Source: Zychaea mexicana (Eukaryota; Mucoromycota; Mucoromycetes; Mucorales; Lichtheimiaceae). Taken from it: DNA of 64,000 nt. The stretch covers positions 248,001 through 312,000 of the forward strand of contig NW_026516672.1 of NCBI RefSeq assembly GCF_025766255.1. Direction: 5' to 3'. The notes below the pieces were generated by a model. The model had not been told where the DNA came from, did no database searches, and saw only the letters and a program-made list of their open reading frames with translations. The translations under genes were made by a program, and so were the position numbers. Shown here piece after piece: positions 1-64,000 of this stretch; the first letter of the stretch is position 1, and the number at the start of each line of letters is the position of its first letter.

Positions 1-546
1 ACACCACATCATCATCATCATCATCATTATCAACAACAACTACCACAACCGCCGCCAGGACAACAAACCGAGCAAGATCTTTGGGCGTTCGATAACTTTG
101 ATCTGGAATTTGCGTTCGATTCCTTCTATCAAGACGACTTCATTGCACCGCCGATGCGAAATACTGGTAATAATGAAACTGGCGGCAACAATAACAACAA
201 CAACAACAATGGCAATGGCAATACGGTTACTACTAGTGGAATGGCTCCTGGTGACGATTCCATGTATGGTAACAATAATGCTGCAGCTGTGAATGGCAGT
301 GCCAACAGCGGCCAGGTCCTGGATGATCTGTTTGAAATGTTACAAACCCGTCAACGGCCTCAGATACCCATGCAACCTACTACTACATCTACTACTGGTG
401 CTACTATTGATATGGCCATGCAGAGCAATGCCATGATGATGTCTCCTCCTCCTCCAGGTGCAACAGATCAACAACAACAACAACAACCAGCTTTTCCAAT
501 TGTACGAGTACCGCCTCCGCAACATCATCATCAACGCCATCAGTAG
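1..546 (+). CDS. C-terminal part of a Q/N/H-rich acidic protein (5' end outside window)
   Basis: The frame is open from base 1 to a TAG at 544-546, so this is the last 181 residues of a longer protein. It has a polyHis run, polyGln and polyAsn tracts and PPPP runs. A hydrophobic-acidic patch (DLWAFDNFDLEFAFDSF, about residues 26-42) and a second one (LDDLFEMLQ) look like acidic activation segments. Such composition is common in fungal transcription factors, but no DNA-binding domain is in the window, so the regulator role is inference. The frame has no internal ATG requirement; the ATG at 154 is simply internal. No family is recognisable. The downstream neighbour is convergent. Confidence 0.75.
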   Translation, partial: TPHHHHHHHYQQQLPQPPPGQQTEQDLWAFDNFDLEFAFDSFYQDDFIAPPMRNTGNNETGGNNNNNNNNGNGNTVTTSGMAPGDDSMYGNNNAAAVNGSANSGQVLDDLFEMLQTRQRPQIPMQPTTTSTTGATIDMAMQSNAMMMSPPPPGATDQQQQQQPAFPIVRVPPPQHHHQRHQ

Positions 547-946
547 TAGAAAACGCTGGTTCCTTTTTTTTTACTAACGGCAGGTCCTCCTCTTTCACAT
601 TACAACTGTTTTGTTTGGCATATATCTTTTTCTTAAATGTATGACCCGTCTGTTGTCATATTTTTGTTCAACTTTTTCTCTCTTTCTGCGTTCTTATAAT
701 CCCTTGTACCCTTTTCTTTGTTTTCATTGGAACTAATTTTCTTTTGCTGCTGTTTCTTTACCCTCACCGCTACACACTTAATGATATACACTCTACGAAA
801 ACTCTCTTTGTTGTTTTAAAAAAAGATTGTTTTTTTATATTCCAAATACAGTTACTGTTACTACTACTTCTACACTTTAAGAAAAGAATTGACTAGAAAT
901 TTGTCGAGGAAAGGATAAAATGACAGAAAGAGCTGGTTGATCTCTT
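547..946. other. Intergenic, convergent 3' ends
   Basis: T-rich 3'-flanking DNA between the stop of the Q/N-rich gene and the stop of the secreted-protein gene on the other strand. Poly-T runs are present; I see no gene. Confidence 0.6.
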
Positions 947-1847
947 TTATGTTTGATGGTTTTCGTAGGCGTGGACGTCGTCGTCGTTGCAGGAGTCGGG
1001 GACCTTTTCCATACTATCCTTTGTTTGCTGGTCCGTGATCTGGTCGACGAACTCGTTGTAAAGATTGTCATCGATCGATGATTGTGTATAGTACAAGGCA
1101 CCATACGTTTCACCATGATCTAATCAAGTAATACGGTCAAGCAATACGATTAATAATGATTTATAAATTTACCCGGACAACACAAGATCGTCTCTCTCTT
1201 TCTCTCTGATCATATCATGCTACTACTTACAGGTACACCAGAAAAGAACAGCTTTGCTGCTGTCATCCGTAGACGACTCCAAAATCTGGCTGTGCATCTC
1301 AAAGTCACTTTGATCCATTCCACCAGGGCTAGGCATTGTGATTTCATTGCTAGGGTCATCGTGAGGGATAAACGTTACTTCACCAAAGTGGTAGTTGGCA
1401 GTGTATTGATCATCATCGCCTCCGTTCTGGCCACTGGAGAACTCAAGAGTGCCTGAAGCCTTGGCTTCGCCCAGAGTCGCAGTATCATTGCGCACCGTAC
1501 AAGTAGTGGTTAGTTCGGCTTGGTTGTCGTCGGTGGATTGGACATGTGTAGTAGGACACAAACAGTCGAAACCATATTGCGAGCTCATGTTTTCATACAT
1601 TTGGACAAAGTTGCCGGTAGCACCAACATTGTACCCTTCAAGGTTTCCATCAGATAGGTGTTTAGGATTGATAACTTTATACTCGTAGTACATGCCACTA
1701 CCCAGTAGTAGTAGCAGTAGTTAGTATACACTTACAGTCACCATTGTAGGAGTCGTGGCTGTTGGTTTCTTGACGAGGCAGCACATAGCCATTGACAGCA
1801 GTAGAGGCAAGGAGAGTAGAGATGGCAAAGAGACCGAATTGCTTCAT
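947..1847 (-). CDS. Small secreted protein, unknown function (3 exons)
   Basis: Exons on the minus strand are 1736-1847, 1231-1674 and 947-1119, giving 242 aa (729 nt with stop). The ATG at 1847 begins a clear signal peptide (MKQFGLFAISTLLASTAVNG), followed by a mature part starting YVLPRQ. Donors are GTAAGT at both introns; the first acceptor was placed so that the frame continues as F-INPKHLSDGNL. The mature protein has a CLC motif, is rich in N, D, S and T, and has no catalytic motif I recognise. A TATA box lies about 115 bp upstream. Likely an abundant extracellular or wall protein; the function is not inferable. Confidence 0.72.
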
Positions 1848-1961
1848 GTTTTTTGTATGTTGGTTAAAGAGAAGATGTGTATATGCTACTTTGAAGAAGA
1901 GTGTTGCTGTTGTTGTTGCAAGAAGATGTTGTTCTTTCCATTCGAACCAAGTTTTTTGTGG

Positions 1962-1972
1962 CCCTTTTATAG
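1962..1972 (-). promoter_or_regulatory. TATA box of the secreted-protein gene
   Basis: On the minus strand the sequence reads CTATAAAAGGG, a near-ideal TATA element, about 115 bp before the ATG at 1847. This spacing fits the core promoter of a strongly expressed fungal gene. Confidence 0.65.
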
Positions 1973-2277
1973 CATTTCAATCGGATTCCAGCTCCCAATA
2001 TATGTTATGAGCCCCACGCTAAAAGCAACAATGCAGCAGCCCACTACGTCATGTGTAGTTAAACCCCCATCGATGATGTAAAATAGAGGCCAGCGGTAAA
2101 AGGGGAGATTTGCTGCGCAAGTGCAATGGAAGAACGGAGCAAAACGAATGGTGCAGCTTATTTTCTCAGTGGGACTAAAATCAATCACCAACAACAAGAC
2201 AGAGAAGGAAGACACACACACTTAGAAGGCCAAGATGCAGTTTGAGGCTTAGTCGATGTTAACAAAACACTTTTGCA
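1973..2277. other. Intergenic, about 300 bp
   Basis: 5' flank of the secreted-protein gene and 3' flank of the U11-48K-like gene. No gene seen. Confidence 0.5.
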
Positions 2278-3515
2278 TTACTCGAATTCTTGCATGTACG
2301 CTTGGACTAACTGTCTTTGGATCTACACATTCCGTAACAAAACCAGAAAAACATGTAGTGTGGAGGGTGTTTGGATATATTTAGAAACACGAAAGCCTTT
2401 TCACTTGACATGATGTCGGTTTTACACTCATTTTTTTACCTCTGTCGCGGATCTATGTTTGGAAACTTTAACGCGGTATGTTTTTCGTCGACGCCTATAG
2501 TCACGTTGTTCCTGTTGTTGTTGTTGTTGATCGTCGCAGCCCCCGTCACCGGCGCCGTCACCGCTGTCGCTGATGCCTTCTCGGACATTGGAGTCTTTTC
2601 GCCGCTTAGCACGATGATTCTCATGATGATCCAATGTCCCGTTGTTGTCTTCTTGCACTTCTTCATCTTCTAGGCAAAGAATAAAACAAAAGTCAGATTG
2701 AGGCAAAAGGGACCTTTCGTGCCAAGTACGAACGAACGGGCGATCGGCGTATGGGATTGTTTATCCGTTTTACCAACCAAATGCAAAGAGATCATGGACA
2801 CGTGGCACGGAAGGGATGTCATGCTGAGCCCGGATAGAATTGGCTAAGGCTGCATAATCGGTGGTGGTCCCAACACCGTCGTTGTTGTTGACCAATGGAT
2901 GTTGTTGCACCACATGTGCCCCGCCTGGTACTTGCCGCTCGTTACTGAACGAGACAATACATGGAGCTTGGGTGTAGAAATACCGCACGCTGCTTGGCAA
3001 GGATGATGACGGTCTTATTCTGAACGATGGTGGGTCTGCTGATAATGGTTGATGACAGTTTTTACAATGGTATATGCAGGCAATATGTTCGCATGATGTA
3101 CGGGTTTTGAGTTAAAAGCAATGGACTTTCTAGTATTTCCATTTTGTCACGCTTTTTTTTGTTAATACCGTTTGACTTTTTTGTTGTTGGTGCTGTGGCT
3201 GGTTTGCTGTTGTTTGTTTCTTGGCAAAACACCGCTGAGCATGCTGCTGCCATTTCGACCGAGGAACAACAGGGCGTCGATCGTGTGGACAGTGCAATCG
3301 TTCTTGTCGCTCCTAAATTGAGGTTAAAATTCTTTTTGTGGAAATGAAAACGACAGTCATCCAGAAATGGCAAGTAATATGCATACCTCGGCATACCACT
3401 GTTTTAATTCATCGCGATCCCACTGTAGAATGCCAAGAATGCCGTCGACTTGCGAGTTTAGTGCGGTAATACGTTGGCGCGTTCTTTGTATCCATTCTTT
3501 TTCTTCGCTTTCCAT
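2278..3515 (-). CDS. SNRNP48: U11/U12 snRNP 48 kDa protein homologue (minor spliceosome)
   Basis: Five exons are inferred: 3387-3515, about 3168-3312, about 2735-3020, 2440-2669 and 2278-2310. The boundaries of the third exon are approximate. The N-terminus (MESEEKEWIQ...) leads into a CHHC zinc finger (LHCPHDRRPVVPRSKW then QQHAQRC), the U11-48K-type finger that in human contacts the U12-type 5' splice site. A middle block contains VRYFYTQAPCIVSF. The C-terminus has RDYRRRRKTYRVKVSKH followed, across a clean GTAAAA...CAG intron, by LVQAYMQEFE and the stop. This matches the order finger, FFY block, DYKRRRQSYR block and ME(E/F)L end of the human family. A Q-tract sits before the last block. 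It implies U12-type splicing in this fungus. The weakest point is the donor of exon 2. Confidence 0.8.
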
Positions 3516-3689
3516 GTTCAAAAGTAAAAATTATATTTTGTTTTTAATGAAGGGAATGGGGGGTTTCTTTTTTTTTTTTTCATCGAAAAGAAAAGGCCAA
3601 AAAAAAATATAATACAAAACGGAAATTGGGTTTGTAGTAAGTGAGTAATGGTATGTGTGTGTGCTTCGTGTAGTGAAAAAAAAATCTAT

Positions 3690-6600
3690 TTAATATCGAA
3701 TTTGATGTACATCCCAGTTAACAGCCTGGAGCTGATGCACGGCGTCTTGTATATTGAAATCGCCAACATACATGGCCTTGTGTTCATTGACAAGTTGCTG
3801 ATAATGCTGCTGCCATGCTTGTTCGACATTATGCGCAACCCGTGCCTTTTGTGACTGATCGACGCGTTTCACACGCACAATGAAGCCGCCACTGATCGGC
3901 CGATGATCCGAGGCTAGTACTTCGTGGCGTTGATAAAATAAGTTTTGGACACCGTTCGAACGGTACAAGATCCGGTCGCACCAAGCTGGGACACGCTTCT
4001 TTTCGGATCGATCATAGTAATCGGTGCCTGGGTCATACTTGTACGTAGGCAAAAAGTGAATTGGGCTTTCTTGGAACACCAGTAGCTTGAAGAACGGGTT
4101 CGTGTAGCGTTGTTTTAACAGCTGGTCTTCCTTTTGCAATGCAGCCAATCCTTCGACTGCATTTCGACTGGCCAAGTGCTGTAACACCTTTTCGCGGTGC
4201 ATGTTGATGCGGTAGTTGAGATCGCCTGATAGAAAACAGTGCTCGTGGTCCAAAATCAATGTGCCATCGCCTCCGCGTGGATAGGCATCCACATCTTGCG
4301 GTCGTGCCGGGAAAACAGCTTCTTTGAGGATACCTTCTGCGTCAGTATTGCGCTGAGCTTGATGCGATTGTCCAGCAGCCAAGTGACAATTGACAAAACA
4401 AAGCGACGAGTCGTCCATCTGGAGTCGGATGGCAATACCGCCCTTGTTGCCATGGAGACTCTTTTTCATTACCTTCATGCCCGTCTTGACGACCGTTGAT
4501 TCAACTGCAGAGACACGTCGAAGCTCGCTTGATCGTACAAAAATACAGCTAAACAATCCAACCAGTTGGTCGGTTTTGATCACAGTGTACGCTCCTCGCC
4601 CATAGTTGTCGGCAATCACTCGAGCCAAATAGTCGTGCCAAAGCGTGTATCGATGTGTCAACAGTTCGTCTGCTTCCTGAAGCGTTTCAATTTTTTTCCG
4701 TGAAGCGAACAGAGAACCTAGTGTTACATAGACAAGGTGAGTAAAATTGTAAATCTTATCAAAAATAAGATGTCACTTACGTGCTGTTTGTTTTTTAGAT
4801 TCCAGGTCGACGATTTCTTGTATACCGACCACAATAATGTCTGGATCAGGATCTCGCATGCCACTAAGCCATGCACGGACCAATTGATCATCGTTGTATG
4901 GGAGTTTCTCGGGCTTATTGGCATCAATATTCCACGAGCATATTAGGATCCGGGTATCCTGCTCTACGCTGTAATCTGCTCGGAACTTTTCCATTTGTTG
5001 ACCTTTTACAAAAAAATTAATACTTTCATGAATAACACGGTTCCTTCTGGATTTGGATTAACACATTTGACAGAACCTAAAAGATTCCTTTACCTTTCCA
5101 ATGTTCAGATAATAAGCCATCCCAGAACGAAGCATACCCATGAGAATCCAGACTAACCACTTGCACAGTGGGTTCATCAAGAGCAAGGCCAATCTTATCC
5201 ACCACAAAGTTCGTGACGCCCGACTCGTGTGCTTTCCAGAGCTTGACGACAAGCCATCGTTCTGGTCGAGTATCGTACACATAAATCATACCCGTATTGA
5301 AGCCCATCCACAGATGATACTCACCGAGGGAAACCATGCAGGAGATAGCATACATCGAGACCGTAATAACCTCGAGCCGCTCCATTGTCTTTGCGTCCCA
5401 TACGCTCACTTTGCCATTACCATGACCGATAAAGATTTTGCCAACGTGATACGGGACCGTGGTAAGTTGAACAATGTCCCCGAGTTCGTTAGGAATACGC
5501 ACACGTGGTCCAGGTTGTTGTTGTTGCTGCTGTTGGAGATTATGAACACCAAAACGATGGACTTCAAAAGCACGCGTCGTAGCCATCCAAAGTTCCCTGC
5601 CGACGATCAAAGCAGCAGCAGCTCTGGGTGTGACCACGTGTTCCTCGACCAAACGAATTCCATCGAGCACTTCCCAAACATTGAGCACGCCGCCTTCATC
5701 GATCGTCCACATTTCCGTGTTTTTATAGCGCAATATCCAAATGATCGCCTGTGTGTGTGTGGAATGGGGTCGAGCAATGACTTTACCGGACATGGTATCA
5801 ATCACAACCAATTCGCCATCCTTGGAGCCAACCCACAAATATTGTCCTTCTTGACGTGGCTCGAGGGTTGGCGCAAATTCAAGTGCACAGACCTTGTCGT
5901 TAGATTCACTTCCTCCACCACTACCACCACTACCGCTTGTCGATCCATTGCCATCGATCGTGTGAAGACATTGTGCCAGCTTTGTATCCCATATCCGAGT
6001 CTCGTGTGCTCCCGTCGCAAGCACTGCACCTGAAATCGCCACTGCATTTTTCGTGCTCTTGTGTCCCGTCGGAATCACCGAAGGCGTCATATGGTCCTTG
6101 CTCTCAATGATGGGCTTTTTGCGTGACGCGTTGGTGGCATCGGGATACACTTCGTTGGCCATTTGCATTTGTGATCGTGACATGGCTCTCCGAGCACTGG
6201 GTGTTCGCGTACTTTGTGATCGACGTGGCGGACGATCATAGTCGGATACTCCGATGGCGCCCATTGACTGTGGCAAGTGGTCGGGTTGATAGTCAGGCAA
6301 TGGTACGTGTTGTTGGTGGTGATGGTGATTATGATGCATGCTCGTGCCGATTGTATGTGATCGAGCAAGCGTCGAAGTGGATGGCCGTGGGGGCAATACT
6401 GGCATGCCTCCTTCTGCACCTGCTACACTATTACCAACTCCGGTATTACGACCTGTCAAACTTGGCCGAGGAGGAAGTGACGGTGGCGACGTTTCGAAAG
6501 ATTTGCCTGTGGTAGATTGTTGCTGTTGCTGCTCATGAGGATCGTGTTCTGGTATATCGACTGCAACTGTGGAGGTTCCCGGGCGTCGTGCGGCGCTGTG

Positions 6601-7779
6601 GTATTTTTTGCTCGGAGGCGGTGGAGGAGGAGGAATGCCAGTCTTTTTCAGTGCATCTTTGGGTGGAGGCGGTGGTGTGCGAGTCAATGTGGTAGTGGTT
6701 GTAGTTGTCGCAGAGTCAAAACTGCCGCTCGAGGAAGCACCATCTGCATAACGCATATGCACTTGACGTACCAGCCGATCATCCATTTCACTATCATTGT
6801 TGTCATCACTGCTAGTGTTGTTCGTTTCACTGCTGCTATCATCACTATCACTCCATCCAGACACTTCTTCTTCGTCACAGAATGGATCTTGAGCAGCGTT
6901 TGTAGCAGCTGTCTCTTGTTGTTCGGAGATATCCCGGTTTTGTTCTTGCGTAGATGTTGCTGCAGGTCGTGCTGGCTGAGTATTATAATTACTGTTATTG
7001 TTCGTATGAGTACTCGTAACGGAGGAAGAAGAAGGTGTCGCTACTTTTGGTGTACTAAATGGAGGATGAGAAGGTGGTGAAGCAGCTGGAGTCGACGATA
7101 GCGCTGGAGTAGCTACTGGTGCTGCCGCTGCAGCAATTGGTGCTGTTGGTGAAACGGCAGTATTACTAACAGTAGAAGTAGTAACATTTGGAGTCGTCGA
7201 AGTTGATGTATGATGTGCCGTTGCTGGTGGTGGTTGGGGTGTACCAGCACCTGCTACTGCTTGAGTAACTTTCTGTTTCTCAAACTGTTGTGCAAGCAAT
7301 GACACTTTTTGTCGCTGATCGCTCGTGCCACTAGTGGTATTGGTGCTCGATGACTCCGAGGGTGCCAAGGTGGGCGGCGATTTTGCTGGAGCGGGAGGTG
7401 TGCGAATCGTAGGCGTGACCGATGACGGTTTCGGCGGAATGGGTGGTGCTTTGGTTATATTGACAGGTTCCGAAGATGCTGATCCTGATGCTGGTGTAGC
7501 TACGACAGTTGCTTTCGTGGGTAATTCTTTGTCACTAGCAGCTGTAGATGACGGTGCGATTGGTTTTACAGTGGCAACAGGAGGTGCAGTAGAAGCAGAG
7601 GGGGGCGGTGTTGCTGTAGCAGTAATGGTGCCGGTAGCGTCCACGATGCCCGACGATGGTGTTGTAGCAGTAGGTTCCTGCTGGCCAACACCGCTGCCTC
7701 CAGATTCATGTTGTGCCCAGCGGTTTCGCAATTCTTTGAATGAGACTGGCTTCGGGTCATCATTATCGTCGTTGCCCAT
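3690..7779 (-). CDS. WD40 + inositol polyphosphate 5-phosphatase fusion
   Basis: Exons 5094-7779, 4781-5002 and 3690-4717 give 1311 aa. The start at 7779 (MGNDDNDDPKPVSFKELRNRW) is preferred over an upstream in-frame ATG at 7932 that adds a 51-residue low-complexity stretch. Residues 1 to about 550 are P/S/T/Q-rich with polyproline (PPPPPP) segments that could bind SH3 or profilin-type partners. About 560-890 form WD40 repeats (ETRIWDTKLA, LNVWEVLDG, VSVWDAKTME, YASFWDGLL). About 905-1260 is the IPPc catalytic domain with SWNIDANKPEKL, NKGGIAIRL, SGDLNYRI, PAWCDRIL and SDHRPI, so all metal and phosphate contacts are present. The family removes the 5-phosphate from phosphoinositides or inositol phosphates at membranes. 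The WD40-5PTase order resembles plant 5PTase12-14. The WD40 part may recruit the enzyme to trafficking or actin sites (inference). Confidence 0.93.
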
Positions 7780-9757
7780 TTTTGGTTGTTGTGTGTATGT
7801 GCGGAAGTGCGGAGGGTTAGAGAGAGGGAGGGTGTTATTGCTGCTGAAAAGGAACCGAACAGCAGTAGTCAGAACAAAAAAAAGGCGGAGGAAAAAAGTT
7901 AAAGTGGGACCTTCCGCTTGTGGTTTGAGCACACACTACCCAAGGTTGCACGAACATTAAGCAAAAGCAAAAACCTTTACTTGAGCTAGTCTTTTTTAAA
8001 TAAGCTCTATACTACTGTTTCTCTTCTCTGCTCTATTGTATGCAGTTCATCCCCTACTTATCGAGCAGCATAAGTAGTGGATTTCGTTGGTGGGTGATCA
8101 TGGAAACGTTTCTCAAACTACTGTGAAATCCATGCAATCATGTTGCGTGACCCTTTTGAGGATGATCTTAATATTTTATCCATGACTCAAGTACGTGTTG
8201 AAGGCCAGTAATTATAGAAAAAACGAAGGCTGTTATGTAGTAGTTCTGTAGTCGATCCTGTATAAATGAAAAGCCACATCACATTCAACTTCACTGTTGC
8301 TGGATCGGGCAGTCCATTCAAAACTTGAAGAAAAATATGATTCGCATTTTCAAGTAGTATCATATTGGAATGCTCCTTCCTTCACTCCATGGCAGGCACA
8401 TTCACCTGTATGTGAATTTCTTTAAAATCGACCTTCCTCTTCGAAGCGTCAATGTCCAACAAGATTTCTTGACTCTTGAGCATAGCAGCACATCCAACTG
8501 ACTGTTCAGCTTTCCACAATTCTATAAAACAGTAGTCTTAAAGCTGCTTTAAGTTATTAGTGACTTAGCATTGACCTCGTAAATATGTCGTTTTAGAGAC
8601 AGCGAGTTGGGCAATTGAGCTGTCTATTCAAAGCATGTATATTTCTGCTTTTAAAGCGCAAGCAAGTCGTCCAAGTCATCAATATCACCGTTGAGCTTTT
8701 TTGAACGGGAACGGGATCTATGCCATCCTGAGATTTGTGTCTGGACCCTGTTTGCTCATAAAAAAGTAGTGATGTTAAAGGATGTAAAAACGACTATATG
8801 TTGTCCGTTCGTCGTTGATGGCTCTTGAAAGGTACCAGTAGACACCGTTTAACCTTATAGTCATGAGATTGAAGGAACGAAATACAAGGAATATGTGCGG
8901 TCTCTAGACAGTGTTACAGATACGTAAACATGCAATAGTAGCGGACGGCTCGCATCATGAAGAAGCTTCAGTGCATCTTTGTACTATTTATTGTTGCCGG
9001 AAAAGGGGATAACAGATCAACGATTATTCAACTTGGTATTATTTGAGCTTTACTTGATCGTGCACACAATTTTGTCCCAATAATAGACCGACTGGATTGC
9101 CCCATAGTCATGTACACGGGAACATTATAATGCATAACGACACCATCACCAGCTGTAATTATAATGTTGGATCAAGGATATGCTGCGGATGTTGAAATAA
9201 TAGTAATGACTTCTACTTAACGAGGCTCGGCCAAATGACGTTTCTATGCCAATGATACAAGTTCATGCATCGATTGCATGCATTCTGTAAGTCGCTTGTA
9301 CTCTTGCATAGTAATAAATCAACGTTCATGAGATTTTGTACTAAGGTATTCATACACCGCATGTTGTTAATCGTACAAGTCAACAAACTACAACTATGAT
9401 AAACGATCAATATTCACACAGCGTATAAACAGAGACCTGTGACAGTAGGTACTGATATCCAGTCTATGCGAGAAAAAATGCACATACAAGTAAGCATTGA
9501 AATGTCATTCGGTTGTGTTACATTGCCACGCATCAGGAGATACTTCTCGCAAAAGATACAAAAACGTTGCTTCATGCATGGCGTTTACATACGAGTAAAA
9601 TGTTACGTACATGCATACAAAAGAGACTGCACGGCAGCTTTGATAATACAGTACGAACGCTACCTCCCTTTTATTAAGAACATCGTAGTTTATCCTTTGT
9701 TTGTCTTTCTTTCCTTCAAAAAGTTTTATTGTTGCTATATAGTAGTCTACTTCAATC
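7780..9757. other. Intergenic, about 2 kb, with possible exon relics
   Basis: Contains the promoter of the 5-phosphatase gene (minus strand) and of the first flavocytochrome gene (plus strand). On the minus strand two short stretches look coding but are not assembled into a gene: about 8395-8537, preceded by a TTTTATAG acceptor-like site and encoding LWKAEQSVGCAAMLKSQEIL onward, and about 8655-8705, ending in DDLDDLLAL and stop. I could not name either; they may be remains of a decayed gene. Confidence 0.4.
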
Positions 9758-11971
9758 ATGAATATCATCTCGCTACAGGAGATTGCTCAACACAATAGGA
9801 GAGGTTTGTCAATACAGTTTGTTTTAAGCCACGCTGTTAGCGACGGTACTGAGACAACTAACGATTGGAAAAACTGACTAGTATCTTCTCACTATTACAG
9901 ATGATATCTGGATAATTTTGCATGGCAAGGTATACGATTTAACCAAGTTCCTTCCAAACCATCCTGGCGGCCAAGACATTATTATGAAATACGCTGGAAA
10001 AGACGGAACTGCCGCGTTTGAACCGATTCACTCTCTCGATATCGTTGAACAGTTTTTGCCATCCGACGTGTGTGTCGGTGAGGCTGAAGTATCAGCTGCG
10101 GCAGATAACGAGGCACGATTGTTGGAAACAGAAGAAGACAAGCGAGTACGATTGGCTCGAGAGAACATGCCACGGATTGAGGAGATGTATAACGCATTCG
10201 ATTTTCAGTGTAAGTTATGTGTGTGATAACTGTCGCCTTTAAAAAAGGTACAGATGAATGCTATGATGATAGAGCTCTCAATATCTATAAATGTACACGA
10301 TATGATATATAATGTAGCTGTTGCAAAACTGGTTCTAAAGGAAAATGCATACAGCTATTTTTCATCGGGCGTAAGTAGAGGAATATAATTCTATATTGTA
10401 ATGAGATGATTAGGCATACACATTATACAATAGTCCTGCTCTAAGTTAACACTTTCAATTGGCATGCTTTTCGATGATATGTAGTCTAGCGATGATATGA
10501 CTTTGCGCGAAAATCATAATGCTTATCATCGCATATGGTTCCGTCCTCGTGTTATGGTTGATGTCTCCAAGATTGACATGACTACAACCTTGCTTGGAGC
10601 CAAAGTTTCAATGCCTCTCTATATATCAGCAACTTCGTTCTGTAAATTGGCCCACCCAGACGGCGAAAAGGGTATAAGTCGGGCGGCTGGTAGATGTGGC
10701 GTAATTTACATGATTCCGACACTTGCATCTTATTCTTTTAAAGAAATCGTAAATGCACGTGTCCATTCTGATCCACCCCAATGGCTCCAGCTGTATATAA
10801 ACACAGACCGTAAGGCAACGAGAAAGATGATCCAACAAGCAGAGTCGAAAGGCATACAAGGGTTATTTATAACTGTGGATCGAGCTGTTGTAGGTAAGTC
10901 TTACTTTTTTTTAATATAAAGCATAGTACGTTTTTGTTTGTTGTTGGCTTGGGTTATTGGCGACTGCAACAATTAATTTGTCTTAAAAATATTATCAGGC
11001 CCGCGTGGTAAATCATCGAACGATAAAGCCCTACTAAAGCAGAATCGGGATGAAATGAGCAGTGTTGTTCACCGAGAGAGAGGCAGTGATTTGGGCACAT
11101 TTGTTGATCCTTCGATGAACTGGTCTGATATTGCTTGGTTCAGGTCCTTTACCAAAATGCCAATCATCCTCAAAGGAATCCAGGTAATTTCGACAATATA
11201 TCTGTGCTAAGCTATTATCATTGAAGCCATTGCTAACTATTGCAATGGATTTACCACCTGTTTCATTTGGAAGCGCTCTGAGGATGCTGTATTAGCATAT
11301 AAATATGGCTGTCGAGGCATTGTACTTTCGAACCATGGAGGCCGACAACTGGACTTTTCTCCATCACCTATTGAGATTTTACCTGAGGTCATGGATGCAT
11401 TGAAGCGAGAAGGATGCGACACAAAAAACAAATTTGATGTCTATGTTGATGGCGGTATTCGGCGTGGTAGTGATGTATTCAAGGCGCTGGCATTGGGAGC
11501 TAGGGCTTGCGGCATTGGTAGGCCTGCATTGGTAAGTAGCATATACGCAAGTCGATGTATATTATTTTTACTTCATTGCTTGACCTTTTTGAGTAAAATG
11601 CAAAAACTGTTTCCCCTAATCTGCTCTCCTGATATTGTATACGTAGTACGCCTTGTCGTGCTATGGTGATAAAGGCGTTGAACGTATACTCGAACTCTTC
11701 CAGGTATCTGAACATTAAATTAATGAATGATCTTCTTTTTATGTAAAGCAGTATTCGCGTGATTGATTCTCCTCATTGATGACATACTTAGAACGAACTG
11801 CAGATGTGTATGCGATTAATGGGTGTATCTACACTAGCCGAAATCACAGCCGATATGGTGGATACCCGTAACTTAAAGAATCATTATGTTGCTAATCCAA
11901 CGGATTATCTAGCAATGCAGACATATGAAAAAATGCAGCCAAGGGGAAATATCATGAGCTCAAAATTATAG
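9758..11971 (+). CDS. Flavocytochrome b2-like FMN hydroxyacid dehydrogenase, copy 1
   Basis: Eight exons (9758-9803, 9901-10209, 10318-10370, 10485-10893, 10999-11183, 11274-11531, 11647-11703, 11792-11971) give 498 aa. Residues about 2-90 are a cytochrome b5 domain with both haem histidines (NHPGGQ and FEPIHS). About 115-480 form the FMN-dependent alpha-hydroxyacid dehydrogenase barrel with [41 protein letters not shown] (catalytic His and Arg) and [11 protein letters not shown]. The family oxidises L-lactate to pyruvate and, in yeast Cyb2, passes electrons to cytochrome c. The protein starts directly at the b5 domain ([13 protein letters not shown]), without the long intermembrane-space presequence of yeast Cyb2, so a cytosolic place or a different import route is possible. 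First of three tandem copies. Confidence 0.93.
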
Positions 11972-12724
11972 TTGTAAATGATTAATTATACTGAAGAGTT
12001 ATTAACACACTAAGCAACATGTACGGCTTTATTGTTTTCTTTTGCTCTTCGCATACAGAGTATATAAATAAAAAGAAGTTTGAGTTTAATATCTATATAA
12101 GTATTAAAAACTGGCTGCAGAAATAGCTGCTAGCAATCATAGTAAACAATAGAGCACATCAAGGTAAACAGAAAATATATCAATATTTGTTAAATATCGT
12201 TATAGTTTTCTTCCAATACATATACGTTTTGTTGTCAAGCAATGAAGAAACATGCTATAAACAACCTCAGGTTTATGGCGCTTTTGGGACCACGGGACGA
12301 CCACAAGACGACCACGGGAAAAAGGAGAAGCTGTAGATCACTGTTGATGTTTCCAAAGCATCTTATTTTTCATTAACATGATGCTTCCTCTTTTCAATGC
12401 CCATTGACTATTACTATTGTTATACTCTCGCAATGCATGCACTAAAGGCAATGTATACGTCGCAACACTATGCCCTCTTTTTACCTTCGAAATTGGTCTG
12501 CGCTTTGCCATTTGACGCTGCAAGCTTTGCAGATTCATGCATTTCAAAGCGTCATATTAGCAGGAGGGCTTTTTTATCCCATTTTCAATATATCGGCAAC
12601 AGTCTTAATTATAAATTGGGACATTCCTTTGTGACCTGCCTTTTGTTTTCCACTTTAACTCTACGGTACCGTACCATCCTTTATATCTACTCTTCCTTGA
12701 TTTATTTCTTTTCCTTCTCCGCTC
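11972..12724. other. Intergenic between flavocytochrome copies
   Basis: Promoter region of copy 2. Around 12285-12320 there is a GC-richer patch with repeated GACGACCAC/GACCACGGG words, which could be a regulatory cluster; otherwise AT-rich with pyrimidine tracts before the start at 12725. No gene. Confidence 0.45.
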
Positions 12725-14880
12725 ATGATGATTAGAACAATTCCACTCGACGAAGTTGCTCAGCACAATAAGCAAGGTAAGCAAAACGTTCTTCATGGCA
12801 GTAGTTTAATAGAATGCGCGATACTTTCAATGCGAGCCTCATTGTGGTCTTTATATACAATGTATTAGATGATCTCTGGATTATCATCCACGGAAAAGTA
12901 TACGATTTAACCAAGTTTCTCCCAGAGCATCCTGGGGGTCAAAATATTATTTTGAAATATGCCGGGAAGGACGGAACCAGAGCATTCGAGCCCATGCACC
13001 CCATTGCCATCATTGACCGATTTCTTTCTCCTGACGTATGCTTGGGCCAAGCTGCAGTGAATCCTGCATCCGAAGAAACCGTTGCAGAATTGGAAACAGA
13101 AGAGGAAAAGCGTGTACGGTTAGCACGCGAAGGCATGCCTAAGCTCGAAGAGATGTATAATTCGTTTGATTTTGAATGTGAGTTTCTACTTAATTATAGT
13201 ATTAGAAGGAGCGAGGGAAGAGAGCAAAGGGAAATTGATTGGCTTGGCTTTACTAATGTTATGCTTTTACCATGCATCGTTGTTGTTGTTGTCATTGTTG
13301 CTGTTGTTAATTTAGCTGTTGCCAGATCAGTTCTTAAAGCAGACGCTTACTACTATTTTTCTTCTGGAGCAAGCGACGAAATTTCCATGCGTGAAAACCA
13401 CAATGCGTATCATCGCATCTGGTTACGCCCACGTGTCATGGTTAATGTAGCCGAAATCGCAACCATGACAACAATGCTAGGCTCCAAAGTTTCAATGCCA
13501 TTATATATCTCGGCCACCGCTATGAATAAGATGGCTCATCCAGAAGCAGAGAAAGTACTGACAAGAGCTGCTGGCAAATGCGGTATAATCCAAATGATTC
13601 CGACACTGGCGTGTTATTCTCTCGATGATCTCGTTGAAGCGCGCGTCCACTCAGATCAGCCACAGTGGTTCCAGTTATATGTCGATACAGATCGTAAAGT
13701 GACACAGCGAATTGTTCAACAAGCTGAAGCAAAAGGAGTCAAGGGACTATTTATCACCGTGGACTTGGCCGGGATTGGTATGTATAATTATTCCTTCATT
13801 ATGCAGATTTAACATTATTTGAAGGGGTTATCTAATAGCATCACCCCCTACATATGATATAATAAGGTCGTCGTGAAAAATATCTACGGCAAAAGTATAA
13901 ACAAGAAAATTTTGAGAATACGCAGAGTAGTGATGACCATAAAAGCAAAAGTAGTGGCAGTACCACTTCGGCGCCTGTCAACAAAAGGAGAGGTACATTG
14001 GTTGATCCATCTTTAAATTGGTCCGATATTGCTTGGTTCAAGTCTATCACGAAAATGCCCATCATTCTAAAGGGGATTCAGGTAAGTTTCATTGTAGGCC
14101 TTCTTTGCTACCATCGCTACGGTCGTTTCTAAAGTGTTTTGATGGCCGTTTCTTCTGTTTTAGAGATACGAAGATGCTGTTCTTGCATATAAATATGGGT
14201 GCGCTGGCGTGGTCCTGTCCAATCATGGAGGTCGTCAGTTGGACTTTTCTCCATCACCTATCGAAATTTTGCCGGAAGTCATCGATGCATTAAAGTGTGA
14301 AGGATGTGATCCTAGAAAAGATTTTGAAGTTTATGTTGATGGTGGAATTCGACGTGGCAGTGACATATTTAAAGCTCTCGCTTTAGGTGCGAAAGGCTGT
14401 GGAATAGGCAGACCCAGCTTGGTAAGTGATTGTTGTTATCATTAAAAATATATAATGACTCCACTTCTGTACTCATACCCAAAGTAACTGCTATTTTTTT
14501 GCTCTCATAATACAGTATGCCATGGCTTGCTACGGTGACGAAGGTGTCAAGCGACTTTTGGAGATTTATCAGGTAGCTAAATGTTAGATCAGCATACTAT
14601 GAACAACAGCACATAAGCTTGTAAAAAATTGACTTCCAATGATTGCTCTCCAAATGTATTTTTCCACTACCAGAACGAATTGGAGATATGCATGCGACTC
14701 ATGGGTGCACCTACGATTGCTGATATCAAACCTGAAATGGTGGATATTCGAAATTTGAAAAACCACTTCGTCTCCAGCCCAACTGATTATTTGGCTCAGC
14801 AAACATATGAAAAACTACAGCCAACAAGAGCCGCCGATGGTAGTAATAGTAGTGGCGGTTACCAACTTTCTAAATTGTAA
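12725..14880 (+). CDS. Flavocytochrome b2-like FMN hydroxyacid dehydrogenase, copy 2
   Basis: Seven exons (12725-12776, 12869-13177, 13316-13777, 13867-14081, 14164-14421, 14516-14572, 14674-14880) give 519 aa. The b5 domain carries EHPGGQ and FEPMHP; the FMN domain carries [42 protein letters not shown] and [11 protein letters not shown], so it is predicted active. Introns match copy 1 in position and phase except that the intron inside the FSSG/SSD segment of copy 1 is absent here. The linker that corresponds to the mobile active-site loop is longer and rich in S, K and Q (about residues 285-320). It also lacks a mitochondrial presequence. A tandem duplicate of copy 1, clearly diverged at the DNA level. 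Confidence 0.93.
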
Positions 14881-15394
14881 GCAAAGTTGTAACTGACCAC
14901 ACCGCTCATCTTGGACGATCGATAATAAACAAAAAGATTTCATACGGTAGAATTAAAAGTACATATCAACTATCACAGCATGACATACAGTAGTAGATTG
15001 TTGCAATAGGAGATCAGTTCGATCAGTTCAATCGGGCTTTGAGCAGCGCTACGACTTGTATGCATAAAACTGTGCATTGAAACTAAGCCTCAAACTGTGT
15101 GTAGTGTATATCATGCAGCACCATCTGCAGGGACAGCAGCAGCAGGATATAGGTTGCTAATAGTAAAAATGAGTAAAAGCTACTATCACCATTTTGAAAT
15201 ACCACAGCCTGTATCACATTTGTGTTTGGATGTCGATGTGGGTGAGATGTTGAAGTTGTGGAGTCTATATGCAATGGCAAACCTTAATTGCTATGTGGTA
15301 TCGTGTTTCATCTTTCCCACTTCCAACAATCCTGCTTCACATTTTATTCTGTTTCCTTTTCCTCCCCTCTCCGCACTCATATACTTTCTTTCTA
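14881..15394. other. Intergenic
   Basis: About 500 bp between copy 2 and the decayed copy 3. Short CAGCAG and CTTCTCC-type runs, no gene seen. Confidence 0.45.
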
Positions 15395-17267
15395 GAATAT
15401 CAATAATAACGACGAGAAGTTTTTCACACAAAGAAATCGTTCAACACAACAAAAAGGGTATATTTTGTAACTTTCCCTGTGGAAAGAAATCCTTTATTTT
15501 TTGAGGATCTCCAAGTCACTATTCATAGAAAAGTATACGAAGTATACGACCTGAACAAGTTTCATTTCGATCATCCTGGTGGTCAAAAGGTATCAAGACG
15601 TATGCTGGAAAAGACGGTACGAACGCATTCGGGCCAATCCACCCTCCTGACATTGAGCGGCTCTTGTCACCCAAGCTTCAGGGGTCACCGAAGAGCTCCA
15701 TCATGCAGCATCTCCAGCAACACACAGCAGCAACAGAAATCAGCGGGAGAAATTGAAAAGGAAAGGTGAGTATCATACAACTGACTCGAAAGAACATGCA
15801 ACCTTTGTATGAGATGTACAGCGCTTTTTATTTATAGTATATGTATGCGAGAAAAAAAACAATGACGGTTATTAGAGCATGAGGAGAAGCGATAGTAATT
15901 AATGGTAGTAGTTGATGCAAAGGATGTACATCATGTTATTGAAAAGTAATTCTGTATGCAGCGGTCGCATGATCCGTTCTCAAGTAGGATCCATGGTTAT
16001 ATATTTCATTTGGAATGGACGACGAAACTACTGCACGCGAAAACCATAACGCTCATTATTGCATCTGGTTCCGCTCGGGCTTTATGGTTGATGGAGCCAA
16101 AATTGATATGACTACCACGATGTTGGATAGCCAAGTGTCACTGTCACTTTATATCACAGCCGCGGTTCTCGGTAAGATGGCATATCATAGGGGGATGTAG
16201 TCTTGGTACGTGCGGATGGAAGTCGTGGTGTGATACAAATGGCTCCAGCATATGCCTCATACTCCTTCTGGGATATCCCTAATGCACTCGTCCACCCTGA
16301 ACAGCCATAGTGGTTTCAACTCTACGTTACTGCGAATTGAGAAATAAAGCAACGGATTGTTGAGGATGCAGAATTCAAGGGGATGGAAGGCAAATTGGCA
16401 CGGCGATACGCCAGCAATAGGTAGACTGATACGGAAATCCGTCACCGTTTATCTTACTCATACTTGTATATAAACAATGCATCTGTATGAATCCTCTATC
16501 TCGCTGCCACTTGAAGGAGACGCGTTTGAGCTATAAACATGCCAGTGCAAACGAAATGGACACCGGTGATGGTATATTCAGCTCGAGCTCGCTTTTCGAT
16601 ATACCGCTCAACTGGTCCAATATTGCATGGTTAAAATCGATCACCATGTTGCCGATCCTGGTAAAAGAAAAAATTCGATGGGAGTATGCCATTCTTGCTG
16701 CTCGGTTTGGTTGTCAAAGTTTTGTGCTATCCAATTATGGCGGTCGCCATGCATTTTCTTTAATCAACCATTGATGTTGTGGATGCTCTGAATGGGGAGG
16801 ACTTGGATAAGAGCTTCAAGTATACAATGAAGGCGGAGATATTTTCAAAGCCATCGCTTTGGGATCCAAAGGTGTCAACGTTAGTCGGTCGCTTCTATAT
16901 GTACTGGCAGGTTACGGTGAGAGAGGTGTTGAGCGTCTTTTAGACCTAATCAAGGTAAAACCTTTTGGTAGTAGTGGAGGGGCACACAGATGATTCCGAG
17001 ACACTGTTTATGTTCACAAGCATTATATCTGACAAAACTATCACTGTTTTATAGGCTGAACTGGAAGTGTGTATGCGGCTGAAGATAGCACCCATCAATG
17101 CAGAAGCTAAATGTCGAAACTTAAAAAATCACTTTTGTGCAAGTCCAACCGATTATTTACCTCTGCAAACATACGCGAGGCTACAGCCAAAAGTCAATTA
17201 CAGTACCAGGTTCTTAGATTGTATTATTTTACGCCCTTTATCTCGCATTACTACGTACGTCGAGTAA
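15395..17267 (+). pseudogene. Decayed third copy of the flavocytochrome b2-like gene
   Basis: Pieces of every domain can be read in order but not in one frame. They are the start segment (EIVQHNKK, no ATG in place), the b5 domain with a 9-bp local duplication (KVYEVYDL), a frameshift right after HPGGQK, RENHNAHYCIW where the other copies have [11 protein letters not shown], a frameshift after KMAYH, in-frame TAG and TGA codons near 16309-16340 in the QLY segment, and SNYGGRH where the others have the catalytic SNHGGRQ, so the active-site histidine is lost. The DGGIRRG segment is truncated. The last exon (MCMRLKIAP...) runs open to 17267. Multiple independent lesions show long-standing loss of function. 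Confidence 0.88.
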
Positions 17268-17346
17268 TTTGCACAAACCGACTCTGGTAAACAAAAACAT
17301 ACTCGCACAATAAAACCACTGGTTTTGTTAAATATGATATTGTTTT

Positions 17347-18037
17347 TCATTGCTTGTTGATGAACCTTGGTAGCAGAATCATCTATTTGTGAAAACTTCT
17401 TTGTGTTATTTTTGGCAATATAATGAATAATAGACTCCGCATCTTTATGAAACTCTTTAGCGAAGATTCAGTCGGATAAGCATCGCGGCACCCATCCACC
17501 TGGATCTGACCGTTGGATACACGTCCACTCGACTTCGCCATCCTGTAATTCGCGTACCCGTGTCCAAGACTCGTAACATCCACGAACGTAGTTACGCACT
17601 CGCCGCAAATTGGTTGGTTCAACAGGTTTTGACACGACAAGAAACTTACGTAATCCGTTCGTGTCGTCCATTTGTTCACGCGTGGCGACTAATTCAATAA
17701 ATTTACGACTTGAAGCCAGGGTTGCTTTGAACGCTAGCCAATATACGCCCGCAGCTCCTTCTGTTCCTGATCCACCGCCAGCGGTTTGAACTGGGGTATT
17801 CTTACTATTCTGTTGGGATGATAGGGCAAACAGTTCCTTGGCTTCCACTATAAGTTAGACGTACTTGGTTTCGTTCAGTGAATGGTTGACGAACAAGAGT
17901 TCGCGTAACTGATCGTAGGTGACTTCGGAATGTACACTGCTTCGTTGAAGAAACTTGTGGTCGTGGTCATAATGGCGCGGCTTTTGCCTTACAGTCACTC
18001 CACTAGTTTGTGAAGTGGTTGGCCACTGAACCATCAT
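17347..18037 (-). pseudogene. Broken START-like (DUF3074-type) gene
   Basis: One minus-strand frame can be followed from 18037 to about 17347 and is interrupted by a TAA at 17853-17855 and a TGA at 17468-17470. Blocks include RSSVHSEVTYDQLRELLF with NHSLNETKYV, then YWLAFKATLASSRKFIELV, WTCIQRSDPGGWVPRCLSD, and after the TGA, KEFHKDAESIIHYIAKN. The SDPGGWVPR motif and the preceding strand pattern resemble START-like lipid-binding domains of the DUF3074 group; this is from memory of the family, not a search. The 5' end abuts, and appears partly made of, the 44-bp satellite. The 3' end overlaps the decayed flavocytochrome copy. Confidence 0.6.
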
Positions 18038-20925
18038 AAAGTGGCCACCTGGCCACTCTGCTCATCGTTTAGAACCATCATAAAGTGGCCACCCGGCCAC
18101 TCTGTTCATCTTTTAAAACCATCATAAAGTGGCCACCTGGCCACTCTGTTCATCTTTTAGAACCATCATAAAGTGGCCACCCGGCCACTCTGTTCATCTT
18201 TTAAAACCATCATAAAGTGGCCACCCGGCCACTCTGCTCATCGTTTAGAACCATCATAAAGTGGCCACCTGACCACTCTGTTCATCTTTTAGAGCCATTA
18301 TAAAGTGGCCACCTGGCCACTCTGCTCATCGTTTATAACCATCATAAAGTGGCCACCCGGTCACTCTGTTCATCTTTTAAAACCATCATAAAGTGGCCAC
18401 CTGGTCACTCTGTTCATCTTTTAAAACCATCATAAAGTGGCCACCTGGCCACTCTGTTCATCTTTTAGAACCATCATAAAGTGGCCACCCGGCCACTCTG
18501 CTCATCGTTTATAACCATCATAAAGTGGCCACCCGGTCACTCTGTTCATCTTTTAAAACCATCATAAAGTGGCCACCCGGCCACTCTGTTCATCTTTTAA
18601 AACCATCATAAAGTGGCCACCCGGCCACTCTGCTCATTGTTTAGAACCATCATAAAGTGGCCACCCGGCCACTCTGTTCATCTTTTAGAGCCATTATAAA
18701 GTGGCCACCTGGCCACTCTGCTCATCGTTTATAACCATCATAAAGTGGCCACCCGGTCACTCTGTTCATCTTTTAAAACCATCATAAAGTGGCCACCCGG
18801 CCACTCTGTTCATCTTTTATAACCATCATAAAGTGGCCACCCGGTCACTCTGTTCATCTTTTAAAACCATCATAAAGTGGCCACCTGGCCACTCTGTTCA
18901 TCTTTTAGAGCCATTATAAAGTGGCCACCCGGTCACTCTGTTCATCTTTTAAAACCATCATAAAGTGGCCACCTGGCCACTCTGTTCATCTTTTAAAACC
19001 ATCATAAAGTGGCCACCCGGCCACTCTGCTCATCGTTTAGAACCATCATAAAGTGGCCACCCGGCCACTCTGTTCATCTTTTAGAGCCATTATAAAGTGG
19101 CCACCTGGCCACTCTGCTCCTCGTTTAGAACCATCATAAAGTGGCCACCTGGCCACTCTGTTCATCTTTTAGAGCCATTATAAAGTGGCCACCTGGCCAC
19201 TCTGCTCATCGTTTATAACCATCATAAAGTGGCCACCCGGTCACTCTGTTCATCTTTTAAAACCATCATAAAGTGGCCACCTGGTCACTCTGTTCATCTT
19301 TTAAAACCATCATAAAGTGGCCACCTGGCCACTCTGTTCATCTTTTAGAACCATCATAAAGTGGCCACCCGGCCACTCTGCTCATCGTTTATAACCATCA
19401 TAAAGTGGCCACCCGGTCACTCTGTTCATCTTTTAAAACCATCATAAAGTGGCCACCCGGCCACTCTGTTCATCTTTTAAAACCATCATAAAGTGGCCAC
19501 CCGGCCACTCTGCTCATTGTTTAGAACCATCATAAAGTGGCCACCTGGCCACTCTGTTCATCTTTTAGAGCCATTATAAAGTGGCCACCTGGCCACTCTG
19601 CTCATCGTTTAGAACCATCATAAAGTGGCCACCCGGTCACTCTGTTCATCTTTTAAAACCATCATAAAGTGGCCACCTGGCCACTCTGTTCATCTTTTAG
19701 AGCCATTATAAAGTGGCCACCTGGCCACTCTGCTCATCGTTTATAATCATCATAGAGTGGCCACCCGGTCACTCTGTTCATCTTTTAAAACCATCATAAA
19801 GTGGCCACCTGGTCACTCTGTTCATCTTTTAAAACCATCATAAAGTGGCCACCTGGCCACTCTGTTCATCTTTTAGAGCCATTATAAAGTGGCCACCTGG
19901 CCACTCTGCTCATCGTTTATAACCATCATAAAGTGGCCACCCGGTCACTCTGTTCATCTTTTAAAACCATCATAAAGTGGCCACCCGGCCACTCTGTTCA
20001 TCTTTTAAAACCATCATAAAGTGGCCACCCGGCCACTCTGTTCATCTGCTAGAACCAGCATAAAGTGGCCACCTGGCCACTCTGCTCATCGTTTATAACC
20101 ATCATAAAGTGGCCACCCGGTCACTCTGTTCATCTTTTAAAACCATCATAAAGTGGCCACCTGGCCACTCTGTTCATCTTTTAGAGCCATTATAAAGTGG
20201 CCACCCGGTCACTCTGTTCATCTTTTAAAACCATCATAAAGTGGCCACCTGGCCACTCTGTTCATCTTTTAAAACCATCATAAAGTGGCCACCCGGCCAC
20301 TCTGCTCATCGTTTAGAACCATCATAAAGTGGCCACCTGGCCACTCTGTTCATCTTTTAGAGCCATTATAAAGTGGCCACCTGGCCACTCTGCTCATCGT
20401 TTATAACCATCATAAAGTGGCCACCTGGCCACTCTGTTCATCTTTTAAAACCATCATAAAGTGGCCACCTGGCCACTCTGTTCATCTTTTAGAGCCATTA
20501 TAAAGTGGCCACCTGGCCACTCTGTTCATCTTTTAGAGCCATATAAAGTGGCCACCTGGCCACTCTGCTCATCGTTTATAACCATCATAAAGTGGCCACC
20601 CGGTCACTCTGTTCATCTTTTAAAACCATCATAAAGTGGCCACCCGGTCACTCTGTTCATCGTTTATAACCATCATAAAGTGGCCACCCGGCCACTCTGC
20701 TCATCGTTTAGAACCATCATAAAGTGGCCACCCGGTCACTCTGTTCATCGTTTATAACCATCATAAAGTGGCCACCCGGCCACTCTGCTCATCGTTTAGA
20801 ACCATCATAAAGTGGCCACCCGGCCACTCTGTTCATCGTTTAGAACCATCATAAAGTGGCCACCTAGCCACTCTGTTCATCTGCTAGAACCAGCATAAAG
20901 TGGCCACCCAGCCATACTGCTAGCA
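18013..20925. repeat. 44-bp satellite array, about 66 units, each with an internal dyad
   Basis: The anchor CCATCATAAAGTGG recurs every 44 bp (18031, 18075, 18119 and so on). The phase is kept through the whole array except for a 1-bp deletion near 20533. Each unit contains GTGGCCAC followed by (C/T)GG(C/T)CAC; in the CCTGGCCAC variant this is a perfect dyad, GTGGCCA-CC-TGGCCAC. Units differ at a few fixed positions (CTCATCGTTTA versus TTCATCTTTTA, AACCATCAT versus GAGCCATTAT). A block of 20 units (880 bp) is repeated: 18261-18700 matches 19141-19580 including the rare CTCATTGTTTAG variant at both 18631 and 19511. Degenerate edge units lie at 18013-18035 and 20874-20925. Not CRISPR: there are no unique spacers. 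Confidence 0.97.
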
Positions 20926-22689
20926 ATGTCAATGCAAGCGAGAGCATTAACTGTTAAAGAATAATTATGCTGGAGAAACGACTTATACTGTCGTTTTTTA
21001 ACCGCAGCTCTGCAATACCAAATTCTAAATTGCAATATCCCACACCGCTTATCTCGTATCAGCACATCGTATTTCGCACCACCAAACTGTCTAGTACAAT
21101 AATATCATATTATACGCATAGTTAGTACCACCTCTTCTGCTTAAAAGTGTTAATCCACCAAAACAATAGTAGCGGGCAAAAAAGGGATCACTATCGATAC
21201 ATCACACTCCGGCTTCAACCGGGGCTAGTATGCGTCCTCGCTTTTCTGTTTTCGGTTTTGTATGCTCCATAACCCATTGAGTTTGAGTCATTTTTCCTCA
21301 GCATACTCGCTACATGATTATATCGACTGTTTTTAGGGATGATGCTGCCTTCTTTTTCTCCTTCTTCCAATCCTTTTTGTTGTCGAACATAAGATCACAA
21401 AATTTTAGATTATCATTTGGGTCTTTTGCAACCTTATAGGTGTCTTGGAAGGTTGCTAAAGGTGTCTGAAAGGCTACAGACGACAACTAACGAGAGCTAA
21501 CGGCAACAAAGGGCATTTTATTTTTCAGATGATTATCTCAAGTTTTTTGATTGTAGTTGTGTGATAAAACAATTGAGTAAAGTGATCGTTAACTTTCTGG
21601 TTCAGCTTGCAATTGATTTAAGATATGATACTGTAGCTAATCAACTATGTAAAAAAAAAGGGCGTAGTACTTTTCTTTGTAAATTGTTCAAGTGCAAGTA
21701 CTGTAGAATTTACCTAATCAAAGTTTCCCGAGTATACACAGTATGGTTTCTATGTAAACTTAATCTATGTTTTTCTGACAGTTTTACTGTCCTTTCCATG
21801 CGCCAAAACCATGTCTGTTTGCTGATATCGTACATCGCATAATAAAGGGTTCATGATTACCTAGTCTTCCCTAAATGTATTATGTAATTTACAGGTTTAG
21901 TGTCTTAGTGATATCTCGTGAGTTATATCAAATGTGTGTCGGATTCTTATCGTCGCGGTCACATCAGGATCGAATATGCATAACGCAAGCTAAACAGTGG
22001 CGTTACATCTGTCTTGTATGACACACAATAAGTACGACGTTTTGGTGTCTTTTAGTATGTGGTGTATAACTAGTACATACTCGATATTTTGGACTCATGT
22101 CACACAAGCTAAAAGCTGGCGTCGAGCATATCCAGTACAGTACTGTGCATACTGATAAAACACTTACCTTATATTGCCTGGTTGTCGCGTGGCATCGAGA
22201 GTTTGCTTTACTTCCCCGCGATAGTTTTTGATCATATAAAAAGGTGGATCACGCGGTTGTACACCTTTTAGCCTTCCAAATTTTTTAAGCTCCAGCCTCT
22301 AGCTTACTCTGTACAACATATCACCTTGGATGAATTATTGTCTGGAAAAAACAGGTTTGATCTCCAAAAGATCATCAGCAGATAGAGTAACAAACCTGAT
22401 CAAGCACTTTGTAGCACTTTGGATCTAATGTAGAGGAAGCAACAAAAAATACACTATCATATCTGGAGAATTAGTGTGAACGCGATGGTATAAGATTTCC
22501 TGAAGAAAATGGAACCAAATAAGCAATAAACGCTGCTTTTCATGGAGGCATATAATATGTTACGGCTGTGTGGCGTAGTCCTGTTTTCTTTTTTCTATTT
22601 TAGCAACAAATTACAGCATCCACTACTTCTTGGTCTTCCGTACAATTTTTTTTTCCATATCTGTAAAAACGAGAAGATCGACTCTAGTT
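20926..22689. other. Intergenic, about 1.8 kb
   Basis: No convincing gene. A TATA-like CATATAAAAAGG lies near 22234-22245, with pyrimidine-rich sequence after it, so a transcript may start around 22300, possibly the 5' leader of the small PPxY gene at 22690. A 93-codon open frame at 21561-21842 has no coding look. Confidence 0.4.
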
Positions 22690-23144
22690 ATGGCAGACTA
22701 TATGCCAGGACTATCCGTCATTTTTATCATTGCTGGATTTATTATAGTCGTCACTATATGCTTACGTTATGTTCGTCGGCAAAGTAAAAGTAGGGTTTTA
22801 CTTTTGCTTTTCTCTATTACTGCGCAATAGTACGATAATACGCCACTAACTAGTCATTAATGCTTCCTTATTGTGTATGGTACTCTCTCTCTCTTTATGC
22901 GACTGTATATGCCCAATAACGAACAATGGCTTCTAACAAAAACACGTGCTGTAACAACAAAACAGAAATGATGACCGAGGATAATGAACGACGGCAAGTA
23001 CGCGACCTTCTCCGCTCTACTCGTCGAGATCCAGAAGCTGGTTCATCACCACCGTCTTATCATGAGGCAAGCAGTGTCATCAGTATGCCGCCACCGGCAT
23101 ACACAGACCACCGTTGTGACCCTCAACCGACGCAGCTCATGTGA
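22690..23144 (+). CDS. Small one-TM protein with two PPxY motifs (possible Rsp5/Nedd4 adaptor)
   Basis: Exons 22690-22783 and 22966-23144 give 90 aa. The donor is A|GTAAAAG and the acceptor AAAACAG; the join keeps the frame as RYVRRQ-KMMTEDNERRQ. Residues about 8-27 (LSVIFIIAGFIIVVTICL) form one membrane span, followed by a basic stop-transfer YVRRQ. The cytosolic tail has PPSY and PPAY, the PPxY motifs bound by WW domains of Rsp5/Nedd4-type ubiquitin ligases. Topology and motifs resemble yeast RCR1/RCR2-type adaptors, though this protein is much shorter. Alternatively exon 2 could begin at its own ATG (22926) as a separate ORF. Role in membrane-protein ubiquitination is inference. Confidence 0.62.
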
Positions 23145-23458
23145 CGCTACTGTATATACAAAGACGATGTAGTATTTCAAATCTGGTATACTCATATGCA
23201 TGCTGAAAGAGTGGTCTTTTGTTTCTCTCACGTTCTCACGCTGGTGATGAGATGATCCCACAGAACTGTAACCCAAATAGTACTTATATTCACATATGGG
23301 GGGCTTACTATAGTTTTAAAGCCAATTACAATATTTCTTATGATGTAGATTAATGTATATGTATGCTGATAAGTGTAATGATAAGAGTGCTATAAACAAT
23401 AAGGGGGATACTATGATGATATGAAGAAGAAGAAGAAGAAGAAGAAGAATGTGGTAAA
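23145..23458. other. Intergenic, convergent 3' ends
   Basis: About 310 bp between two convergent genes. A (GAA)n microsatellite begins at about 23421. No gene. Confidence 0.5.
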
Positions 23459-26400
23459 CTATGTTTTACAAGTGGATGTGTCTATCTCTGGGAAAAGTGC
23501 AGAGACGACTTCATCAAAAAGGGTATACACAAGGTCTTGGTTTAACCGTTTATTCTGGAGCACACTAAACAACCGTCTTGCTCCGCGTCTTGCGTTTTGC
23601 CGACCCACCATCTGCCCTATTAAGTCTATACAATGCATAAGCCGTATGTTGCACACTTTTGTGTCATCTACGGTACGGTGGAACAATAATAATCTGATGA
23701 TCGTTTTTTTTTCTGCAATTACCTGGTAGCCAAGTAGAAAGTTTTCTGTTTGCAGATTCTTTGGTATGCTGCTTCTCATCTGGCCGACGCGGCTCTTTGA
23801 AAGTGAGCGTTTGACCATCGGGCCATAAGCTATCAGTCACCTTTCGAAGATAAAAGACGATCATGGGTTCGGTAGCAAGGAAATGCACAGTCTCACGGAG
23901 TTTTCTATGTCCGGAATATATGTCAGTTCTGATATCGAGGGAGTTGACATATGACAGACACTTTACCTTTCGATTGTGCCACCGAAGATTTGCTGGAGAA
24001 TGATGACAACTGCCTGCCGTCGCAGCCAATTGTTCTTTTCCTTGAGCTCAAACATTTCAATAAATAAATCGCAAAGCGGCTCTGTGAACTTGGTGATGCC
24101 TTCTGGAGCATTTTTCAGTGAGTCCGTGAAGTCGGGGTCTGACGTTACTGCTGCTGCCACGGCAGCTGCAGCGGCCACAGCTTCCTCATTTTGCTCTACA
24201 CGTTGTTCACTGTTTTCGTCTGCCTCTTGGATAAAGTCCATGACTTGTTCACCCATGCGCTGCGTGATCAAGTCCAACATCGATGGGCCAACAAACAGGT
24301 CGTCAATGCCCTCGGCCACAGTCTTGTAGATGTGCTTCATAAAGCCGGCGGACGATGCTTTGCTGCGTTGGTCATGCTGGTGCTGTACGTTATCGCTAAT
24401 GGAACGATGCAAACCCGAGCCGACGGTAGACGTACTTGATGAGGGCTGTAGCTGCTGCTTGAGCAGCTCGGACGAGATTTCCTGGCGCCGCTTGCGCTTC
24501 TTACTGCTAGAGCGTGGGATCGACGTGAATAAACCAAATTCGGATGACTCCTCTACGTCTTGTTCTGGACCGGGCACATACACATTTTGCTGCGATAAGA
24601 ATGCACGCAGCTCTTCGCTTTTGCAAATGTCTCGGTCTTCAAGCAGACGCCGCAAATATCGCTCTAGATTCGTGCGTCGCGCCTCGACAAAAGACCTTTG
24701 CAGTCGCAGCAGAGGCCATTTGGAGGGAAACTCGAGAAGCTTGACAACAGGATGCCGCGCCTTGAGCTTCTGGTGTAACGCAAAGAACTCGCTGTATCGT
24801 CGTGCGACAATCCAACCAGAGCCATAGTTCCCATCCAAGCCAAGCTGCTGGATCTCAATGACGTACAGTGCAAACTCGCCATAGGTATCCGATCCAATGG
24901 TGGAGCTGGTGATGCTGACTTTGGTTCGCTCCTGTTGGTAATAGACAAACAGCAATGGGTGCATATGCATGAGTAAATGAGGGAAAACGTTGTGCAGCAT
25001 GTGAACAGCAAATCCATTACCGGGACTAGCACGTTCTCAGACTCTTGCAGCTCATACTGGCTCTTCTGGTACTTGATTTGCTGTAGCTCGCGCCGGAACA
25101 TGTTTTTACTTTTCTTTAGAATGCGCAACTCGTCTACCTTGTTTTTTGCCTCGGCTTTCTTGATGAGCGCGTTCACAATGGCCTCCTGTTGCATCAGCTT
25201 CTCCATTTCCTCGGACAGCTTTTCGACCTTGACCGCAAGCATCAAGTCTCCTGGCGGTGCCAGATGAACGTTCGACGTTTCTTTGTCGAGCGTATCGTCT
25301 TCGTTGTGCTTCGTGGTTGAAGGCAGTGGGGCTGTTTTCTTGCTTATCGAAGACGAAGATGAATGCGTGTCATCGAAACGATCATGCGCAACTTCGCCGA
25401 TAGTGTTGGATCCACCGGACGATGTCCAAGAAGGTAGTGCGTAGTCGTTTTGGACGGGAAGAGCCATAGATGACTTGGTTGCCTCTGGTCCATATAGGAG
25501 GAATGGTGGCGGCGGCTGCTTTTTCTTAGGAGAGGGTGGTGCACTCTTTCTTCGGTCGGCATTGCTATCTAAAGGATCATCCACAGTATTGTTGCCGTCG
25601 ATGATAGACTGGAGTTCAGCCTCCACAGCTTCCACCGTGTTACTCCTTAGTAGCTGCCTCGTTGGTCTTCGTGCTTGCTGACCCGGTTGATGACTCTGTT
25701 CTTCGTCCTCCTCCTCTTCCTCTGTTAGTTCGTCCGTATCTACTGGTGACTGCAGTAGACTTTGCTTGCTGCTGGCGCTCATGTCATCCTTCCCGTTCTT
25801 TGCTTGCAAGTCGCTTGTATGCCACCATTCGTTGGCAGACCCAACCATTCTGCCGAGGCTCAAAAAACGGCTCATACCGCCACCGCCATTGGCAGACTCG
25901 GAGACTGCTCGAACATGACCACGCGCGCGGGCGACAGGTGGTTTTGCTTTTTCTGATCTTTTCTTCTTTGGACCACTGACTTCCGTATCTGAATCTGCCT
26001 TGGGTGTTTCTTCAGTGATATGCCATGGCTTCTTTTTTGTCAGACTTGCTGATGCTGTTCTCTCTAGCGGTCGATGTTCCAACACTTTGCCTCCAGGTGC
26101 GGTCCCGCTACTACTGCTCGCTTCGCTGATTAGCCGTTTCTTTCCAGTCGACGTTTCGCTGCTGCTCTGGTGACGGAAAAGCGTTGTCTCGTCCAGACTG
26201 CGTCGCTCAGGTATGGTGTCTGGTGCCGAGTTGGGTGTTGTGGCGAGATACTTGAAATACAGATCTGAGCGCTTAAAGTAGGGAAAATGCTCCTTTTCCA
26301 GCTGCCAAAAGATATGCTGCTGGATCTGATAAAGACGCTGTCGCATTTCCTGAACAACTGTGTATACATTCCCTTGTTCGTTGTCATCCATGCAACGCTG

Positions 26401-28384
26401 TGCTGCTTCGATAGCCTTGTTCAAATCAATGCTCAGCTGTGCTGATATTGGTAATCGGTGTGGGGCGCTTTCGGATAGGTACATATCATAAACCATCCTA
26501 ACATCTTGTAAAAACGTCGAGTCGTCTCGTGCCCCCGCCATTTCCGAGTTCTTGAAGCCCTCGACTATAAGCCAGAATTGCAGTTTCATCATATCGCCGC
26601 GTCGATCCATGAACTCCATGAAGTACGACAATCCGGCTGTGTTCGTGAGAATGTCGTATAGGTTAAAACCGAAAGGCTGTGAAGCAGCGGCTTCGCTAGG
26701 CTTGCGACGAGGCGAGAAAAATTGTGATTTCGAGCTTTTGCGGCCATCATAGTTGTCACCCGTCAGGACTGCAATTCGTTTGTCGACTCGTTTTTTTGCA
26801 ACACTGAGGCGATTCAGGTACACCATGACATCCTCCACCTTTTCTCCATCAATGACTTCCTCCGGGTCTCGGTCATCTGTCGAATATAAGGCAAGGGTAT
26901 CAGTACTCTTTATTTTTTTGCACTAATTTCTCATAACTCTTTTACACGTACGGATTAAAGCACGCTTTTTGCGGACTTGTGTTACGATATCGTTGCGGAC
27001 GCGCTTGAGCTCTAACAAGTTCTTTTCTTCCTCGATCATCCGCAAAAAATCCTGAAAGGTACGCCTTCCTATCTTGATACTGCCAAACCCGCGCTGCTTA
27101 CTGCTTTCCACTTCGTCTTCCCACTGGTCACCAAACATCGAAGATAATGAACTCATTGGCATTAAACTAGGTCGCCGCGATTTACCGCTTGGTGGTGCTG
27201 ATTTTGCGTCTGCCAGCTCTTCAACAACCTCATCCAAATCAGTCGAGTGCCTATTGAGCACCTCACGTAGCTTCCGCACCATTTTTCTAGAAAAAGAATA
27301 AAAAATCAGAATTTTCTCTTTCACATACATCACATCCGCGTTTCCCACGAATATCAAAACATACTGTTCCCGTATCGCTTTTCCCAACTAGAAGCAAATC
27401 AAAGAAACACAGATTAGGACATCTATCGTTCATTTACACGAGAATAACCTCACCGAAAGAAAAAGCTAGATATCTTACATAGCTATCGATTGTCTGGTTC
27501 CAAAAATCTGGATCTGCAACCATATCCATGACAGGCTGTAGGACAGCACAGGAAACAAGCTCACGCACAATCACGCTCACCGGTCCACTGTCCAGCTCCT
27601 TGTGATTCAATACGTATGGCAACACCCGCTCCACCATTTGACGTAGATGCACCGCCTCTGTTGGCTTGGTCGTCATAGCAGCGGTAGTCAAGGCGGGATG
27701 CAGCTTGCCGCCACGAAACTGCGATGCCAACAGCAAATCTAGCTCGTCCGACTGTGTCAGGGACCGTTCCAACGACTTTCCACGCAGCGATATCTCGGCC
27801 GCTCGGAACTCTGAAATGTGCGCCGTTACAAGCGGGACAAGGCGATTGACAAGAATTCCGAACAGATCGGCGTCCTGGATCCGTTGCCTCAGTGCGTGTG
27901 CCGCCGAACGTATGATTTCATCGACGGATTTGCGAAACGATATCTCGAGCGGCCCAGCCACGTATGCGAACCAATAGTCTATAAAGTCGCGCAAAATATG
28001 TGACAAGAGCTCCTCGAACGCTTCGGATATCTCTTCGGAATCGGGCGCGATCGGCATTGATGCTTGCACGCTGTTGTCCTGCACTCGTTGTTGCTGCACC
28101 TGGGGCCACGTCGTGACATGGGCGAATCGGAATGGTCGGAAATCGCGCTGACGTTGCTCCTTTCGATTGCTTTGAGATGGTGAGACAAAGTATTTGACAT
28201 AGATATAGAGAACGATAATGTTGAACAGCACAAGCGATAGAACGGTGCCCAGAACAAGCTTGACTGCCCAAAGGAGATAATGGAGTGTTTGAGGCCAAGC
28301 TACTGTGACAAGAAGCGCAAGGGAAATGGCAGAAACAGTCAAGAATATCGAATGCAGACTTTTTTCAGGTGAAACTTTGGGCAT
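23459..28384 (-). CDS. Mdm1/SNX13/SNX14-type sorting nexin (TM-PXA-RGS-PX-Nexin_C)
   Basis: Seven exons (27479-28384, 27365-27387, 26952-27286, 25021-26876, 23967-24931, 23723-23904, 23459-23616) give 1474 aa, all phases consistent. Residues about 10-65 hold two hydrophobic segments (ER hairpin anchor), about 115-300 the PXA domain (ISEAFEELLSHILRDFIDYW, WNQTIDSYV), about 470-610 an RGS-like domain (LSYFMEFMDRRGDMMKLQFW), about 1040-1145 a PX domain (YVIEIQQLGLDG, VARRYSEFFALHQKLK), and about 1310-1465 Nexin_C (FIEMFELKEKNNWLRRQAVV, RQNARRGARRLF). Mdm1 proteins tether the ER to vacuole/lysosome or lipid droplets. The PX site keeps ARRYSEF. A 23-nt microexon (27365-27387) is required for the frame. 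Confidence 0.94.
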
Positions 28385-29204
28385 AGTGAAGGACGTTAAT
28401 CGCAACTTTCATGTTTTCGCTTGGTTCAACAAGAAGGAAAGAAAAAGTAAAAGAGTTCCCTTTCCTGTGATACTGCCGAAGAAGGCTGACTTTAATGTTA
28501 AGGTCGGCAAAGTCAATTTTCCCTTGTTCCACTTCATGCACGTGATGTCTGTTTCATTCCAGGTAAGTCATTTTTGCTGCTTGAACGACATTGCAGCGAG
28601 CTTTGCCACTGGTAGACAAGGATGCCAATACCTGCTAATGAAAGGGCAGTATACATAAACAGCTGCTGGTATTCTGCAGATCGTCATCTTCCAATACGAC
28701 AAAGAAGTGCTGTAGCAGTACAGGGCAGATAAGAAGAAAGAGTCATATTTATTGACTAGGGATTTTTGATTATCAACAAGTGGTCTTAATCTCCTCATTC
28801 TCACACATGACAACAGACCTTTCCTTTCACCGCGGCACACACACACACACATACTCCTTTATCTCATTGCATAATGCTTGTCACAGTGTCTCCTTTTAGT
28901 TGTACAATAGACGTATTGCTATAATCGATACCTATGATAAGTATATCCAGCGAAAGGACTGATATCTGCCGTAGAGGATTGTGCTTTAGGACAAAGTCAC
29001 TGTAAAAGATAGCCATTATGGCATTCACGACTAAATACACACATGTACGCCCACTAACACAACTAAAAAGTTAAACGCTTCAAAATCTTGGCTGTTCGAA
29101 TAAGGTGCATACAGCTTTATTTTATTTAAGTGAGTGGTATTAAGGAGTGAGGGGCATGGTGAGTGTGGGTGAGGTGTATTGTGCGTTGCATGAATTTATA
29201 TAAG
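28385..29204. other. Intergenic, about 820 bp
   Basis: 5' flank of the Mdm1-like gene and 3' flank of PEX14. Contains a (CA)n run near 28835-28852 and no gene that I can support. Confidence 0.5.
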
Positions 29205-30376
29205 TTATGCGGCGGGAGTGGAGGAGGATGACGAGGAAGAAGTGGCACCAGCAGCAGGCTGCTCAGATGCCTTGCCGTTTGTGTTACCGTTAGCACCGCC
29301 AGAGGCGGCCATTTGCCAGGCTGGAATGCCTGGACGGTTCCGATTGCTGGAATTCAAGGCACTATGCAAGCGGGCCGATAAACCAGAAGGTGAGGCGGGA
29401 GAATCCGTGGAAGTAGTGGTAGTGACGTGAGCGGGAGTGGCAGAGCCATTAGGTGACGAAACAGATTCGGTAGGGTTGAGAGGACGACGAGAGACAAGCA
29501 ACGATTTAAGCGACTGGACTTCGTTCTGCAAATCGGTCAAGACGCCAGCCTGCGAATCCTTGTTACGGTCCAACATTTGAGGAACCAACTCCTTGAGGTT
29601 TTTGACATCTGCCTTGACATTCTTAAACTCTTGGTCCCGTTCCGCGTCGCCCTGCTTCAAGTCCTTCAATACCGTCTCCAGTCCACTTAATGAATCGTCG
29701 ATCTTTTTGGATTGTGATGAAACCTTGGATAAAGCATCGCTTGTTTGTTGCTTGAGATCCTTCAAAGAGTCCTCAACTACAAGTAGTGTTTCATCATCCA
29801 CCCCATAGTGAGAAAAGCCGTGAACTAACATGGAACCAAGCGTATCCTATTCTACACTTCTTTCCCTCGATTAACACGACCTTTACCTGCTTGAAACTGT
29901 GCATCTAGCTTTTCTTTATCCTCTTCCAATTCCTTCTGTGTTGGTACTTGGAACCACGGACCCAGCAGTTTCTGTTACAATGGTCAATGCTTAGTCATAT
30001 GTCAAATGTGTCAAACAATTCTCTCTACCTTGGCCAACGTCCAGACACCGTAACTGACACCACCAGCCAGTGCAGCCGCTACAAAGATATCTCGCCAATC
30101 ATATGATGGTCGTTGTGGGACGAAAGGCTGAGCATGTGCAATAGCACCGCCTGGTACTGCCGCTACTGGACCTGCTGCTGCTGGTGTTGCTGCTGCCACC
30201 GTTGTTGTAGTTGCAGCACCCGTCGACTTGCCATTGACTCTTGCCATGGCCTCTTCAATCTCTTCGGCCGTCATGCCCTTGGATTCCAGAAAGGAAACCT
30301 TTTTTGTAAGAGCTGCAGACTGCACATTAGGGTCTGTCAGAAAAGATGTGGCCGATTGAATAAGATCCTCTCGCAT
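29205..30376 (-). CDS. PEX14: Peroxin 14, peroxisomal docking protein
   Basis: Exons 30029-30376, 29887-29971 and 29205-29776 give 334 aa. The start at 30376 (MREDLIQSATSFL) opens the conserved N-terminal helical domain with FLTDPNVQ and KVSFLESKGMTAEEIEEAM, which binds PEX5 WxxxF motifs and PEX19. After an A/T/P-rich linker, residues about 95-115 (DWRDIFVAAALAGGVSYGVW) form the hydrophobic segment, then LLGPWFQVPT and a coiled coil (KELEEDKEKLDAQFQ, VEDSLKDLKQQTSDAL). The S/A-rich tail is unstructured. The acceptor of exon 3 was chosen (29776) so that the coiled coil continues; an in-phase alternative about 57 bp upstream would add residues. PEX14 is the import pore and docking component of peroxisomes. 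Shares a 174-bp divergent intergenic with the SDR gene. Confidence 0.92.
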
Positions 30377-30550
30377 GGTCAAATATCGTTATGTTGGTCA
30401 GCGAGAGAGAGAAATAAGAGGACCGGCTTGTTTTGGCACTGTTGCTTGCCATCTCCGCAACCTTTTTTTTTTTGCTTATGAATATGAACCGAGGTCTGCG
30501 GCGGTATAATTATCCCTTTTTCTCTCTTTTTTTCTCACACATCTATCACC
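30377..30550. promoter_or_regulatory. Probable bidirectional promoter PEX14/SDR
   Basis: Only 174 bp separate the two start codons of divergent genes. It holds a poly-T tract (about 30462-30474) and pyrimidine runs before the SDR start; no clear TATA box on either side. Shared control is inference from spacing. Confidence 0.55.
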
Positions 30551-31788
30551 ATGATACGCGCGGCGCTCCAACAGAAAGCGGCATGGAACAATGTTGCCAA
30601 ACGCTTTTACGCACAGCGTCGACTAGAAAAGAAAAACGTGCTCATGTAAGACTTGTTGTTGACAGCCTCGCTCTCTCCCTTGTGTATGTCACAGCAACCA
30701 CCACTGACTCGAAAAGCATAAGAAAAGTACTGGTGCCAGTTCCGGTATAGGCGCGGCTTGCGCTCGTGAATTTGCAAGAGAAGGCTCCAACCTGGTATGT
30801 CTATACAGCAGCAGTAGTGTAGTCCCAGGTCTTTTCGTTGATCCATGATTATTCATGCGTGTTATATATGAATAAATGTTGGCAAAGATCCTCACCGCAC
30901 GACGTCTCGACCGATTGGAAGCATTAAAGGACGAACTGAAGCAAAAGCACAATGACATCAATGTTCACACGCTAAAGTTAGACGTCCGTAAAAAGCAAAA
31001 TATTGATGCTGCCGTCGCTTCATTACCGACTACGTTCAAGGGCAATATCGACGTGCTCGTCAACAATGCTGGATTGGTGATTGGCATGGATCCATTAGTG
31101 GAAGTCACGGAGGATGCATATGATACGATGATTGATACAAACGTCAAAGGGCTCGTCTTTCTGACGCAGGCCATTTTGCCTGGCATGATTGAACGACAGC
31201 GTGGACACATTATCAACGTTGGATCTGTAGCAGGTAGAGCCAGCTAAGCTTTGATGAATTCAGATCATTCAGTAACCAACATAAATGATTCCACGACTAC
31301 AGGAAAGCAAAGTTACCGAAACGGGAGCATCTATTGCGGTACGTGTTTTCACTCATGAAACGATGATTGATCGTGTCAACTAATCATACTCTGTATTCTG
31401 CATAGCGTCCAAGCACGCAGTAGATGCAATCTCACGCGCGCTGCTCTATGAAACCATGGAAACACCTATCCGCATTTCACAGATCTGCCCTGGGTTAGTA
31501 AACACGGAGTTTTCGACGGTGCGTTTCCACGGCGATAAGCAAAAAGCCGACAGCGTGTATGAAGGCCTTCAGCCCCTGGTAGGTGAGGACATAGCAGAGC
31601 TTATTGTCTTTACAGCTGGTCGACCGCCCCATGTCAATATTGCGGATATGCTCGGTAAGAACTGCTCACAAATAATCGTCAGCCGGTTATGCAATTTGTC
31701 TTCCTTCTCGAGTATCTAAACTTGCTTTCAAACAGTCTTTCCTACGAATCAAGCAGACGCAACCACAAAATACGCAAAAAAGGGATAG
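30551..31788 (+). CDS. Short-chain dehydrogenase/reductase (yeast YMR226C-like)
   Basis: Six exons (30551-30645, 30728-30794, 30888-31233, 31303-31338, 31406-31654, 31736-31788) give 281 aa. The Rossmann motif TGASSGIG is split over the exon 1/2 junction region; NNAG, the SVAG strand and the YCASK catalytic Tyr/Lys pair are present, and the tail has VFPTNQADATTKYA. These features fit the NADP-dependent serine/3-hydroxyacid dehydrogenase group typified by yeast YMR226C. The N-terminus (MIRAALQQKAAWNNVAKRFY) is basic and amphipathic, so mitochondrial targeting is plausible. Exon 4 is only 36 nt. Confidence 0.92.
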
Positions 31789-31956
31789 CGAGTGAAAGAC
31801 GTAGCCAAGTGTATATACCCTCTGGGTCCAACTTTTTTCCAGTTTATTGTTTAAAGTCTATAATACATTATTTTGTTGTGGTAGCTACTGTTGTTGCTGT
31901 TGCTGTTGTTGTCGATGATGATAATGATGGTGTTGGTGTTGGCTCTACCTTCTCCT

Positions 31957-32606
31957 TTAATCCAAAGCGTTCACATCCACTTTGGAGATTCGGAGCACGG
32001 TATGAGTTTGCTTATGCTCGATGGTACGCTTGTAGTTCTTTCTTCTCTTCTTTTTGACAATCTGAATCAATTTGCTTTTGGGGTGTTCAATGACGGTAGC
32101 TGAGATGTCGTAGAACCCTTCATTGACGTAGGGTTGACCCTTGACGGTATAATCCTTGCTACCGAGTTCGCGTACTCGGTCTAGCTTCAAAACGTCGCCG
32201 ACCTTGACGTCTTTCAGCCGATTCACGATAACTTGGTCGTTCTTTGTGATAAGGTACGGACGGCCGGCAATTTCTGCGACCGCGTAGTATCGTAGCTGGT
32301 CTCGTAATTTCGTTAACAGGTTTTTGGTCGTTGCGTCAGTTTGAATATTTCGAACAAAGCCTAAATGGAGTTTTTTCCACGATTAGTTCTTGCCAGTTTT
32401 ACAATGTCGGTTTCTGCTGCTGTCCAGGTTGGAGCACAAAGAAAAACAAACAATACAGTACTCTTGGTTGGCATGGCCACTATATATTAAATGAGGAGCT
32501 GTCAGCATCTCATGCTTATATATGCGTCGCTGTTGGTCAATTTAAATGTACCTCGTGTAGCCAGGGACTGCAAGGCCCCAACGCCCTTCATTGCCGTTAA
32601 GAACAT
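31957..32606 (-). CDS. Mitochondrial ribosomal protein bL21m
   Basis: Exons 32552-32606 and 31957-32360 give 152 aa. A short presequence (MFLTAMKGVGALQSLATR) is followed by the L21 fold: YYAVAEIAGRPYLITKND, GDVLKLDRVRELGSKDYTVK, YDISATVIEHPKSKLIQIVK and KKRRKNYKRTIEHKQTHTVL. The last block, with the basic KRRKNYKR run and the HTVLRI end, is the bL21 signature. Yeast counterpart is Mrpl49. It binds 23S-type rRNA in the mitochondrial large subunit. Convergent with the SDR gene; a GTT/GAT triplet-rich stretch lies in the shared 3' region at about 31880-31950. Confidence 0.93.
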
Positions 32607-33423
32607 TGTGTGTGTAAAGGTGTCAAAGTAAAGCAAGGCTAGTTAGTGGCTTTGAATTTTGTAGCGGGTCGCGAGTGGAACACTTCAAATCCAGCCAATA
32701 TGTAGCAACTTGGATAACACACAAGCACAGCATTCTCCTCTCTTTCTCTCACCCTTTTCTCTTCCTCTGTTCTTTCCTTCAATAGTTAAAACAAATAACG
32801 CGGAAGCTCATCGGGGAGCAACAATGGATCTGAACTGAAAAAAAATGGCACGTCGTCTTGGACGACAAGCAGCAACTTGTTTTGCAGTGCAGCAATTCTC
32901 CAACGCCATACAGTATTTGAATATCGAAAGTAATACATGACGACTAAAACAATAGCAGCAATGTATTGAATATGAGCCTTTAGCGAAATGGGTCATGTGG
33001 AAGCCAAAGGTGATTCTTCATATCTATTCCGATCGTCGAAGACATAGCGGCGCAAAGTTGCTGCTATCAACTCTAAAGGTCTCTGCATCGTATACTTTCA
33101 TACTACACTTCGTTTCACATACAAGAAGAAATGTCAGAGTATCCTTAATGTACCAGCTTGCCCGATATGGCTGTGTTGCCCCGCTCTCTAACGACCCCTC
33201 CACTGACTGAATACCTGGTTTGCAACCAGGAGAAACATCGCCTTCTTTGCATTAGGTGCTCTTTAATAGAGGCCCGTTATGAAAATCACCAAATAGGAAT
33301 TAAAGAGAGGTTCAACGTCGGTTAAATCCGTTTTGTTGATATTAAAGTGACCTGTACGCGTATCTTCTCGTTTCTCTTACCACTTACTTTTACAACGCCT
33401 ACACTTATACTTCCAACTTCCAA
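32607..33423. other. Intergenic, about 820 bp, with a stem-loop
   Basis: 5' flank of bL21m and of the ORF at 33424. A perfect hairpin CCTGGTTTGCAACCAGG (7-bp stem, 3-nt loop) lies at 33214-33230. No gene seen. Confidence 0.45.
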
Positions 33424-34137
33424 ATGAGCTACAGAAATACGCATTACCCAGGAATGAGCAAATTCCGTATAACTCAGGACGCTTCTCAGCCAACGTCGCA
33501 ACCACTGACCCCTGAGCCCATTTCCGAGATCCTCCCGGTCTCCAACGTTGCGCAAAGCATTGAGCAGCCAGGCAGCGATGAAATTGTCGATGCCTTTGAA
33601 AACCACCTGGCCGAGGGAACAGACAGCGTGGATGACACCGAAGATCACAACTCGGGTGATGAGCAGCATAAAAATGAGCCTGAGCTGCAAACAGTGTCAT
33701 CGCCAGCATCGCCAGGGACTGCTCCTTCTTCTCAACCGGCAGCAACACCCCCTCGTTCTCGTCGCGCAGTTCGTGGAATCGGCCCTGGTTGGTGTAATGT
33801 CCTTGACTTAGACCAGGTGCAGGCAGTATTGGACAACAACAACGACGACTTCCGCGACATCATTAACATTGCAAGGAGCGCGTTCGTGAGCGATTTTGCT
33901 TCCGTGCTAGAAGAAGACAGAATCAAGAGAAAGCGAGACCAGGAAGAAGTTGAAGAAGAAAGGCGACGCTACTACTCGCGTCGCCGCATTGAGGCAGAGG
34001 CTGCCCACGATCAACGACATGCAGAAAGTATGCATGTGCTGGGGCGTCTCGCTTCCGTCAGCGAAGCGATTCTAGCAGTGCTCAATAAAAATGAAGAGCA
34101 AATCGATGAGCAAGACAGCAGCAACAACAACGAATAA
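33424..34137 (+). CDS. Uncharacterised intronless protein with C-terminal coiled coil
   Basis: One open frame of 237 aa from ATG 33424. Residues 1-120 are disordered and rich in P, S, Q, E and D, ending in a basic PPRSRRAVRG. A short conserved-looking block follows (GPGWCNVLDLDQVQAVLDNN, then FRDIINIARSAFVSDF), then a long charged helix (RIKRKRDQEEVEEERRRYYS) likely to form a coiled coil, and an N-run at the end. The codon use and frame length support real coding. I do not recognise the family; it could be a scaffold or a relic of a repeated gene family. Confidence 0.6.
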   Translation: MSYRNTHYPGMSKFRITQDASQPTSQPLTPEPISEILPVSNVAQSIEQPGSDEIVDAFENHLAEGTDSVDDTEDHNSGDEQHKNEPELQTVSSPASPGTAPSSQPAATPPRSRRAVRGIGPGWCNVLDLDQVQAVLDNNNDDFRDIINIARSAFVSDFASVLEEDRIKRKRDQEEVEEERRRYYSRRRIEAEAAHDQRHAESMHVLGRLASVSEAILAVLNKNEEQIDEQDSSNNNE

Positions 34138-34258
34138 AGTTGTTAAATTTTCCATCGGTTCCAACTTCCAATATATGAGTATCTTGTGGTGTAAGCAGGT
34201 TTACTTGATATCTCAGTAGATAATCTAGATATAGGTGCCAAAAACTTTTAACACCTAT

Positions 34259-34590
34259 TTATTGAAAGTCATAATCTCTTCTTTTTCTTCTGGATCCGTG
34301 GCGTGTGCAACCACGTCTTGTGCCCGACCTTCTTGTATGTCCTCTCCTAAGTCCTCTTCCTCTCCCTTCTACTTGTCCGTCATCCGAATCAGCTGTGGCA
34401 GGTATGACAGAATCGACAAGATTTTGCCGGATTTGACGACCTGCTTCCCGTGACTCATCCAAACGCCGCATCTGAAAGCACTGGGAAGAGGGAGACGCTT
34501 TACCCAATGAAGGGCAACTGGTCAGCTTACTGTAACCATTAGAATATGGTCTGTCTGTGGCAAACTAGACAAACACTGTATCCATTCCAT
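34259..34590 (-). CDS. Small basic protein, two exons, unknown
   Basis: Exons 34531-34590 and 34259-34471 give 90 aa. ATG at 34590 (MEWIQCLSSLPQTDHILMVT) with donor ACA|GTAAGC and acceptor TTTCAG|ATG, phase 0 on both sides. The second exon encodes MRRLDESREAGRQIRQNLVD then an acidic patch and a very basic RGRGLRRGHTRRSG / GSRRKRRDYDFQ tail that could bind nucleic acid or act as a nuclear signal. The first part faintly recalls the N-terminus of ING-type proteins, too weak to assert. Could also be the 3' part of a longer decayed gene. Confidence 0.4.
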
Positions 34591-35223
34591 TGGAAGCTTA
34601 AGGTTTTAAAGACATTCCAACAACGGGATAATCTCACTGTAGCAGTGAGAAGTTAAAGAGAACGTACGTTTAAATGATTGTTGGAAAGGTGTTGGCTGTA
34701 GCGGATGAATATCTGAGTATATAGCAAGACGTGTCCGTTATGTTTTGACTGAATTGTGGTTCGTTCTTCTCAGCGGACGCCTATTATTGATTTTGGTTTC
34801 TTAATTTATTGTTACATGACATATGTGTGGCAACTTCACTTAATATCTATCTCATCGTACCTCGATACCTCTTGCTCGGCGTAAAACCCCGTCGATATGT
34901 AGATGACAATTTTATGGCCGAGTATTTCTGTAAGGGATACGATAACACCCAAGCGGATCGCTGCTGGCAACGAGCTCTTAATCACCACCATTAAAATGGC
35001 TACCACCCAACAAGCTATGGCGGGCTCGATCATTTAAAGGCAATCCTAATGATACATTATTTGACGGCTAGTGTGTACTTTTCAGTAAGGTACTATTTCT
35101 AGAGTCAGCTAAAAAAATGCCGCCGTTTGCATGAATCGGGTGGCTTTGCTTGTGATTCTTCCTAGAAACTTAGTTTCACACTCTTTTTACTTTCCGTTTT
35201 AATTGTCAAATAGCATAGAGATC
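34591..35223. other. Intergenic, about 630 bp
   Basis: Promoter region of the LYAR gene and of the small basic gene. TATA-like GAGTATATAGCA near 34713. No gene I can support. Confidence 0.4.
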
Positions 35224-36117
35224 ATGGTCAGGTACGCTATAGTAGTTGCCCTAACCATTTGTACAGCTTCTTACAATTGCTTTTATATCTTCTGTTTTCT
35301 CTAGCTTCCAGTGCGATAATTGTGGCGACATTGTCAAAAAACCCAAACTCGATCAGCATCGTAACCGCTGTCATGCTACGTTTACCTGCATTGATTGCTC
35401 AACTACATTCCAGGGCACTGCATACAAAGCACATACCTCTTGCATATCCGAAGCTGAGAAATATCAAAAGTCGTTGTACAAGAAAAAGGTAATACCACTG
35501 ACAGTAGCAATAGTAGGGAAAGAAATGTTACGCACTAGAAGTTCATACAGAAATTGCAGGGAAACAACAAGAACAACAATAACAGCGGCGCAAAGAACGG
35601 ACAGAATAATAACAACAACAAGAAGCAAGAACCTCAACAGAAGCAGGAAGAAAAGCAGCAAGCCAGTGCTCCAGCAAAGCCTTTGTCCCTTGTTGACGAA
35701 CTGAAGAAAAAGAAGGCTACAGAAGCATCCACTGGTGAGAAGCGCATGCAGGAAGACGAAGAAGAGGACGAATCGAACAAAAAGGCTAAGAATGGAGCCA
35801 AGTGGGAAGAGACCGAACTTCCAGGTGATGCTGGAAAAGCTGTTGAATTTGCCCTCCGTGAAGCTCTTCGTACCTCGAAGGTGAGTTTTCTGGTGGTTTC
35901 ACAATGTCCAATCAAACAGAACGAAAGGGTGGTTGCTGATTCTGTGTTTTCAACATAGTCCCCATTGTCGATAAAAGATGCTCGAAAAAAGGCTATCAAG
36001 CTTTTAACTTCGCATCCAAAGTCCAAAAACAAGGACAAAAAAGATTTGAAGGAAAAATTCGATGAGAGCTTACTGCTGATCCAGGCAGGTGATGTTGTTA
36101 CCGTCAAGACTGCATAA
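35224..36117 (+). CDS. LYAR: LYAR-type C2HC zinc-finger nucleolar protein
   Basis: Four exons (35224-35231, 35305-35488, 35560-35880, 35959-36117) give 223 aa. The first coding exon is only 8 nt (ATG GTC AG). Two tandem C2HC LYAR fingers follow: FQCDNCGDIVKKPKLDQHRN and FTCIDCSTTFQGTAYKAHTS, then CISEAEKYQKSLYKKK, the family hallmark. The middle is low-complexity N/Q/K/E with an acidic EDEEEDES and basic KK segment, and the tail is lysine-rich (HPKSKNKDKKDLKEKF). LYAR-family proteins act in the nucleolus in pre-rRNA processing; the yeast member is a short protein of similar layout. Confidence 0.9.
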
Positions 36118-36419
36118 AACTGAAATATCGATAACACACGTGTACGAATATCCAACATCTTGCATTTCTATTCTTTTAATTAACCAATTTTTACATCTTT
36201 ATATCTCGAACATCAATTGAAAAAGTACTCATTTGCATTAATAAAACAAAACTTGATCACAATATGTATTGTGAACAATTTGTAAAGCGACTTATGATGT
36301 ATAAGTTGGTAAGTTGATAATGTATACAGTTTTTGTTTATTTCAAAAATATTATATCTACTATGTAGCACGGTATATCGTATATCGTATAATGGCTCGTC
36401 TGATGCGCGGATAGGTTAT
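36118..36419. other. Intergenic, convergent 3' ends
   Basis: About 300 bp of AT-rich DNA between LYAR and the amylase stop, with AATAAA-like polyadenylation words (ATTAATAAAAC near 36237). No gene. Confidence 0.5.
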
Positions 36420-38111
36420 TTAAGACGAAGCGACAAAGATGGCTGGAAGACCGTCCGTAATTGTGAACGTGATGCTGCCGCTGGAGACGGTGGCTTCAGC
36501 GCCACTGATAGCATCGGTCATGGCCGTGTTGTCGTCAATGTTTGCACCGACACTGATGGTCACCTCATTGTTAGCACCGCTACCATAGTTGTTGAGGACG
36601 ACCAAAGCGTTACCATGGATGAAGGCATAAGTGTTATCCTGCACATCAACGTTCATCACCACCGTTTTGCCGCTCTTTTGTCTGACATCGTTGTTGACGG
36701 TCGCAACAAACTGGTACAAGTCACTCGAAGTGTCGAAGCCAGTGGTCCAGAGTGCCTCTCTGTTAGCGGGATCTGCGCCACCCGAGAAACCTTGCTCTGA
36801 GCCGTAATACATCTATCAAATGATTATCGTAATAACTTTCATTAGAGGACACGTGATATGTATGCATATATCATAAAAAGAAAAGAAGGGTAGAGAACGA
36901 GAAATTACCACCGGGATGCCTATAAAAATTTCACTTTCTGTAAGCATATCACAATTATATTTTTATATTGAACAGTAAAGACAGACATACCTTCAGCCAA
37001 GAACACGAATGCCAATGCGTTCTTAAACAGAGATACGTCATCGTTGGCGTTCAAGAAGCGGACGACATCATGGTTATCGACAAAATTTGTGAGGACACTG
37101 ACATCCCTGAAAGAATCACTGTTGTCGTTCAACTGGTTTGACAAGCGACTCATGGTGCCGCCCGAGGAGAAAGCCTCGTTGAGTGCATAATACAATGGAA
37201 AGTTGATCAATGAATCGAGCTGCTCCTGGTAAGGTCCCACGTACGCTTGGTCACCATGGTAAACTCTGAATTGAAATACAAAGATAAGGGGTTATTGAAC
37301 TCGTTAGTTAAGAACATCCCAAGGCTCAGAACGCTTTACAGGTTCTCGCTTTTGCAAAGAGAACTATCACTTACTCGCCAGTAGCAAACACGCCGCCAGC
37401 AGCTTGATAGTCACCCCAGAAGTCCATACGAACATGTTTCACAGTATCGATACGGATACCGTCGAAACCGTAGGTGGTGATCCAATTGGAAAGAATTTCG
37501 TGCAGCTTGGAAACAATGGTGTCATCCTCGGTGTTGATGTCAGGCAATTCGTCAGCAACCCAGCACTGTTCAATAGAGCTCTGATCATCATAGTCGATGG
37601 AGCATTGAGAATGATAGTTTTCCGCTGAGCTGAATGTGTAGTCACTGTAGTCACCGTTATTTGTAGGACCCGCATGGTTTGGCACGACGTCAAGCATGAC
37701 ATACATGCCACGCTCATGTGCTGCAGACACCAGGGCTTGAAGATCATCAGCTGAGCCAAAGTTTTCGTTTACTGCCTCAAAGTTGGTAGCCCAGTAGCCA
37801 TGGTAGCCGTTGGGCGAGTTGGCAGGAATGGGCGAAATCCAAATAGCGTCGAACCCCATACCAGAAATGTAGTCGAGCTGACTGATGATGCCTTGGTAAT
37901 TACCGCCACAGTAGCTGGATAGACTTGAACAGCCGTCAGTGGAACCATCTCCTCGAGCAAAGCGGTCGGTCAGGAGCTGATAGATTGAGCGGTCCTTCCA
38001 GTCGGCAGCAGATGCACGTTTGACGATGGTTGTAGTCTCAGTAACAGGTCTAGCCATAACTGCGCTGGTGGCAGCCAAAAGGATTGACAAGGAGATGGAG
38101 ATAAGCTTCAT
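36420..38111 (-). CDS. Secreted GH13 alpha-amylase
   Basis: Four exons (37375-38111, 36991-37265, 36909-36919, 36420-36812) give 471 aa. A signal peptide (MKLISISLSILLAATSAVMA) and a Kex2-like KR (about residue 31) precede the mature start. GH13 motifs are in order: DVVPNHAG, DGIRIDTVKH (nucleophile Asp), FATGE (acid/base Glu, split by intron 1), and FVDNHD. The 11-nt microexon 36909-36919 supplies IPV before MYYGSEQGFSGG. There is a C-terminal beta domain but no starch-binding domain, as in short Taka-amylase-like enzymes of Rhizopus-type moulds. Endo-hydrolysis of alpha-1,4 glucan outside the cell. A TATA box lies about 75 bp upstream. Confidence 0.95.
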
Positions 38112-38186
38112 GTTGGATGATTATATGAGAGAGAAGGACTTGCTGTTGCTTGAATATGGAACTCCTGTCTGTCACGAAGCCATCCC

Positions 38187-38194
38187 TATTTATA
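38187..38194 (-). promoter_or_regulatory. TATA box of the amylase gene
   Basis: Minus strand reads TATAAATA about 75 bp before the ATG at 38111, with a GC-poor leader in between; fits a core promoter. Confidence 0.6.
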
Positions 38195-41147
38195 CGTTTT
38201 TTTACTCGTAAATTATGCCCAGTCACCTCATTTGCCCCTAATTCCCCTTGCGCCTTTTTCCCTGCTTTTTTCTCCACATCTCTCTTTTGCGACTTTGCCT
38301 GTTTTGATTACTGTATTAACGTTGAAGAGAAGACGGCCGTTTTACCTGGGCCGGTCTATAGGGGAACAGTAACAGCTTGGCAGAACGGTTTTTTTATGTC
38401 TTGATGATGTTTCACCCGAATAATTCCACCCGCCTTCAGTTTCCCGCCGTAGCACATACAGCTTTCCCCGCTTGCTTGATCCATCTTTCTGTGTAGATGA
38501 GCATCACCTTCTCTTTATTAAATAATGTACCAGTCATACAGATTTAGCAACGATCGATCTTCAGTGTACATAACACAACCGATGGGATCTGCTGTCATCT
38601 GGAGAAGAATCAAAGAGAAGCAGTAACATTATATGTGTATTACATCTATTTGTAAGCAATGTTGATTGGTCAAAAAGTCATATATTTACCGCCTCGACTT
38701 AGGACATTCGTAGAATATAAAGACGTTTTAACACACCCTGCTGCCCTGAACCCGATATTTCTCGCGTGGTGGCTCCCACAGTGCTGGCACCATGCGGAAA
38801 AGTCATGTGTGTAGAATACGCAGTGTCGAAAAGACGAGAGTGATGAATGAGCTGATGATATATATTCATGTGATGTTTCTAACCGTTTCTCTCAGCAAGA
38901 GTGAATATTATGCTTTGTGGGATGTGTACGCGCATGAACGTTTGTTGAAAAGGGTGTATGTAGGACGAAGCGCTGTGTAAAGTACAAGCTAAATGAATGA
39001 AGGAGCCTTGATGTAACGATGGAAAAGATCGGGTTGTCGATCTTTTATTCTGAATCCATATTAAGGCTGTGTGTCGCATTATTACGAAACTAAACAGCAT
39101 ATGCTTATGGTACGGTCATTAATGTATATATTAGCTCTGAATAATTCCAAAGAACATCAACATGCCATTTGTTCTTGTTTAATTCTGTCAAGTTTTAGAG
39201 TTGGCAGATCCACTATTTTAGCGCATCATAAGTCAAAAACTGCTAGCTGCTGATGATGCTGGTGTGGGTGGCATTTTACGGCGATTAACTATATCAGAGT
39301 GTATGGCTGGGAGTGTGGGAATCCTTGTACTTTCGCGGTGCAGCTACACAATCAATGGCTCCAGCAAGTCATATATCGTAGATGTACAGGCTATAAATTG
39401 CACAGTTACGTAGTTCAATGTCACTCACAGGAGGCACCTAAATTATATCATATGCCGAAAGAAATAACATGCCGCCAAAGCTCCTTTAATGCTGGAAAAT
39501 AGTTTTCGTGCAACCACGCACCATGGACTGTGGACGTGGGATATCTTTTTGCCCGGTACAAGAGCCTGAGACAATAAGATTGGACTGTATGTCGGATAAA
39601 AGTTGATTAAAAAAATTGCGCACAGCCCATTAAGATCAAGTAAAACTTCAAGGATTGTAATTGGTGTATCTTTCCAATATCATGTTGCTGTGATTATAGG
39701 AGATCGATAAGCAGGAAGAAGGCTTTCTGATGACATGCACACCTCAATATACGAAGCAATCCAAAAAAAAATCTGCTTGACAGCAGTAGTAGTGATGAAA
39801 ATGGCCGCAAAGTTTGTAGGAGATCCAGCTCACAGTAAACCTCGTTAAAAATATATGGAGAAGGATGGAACATCGATATTTGCGATATACATTTGATCGT
39901 TGACATACGATCCAACTTGGGGATCATTGTAAATTTCTGGTATTCATCCAAAAAAGATATATCACTGGTACAAGGTTAAATCCGGACCTTTGCATGCATC
40001 AAAGTCGGCGATGAACGATCGTGATTATCTTGTAGTCAATATGCACAATATGTATAGAGTGATGTAGCGTAGGAGATATTGCTATCATTACATCACAGTC
40101 TGATTGTCTAGATTCGCAGCTATTACATACTAAGAAATTTGTGCGGTATCTAGAAGAACAACTCAATTTGTTTCGTAGGGTCAGACGTGACCGTAACAGA
40201 TGACAGATATCCGAAGGTTTTGCTTTTCATCAGGTTCATATGGTCTCTTATTGCTTGATCGACATTTAGGTATACTTTTGCCTGAGTTTGTTTTATATTG
40301 TTTTCCACCGCGATGAGTGTATACTCATATTATGAATCCCTCCACAGCCTTGAATATTATGTAGATAATGTATAGCAGTATAACACAAAAATCATGTCGG
40401 TTGTGCTTTTTGTTGGACGCTGTGGGTGTGACGTTTATTATTACTATTTCTCAATTAAACGTTGATTTAATGACGTACAGATCATCGGAACATTGCATTG
40501 GTCGCTACATAATTGCCAGGCAAAGGCACACAAAAGTTCATATAGCGCATAGTAGTAAAAACCTTTATACGCGCCTGCTCCAGATAGTTGTTACTAATTG
40601 AAAGGAGAAGCATCCCCGCACTTTTCACAGGAAGCGGGTCCATCTGTTGATCGTGGTAAAAAGATATCGCACGACGCGGGATGATTTTCTGATTACTACC
40701 ACTCTATATAACTTACATCAGGTACTCACTTTCGGGGCATTTCCGTCTTGATTAAAACTCTCTTTGAGCATAAACGATCACGTACAATTCAACGTTGTGG
40801 TGTCTATAGTTTGTATCTTGAACACTTTCTAGCGAGTTGGATGTGCATAAACATTCTTCTCCGTCAAGATGACTTCCATACTAACTTCGTGACACACAAA
40901 TATATTGTAATGTGCGACGATAAATGAACCACCATTAGTGCAACCAGCTTTAAACCTATTACGGTTTCCCGCCTTCATATTTTTCAGGAACAATATGACG
41001 ATATGTGCGCGAGTGATAAAGTGTATTATTGTACAAGGAAGAAGGAAAAAAAGGTAATGATAATGCCATGCGATTAAAGAAAACAGAAAAAGAGAATAAT
41101 GGGTTTTGGACTTTTGAGAAATGCTTCTATTACTGCGATTGTATGTG
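38195..41147. other. Intergenic, about 3 kb
   Basis: Upstream region of the amylase and 3' flank of SOF1. It has many stops in all frames, scattered short frames without coding character, and TATA-like words near 40703. I see no gene, RNA gene or intact mobile element. Confidence 0.45.
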
Positions 41148-42830
41148 CTACTTTGCAACGCCAATAATGGCCTTCTTTCGTTCCGGTATCCGTTTTTCCT
41201 CATCGTACTTCTTGCTATGCTTGCGGCGGTTATCATCCTTTCTCCTTTCAGATGCCAACAACTGCTTCTTGAGTCTATCGGCTCGTTTGACATCACCAGG
41301 CAAAGGACGATGACGATCAATCTGTCGAATCTCATCCATATGCTTGAAGCGTTCCTTGAGCGAAGCAGCATATGCCAAATGATGACGCTCTCGCCAGTCT
41401 TTGACACCAAGTTTCTCGGAAGCATTTGACTTCCACAAGCGAATATTGCCGTCGTCTGATCCGGAAAGGACGAATTTGCTATCCATACTGAATTGTACTG
41501 AAAAGATTCTGTACATAGCCAAAAGCAGTTAGTAATTCCGCTTCTATACCACCGTGGCATTTTGCACATAACACCAACATCATCTTGGACGCCACAAAAG
41601 GAAATATATGCTTACCTTTGCATACGCTTAGTGTGGTACACATCTCTGCTGTGGCCTTGGGTAGTGTTGTAGATGCGCAGTGTTCGATCATATGAACCCG
41701 TAACAATTTCTTGGCCAGTTGGAGCAAAATCAACATCCATGCTAATGGAAAAAATAAAGGTGTACCTGTGAGTAACCGATTGTAGCCCACTGAGCTTGCT
41801 ATTCTTCTTCCCGGTTTCCCTTACACTGCTGAAACGTGATCCTTGAAAACATTATGTGCGCTCTCCATATTCCGCATATCGAACAAATAAGTGTTGTGGT
41901 CTTCATTTGCAGCAGCAAAAGTGTATGCTTCAATAGGGTTCCATGCAATAGCATTGGTGCGCATTGCCATGACAACCTTGGAAATAGGCTGGCTGGTTCT
42001 CAAGTCGTACAAAACAATTGTTCGATCAGTTCCTGTGCTGGCTAGAATATTTGTTTCGACCTGGTTGAATTTGACGCTCTGGTACGAATCGGCGCCCCAT
42101 TCAAATTCGTGAATAGGTTCAGATCGCGATTCATCCCATACGTCTACTGTGTTGCCTGCTGTTGCGAAAAGTGGATCTTTGCGGTGGTGCGACAAGCTCA
42201 TGAATGCGTACTTGCCAACATAGGTGTTGATAGGTTCGGATGATGCGCTGGTATCCCAAATCTTGACGGTCTTGTCAGTGGAACAAGACAGGAATCGAGA
42301 ATCGCTGCCGGCACATACGCCTTGAACGATACCGTTGTGCGCATTTGCTCGCCAGACAGTGTTTTGGTCCGCAAGATCCCATACTCGAAGTTCTGTTACC
42401 ATGTGACAAATTAATACTTCTGTCCGTGTGTGGCTTTCGTTCTCTGAACGCAAGACTCTCTTAGCCTGGTCATACTACATACCACCATCGCCACTGCCGG
42501 AAATCATGCTGGTTAGTCGAGTAGGATGTTTCGCCATGGTATAGACGCCATCGATATGACCACCAAGTGCACCCACAAATGGCTTGGCAAACATTCGCTC
42601 GAGTTTAACGGTGTTCAGGGCACGAACATATTCTCGGCCTTGTTCAAAAGGATGGATCGTAGGATTTAGATTGCGTTGTACTTTGTGAAGATCCTGCGAT
42701 CGCTCACGAACATAATCGTTGGACGATCGTGAAAGCGCTTTAACTTTCTATTGTGTGTTTCGTTTGATGGGAGATGCATGGTCAGATTATAATCATTTCT
42801 TAAAAAAAGTATATCTCTACACCATACCAT
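41148..42830 (-). CDS. SOF1: SOF1/DCAF13, WD40 ribosome-biogenesis factor
   Basis: Five exons (42828-42830, 42483-42747, 41825-42392, 41616-41741, 41148-41508) give 440 aa. The first coding exon appears to be the ATG alone, cut at ATG|GTATGG, and exon 2 continues KVKALSRSSNDYVRERSQDL, the usual N-terminus of the family. WD40 repeats include DGELRVWDLA, STDKTVKIWD, STGTDRTIVLYDLR, GSYDRTLRIYNT and SGSDDGNIRLWKS. The C-terminal Sof1 domain has KLGVKDWRERHHLAYAASLK and a lysine-rich tail. Sof1 is part of the U3 snoRNP/SSU processome for 18S rRNA maturation; the metazoan form is also a CUL4 receptor. Divergent with CCDC174. Confidence 0.93.
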
Positions 42831-42953
42831 ATTTTATGTTAGCAGAGAATTTGTTCGAAAAAAAAGTTTTGACCAAGAGGCAAAAGTTCATAAAATTCGG
42901 CTTCCGGTCGCATAGACCGCAGTGCTGAAGACCCTTTACAACTTCCTCCCCTC
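42831..42953. promoter_or_regulatory. Probable bidirectional promoter SOF1/CCDC174
   Basis: Only 123 bp lie between the two divergent start codons. No clear TATA box. Shared regulation is inferred from the spacing; both gene products act in RNA processing. Confidence 0.5.
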
Positions 42954-44106
42954 ATGCCACCCAAGCAAGTCATCGACTACAGTGCTGCGTCGGTACATGT
43001 CCTTTTTAAAACAACTTTTGACTCATTGATGATTACTAATTATTCTTATTTTCCAATATTATACAGTTGGTCGACTTAAAAGCACAATTAGCCCAACAAA
43101 CGGAGCAATTTGAACGGGTACGATCAGGAGCCAAACATGGCCCTGCAGCGAATCGACGCAGCGACAAGGTAAAGGAGAAAGGCAATTTTTTATCCTTGAA
43201 AATAAATTACTTTTATATTTAACTCCTTGTCTCTCTTCATTATAACAGAAACCTGCAGTATGGGCACGACAGAACAAAGGTGTCAACTCTCGAGCAGAGC
43301 GCGATCAAGTCCAGCGTCTCGAAGAAGTTGATAGCCAGTCATACGCACGAAGCCGAGAAGCACTTGAACGAAAAGCTAAAATATATGAAGAAATGCGGAC
43401 ACGGGCTCGAAGGGACGATGAAAGCGAAGACGAAGAAGCCTTGATCGATTTTGATCGCAAGTTCTGGGAAGAGGTAATTGACACATGCAGAAGGGAAATA
43501 GACATGTGAGAACATTGGTGGTAAATAATTGGTCTTTCAAGACATGCTGATTTTGTTCTGGATCTCGATAGCGCGAAGCATTGAAACGAGAACAAGATGC
43601 AAAGTATAATAAACGTAGTCGAAAATCAACGGATAGCGACGACGATCGTAGTAAAGATAGCAACAACGACGACGACGACGACGACGATCCTTGGGTTGAA
43701 TACGAAGATGATTTTGGCCGTACACGTACTGTTCGACGAAGCCAAGTACCCGCACGTTCCCCATCGCCATCTCCTTCACGATCACCTTCGCGGTCACCTT
43801 CACCACCGCCAATGCCTCGTGAACATGTTGGATATGCTGATCGAGCCAGCATTCGCCATTACGACGCTAAACAAGAAAATCGAACACGAGGTGTTGGATT
43901 CTATCAATTTGCGACGGACGATGAACAACGTACAGAGCAAATGGAACGGCTGAAACAGATGCGGGAAGAGACCGAAGCGGCACGAAGAAACAAACAAACT
44001 GTTGCAGAGCGACGAAAGGCTGCGATACAAAAGAATGCAGACAAGGTGCGTGAGCGCCGGCAAGCAATGATGGCTAAACGACGAAAAAAGGATTCGTCTG
44101 AGTCGC

Positions 44107-44138
<32 letters not shown>

Positions 44139-44234
44139 ACTACCACCACAGAAAGAGGACAACAAGACCAATTAAACGTGAATGAAGACAGCATTTCCAG
44201 ATTCATCAAATCAGTTCGAGATACCATGCAATAG
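42954..44234 (+). CDS. CCDC174: CCDC174 homologue
   Basis: Four exons (42954-42992, 43067-43168, 43249-43473, 43572-44234) give 342 aa. Conserved blocks in order are AASLVDLKAQL, KPAVWARQNKGVNSRAERD, EALERKAKIYEEM, LIDFDRKF, WVEYEDDFGRTRTV and ENRTRGVGFYQFATDDEQRT, followed by a basic coiled coil (AERRKAAIQKNADKVRERRQ). This is the CCDC174 layout; the human protein is nuclear and linked to the exon-junction complex. The fungal protein has an added D-tract and an SPSPSPSRSPSRSPSPPP segment that looks like an RS-type phosphorylation region. A polyAla run (about residues 305-313) precedes the tail. Confidence 0.9.
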
Positions 44235-44985
44235 CTCCTATGTATATACATTTGTTTTGGAACTATATAGTACACATGCATTTCCTCCCGTCCATTTTGA
44301 ACCATCTCTTGATCGAAACGCTGCTTCTATCATACGCTGCAATGTAGGATGCACACATTGTTGATCCCTTGTTGATTCTCAGACTCTCCAAACACTCCAA
44401 ACACTCCAAACACTCCAGGGCATCGATATATCCTCTCCCCGCTTGATATATTACGAGTAACAGATAGATTACGAGATACGTCATATCTACAGTATCGAGA
44501 CATATAGATGACAGGTTTACATGGTTGATCAATCTCGATCAGTCAGGGCTAATAGGATCTTGTGTCACTCGCCCGTTTCCAAACATAATCCTTTTTCATA
44601 CTACTTTAGAAGATTCATCAGATGCCCAAGTGTTTTTCCTGCCCAGGTATATGTACATGACTGCCCGACTTTTGGTTCTGCTAAAAGTAGATAGATACAG
44701 TGCTGAGGGCGAATAGAGCAAACAAAAAGATGCTCACATTGGGTGTTTTTAGTTTGAATTTTTGAGTGCTGCAAGAGATTCCTCTACTCTTACATAGAGT
44801 TTTCATGGAGAAAGATGCCAGATATTAGTGGTAGAGAAGAAAGAGAGTAAAACAAATACATGGTTTGGTGTTGTGTGTTGACTGGAGGAGCGCATTGAAA
44901 TTAAAAAGAAAAGAGGGAAAAAACAAACAGTCTTGGTGAGTGTGGGAAGTGTGGAAATGAGGGGAGTGGGAGAGAGGGTATATCG
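44235..44985. other. Intergenic, convergent 3' ends
   Basis: About 750 bp. Contains a short tandem of AAACACTCC (three to four units, about 44388-44418). No gene seen. Confidence 0.5.
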
Positions 44986-46764
44986 TCATGCTGTGTGATG
45001 ATTGTCGTCGTTGTTCGTCGAGTTGTCTTTTAACCGGGTCGACCTCCGTTCTATCTGCTGCACAGATGTTCCCTCTTGGGCCAATTCTTTGCGCAACAAT
45101 TCGTCGCCTACGCGTTTGCGCTTTTCATTGTCAGAGTCAGCGAAATGTTGAGATTTGAACGCACCGCCCACCTCTTCGTCTTCTTCGTCGTGGTGCTCGT
45201 TCCACTCGGGTTTGCGCATGAATTGTCTGAACGTGTCGGCAATCATGATGGCGTCGGTTGAGCTCAGGATAGAGCTGGATTGTCGCGCTTCTTGTTGCTG
45301 CATAATATGCGCCACCGCCGGCGATGACTTGTCAAAGTCGCTCATGCTCTTTGGCGAAGATGGCGAGTGTGTGATGGGTGAGTTGGCCGTTCTTTGTGAG
45401 CCGCCGTGCAAAACAATCGGCGTGGAGGAGTGAATCGAAGACATGTCGTTGCGTGCGTCGCCGCCGCCCATCGATGAGGCGTTTGTAAGCGAGCCCGCGA
45501 ACGGTCGTGCGGCAGGAATAACAGGCGAGCTCATTTGTGAAGCACCGTTGTTGCCTTGGATGAGGTTGCGTTGGTCACCACCGGCTGCTGCTGCCGCTTT
45601 GTTTCTCCGTAGTCGGCGGAAAAGCCAGAATAGTGCTGCTAGTGCTGCCACGAATAGAACACACGCTATAACAATAACGGCAATCATCCAGCCCTTGAGG
45701 CCGCTACTGGATTCGCTGCTGTTGCTGTTGCCGTTACCGTCGCCATTTCCGGAATCCGATGTCGAGGAATTGTGCGCGTTTTCTAATAGAGAAGGACAGT
45801 AATAATAATGGTCAGCCTCTCTCTCTCTCTCTAGTTATTTTATGTGACCGTTTAGGGTGTCTCTCTCCATGCTCTCTTTTCCCCTGCGTCCCCTATCTTT
45901 CCAATATTAACCCACTCCCTAACATGGGAATTGGAACGTTGCACGTACGAATCAACTGGAACTGAATGGGCGCTGGGAAGTTGTAATCGTATTCGATTTC
46001 CTCTCGGTAGTCGTAGCCGTCGGTAATGACATAAATGTAAGGTTCCCAGGTCTTATTGGCGCTGTTATCGGGGAGCAGGGACGGGAACCAGGTGTCATCA
46101 ACGAGTTCGACAATCGTACCGGGCGACAAGGCCTGATCCGTCCAATTTTTGATGCTGGTGTACTCATCATCGATCATATAAAGCAAGTGGACGTTTACGG
46201 TGTTCTAAGGATCGCACACCAACAATAAGAAATATAAATATAAATAAAACAAATAAGTAAGTTTTTCATTTGGTCCATAGTCCAATTTTGTATCTATTTT
46301 CACGGGCGCCCGATATCTTGAGCACACATGGCTTACCTGGCTTGTCATGTACTTTGGATTGCTAAAACAAGTTTGGGATCAGTTTTAAAAATGTGTATGC
46401 TCGACTCTATTTTTTGTCGGTTTTGTGTTTTGGTGCAACATACTTGTACTTCCACGTTAGTTCTTGGTACGTTCCATTATACCAGATAGACGACGAGCTA
46501 GGTGAGCATATTCCTTGTGTGTTTTCAAGACTTGCACACGCGGCAGAAGCGACCACTACAACAAGATCATGGCAACGGATTTAGTTGTTAACGTTTTTTC
46601 TTCTTTAATTTCTGGGCGAATCTTTAAGAATTTAAAAGTAATGTCAGAAAAGGAAGAGAGGACACGGTACCTTGACGCTTCACTAACAATGAATCAACTG
46701 CGGCCGCTATGGCAATTGGAAGGTGGAGGAAGAGTAAGCCGGTAATGAACGGCAGCGGCTTCAT
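44986..46764 (-). CDS. Type I single-pass membrane protein, fungal-specific
   Basis: Five exons (46671-46764, 46444-46555, 46337-46361, 45949-46204, 44986-45782) give 427 aa. Signal peptide MKPLPFITGLLFLHLPIAIA, then a Kex2-like VKR. The extracellular part (about 30-190) has GICSPSSSSIWYNGTYQELT followed by WKYNN, resembling the short Ig-like wall-associated domains seen at fungal surfaces (Kre9/Knh1-like), with acidic-aromatic stretches (DGYDYREEIEYDYNF). An S/N/G-rich linker precedes one membrane span (about 213-235, MIAVIVIACVLFVAALAALF) and a basic stop RRLRRNK. The cytosolic tail (about 190 aa) is S-rich with SSPKSMSDFDKSSP-type possible phosphosites. A surface sensor or adhesin role is inference. 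Exon 3 is only 25 nt. Confidence 0.8.
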
Positions 46765-49609
46765 CAATGTCGAGAAGTAAAAGGATTGGAGGAAAAGGAG
46801 AGAGAGTGGGTTTTCTTTTTTGGTTGTTTTCTTGGCTTTCGATGGTAAAATGGGCAGTGCCACGCGCAAGTGCACCCTGTGCTCTCTCTCTCTCTCTTGA
46901 CTGAGTTATATATACACCATTTGTATTACCAGCCTTATATGCTGTAGGGTCAGCTATGGGTTTCCAATTAATTAAACATCCCATATTCGTCCTCGATCAC
47001 AATCATTGCACCCTCTCCAACTTTTGCAAACTGCTTTAACCGCCACGCCCTTATAGACACATCCTTGATTTTTCTGGAAACTGACACGTATTATTCGATT
47101 TTCGCATAGTCTGAAAAGTAGGTAATGTCTCACTTTGAAGAGGAGATCAAAGCTTTTGGTATCCTCTCTCGTTGCATAGGTGGTATAGCTATCAATAGAC
47201 GTGTCTAAGAAGGAAAGAGCGGAGTTCTGCGCTATAGATACGCTCAACAAAAGCTTTTGTTTGTTCATTCAGATGGATTTTATCCATGTTGTTACTCAAA
47301 ACAAGTATAGCATGAATTGGGACGTATTCGGTGCAGATGCCAAGTGTTTGTATAGTTCTGATGGACTCTTTGACCACTGCAGATATAGTTCCTTGAGAAC
47401 GGCTGTGGAAAACGCAAGACTAGATGACATCTCACTCTAACATATTTCGCAATACAAGCCTTACAGGGAAAGCACAACTTTCTACGTTCAATGTTTGCTA
47501 CTTTATTATCTAACGTTTGATACAGGAGAAGGCGTCGTTAAGTTATCATTTTCATCTGTTACTAAAGTCAGGATTTCGATGTTTTGGGTCAATGATGTGA
47601 ACTTTGTTTTGTAATCGTTGCATCTTGAAATCGTGATACTTGTTTTCCAGATAATGCCGATAGTATCAAGTTGAACCACTTTGTACCTTTTGGAATACTA
47701 CTAGATTGGTATGAGTTGTGTTTTCAGTGTTAAATGCTCCGCCAAATCAAATAGCTGGCAGGTTTGTATTCGAGATGTATCTGTGGAATAATGAGAATGA
47801 CAGCCTTTGTCTGCATAATATTAGATACTTACTTATTACTCCGTACAGTGCGACGAACAGAAATAATTTTGCGAAAAAATGGTAAAAAACGATACTATAG
47901 AATAAATTAAGTAGTCTATAGAGCTTAATATATAGTATCAGAGCTACATATCAAGAACTAAAGATATATCATAAGAATCAACCGTGTCCAAGGGTAAGCA
48001 TCTTGCTTGAACTCTTCTTTTTACACGGTTGCGACTATAGAAGCTAAGAGCAATATAAACTACAAACTGTGTGATGAATAAAAGGCGTACATTCAAAAAG
48101 TGCAGATAGTGCTGACAGGCCGTCTAGTAATCTTGTAGCCTTCCACACCCCTTTTAGAGCCATTCGAGACCAGGAAGAGCACCAGAAAGGCACATTAACT
48201 GCAGTTACCTCCAGAAATGCTTTGCGACAACAGCGATATAATGTAAGATAAGATACCGTATTCATCACTATGTTGAGCGATTAGGAGCTCATTCATATAG
48301 TAGTATACGTACATCTCTATTTGATCAGAAAAATGGTTTTTCATGACGTAGTCCCTAGGTCACTCTGTCATTTTGAGCGTATAATCGAAGAAAAGTAATT
48401 TGAAGGAGATCCCACCTGTAAAATATAACCTTAGAGGGGCATCCGAAAGTGTGATCCAACTGACACTGCACACGAAGTGAGAGAAGCTTAAGCAGACACA
48501 AAAAGTTGCGAAATTATAGAAGTCATATTGATAATGGAGCCACAAAGTGGGAGCTATGGTAGTAACGATAAAATTCACTCTTTGTCCCTTTTCCCTTAGA
48601 TTGGCAACTGGCGATATCAGTGATCACTGGGTTCTATTTGCATATGACATTATCACACAAAGCCATCGTCTATACTGTTTCACACCAATAACATCGGTAA
48701 AAGAAAAATACATCCCTCCTGACAACAAACCGGAAGAAGAAAAGCCCTCCACGAGAGAATCAAATATGTACGTGGCTCGTTATGCCCCTGCTATGCTTTG
48801 CATTGAATCAATTACTCCCGTGGTTACCTTCTCTCTCTATATAACAAAGATTAGATTCGCTTTGAAATCCAAAGACCATCCTCAGTGATTGACCTTGATA
48901 TGCAACTTTGATAATGGTATATCATGCAAATATATGCTAACCCCAAGCAATCTTAAAAAAACCCCCGTTAAAAGTTTTAACATAACAACGAAGCGAGAAA
49001 CAAAAGATTTTCACACCGTGGTGGCTAGTGAGAAAACTTTAAAAAGCACATGTCAATAAGTGGCATATAGCTGGTAGGGCAAAGGAGACCTGATGATGAT
49101 GATGATGATGATGGCGCAAACGTCAGAGAGTTTGTTATTCTGCTTTGTCATCGATAATGCCGCTTATGCATTCACAAGATTCGAAAGATTTTGAAGATGA
49201 TACGTATAACAAGGTGTATGAGGAATATGTTAGCTGGTCTGATAGTGCTATTTGCATGATTTCCTATTTTTCTGTCTCCTGGGACTATGCATCATGTCAT
49301 CCAATATACTATTTTCTCGTTACAGATATGGGTTCATAAGGCTCTTTTTTGCCCACAATTGATTCTATTTTCGGGGTTTTTTACCTAAGCTTGTGACACA
49401 AGGTTTTGGGACTGGAGAGTGTGTGAATGAGGTGTGGAAAGCGCGACTGTCAATTTCCAGTGTTTAAGCTTCTTCCTTATTAAAAGGACACCACTGTGCA
49501 TACTTTTTTTTGTTTGTTCGTGGTACCTGTACCTTTTTTTTCTCTTTCTTCTTCACAAAAAACAAAACCTTTTTTTATTTAAACCCATTACCGGAATCCC
49601 CTTTTTTAA
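46765..49609. other. Intergenic, about 2.8 kb
   Basis: Upstream of the membrane-protein gene and of the SMYD gene. It holds (CT)n near 46880-46899 and (GAT)n at about 49093-49114. An open frame at 48547-48888 (113 codons) has weak coding character and no recognisable domain, and others are shorter. I do not call a gene here. Confidence 0.4.
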
Positions 49610-51337
49610 ATGACTTGCGAATCGTTAGATAGATATCTTGCAAGCTACCAGCTGGCTCTAGTAGAAGACAAAGCAAAAAGCAGGAGCGTCATTGCAACAG
49701 CACCACTTAAACGTGGGTCAATTATAACGACATCGCAACCACTCGGCACCGTAGCACTCAAAGCCAGTCGACATGAATTTTGCAACTACTGTTTTCGAAA
49801 ACTCGGCACAACATCTCAATATAGCGCAACGCCATTGCAACGCTGCTCACGCTGCAAATCCGCTTATTTCTGCGATATGGCGTGTTTCAAAAACGCTTGG
49901 CTAAGCTACCATCAATTCGTATGTCGACCAGCAGCAGAAGGGCAACATAGCCCCGTCGAGAGTGACGAGGATGACTCGCAGTTAGATCTGGAAATGACAG
50001 AGCGTGTGACCCTGAATGTTTCGCGGTTTATCAAGCGTAGTGCAAAAACACAAGAGCAACAGATTGAACCGAACGATGAAGAAACAGTGCAGGTTACCAT
50101 GGAAGCGTTTGCGTCGTTGATGGATCACCTGGACGACCATCCACGTTACATGCTGGATCACTACGCAACAGTTGCCCAAACAGCAAAGCAGAAACCATAT
50201 CTATGTGACACGCCGTTACAAGAGAAGGATATGGTGCGCTTTCTAGGACGGTTCAAATGCAATAATTTCGCCATCTACGACGAACAGCTATTTACGATCG
50301 GCGAGGGTACATATCCGGTAGCGTCCCTGTTCAACCACTCGTGCCGACCCAACGCAGCGGTTCTGTTTGATGGGGCACTGCTCGTGATCAAGGCAATTGA
50401 CAACATTGAGCCCGACGAGGAAATCACAATTGCCTATGTGGATATTGCACACAGCCGACACTACCGACAAAAGACACTACAAGAAAAATACTTTTTTAAG
50501 TGCGTCTGCGAACGCTGCAGGGACGATAATGTTGTGGGACGGATCGACGCTATGCTTGGTGAGGAAGAGTCGGACTGGGATCGCGCTGAGAGCTTATTAA
50601 ACAACGGTGGTACGAGCGACCGTGAACGGATCATGGATCTTTTAGAAAATGACTGGGATTTGCCGGCAATGACAAGTACATACAACAGACGTAACGGGGC
50701 CGTACCGGATCGCTCAAAGCCATTAGCATTGCCATACTACGTTCACTTTTTGCTTCCATTTCTCACGCCCTATCTTTGGGCTGCCAGTAACCCAGTAATC
50801 CAATTCGTTGGCTCTTCTCCTTCGGCAAGCAGCTCCGCGACACTGAAGCAGCTGACCGAATTTGATGACCCTCCCGCCAACGCTGCCTTGCCATACCCTG
50901 GTGGATCCTATCGCGAAATCCTCGAATCAGCCATCGATCATGTATTAACGTACCCGCTCGCCGAAATTGTTCCCTTCCGGATCACCACGCTCGCCACTTG
51001 CACTCGCCTCTTTTTCGACACAATGATGGAGGGCCACTGGCGAAACGCCACAAAACTCGGCATGTATATCCTCGTCCAATACTCTATCATCTATCCCCCA
51101 TACCATCCAATGCTCGCGCAACATTTGCTATTGCTCGCCAAGTCTGCATGGAACTCAATTATTCAAAACGAAATTCAAGGTCGAAAACTCGAAACGTTCC
51201 AAGAACGTGGCGTTCGAAGGTGGATCTTGCTTGCCAAAGAGGCAATTTTGTACACTTTTGGGAAACAGAGCGCAATGTGGCGTGAAGTTATTGAATTAGA
51301 ATGGATCTTTATCCGTGAACAAAACTTGAAGAAGTAA
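49610..51337 (+). CDS. SET-MYND (SMYD-type) lysine methyltransferase
   Basis: Intronless, 575 aa from ATG 49610. A split SET domain starts near residue 20 (SRSVIATAPLKRGSIITTSQ). The MYND zinc finger is at about 57-105 (FCNYCFRKLG, RCSRCKSAYFCDMACF, YHQFVC). The SET core has GEGTYPVASLFNHSCRPNA (about 233-251), EEITIAYVDI and a post-SET cysteine cluster (FKCVCERCRD). The C-terminal half is helical, as in SMYD proteins. SMYD enzymes methylate histone or cytosolic protein lysines with S-adenosylmethionine. Substrate cannot be told. An acidic SDEDDSQLDLE insert follows the MYND finger. Confidence 0.92.
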   Translation: MTCESLDRYLASYQLALVEDKAKSRSVIATAPLKRGSIITTSQPLGTVALKASRHEFCNYCFRKLGTTSQYSATPLQRCSRCKSAYFCDMACFKNAWLSYHQFVCRPAAEGQHSPVESDEDDSQLDLEMTERVTLNVSRFIKRSAKTQEQQIEPNDEETVQVTMEAFASLMDHLDDHPRYMLDHYATVAQTAKQKPYLCDTPLQEKDMVRFLGRFKCNNFAIYDEQLFTIGEGTYPVASLFNHSCRPNAAVLFDGALLVIKAIDNIEPDEEITIAYVDIAHSRHYRQKTLQEKYFFKCVCERCRDDNVVGRIDAMLGEEESDWDRAESLLNNGGTSDRERIMDLLENDWDLPAMTSTYNRRNGAVPDRSKPLALPYYVHFLLPFLTPYLWAASNPVIQFVGSSPSASSSATLKQLTEFDDPPANAALPYPGGSYREILESAIDHVLTYPLAEIVPFRITTLATCTRLFFDTMMEGHWRNATKLGMYILVQYSIIYPPYHPMLAQHLLLLAKSAWNSIIQNEIQGRKLETFQERGVRRWILLAKEAILYTFGKQSAMWREVIELEWIFIREQNLKK

Positions 51338-54300
51338 ATAGTGAAAAACAAAATAAAACAAAAACCGTTATACAGTGGTATATATTGCGGGGCCTTCGTG
51401 TGAAGCGGTAATTTTATTTGGAAAGGAGTCTACTACTATTGAAAGAAACATGCAAATGACAAAAATCCGTTTATATGAATCTGACTTGACTATCGCCATA
51501 TATGTATAAAAGAATATTAATATAGCAGCTACTTGTATCTCCTGTATGATGGATGGCGCACAGTGGCAAATGGATTACTTTTCATATGTTTCTCTTCGGT
51601 GAGAAGGTAGCACAAAAAAGCGACATTTGCACGACGTTGCTTACATTTACTTTAACGCAAGGTAATACATCTTAATAACATTGTCCTGTTTCTTTGCTAC
51701 TGCGAAATAGTAACGCTCAAGAACTCACCGATAGCCGTAAAACCTGCATCTTTCTTTGTCTCAGTCGCTGAAGTCTCTGTCTTCAAAAAGAAAAAATACA
51801 GGCAATTACAGATGTGGGATTGAAAAGTGATACTTCATTACATAAGACGAAACTGATGCAAATTCTTTGAAGATTGTTCCTGCTCTTCTAGTTTCTAGCC
51901 GATGCCAGTTGCAGAATCTTCAGTTTGAACACTACCTGTATGTTACTTTGATATTGGACAAGTTGGCATCCCTTTGTGAAATAGCTCTTCCATGTCAGAC
52001 ACATTGCCAATTCATGCTTACATAACGAAATATGTTTTTTTCAGCGGAACTTTCCTCCCTTGGCGGATCTCACATTTCCCTGATATGGTCTGGTCTTTTC
52101 AATGATCATGAGATTAGTTACTACTATGATACTACCACACCACACGCAAGAACAAAAAGAAATGACAGCCGGGATTTTCTAGCATTCTGTTCATATTTCC
52201 ATAAAAACCAGAGCTACACACATAACCACAATGATAAACAGTATGTAATAATTAATAGAGTCTTGACCATGATCTCCCACGGCGAGAATGTTCGTATTGT
52301 ACTCTATCATTGCATCATCAAGATAAGAATGCTCCTAACATTGCTGTTCCAGGTTTTTTTATTTACTTCCGTCAATTATCCGCATGTCTCCTTTCTTTGT
52401 GTTGCTCTGCAAAATCCCTCTTACGTGAGAGAAAGTTGGCGATGATAAGATATTGTGTGAGGAGGATCCCGTCATCACACTGTGGTTGTTATATTCATTA
52501 GTGAAAACACATCAGCTCGCCGCTTCTCTTTTGTCGGAAGGAGCTAGCGGCGTGTCACCACCAACGATTGTATGTATTGCTTTTTGTTTACTGCAAAAGC
52601 CGAAACCTTATTACAAATCTAAATATAATAATATCGGTACATGCATATGTTCCTGTCGCTCACAGATTAGACGCGAAGAGAAAGATTTACGTTCGCAGGA
52701 AGATGACTGGAGCATAATGAGAATGGGATATGTTTCAAGTATGTAGTGTACCACCCTTTCCTGAGCAACCTTGAAAATGGATCGGGTAGTAGCAGCAATC
52801 TTATGGCAATCTACCGAGGTTCTCTCATATAACTCATATAATAGATCATTTGAATTCGATACTCCTACATGTTTCCTTGATTGCTTGTCAGTATGAGTGG
52901 TGATTTTATATATTCCACCATTATATAGCATGCTGTTTTTTTTGAAAAATTGTACATTTTTGTTTGTAGAAGACTCAAAGGCGAAATTTTATCTGCCAAA
53001 TGTCAGATTAAAAGAATCTAAACAAAATATCTGTAACGTCATGAGAGACCTCCAGTTATTCTTTGCTCCGACCAAGGCGGTAAAGATGGACTTCGTTCAG
53101 TCAGAGATAGACTTCGCCAAGAGCAGTTAATTCACAAAGAACCCTGACTGTCTTTTTCGATTGCTCAAACCCAAGCAATCTATTCAACTCTTACTGAAAC
53201 ATAGAAACGCTTACTTATGCTTACGAGACATCTATATATGACAAGTACAGGTGGCATTCAGTGTGCCCAAACTAAAGCTGTTAACCATTAACTCCCTAAA
53301 GTATGACCTCATCCAATGTGTACAAGCAATATGAATAATTTACTCAATTAAACTAAATGAAATATGCTACTGATCTTTAAAATAATAATCCTGCTGAAGC
53401 AGCACTGCCACACTATCACGGATACCGCTCAGTAAAAGCAACAAGATGGGAATGTATTGAATTTATCACATTTATATAGGCACTTATGGGAACGGTTTTT
53501 TCGGTCAAGTAAAATAGCTACAGTAGCACTAGCTTCTTCGCTGGTAAGGGTACGTAATGAAGATTGACAATCGTGTGTCAAAAATGGAGCAGGGTAGTTC
53601 CCGTATGTGCGATACGGTTTATTGCCTCCAACTCTTCTGGGTTACATAACCAGGGATTCAAAGAATTGACGGACTCACGAAGATACGCAGGATATGACAC
53701 AACGTACTTCTTTTTGTTTTAGAACAGCAACAGTAATGCAACTACGACCAAGTGTAATGATAATAGAAAAATAGAGAAGACGCGTTTATTACAGTATCAT
53801 ACAGTCGTCAATCGATCAGCCCAAGTTTAGGACAGTAACAAATACAAGGTAAATTATTTAAAGAGTTAATGAGATCAAAGCAAAAACAATAAAGGTTCCT
53901 TGTATATGTACAAGCAGAAAAGGATACAAGTTTAATGTAGCTTGTGTGGAATTTTTGTTCTTTAAGGAAGGTTGCCCTCTCTTGTTCTCTGCAAGCCTAG
54001 ATTCTTAACGGAGCCGACACTTCTAAAGTCCCCATGGATGAGGAACATACTCTCCAAAAAGGTCTGTGCAATGGAACAATATACACGCACCTCTTTGCTC
54101 ACTCTCTGGGCCTTTGACATTTTCTCTGGTTTCCATTTTTAAAAATAACGCAAAACATCGCAATGTAAAGCTATGAAGAGGACATATTCGTGCCGAAAAG
54201 TACTAATGTTTTTCGTTTCTGTGAATCTACTAGGATATCAATCCTGGATAAGTGGAGATAAAAGCAAAAGAGGCGAACGTTCGTCGAGATCACTGATTCT

Positions 54301-54540
54301 TCTCTCTGCTTGAACGTACACCACTTGGGCCATGAAAATATTGTTCTAAGGTAGAAGAAGGTGGAAGTGGATATAAAAGCAAAGTCATGGAAGTACGCCG
54401 AAAGCAATAACGAATACATCATTTGAGACCCATGTACAGTCATTTCAAGAAGTAAAGTCGCTTGTTTTGAGTTTGATGTCGTGCAAAAAATTTCCTTTGT
54501 TCAACAATGATAATTTCTTTATGAGGATGGACAAGGACGT
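51338..54540. other. Intergenic, about 3.2 kb, with a possible exon relic
   Basis: No full gene. On the minus strand about 53583-53710 a short frame reads like coding (YPAYLRESVNSLNPWLCNPE, then EELEAINRIAHTG) and ends at a TGA. It could be the last exon or remains of a decayed gene; I do not recognise it. Other open frames (52032-52445, 52453-52746) lack coding character. Confidence 0.4.
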
Positions 54541-55722
54541 GTTGTTGATGAGAATGGAGTTGAGCCCATGGACCTTGTTGTTGGCGAAGAGCTATTTGTT
54601 ATTGAAACAATAAGTTCTCGTACTCAATTTCTAATGAATAAACCTCCAGAAAGATCTATTCATACGATGGATCCAGCTTCAGCTGGAAGTCATGATGAAG
54701 ATGTTTCTATGGAGTTATTCGATAAGCGACGATACACATTTTACTTTGATGAAAAAAACTAGATGTTTTCATTTATTTTTTAGTAAGTGCTTAAGTGCTT
54801 CTGCGGCTACAAGGCAATTAGGTATTCATGTTCGTGAGGCTCAGCGATGGGTCAAACGTTATTACGAAGACCCTGAAAGCATTTTCGAGAAAAAGAAAAA
54901 ATCAGGTCGACGTCGTATTCTTGGGGAAGAGCATAAGAAATTTCTCCTAAATTACATTGATGACAATCCATCTGCTGTTGTAACTGAAGTAGCATAAATC
55001 GGAAGCAAAACTTTGTAGATCTCAATGTTCTCGTAGTACAGTTTACAATTTCATGACAACTCAGTGTAATCTGTCCATTAAACAGGCGCAATTCCAACCG
55101 GTGGAAAGGAACAGCGAGGAAAAAATTCAGCAACGGTACGATTGGGTTCAAAAGTGGCAGCAAACCGACCTGGATTTCACAACAAAATGCGTCTTTCTTG
55201 ATGAAGCAGCTTTTCACATTAACTCAAAACGAGGTATGGCTTGGTCAAGGAAGGAAACTCCTGTATGATAGTAGTTACAGTACCTACAACCAAGGCAAAC
55301 GCAACATCAGTTTTAGGTGCAATATCCGCAACTGATTTGATTAATGTGAGCTTGAGAGTTCCAAAGCGTATCAAAAAGAAAACGTTTGGACGTGCGACTG
55401 ATGGTTATAGCACAGGGACAGTGACAGGCCATTACCTAAGTTTTGTAAAGGCTACTCTCGATGAGATGGACAAATACCCCGAAATGAAGGGACATTACCT
55501 TGTCATGGAGAAAGCCCCTATCCACAGTTCGACTGACATTGGTAAATATATCAATTCACGAGAATACAGATTCGTATACATCTTCCTCCATATTTTCCCG
55601 AACTGAATCCAATCGAGCAATTCTGGTCAGTTGTCAAGAGCAAAGTGAAGCGACATAAGTTCTTGGGAAAAGAGACGCTAATGACTCGAATTAGTGAAGC
55701 CTGTGATAGTTTATATTATTAA
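54541..55722 (+). pseudogene. Frameshifted Tc1/mariner-like transposase
   Basis: Collinear pieces: an N-terminal acidic segment (DLVVGEELFVIETISSRTQF), a helix-turn-helix with LSASAATRQLGIHVREAQRW and RYYEDPESIFEKKKKSGRRR, FLDEAAFHINSKRGMAWS (first catalytic Asp), VTVPTTKANATSVLGAISAT, then the second catalytic site reading MEKAPIHSS where the family usually has an Asp-Asn pair, and finally YFPELNPIEQFWSVVKSK to a TAA at 55722. Frame breaks lie near 54995, 55250 and 55580. The lost second Asp and three frame breaks make it inactive. The family moves by cut-and-paste with TA targets. The 45-bp satellite starts 39 bp after the stop, about where the right terminal repeat should be. Confidence 0.87.
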
Positions 55723-55760
55723 GTGACATCAAAGGCTTTGTTTCTCATTCTGCTAAATGC

Positions 55761-57699
55761 CTACTCTAGCACCTAGACACTCCGCTTGGGTAGACTCTTA
55801 AAAGTCTACTCTACCACCTAGACACTCCGCTTGGGTAGACTTTTGAAAGTCTACTCTAGCACCTAGACACTCTGCTTGGGTAGACTCTTGAAAGTCTACT
55901 CTACCACCTAGACACTCCGCTTGGGTAGACTTTTGAAAGTCTACTCTAGCACCTAGACAATCCGCTTAGGTAGACTTTTGAAAGTCTACTCTACCACCAA
56001 GACAATCCGCTTGGGTAGACTCTTGAAAGTCTACTCTACCACCTAGACAATGCGCTTGGGTAGACTCTTGAAAGTCTACTCTAGCACCTAGACAATGCGC
56101 TTGGGTAGACTCTTGAAAGTCTACTCTACCACCTAGACACTCCGCTTGGGTAGACTCTTGAAAGTCTACTCTACCACCTAGACACTCCGCTTGGGTAGAC
56201 TCTTGAAAGTCTACTCTACCATCTAGACAATCCGCTTGGGTAGACTTTTGAAAGTCTACTCTACCACCTAGACACTCCGCTTGGGTAGACTCTTGAAAGT
56301 CTACTCTACCATCTAGACAATCCGCTTGGGTAGACTTTTGAAAGTCTACTCTAGCACCTAGACAATGCGCTTGGGTAGACTCTTAAAAGTCTACTCTACC
56401 ACCTAGACACTCCGCTTGGGTAGACTTTTGAAAGTCTACTCTAGCACCTAGACACTCTGCTTGGGTAGACTCTTGAAAGTCTACTCTACCACCTAGACAC
56501 TCCGCTTGGGTAGACTCTTGAAAGTCTACTCTAGCACCTAGACAATGCGCTTGGGTAGACTCTTGAAAGTCTACTCTACCACCTAGACACTCCGCTTGGG
56601 TAGACTCTTGAAAGTCTACTCTACCACCTAGACACTCCGCTTGGGTAGACTCTTGAAAGTCTACTCTACCATCTAGACAATCCGCTTGGGTAGACTTTTG
56701 AAAGTCTACTCTACCACCTAGACACTCCGCTTGGGTAGACTCTTGAAAGTCTACTCTACCACCTAGACACTCCGCTTGGGTAGACTCTTGAAAGTCTACT
56801 CTACCATCTAGACAATCCGCTTGGGTAGACTTTTGAAAGTCTACTCTACCACCTAGACACTCCGCTTGGGTAGACTCTTGAAAGTCTACTCTACCATCTA
56901 GACAATCCGCTTGGGTAGACTTTTGAAAGTCTACTCTAGCACCTAGACAATGCGCTTGGGTAGACTCTTAAAAGTCTACTCTACCACCTAGACACTCCGC
57001 TTGGGTAGACTTTTGAAAGTCTACTCTACCACCTAGACGATGCGTTTAGGTAGACTCTTGAAAGTCTACTCTAGCACCTAGACACTCCGCTTGGGTAGAC
57101 TTTTGAAAGTCTACTCTACCACCTAGACAATGCGCTTGGGTAGACTCTTGAAGGTCTACTCTACCACCTAGACACTCCGCTTGGGTAGACTCTTGAAAGT
57201 CTACTCTACCATCTAGACAATCCGCTTAGGTAGACTTTTGAAAGTCTACTCTACCATCTAGACAATCCGCTTGGGTAGACTTTTGAAAGTCTACTCTAGC
57301 ACCTAGACAATGCGCTTAGGTAGACTCTTAAAAGTCTACTCTACCACCTAGACACTCCGCTTGGGTAGACTTTTGAAAGTCTACTCTAGCACCTAGACAC
57401 TCCGCTTGGGTAGACTCTTAAAAGTCTACTCTACCACCTAGACACTCCGCTTGGGTAGACTTTTGAAAGTCTACTCTAGCACCTAGACACTCTGCTTGGG
57501 TAGACTCTTAAAAGTCTACTCTACCATCTAGACAATCCGCTTGGGTAGACTCTTGAAAGTCTACTCTACCACCTAGACACTCCACTTGGGTAGACTTTTT
57601 AAAGTCTACTCTAGCACCTAGACACTCCGCTTGGGTAGACTCTTGAAAGTCTACTCTAGCACCTAGACAATGCACTTGGGTAGACTTTTGAAAGTCTAC
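55761..57699. repeat. 45-bp satellite array, about 43 units, each with an internal hairpin
   Basis: The word AGTCTACTCTA recurs every 45 bp without one insertion or deletion along the array (line phase is kept every 180 bp from 55801 to 57601). Each unit holds GTAGACT...AGTCTAC; in the T variant it is the perfect dyad GTAGACTTTTGAAAGTCTAC (9-bp arms, 2-nt centre). Units vary at a few positions (CTACC/CTAGC, ACC/ATC, CACTCCGC/CAATCCGC/CAATGCGC). A 13-unit block (585 bp) is repeated: the ATCTAGACAATCCGC variants at 56221 and 56311 recur at 56806 and 56896 with the same neighbours. No unique spacers, so not CRISPR. Confidence 0.97.
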
Positions 57700-57771
57700 A
57701 TATTTGAAAGTCAGTGGACAAAAAAAACATATGGATTGCGTCCCTTTTTCTTCTTCTCACGTTATTTCACC

Positions 57772-58026
57772 ATAACAAAACTATTAAGAATATGTCCCTA
57801 CTGCAACAATGACAACAACATATATTCAGCTAATCAGAAGGTTAGAATGCACGCCTTTAAGCAACACAGCGTGTTACTGCTAAGCAGCCACAACACAGTA
57901 AAGCCCGTGATCAATTCTGAAGCAAAGAGTGTATTGTATTTGTGTCCTTGCTGCAACCAAGTCATGGAATGTAGAAGCGAATTTAGGCAGCATGTTGATG
58001 AACACAGTTTCAATGTCACCACCACC
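57772..58026 (+). pseudogene. Zinc-finger fragment at the satellite/AT-rich junction
   Basis: An open frame running from the satellite to 58107 contains two C2H2-like fingers: ICPYCNND with later MHAFKQH, and YLCPCCNQVMECRSEFRQHV with DEH. The second has the standard Y-x-C-x2-C, F, H-x3-H spacing. There is no proper start codon upstream outside the satellite, and the frame ends in AT-rich, non-coding-looking hydrophobic residues. Base composition is ordinary, unlike the AT-rich DNA that follows. Probably part of a host-like or transposon gene cut by the AT-rich insertion. Confidence 0.5.
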
Positions 58027-58105
58027 TTCCCCATTGGGTACTACATTACCTTATTAGTTATAAATTTATATTTGTTTATTAAAGAACTATTAATTTTTTA
58101 TATCT

Positions 58106-58130
58106 AAATTGATTTTTATAATATAAATAG
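58106..58130 (+). promoter_or_regulatory. TATA-like motif before the AT-rich transposase
   Basis: AAATTGATTTTTATAATATA followed by AATAG lies 3 bp before the ATG at 58134. It resembles the motifs before the antisense ORF (60205-60235, minus strand) and the Rep-like gene (61760-61790). Confidence 0.4.
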
Positions 58131-58133
58131 AAA

Positions 58134-59242
58134 ATGGAGCAAATAGATTATACAACATTAATTACAGAGGAAGTAAATACTATTATTACCAATTATTAGA
58201 CATTTCTTGAATGGAATTGGCCTATTGTGCATAATAAATTTAAACATAGAACACAAATAAAACATATTAAATTTATTGAAAAAATTAAAGATATATTATT
58301 AAAAAAATTAGGTTATACAGCTGTATTTTTTTTTTTAGTTGTACTATACACAAATAAAGAGTATCCAGCTCCTTATTTTGAATTAGAAAAAGGCTTATTT
58401 TTATTATATCATTTAGTTTCTGGTATTTCTAGAGATGAAATTGAAAAATATTTACCTCAAAGTACATTTCATACATTTTATAAAAAATTTTTGGATGAAT
58501 GAAGAGAATTATAAAAGAATTAATAAAATAGTAAATGATTTATTAATGTATATGTTTTCAAATATAAAATTACGTGTTTTGTCTGCAAGAAAATATAATC
58601 CAGATTTATTTAAACATGTAACACTTATTTTAGATGGTCATGATTCACGAATTAATTATACAGATACGGATTTAGATAGATCACGTTTATATTCATATAA
58701 ATTTAAAAAGAATGGTGTACGCACACAATTTGCAGCTGATATTAATGATATGATAATTTTTATATCAGAAAGTGAATTCTGTGTAGATAGTTCTGATGGT
58801 AGCATGTTTTTAAATATGAAACTTTATAATAAAATGAATCAAAATGATACTTTAGCTGTTGATGGTGGATATACTTTGTTCATAACACAGTTTACTGAAC
58901 TTGCTACAGAAAAAGGATATGATTTTAGTAATGATAACTTTGTATATCCAATTCGTAAAAATATAAATGAAAATTTAACTATTACTGAAGAACATTTTAA
59001 TAATACATTTGGAAGCTTTAGAAGTAAAATCGAAAATCAATATTCTGAAATTGGAAATAAATTTTATCGTTTTAATAATAATAAATCAATTGTAAAGATG
59101 GATAATATTAGATATTATAATCTTCAGTTCGTGTTGCCTGTTTATTATTACAAAGTTTGTAGAAGTATTTAATATACCTATTTTACCACATCATAAAATA
59201 TGGCATAGTCCTGATTTTGATATTCCTATTGAAAAAAATTAA
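58134..59242 (+). pseudogene. AT-rich DDE transposase (DDE_4/Harbinger-like), broken
   Basis: From ATG 58134 the frame meets a TAG at 58197-58199, a frameshift in an A/T run near 58490, and another near 59140. The pieces are otherwise collinear to a TAA at 59240-59242. The N-terminal helical part has EKGLFLLYHLVSGISRDEIE and STFHTFYKKF; the catalytic core has LILDGHDSRINYTD (first Asp), DTLAVDGGYTLF (second Asp) and FGSFRSKIENQYSEIGNKFY (Glu), the pattern of Tnp4-type DDE nucleases. The tail reads FNIPILPHHKIWHSPDF. Very AT-rich codons (AAT, ATT, TTA) set it apart from host genes. A chromodomain ORF follows 50 bp later on the same strand and may be its partner. Confidence 0.78.
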
Positions 59243-59292
59243 TTGACATAGTTGTTAGTAATAATAAACAAAATAAGGATAAGCTTGATAGA

Positions 59293-59652
59293 ATGGTACA
59301 ACTACAAAATAATTTATTGAATATGACATTATCAAATAATAATGAAATGGTTATAGATGATAATAATAGTGAATCAGATGATTTAGAAAATAGTGAAAAT
59401 AATAATGATATTCTTAAATTTAATGAACGTACTAGAAAAAGAAGAAGAAATGTAAAAGGAAAACAGCGTTCAACTGTATCATATGAAATAGAAAGTATCA
59501 TTGGACATAAAAAAGAAAAGAATGCATATTTATTTCAGGTAAAATGGGTTGGATATAGTAATAATGATAATAGTTGGTTATCTATTGATATATTTAACCA
59601 AAAAGAATTATTAAATGCATATATTGAAAGGCATAGTCTAGGCATACTGTAA
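59293..59652 (+). CDS. Chromodomain protein of the AT-rich element
   Basis: Intact 119-aa frame. Residues 1-65 are N/D/E-rich then basic (RTRKRRRNVKGKQRS); residues about 68-115 are a chromodomain (YEIESIIGHKKEKNAYLFQV, KWVGYSNNDNSWLSIDIF), keeping the aromatic Y, W and W positions of the methyl-lysine cage. Chromodomains in mobile elements can steer insertion to heterochromatin marked by methylated H3K9. It could be a separate gene or the detached C-terminus of the transposase just upstream. Codon use is as AT-rich as the transposase. Confidence 0.78.
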   Translation: MVQLQNNLLNMTLSNNNEMVIDDNNSESDDLENSENNNDILKFNERTRKRRRNVKGKQRSTVSYEIESIIGHKKEKNAYLFQVKWVGYSNNDNSWLSIDIFNQKELLNAYIERHSLGIL

Positions 59653-59838
59653 TAAGAACATAATATATATTAAAATTATATAAAAAATTTATGGAAAAAT
59701 ATTATTAAAGCATAAGAATAAAGGATTACCAATAGTAATTTTTATAGGTTTTCTTTTTTTTTAATTTTTTTTTCTGTTTTTTTTCAGGTTTTATATACAG
59801 CTCTTTTATCTCTATATTTTTAACACTATCATTAACTA
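59653..59838. other. AT-rich spacer
   Basis: T-rich 3' region shared by two convergent AT-rich genes; no gene. Confidence 0.5.
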
Positions 59839-60182
59839 TTAATAGCTTTTTTTTGGAATATGTAGCTTACTATATTGACAGCAACGAAAATCCTTTTTAC
59901 CATCAGGTAAATTTGTCTTGATTTTCTTCCCACAAAACTGTCTATTACGTTTTCCTTTTTTAAATTTATGGCTACAAAAACCATGATTCATAGATAAATC
60001 TAAGAAATGATCATTTGAAAAAAGAGATTTTATTTTATTTTTTAGATTTTTTGAATTTTTTTAATAATATCTTCTTCAACAAAATGATTGAATTCTGAAT
60101 CAATAAATGTATCAATTTCGTTACATAAATTGATTCTAAGATTAATGCGGTTGATAGGAAGATATTTATTTAATGCAACCAT
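59839..60182 (-). pseudogene. Antisense AT-rich ORF with a Cys/His cluster, frameshifted
   Basis: From ATG 60182 a frame of 46 codons (MVALNKYLPINRINLRINLC...) ends at 60042-60044. In another frame, directly continuing, it encodes HGFCSHKFKKGKRNRQFCGK then FRCCQYSKLHIP and stops at 59839-59841. The C-x-H, F-C, C-C and final H residues look like a small zinc-binding module. One frameshift in an A/T run near 60050 explains the break. I do not recognise the family. It is convergent with the chromodomain ORF and shares the upstream TATA-like palindrome type with the Rep-like gene. Confidence 0.45.
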
Positions 60183-60203
60183 TTTCTTTTTCTTTTGAAT
60201 GAT

Positions 60204-60223
60204 TTATTTTTATATAAAAATAA
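60204..60223. promoter_or_regulatory. 20-bp perfect AT palindrome upstream of the antisense ORF
   Basis: TTATTTTTATATAAAAATAA is its own reverse complement. It lies 22 bp before the ATG at 60182 (minus strand). Its core TTTTTATATAAAAA occurs again inside the palindrome at 60419-60450. Confidence 0.55.
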
Positions 60224-60418
60224 AATTCAATTTTACAAAAAAAAGTAATTGAGTTTGAAATTTATTTATTAGCAAATACTAATGGTGATAACTCTGCAAC
60301 ATTATTACATTTAAATTATTTATATATTCTGAATTCATTATTAATAGGTTTATTTTTTATTTAAGATAAAATTTAATTTGTAACCATTTTAAATTTTTGT
60401 TACTAACAAAAAATTTGT
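60224..60418. other. AT-rich non-coding edge
   Basis: AT-rich DNA upstream of the antisense ORF, with repeated GTTAC words near 60380-60420. No gene. Confidence 0.4.
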
Positions 60419-60450
60419 TACCAATAGTTTTTATATAAAAACAGTTGGTA
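60419..60450. repeat. 32-bp interrupted palindrome at the edge of the AT-rich block
   Basis: TACCAA ... TTGGTA flank the perfect inner palindrome GTTTTTATATAAAAAC. It sits where the composition changes from AT-rich to ordinary, so it may mark the terminus of the element or an origin-like structure. No matching copy was seen at the left edge. Confidence 0.55.
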
Positions 60451-60679
60451 ATGCATATGCGCCCCAATTGTCCTACTTAGATATTGTAAGATGTCAACAT
60501 TGTTGAACGATTTCACGAATACTTTGCTGCAAACTTAGCTAAGTTTTCTAGCATTTTGGATGTTGATCGATATTTCAACCACCTTTTGTAAATTGTTATA
60601 TTTACGGCCTGGTAATTCAATGGGTTCTCACTGACTGATATATTTTCTCATTTATAGGGCCATCTCTTTTGTATTTGTC

Positions 60680-61569
60680 TTGCAAAGACGAACAAAATAC
60701 GAATCTGTGCCTATCGAATATTTCCCCCCTTCTTTATTGGAGGTGACGCGTCAAGATATTTTGACCTCATTGGCACTACCCGATTCACTTGACCCTCACA
60801 TTTATATGGCTGTTAAAACCATTATCTGCGACTTTCACGAGAACAAGATCAAGAACTTGACAGCACGGCATTATTTGATCAATCTTGCAATGACAAAGGA
60901 AAATGTGGAACGCAACGTCATTTTAGCTATTGAATCTCTATTCCCTGTGCTCAAGGATTTAGATATCGGTCCTCTTCGTGAATCCGAACTTGCCGCCTCA
61001 TATACTCATCCTGTTATCCAAGCCTTATTATCTTATGATACCGATGGTAAGGTTGCAAGATGTGCCAACTGCATCCCAGACAATGGCATGGACGAGAATC
61101 GACGGCCAGATTACGAAGTCATGGTGTATGAGCAGTATCTACCATCTTATCGAACATGTTTTGGAGAACTCAAAGGTGAAGGATCCTCTGATACATTATC
61201 AGTAATGGACTTTTATCGCTTGGGTATATTTGCAAAATTGGAAATGGTATCTAGTAACCTCACCGGTGTACTATGCTTCCAAGCGCGTGGTTTATCAATC
61301 ACATTTTACGCCATGTTCACACAAATTCCACCATTTACGCATTTGTAGAACTTACAACTATTACATTACCCGAGAACAGGAATGAAACCATCTCAGTGCT
61401 GAGTATTTTGGATGATCTTTACAAAATTGCCATGTATCATAGCACACTTGTGCGGTCCCAGACCCCAAATACCAAGCACCCGACGCTGCCGTTCGAATTC
61501 GTGCAAGGCTCAAAAAGAACATTGCCAGCAAAACGCAAGCCTTCCTTGGGATTAATTTCTATCAAGTAA
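60680..61569 (+). pseudogene. Frameshifted uncharacterised gene, probably a multicopy Mucorales family
   Basis: The first frame from ATG 60680 encodes EYFPPSLLEVTRQDILTSLA, then SYTHPVIQALLSYDTDGKVA, DNGMDENRRPDYEVMVYEQY, CFGELKGEGSSDTLSVMDFY and GVLCFQARGLSITFY. It then shifts near 61305 into the frame continuing STIYAFVELTTITLPENRNE and SILDDLYKIAMYHS to a TAA at 61567-61569. Ordinary base composition contrasts with the AT-rich DNA on both sides. From memory, similar predicted proteins recur many times in Mucorales genomes; function unknown. The PDYEV...FGELKGEG pattern (E/D and GE-K spaced on strands) could be a nuclease-like fold, but that is speculative. Confidence 0.6.
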
Positions 61570-61759
61570 TTTCTTCTATCCTCCTACCAAGCTACCCACC
61601 CTCGGGGACCGGCCATGGTTATGATGATTTTAATGCGGTCTAGTAACCCTAGATGACTAATTAGCTAAGATATGTCAGGATAGCCAAACTAATTTTTATT
61701 GAAATAATTCATGCACGAATGTCTTGGCATGCATACATTTAAATTTTTGAAAAAAAATA
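61570..61759. other. Junction of ordinary and AT-rich DNA
   Basis: The composition changes near 61690. No gene and no obvious target-site duplication visible. Confidence 0.4.
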
Positions 61760-61790
61760 AAAATTGAATTTTTTTTTAATATAAAAATAA
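61760..61790 (+). promoter_or_regulatory. TATA-like motif before the Rep-like gene
   Basis: A segment of the form AAAATTGAATTTT, a T-run, AATATAAAAATAA lies about 65 bp before ATG 61856. It matches, with few mismatches over 31 bp, the minus-strand sequence at 60205-60235. Confidence 0.45.
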
Positions 61791-61855
61791 CACCACAGAA
61801 TATAAAGCAAGATATATTTCTTATATTTTTTATTTTTATTACTTCAACAATCGAC

Positions 61856-63482
61856 ATGAACCAACTCAACGTTCTCGCATTCTTAGCCATTACGGCTGAA
61901 TTTGTTCCTATTTTAGGAGCTACATTGACGCTCTTAATTGAAAGAGCAAAACACCTTGCTGAAAACCATCAGCATATTGAGTATGAACCTCTTGTCACAC
62001 AACTGAGGTCAGAACTCGAAAAAGACCTTACACAGGCTAAAGTTGATAAAAAAACTAAAAATAATACACGCAATAAAATAATTGGAAGAATTCGAGAATA
62101 TGTGAGATTCTTCAAATCCTCAAATCCTCAATTTTCCGATGCAATGTTAGAGGGTAACACCTCTGGTGCAGATTCCTCACAGGGCGGTAAAGAATTCCGA
62201 TTCCAAAACACTAAAGGGCTGTTCATATATATTTGTAAGGACTTCCATTTAACAAAAGAGCAAATCATGGAATGGTTTATAAAACATGAAGGCAATTGCA
62301 TGTGATGAAATTGCACCAGAAACCAATGAGAAACATGTACACATATAGATACAAATGGATGAGCGATTCGACACAAAAACAGCACGTAAATTCTCTACTA
62401 TTGATGGTGTTACTCCAAATATTAAACCAGGTGGTAATCCACAAAAGTCTATTAGCTATTGTATGAAAGGAATAGATTATATTTGTTATAATATGGATCC
62501 AAATTATGAAATTAAAACCAGAAAAATGCACCAACAGTTACTTGGATATCAATTAATTACTAAGCAGCTTAATATGCGGAAGGCTACCGAAATATATCCA
62601 GAATTGCTATGGAAATATGATACTGTAAAATCAAATTTAAATTCTTACTTTCATGATGCAGATATGGAAAATAACCCTGGAAATAAATTACATATGTGGT
62701 CTATGTTTGCTATTGAAACAATGTTTGGTGGCAAAAATAAGATACCACAATACTGGATTGTAGGTCCATCAAATGTAGGTAAGACATATAACATTGATGT
62801 ATTAGAACAAGGTGGTCATCGAGCATATCTAATGAATAAAGAAAATGATTGGTCAGATTATAATAAGGATGATGATTATGATTTTATGTATAATGAAGAA
62901 ACAGGTTCTGATTTCAAATTAACATTTTTAAACCAAATGTTAGAAGGAACACGGTTAAAACTTAATGGCAAATTCACAAAGTCAATAACTAAAAAGAAAA
63001 ATATGCCAATAATACTGAATAGTAACTATATGCCGCACATGTTATACAAAAACAAATCAGTATATGAGTTAGAGCCAACGCTCAATCGTTTATATATTAT
63101 CTATGTTGATAAGAACCGTAAAGGTCATATAATATGGAATCCATACACAATGAAGGTGAAGGATTATGAAAATAAATTCATGTATTATGAAAACATGGAT
63201 ATGTATGAGGACTTATACAAAGGTGAATTCGAAAACGAATACCAAGATCAGCATACATTTATCCGTTATGCACATAATAGTGGTCAGGATGATATTAAAA
63301 AATATACACCGATGGATAAAACAGTAGAGGAACTACAAGAATTAGCTGACACAGAAGAATATATGAAGGAACAAGAAGAAAAACATAATAGTAATAATAC
63401 ACAAAACAATAAACAACATAAACCGCCTCAACAAAATAATAGAGGATGGTCAACTGTAAAGGTACCATCATCAGTATTGTAG
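61856..63482 (+). pseudogene. HUH-endonuclease/SF3-helicase Rep-like gene, broken (CRESS-type)
   Basis: The first frame (61856-62305) has an unusual N-terminal extension of about 110 residues with a hydrophobic start (MNQLNVLAFLAITAEFVPIL) and a charged helix, then Rep motif I (GLFIYICKD). A frame break near 62298 follows; the next stretch carries HVH (motif II) directly before an in-frame TAG just upstream of ATG 62355. The second frame (62355-63482) has motif III (SISYCMKG, catalytic Tyr and Lys), Walker A GPSNVGKT, an acidic Walker B-like YDFMYNEE and motif C PIILNSNY. This is the rolling-circle Rep architecture of CRESS-DNA replicons and related plasmids. The two breaks make it inactive as it stands. 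Extreme AT-richness differs from host genes; the N-terminal extension is less AT-rich. The host virus or plasmid is unknown. Confidence 0.85.
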
Positions 63483-63495
63483 GCATTGGGAAGAT

Positions 63496-63945
63496 GTGTT
63501 TAATGATATAAAATGTGATGATGTTGTAAATGATACTACTGATTGGGAAAACCCACCAGAAGATATAGAGAAACATAAATACATAGATGTGAGTACATCT
63601 GAATCAGAGAAAAGCAGTGACTGCAACATACCAAATAATATACCAAAACGTAAAAAGAAAAAAAGACACATTAAAAATAAACGGAGAAACAAGCAAATAG
63701 TAGAAGAAATACAGCCAAAAGAATATTTTAAAAAGCATAAGGATATAAAACAGGCTATAATAGATGATATAGATATAACAAAAGAAACTGACGTCAAAAA
63801 TAAATCAACAGATACTAATATAAGTACAAGTATAACTAATGAATGCATAAAACATAAATATAATTGGGCAAGTAAACGAAAGGTTGATGCGGTCAGTTTT
63901 AATATGAAATTTTTTAATAAGCAAATAAGTAAGAAATTAATTTAG
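63496..63945 (+). CDS. Lysine-rich ORF downstream of the Rep-like gene
   Basis: 149-aa open frame starting 14 bp after the Rep-like stop. It is acidic at first (DDVVNDTTDWENPPEDIEKH), then has a strongly basic KRKKKKRHIKNKRRNKQ run (about residues 51-67), and N/I/T/K-rich segments. No recognised domain. It could be a second gene of the element (a nucleic-acid-binding or structural protein), or the C-terminal continuation of the Rep-like frame after a break. Codon use is as AT-rich as Rep. Confidence 0.45.
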   Translation: MFNDIKCDDVVNDTTDWENPPEDIEKHKYIDVSTSESEKSSDCNIPNNIPKRKKKKRHIKNKRRNKQIVEEIQPKEYFKKHKDIKQAIIDDIDITKETDVKNKSTDTNISTSITNECIKHKYNWASKRKVDAVSFNMKFFNKQISKKLI

Positions 63946-64000
63946 AGCTGAATACCATGTGTGGCCATATATTCATGTAGCATTTCCTGGGAATTAAACT

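Follow-up and report, generated by a model that had tools for sequence, protein, structure and literature searches.

The end of the window

The window, a 64,000-nucleotide stretch of Zychaea mexicana DNA, ends in two closely spaced mobile elements and not in one island. The left element (58034..60463, + strand) is a relic copy. It is delimited by the boundary common to its copies, by its ends, TTGGGTACTACATTACC and GGTAATGCATATGCGCC, and by a target-site duplication, CCA, at 58031..58033 and 60464-60466. A promoter-like motif, read from the sequence (58106..58129, +), precedes a DDE_Tnp_4 transposase (58134..59172, +; Pfam and ORFs) that is broken by stops and frame changes. The C-terminal part of the gene, with a chromodomain, lies at 59233..59652 (+; Pfam), and in open copies transposase and chromodomain form a single ORF. 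Both domains score above the Pfam cut-off in the window copy (DDE_Tnp_4, E 1.1e-7; Chromo, E 1.5e-9). The convergent gene, read as an ORF for a Cys/His protein (59839..60182, −), is broken by a frame change, and the pattern search placed an exact copy of the promoter-like motif 5′ of it (60207..60233, −).

Between the two elements, which are about 1.1 kb apart, lies host-like DNA (60464..61600, +; GC 0.405), the first 3 bases of which are the second CCA copy. It holds a low-copy ORF (60635-61348) with 17 matches in the genome counting itself, the best long paralogue being 51% identical.

The second element (61604..64000, +) follows the left copy of its own duplication, CTC (61601..61603), and has the 5′ end GGGGACCGGCCATGG. 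The window contains its first 2.4 of about 4.03 kb; it extends some 1.6 kb further to a 3′ end, GGACGCC, at C295:313634, and the second CTC is at C295:313635-313637, outside the window. An exact copy of the motif (61761..61787, +; pattern search) stands 5′ of a gene for a Rep protein that is in pieces here, as comparison with open copies reveals. The N-terminal region and the first part of the HUH nuclease domain occupy 61856..62305 (+), and the frame is lost near 62300. Nuclease motif III (YCMKG) and an SF3-like ATPase (GPSNVGKT) are found at 62349..63482 (+), directly downstream of a stop, and the C-terminal tail (63460..63945, +), contiguous in open copies, is in another frame. The last letters of the window (63942..64000, −) encode the C-terminal end, FNSQEMLHEYMATHGIQL and a stop, of the element's own transposase-chromodomain gene, which is convergent with Rep, the stop codons overlapping. 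This transposase is about 50% identical to the left one.

A preliminary description had treated 58106..63945 as a continuous AT-rich composite island of one composition. The DDE transposase, chromodomain, antisense Cys/His and Rep ORFs that it named are present, and they are AT-rich (GC 0.216 in the left element and 0.309 in the right part, compared with 0.435 for window positions 1-58033). A single composition is a weak claim, as the 3-mer distance between left and right, 0.160, exceeds that from the right part to the nearest other stretch, 0.142; right to middle it is 0.170. The island is not continuous, because 60464-61603 (GC 0.405) is host-like and each element has its own ends and duplications.

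The same description had placed one upstream motif before the transposase, the antisense ORF and Rep. The sequence AAATTGAWTTTTWWWWWWWTATAWAWA is indeed exact before the Cys/His ORF and Rep; a third window match, with 3 mismatches, overlaps the Rep-side one. Before the left transposase only the order AAATTGA-TTTT-TATAAA is kept, with shorter spacing, and the pattern with 3 mismatches did not find this site. The motif is genuine: none of 100 shuffles gave a match, and the genome has 162 matches with at most 1 mismatch, compared with 0 for the reversed pattern. Of the 84 exact copies, 57 precede a match to a Rep, Cys/His, transposase or X gene by no more than 1.3 kb, and in most cases the distance is nearly constant; six shifted controls gave 0-6 such cases. 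The other 27 are unassigned. The AAATTGA..TATA motif before Rep, the Cys/His gene and many transposases is read as a putative promoter.

Copies, ends and junctions in the genome

The left transposase has at least 151 matches in the genome, the lowest of those listed being Rep-side transposases at about 50%. Among the best 70 transposase places, 34 have the Cys/His ORF in the convergent slot. For a relative of this ORF (L057) neither a Pfam family nor a Myb match was found. The 30 loci of the transposases nearest to the left one contain no Rep match; the left window transposase was accordingly rejected as the partner of Rep. The left element is a sister element with a Cys/His protein in its second-gene slot.

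The partner of Rep is the convergent transposase, found within 3 kb at 40 of 72 merged Rep places and at 556-603 bp in 23 of the 40. This count set aside the last 18 of 96 transposase matches (14 left-type, 4 short fragments). The other 32 Rep places, without a convergent transposase within 3 kb, include fragments, deletion derivatives and contig ends. Among the matches listed, no place has Rep and transposase both full length and stop-free; open ORFs of each exist among the copies. The convergent slot thus varies, holding a Cys/His ORF or Rep. A third transposase (C113) adjoins yet another AT-rich ORF. A short element, X, has the same ends as the Rep element and was probably moved in trans.

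End pairs of the Rep type were taken from 30 loci, 18 of which had both ends; L023 and L010 were left out, their 3′ stretches (L077, L078) being without an end. Matching 3-bp duplications flank 12 of the 18. The six without them include L004 and L008; the left flank of L019 and the right flank of L009 form a fitting pair, with ATA, which suggests recombination, and L020 and L026 each have a right flank common to another copy. Left-type loci show duplications in 14 of 15 cases, 15 of the 30 loci having been dropped. The inverted ends are short and imperfect: counted by eye, GTGGGTACTGCATTACC/GGCGCATATGCATTACC agree at 11 of 17 positions in the left type and GGGGACC/GGCGTCC at 5 of 7 in the Rep type.

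The preliminary description had offered either one family carrying a DDE transposase and a Rep, or two elements from one source; each was half right. The transposase at 58.1-59.65 kb is not the partner of Rep and the window has two elements. A family uniting the two genes does exist, with common ends and 3-bp duplications, and both window elements share its style: promoter motif, convergent two-gene layout and 3-bp duplications.

Seven head-to-tail junctions (X|Rep, Rep|Rep and Rep|X) have a 15-bp spacer, AATTTTAAAAATTCA, with 0-1 differences each. Of the 25 Rep 5′ ends and 23 Rep 3′ ends checked, only three carry the spacer, and all three are themselves junctions. Tandems numbered 0 for the left type (34 exact ends) and 4, pattern-matched, for Rep/X (73 exact ends), too few to establish a difference. 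Rolling-circle concatemers were rejected as a proven source, since three tandems have other explanations. The downstream unit of C115 has TCA on each side, and the spacer also ends in TCA; an ordinary insertion next to an older copy is explanation enough. The tandems C79 and C174 share a right flank with another single copy, which suggests recombination. Folding of six stretches found no replication origin; only two 3′ ends stood out, that of the Rep element being equalled by 9 of 200 shuffles and that of the left element by 4 of 200. An origin hairpin formed with the 15-bp spacer was discarded, as 72 of 400 shuffled spacers did as well.

The Rep and transposase proteins

Rep comprises about 700 aa, including a long extension at either terminus, and has the HUH nuclease motifs HxH and YxxK, an HUH fold and an SF3-type ATPase. 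The nearest solved structures are TYLCV Rep and Vientovirus Rep. The model of Rep has a pLDDT of 50 and is poor beyond the two domains. A tblastn match to phytoplasma plasmids is weak (E 6e-3), and Pfam gave no Myb match. The Rep ORFs have a median dN/dS of 0.21 (74 pairs with dS>0.1), and Rep is under purifying selection across diverged lineages (dS up to ~1.1). Selection on the Rep-side transposase is weaker (median 0.38, 16 pairs; 0.53 in the sole pair with dS>0.1). No capsid gene was seen in the Rep element.

PF13359 (DDE_Tnp_4), which we take to stand for transposases of the PHIS superfamily, is above the cut-off in both element types; PF01385 has 0 matches in the genome. A fold search of the PDB with the transposase model (pLDDT 82.5) gave no match at E 0.001. 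Its best 50 rows were all chromodomains except for a weak TnsB (E 0.017), the core having no informative match. A scan of IMG/VR viral contigs with short peptide patterns confirmed no relative of Rep or the transposase, and the PHROG search found no family.

Interpretation and known systems

The unit is thus a two-gene element with defined ends, 3-bp duplications, many copies and selection on Rep. It is best explained, and we consider this likely, as a mucoralean DNA transposon of about 4 kb that pairs a DDE_Tnp_4-chromodomain transposase with a convergent CRESS-type Rep. The transposase would cut at the ends and insert the unit in the manner of PIF/Harbinger, and the chromodomain may steer insertion or tethering toward modified histones. 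Rep would nick and unwind the element DNA after excision and would most likely amplify a circular intermediate before reinsertion; cut-and-paste would therefore become net-replicative. The role of Rep in this cycle is inferred. Several results weigh against the explanation: the 32 Rep places without a convergent partner nearby, the six end pairs lacking matching duplications, the failure to find an origin in the folded stretches or an intact pair of genes among the listed places, the poor Rep model, the uninformative fold search for the transposase and its weaker dN/dS.

Rep might instead be an accessory of transposition itself, acting in end binding, nicking or unwinding in place of a Myb/SANT or Cys/His protein and amplifying no circle. 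This is possible, though we hold it with some doubt: the second-gene slot is filled variously (Cys/His at 34 of the best 70 places, Rep, or the other ORF near C113), and in the accessible text of Han et al. a second ORF is present in most of the candidate autonomous PIF/Harbinger and NuwaII elements, being Myb/SANT in NuwaII (PMC4482050), but nuclease and ATPase motifs are both conserved, a fuller set than end binding would need. It is rather unlikely that the Rep element and the X satellite persist as a transposon-plasmid, in the form of small circles that Rep replicates and that have the junction 3′ end-AATTTTAAAAATTCA-5′ end, the DDE transposase inserting copies free of the spacer into chromosomes.

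It is very improbable that Rep is a passenger, left by a CRESS virus that integrated next to or within a transposon and since then merely copied along. Many Rep copies are broken, and the accessible text of the truffle study describes endogenous Rep-like sequences in fungi (PMC3198968). Such a passenger was nevertheless rejected on the near-constant Rep-transposase spacing and the purifying selection over lineages diverged to dS of ~1.1. Also against it are the overlap of the two stop codons, the position of the ends beyond both genes and the occurrence of related Reps in other Mucorales; antisense frames aside, moreover, no further ORF of >=150 aa was seen within the listed copies of the Rep element. 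Least credible of all, to the point of being negligible, is one composite unit moving whole from 58034 to C295:313634. The elements are close and share the promoter motif, but their separate duplications, CCA and CTC, contradict it, as do their own ends, the host-like DNA between them and the 30 left-type loci without Rep.

In the transposon preferred here, a cut-and-paste transposase and a viral-type rolling-circle Rep, which are usually apart, are joined in one many-copy mobile unit. The broken truffle element could only hint at what is seen here, a DDE transposon that bears clear traces of insertion and in which selection has preserved Rep. A long-standing question can now be put to the test: can a cut-and-paste transposon take on a replication protein and turn net-replicative, and do CRESS replicons move among viral, plasmid and transposon life styles in eukaryotes? 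Natural controls are provided by the shared promoter and the interchangeable second gene.

That the combination was not a described element, as first supposed, is too strong a statement, because the geminivirus-like transposon of Tuber melanosporum has Rep and transposase ORFs, its Rep genes and their remnants numbering 42 (Liu et al., 2011; PMC3198968). As far as the accessible text of that study goes, Rep is interrupted, one transposase ORF is interrupted and one truncated, the 37-bp TIRs are without obvious duplications, and the fungal sequences cluster with SsHADV-1 (PMC3198968). Both are repeated fungal units that pair Rep with a transposase. Compared by description, the element reported here differs in its open ORFs, short imperfect TIRs and 3-bp duplications, its Mucorales host, its chromodomain and its swappable second gene; 37-bp TIRs without duplications were not seen. 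It is a new variant beside this prior art.

The PHIS superfamily (PIF/Harbinger, ISL2EU, Spy, Pangu, Nuwa) offers, in the accessible text, two ORFs in about 4 kb, 3-bp duplications and, in NuwaI, a terminal GGG (Han et al., 2015; PMC4482050), all of which recur here. The DDE_Tnp_4 domain is a further common feature. The second ORF, in contrast, is Rep or Cys/His and not Myb/SANT, the transposase has a C-terminal chromodomain, and the TIRs, about 12 bp or longer in PHIS, appear weak. The duplications (CTC, CAT, AAT, ATT, AAG, ATG, CTA, ACA, TCA, TTG) are not restricted to TWA, ANT, CWG or TNA, unlike those of PHIS (PMC4482050). No PHIS element with a Rep was found in the accessible open-licence literature. 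With the CRESS-DNA Reps of geminiviruses, redondoviruses and circoviruses and with phytoplasma plasmid Reps, the protein shares an HUH nuclease and an SF3-like ATPase; it differs from these Reps in its long extensions and in sitting in a DDE transposon with no capsid gene seen. Helitrons are eukaryotic transposons with an HUH nuclease that insert without duplications and are not known to carry a DDE transposase. The Rep element resembles them as a eukaryotic transposon with an HUH nuclease, and is set apart by its DDE transposase, 3-bp duplications and CRESS-type Rep.

Two neighbouring AT-rich elements

A 50.3-Mb genome in 305 contigs was searched, the window being C295:248001-312000. The left element (58034-60463; GC 0.216) is flanked on both sides by CCA, a target-site duplication, and its transposase, here broken, has a DDE_Tnp_4 match (Pfam). 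In open copies the chromodomain is the C-terminus of the transposase protein, of about 505 amino acids. The Cys/His ORF is convergent to this gene, and a search of Pfam with a relative returned no family. The closest named relatives of the left transposase by sequence are in Circinella minor, at up to 85% identity, with others in Lichtheimia, Mucor and Mortierella; this makes a host among the Mucorales, close to Circinella, probable. Beyond 1.1 kb of host-like DNA (GC 0.405) containing a low-copy ORF, the Rep element starts at 61604 and ends at C295:313634, with CTC on its left flank and again after its right end. The first 2.4 kb of its approximately 4.03 kb lie within the window and the remainder beyond it. 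A second protein of the transposase-chromodomain type, encoded on the minus strand, has its C-terminal end in the window's last bases, and the stop of its gene overlaps that of Rep. This Rep copy is broken by one frame change, one stop and one further frame change.

The left element is preceded, at a distance of a few hundred bases, by a tandem array (55761-57699; 45-bp unit, 43.1 copies, 92% matches). Pieces of a broken transposase at 54692-55606, presumably mariner/IS630-like, have weak HTH_32 and DDE_3 matches below cut-off. The ORF at 57670-58107, immediately left of the left element and extending into it, has paired CxxC and HxxxxH-like motifs and weak zinc-finger matches below cut-off; it is cut by the element's left end.

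Termini and gene pairing

Rep units start with GGGGACC and end with GGACGCC. Identical 3-bp flanks were present in 12 of 18 rows with ends located by script, L016 and L025 being duplicates of one site; by chance, about one row in 64 would be expected to match. The rows without matching duplications are L009, L019, L004, L008, L020 and L026. By eye, one transposase copy flanked by ATA combines the left flank of L019 with the right flank of L009, which suggests exchange between copies. Among left-type copies 14 of 15 rows, including two pairs of duplicate sites, had 3-bp duplications; the sole failure, L046, shows an AAA duplication when read by eye, and the mismatch seems to come from the script being out of register.

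The 107 Rep matches merged into 72 places, and the first 78 of the 96 Rep-side transposase matches listed into 75, counts that include non-independent places (duplicated regions and fragments). A convergent transposase lies within 3 kb in 40 of the 72 Rep places, and in 23 of these 40 the gap between match ends is 556-603 bp. At C90 the transposase is adjoined by a Rep tail only, so Rep can be lost; at C115 a Rep unit has its transposase deleted. A convergent Cys/His ORF lies within 2.5 kb in 34 of the best 70 left-type transposase places (at least 151 matches), and the 30 left-type loci fetched contained no Rep match. A related transposase in L084 (C113:505600-508950), about 61% identical to the Rep-side transposase, adjoins no Rep or Cys/His ORF among the matches listed; downstream is another AT-rich ORF with cysteines. 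Two Rep relatives, P0003 and P0004, have by eye a Cys/His-rich stretch at their C-termini, perhaps a fusion of both second-gene types.

A common promoter-like motif and a third element

The upstream motif reported in the preliminary description proved real, with 66 + 96 genome matches at no more than one mismatch vs. none in a reversed control. From its sequence it reads like an AAATTGA box and a TATA box; AAAATTGA, we assume, resembles the mimivirus early promoter. Assignment used the listed gene matches for Rep, left and Rep-side transposases, Cys/His and X. The 84 exact matches lay upstream of Rep (28; 568-731 bp before the matched stretch), left-type transposases (13; 319-343), Cys/His ORFs (13; 137-533, mostly 150-157) and X genes (3; 22 bp), leaving 27 without an assigned gene; six shifted controls gave 0-6. 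The Rep-side transposase is preceded by AAAATTGAATTTTT with a looser TATA stretch, as read on the reverse complement of element 3' ends. Unassigned exact matches, which suggest more gene families under the same promoter, include C281:84284, 91416 and 99600 and sites on C2, C15, C68, C187, C224, C245, C250, C251 and C277; most have the variant AATTTTTATAATATATATAAA.

The X element (L085 3790-4650, minus strand; also L086), a third type, came to light through two junctions. Its 5' and 3' terminal stretches and its motif resemble the Rep element's, and its one ORF, of about 290 amino acids and with 76 genome matches, gave no Pfam family above cut-off. This ORF and Rep have in common a linker resembling SSNPxxSDAML..SSQG. 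By eye, 3-bp duplications (AAT, TAT, CTA, AAG, ACT) flank five of the six copies with both ends read, the first base of the 5' end being variable; the exception is C124, and a seventh copy, C146, has no 5' end. X is probably moved in trans. L085 also contains ORFs resembling those at 54692-55606 of the window.

Tandem junctions and described elements

Head-to-tail junctions, in which a 3' end is joined through AATTTTAAAAATTCA to a 5' end, were found at C79, C115, C174 and C303, with none in the control. The spacing of X, Rep and transposase predicted further junctions at C51, C194 and C53, and all three were then read in the sequence; C51 and C194 probably represent a single site in duplicate. 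The spacer was looked for at 25 Rep 5' ends and 23 Rep 3' ends and occurs only at three that are themselves junctions. One constant spacer joining several partner orders is expected if the junctions were left by a circular replicon, a bold reading that we do not take as the main one. However, the TCA duplication seen at C115, like the shared right flanks of C79 and C174, is compatible with insertion next to an older copy and subsequent recombination.

A fungal transposon with Rep and a transposase has already been described (PMC3198968). Rep is not named as a second gene in the portions consulted on PIF/Harbinger-like (PHIS) elements (PMC4482050) and on fungal TET-carrying transposons (PMC12730594). 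As far as our searches of the literature go, several features are new: the superfamily together with a chromodomain, duplications that are clear for the entire unit, selection on Rep, the X satellite, and a second gene that is exchangeable under a shared promoter.
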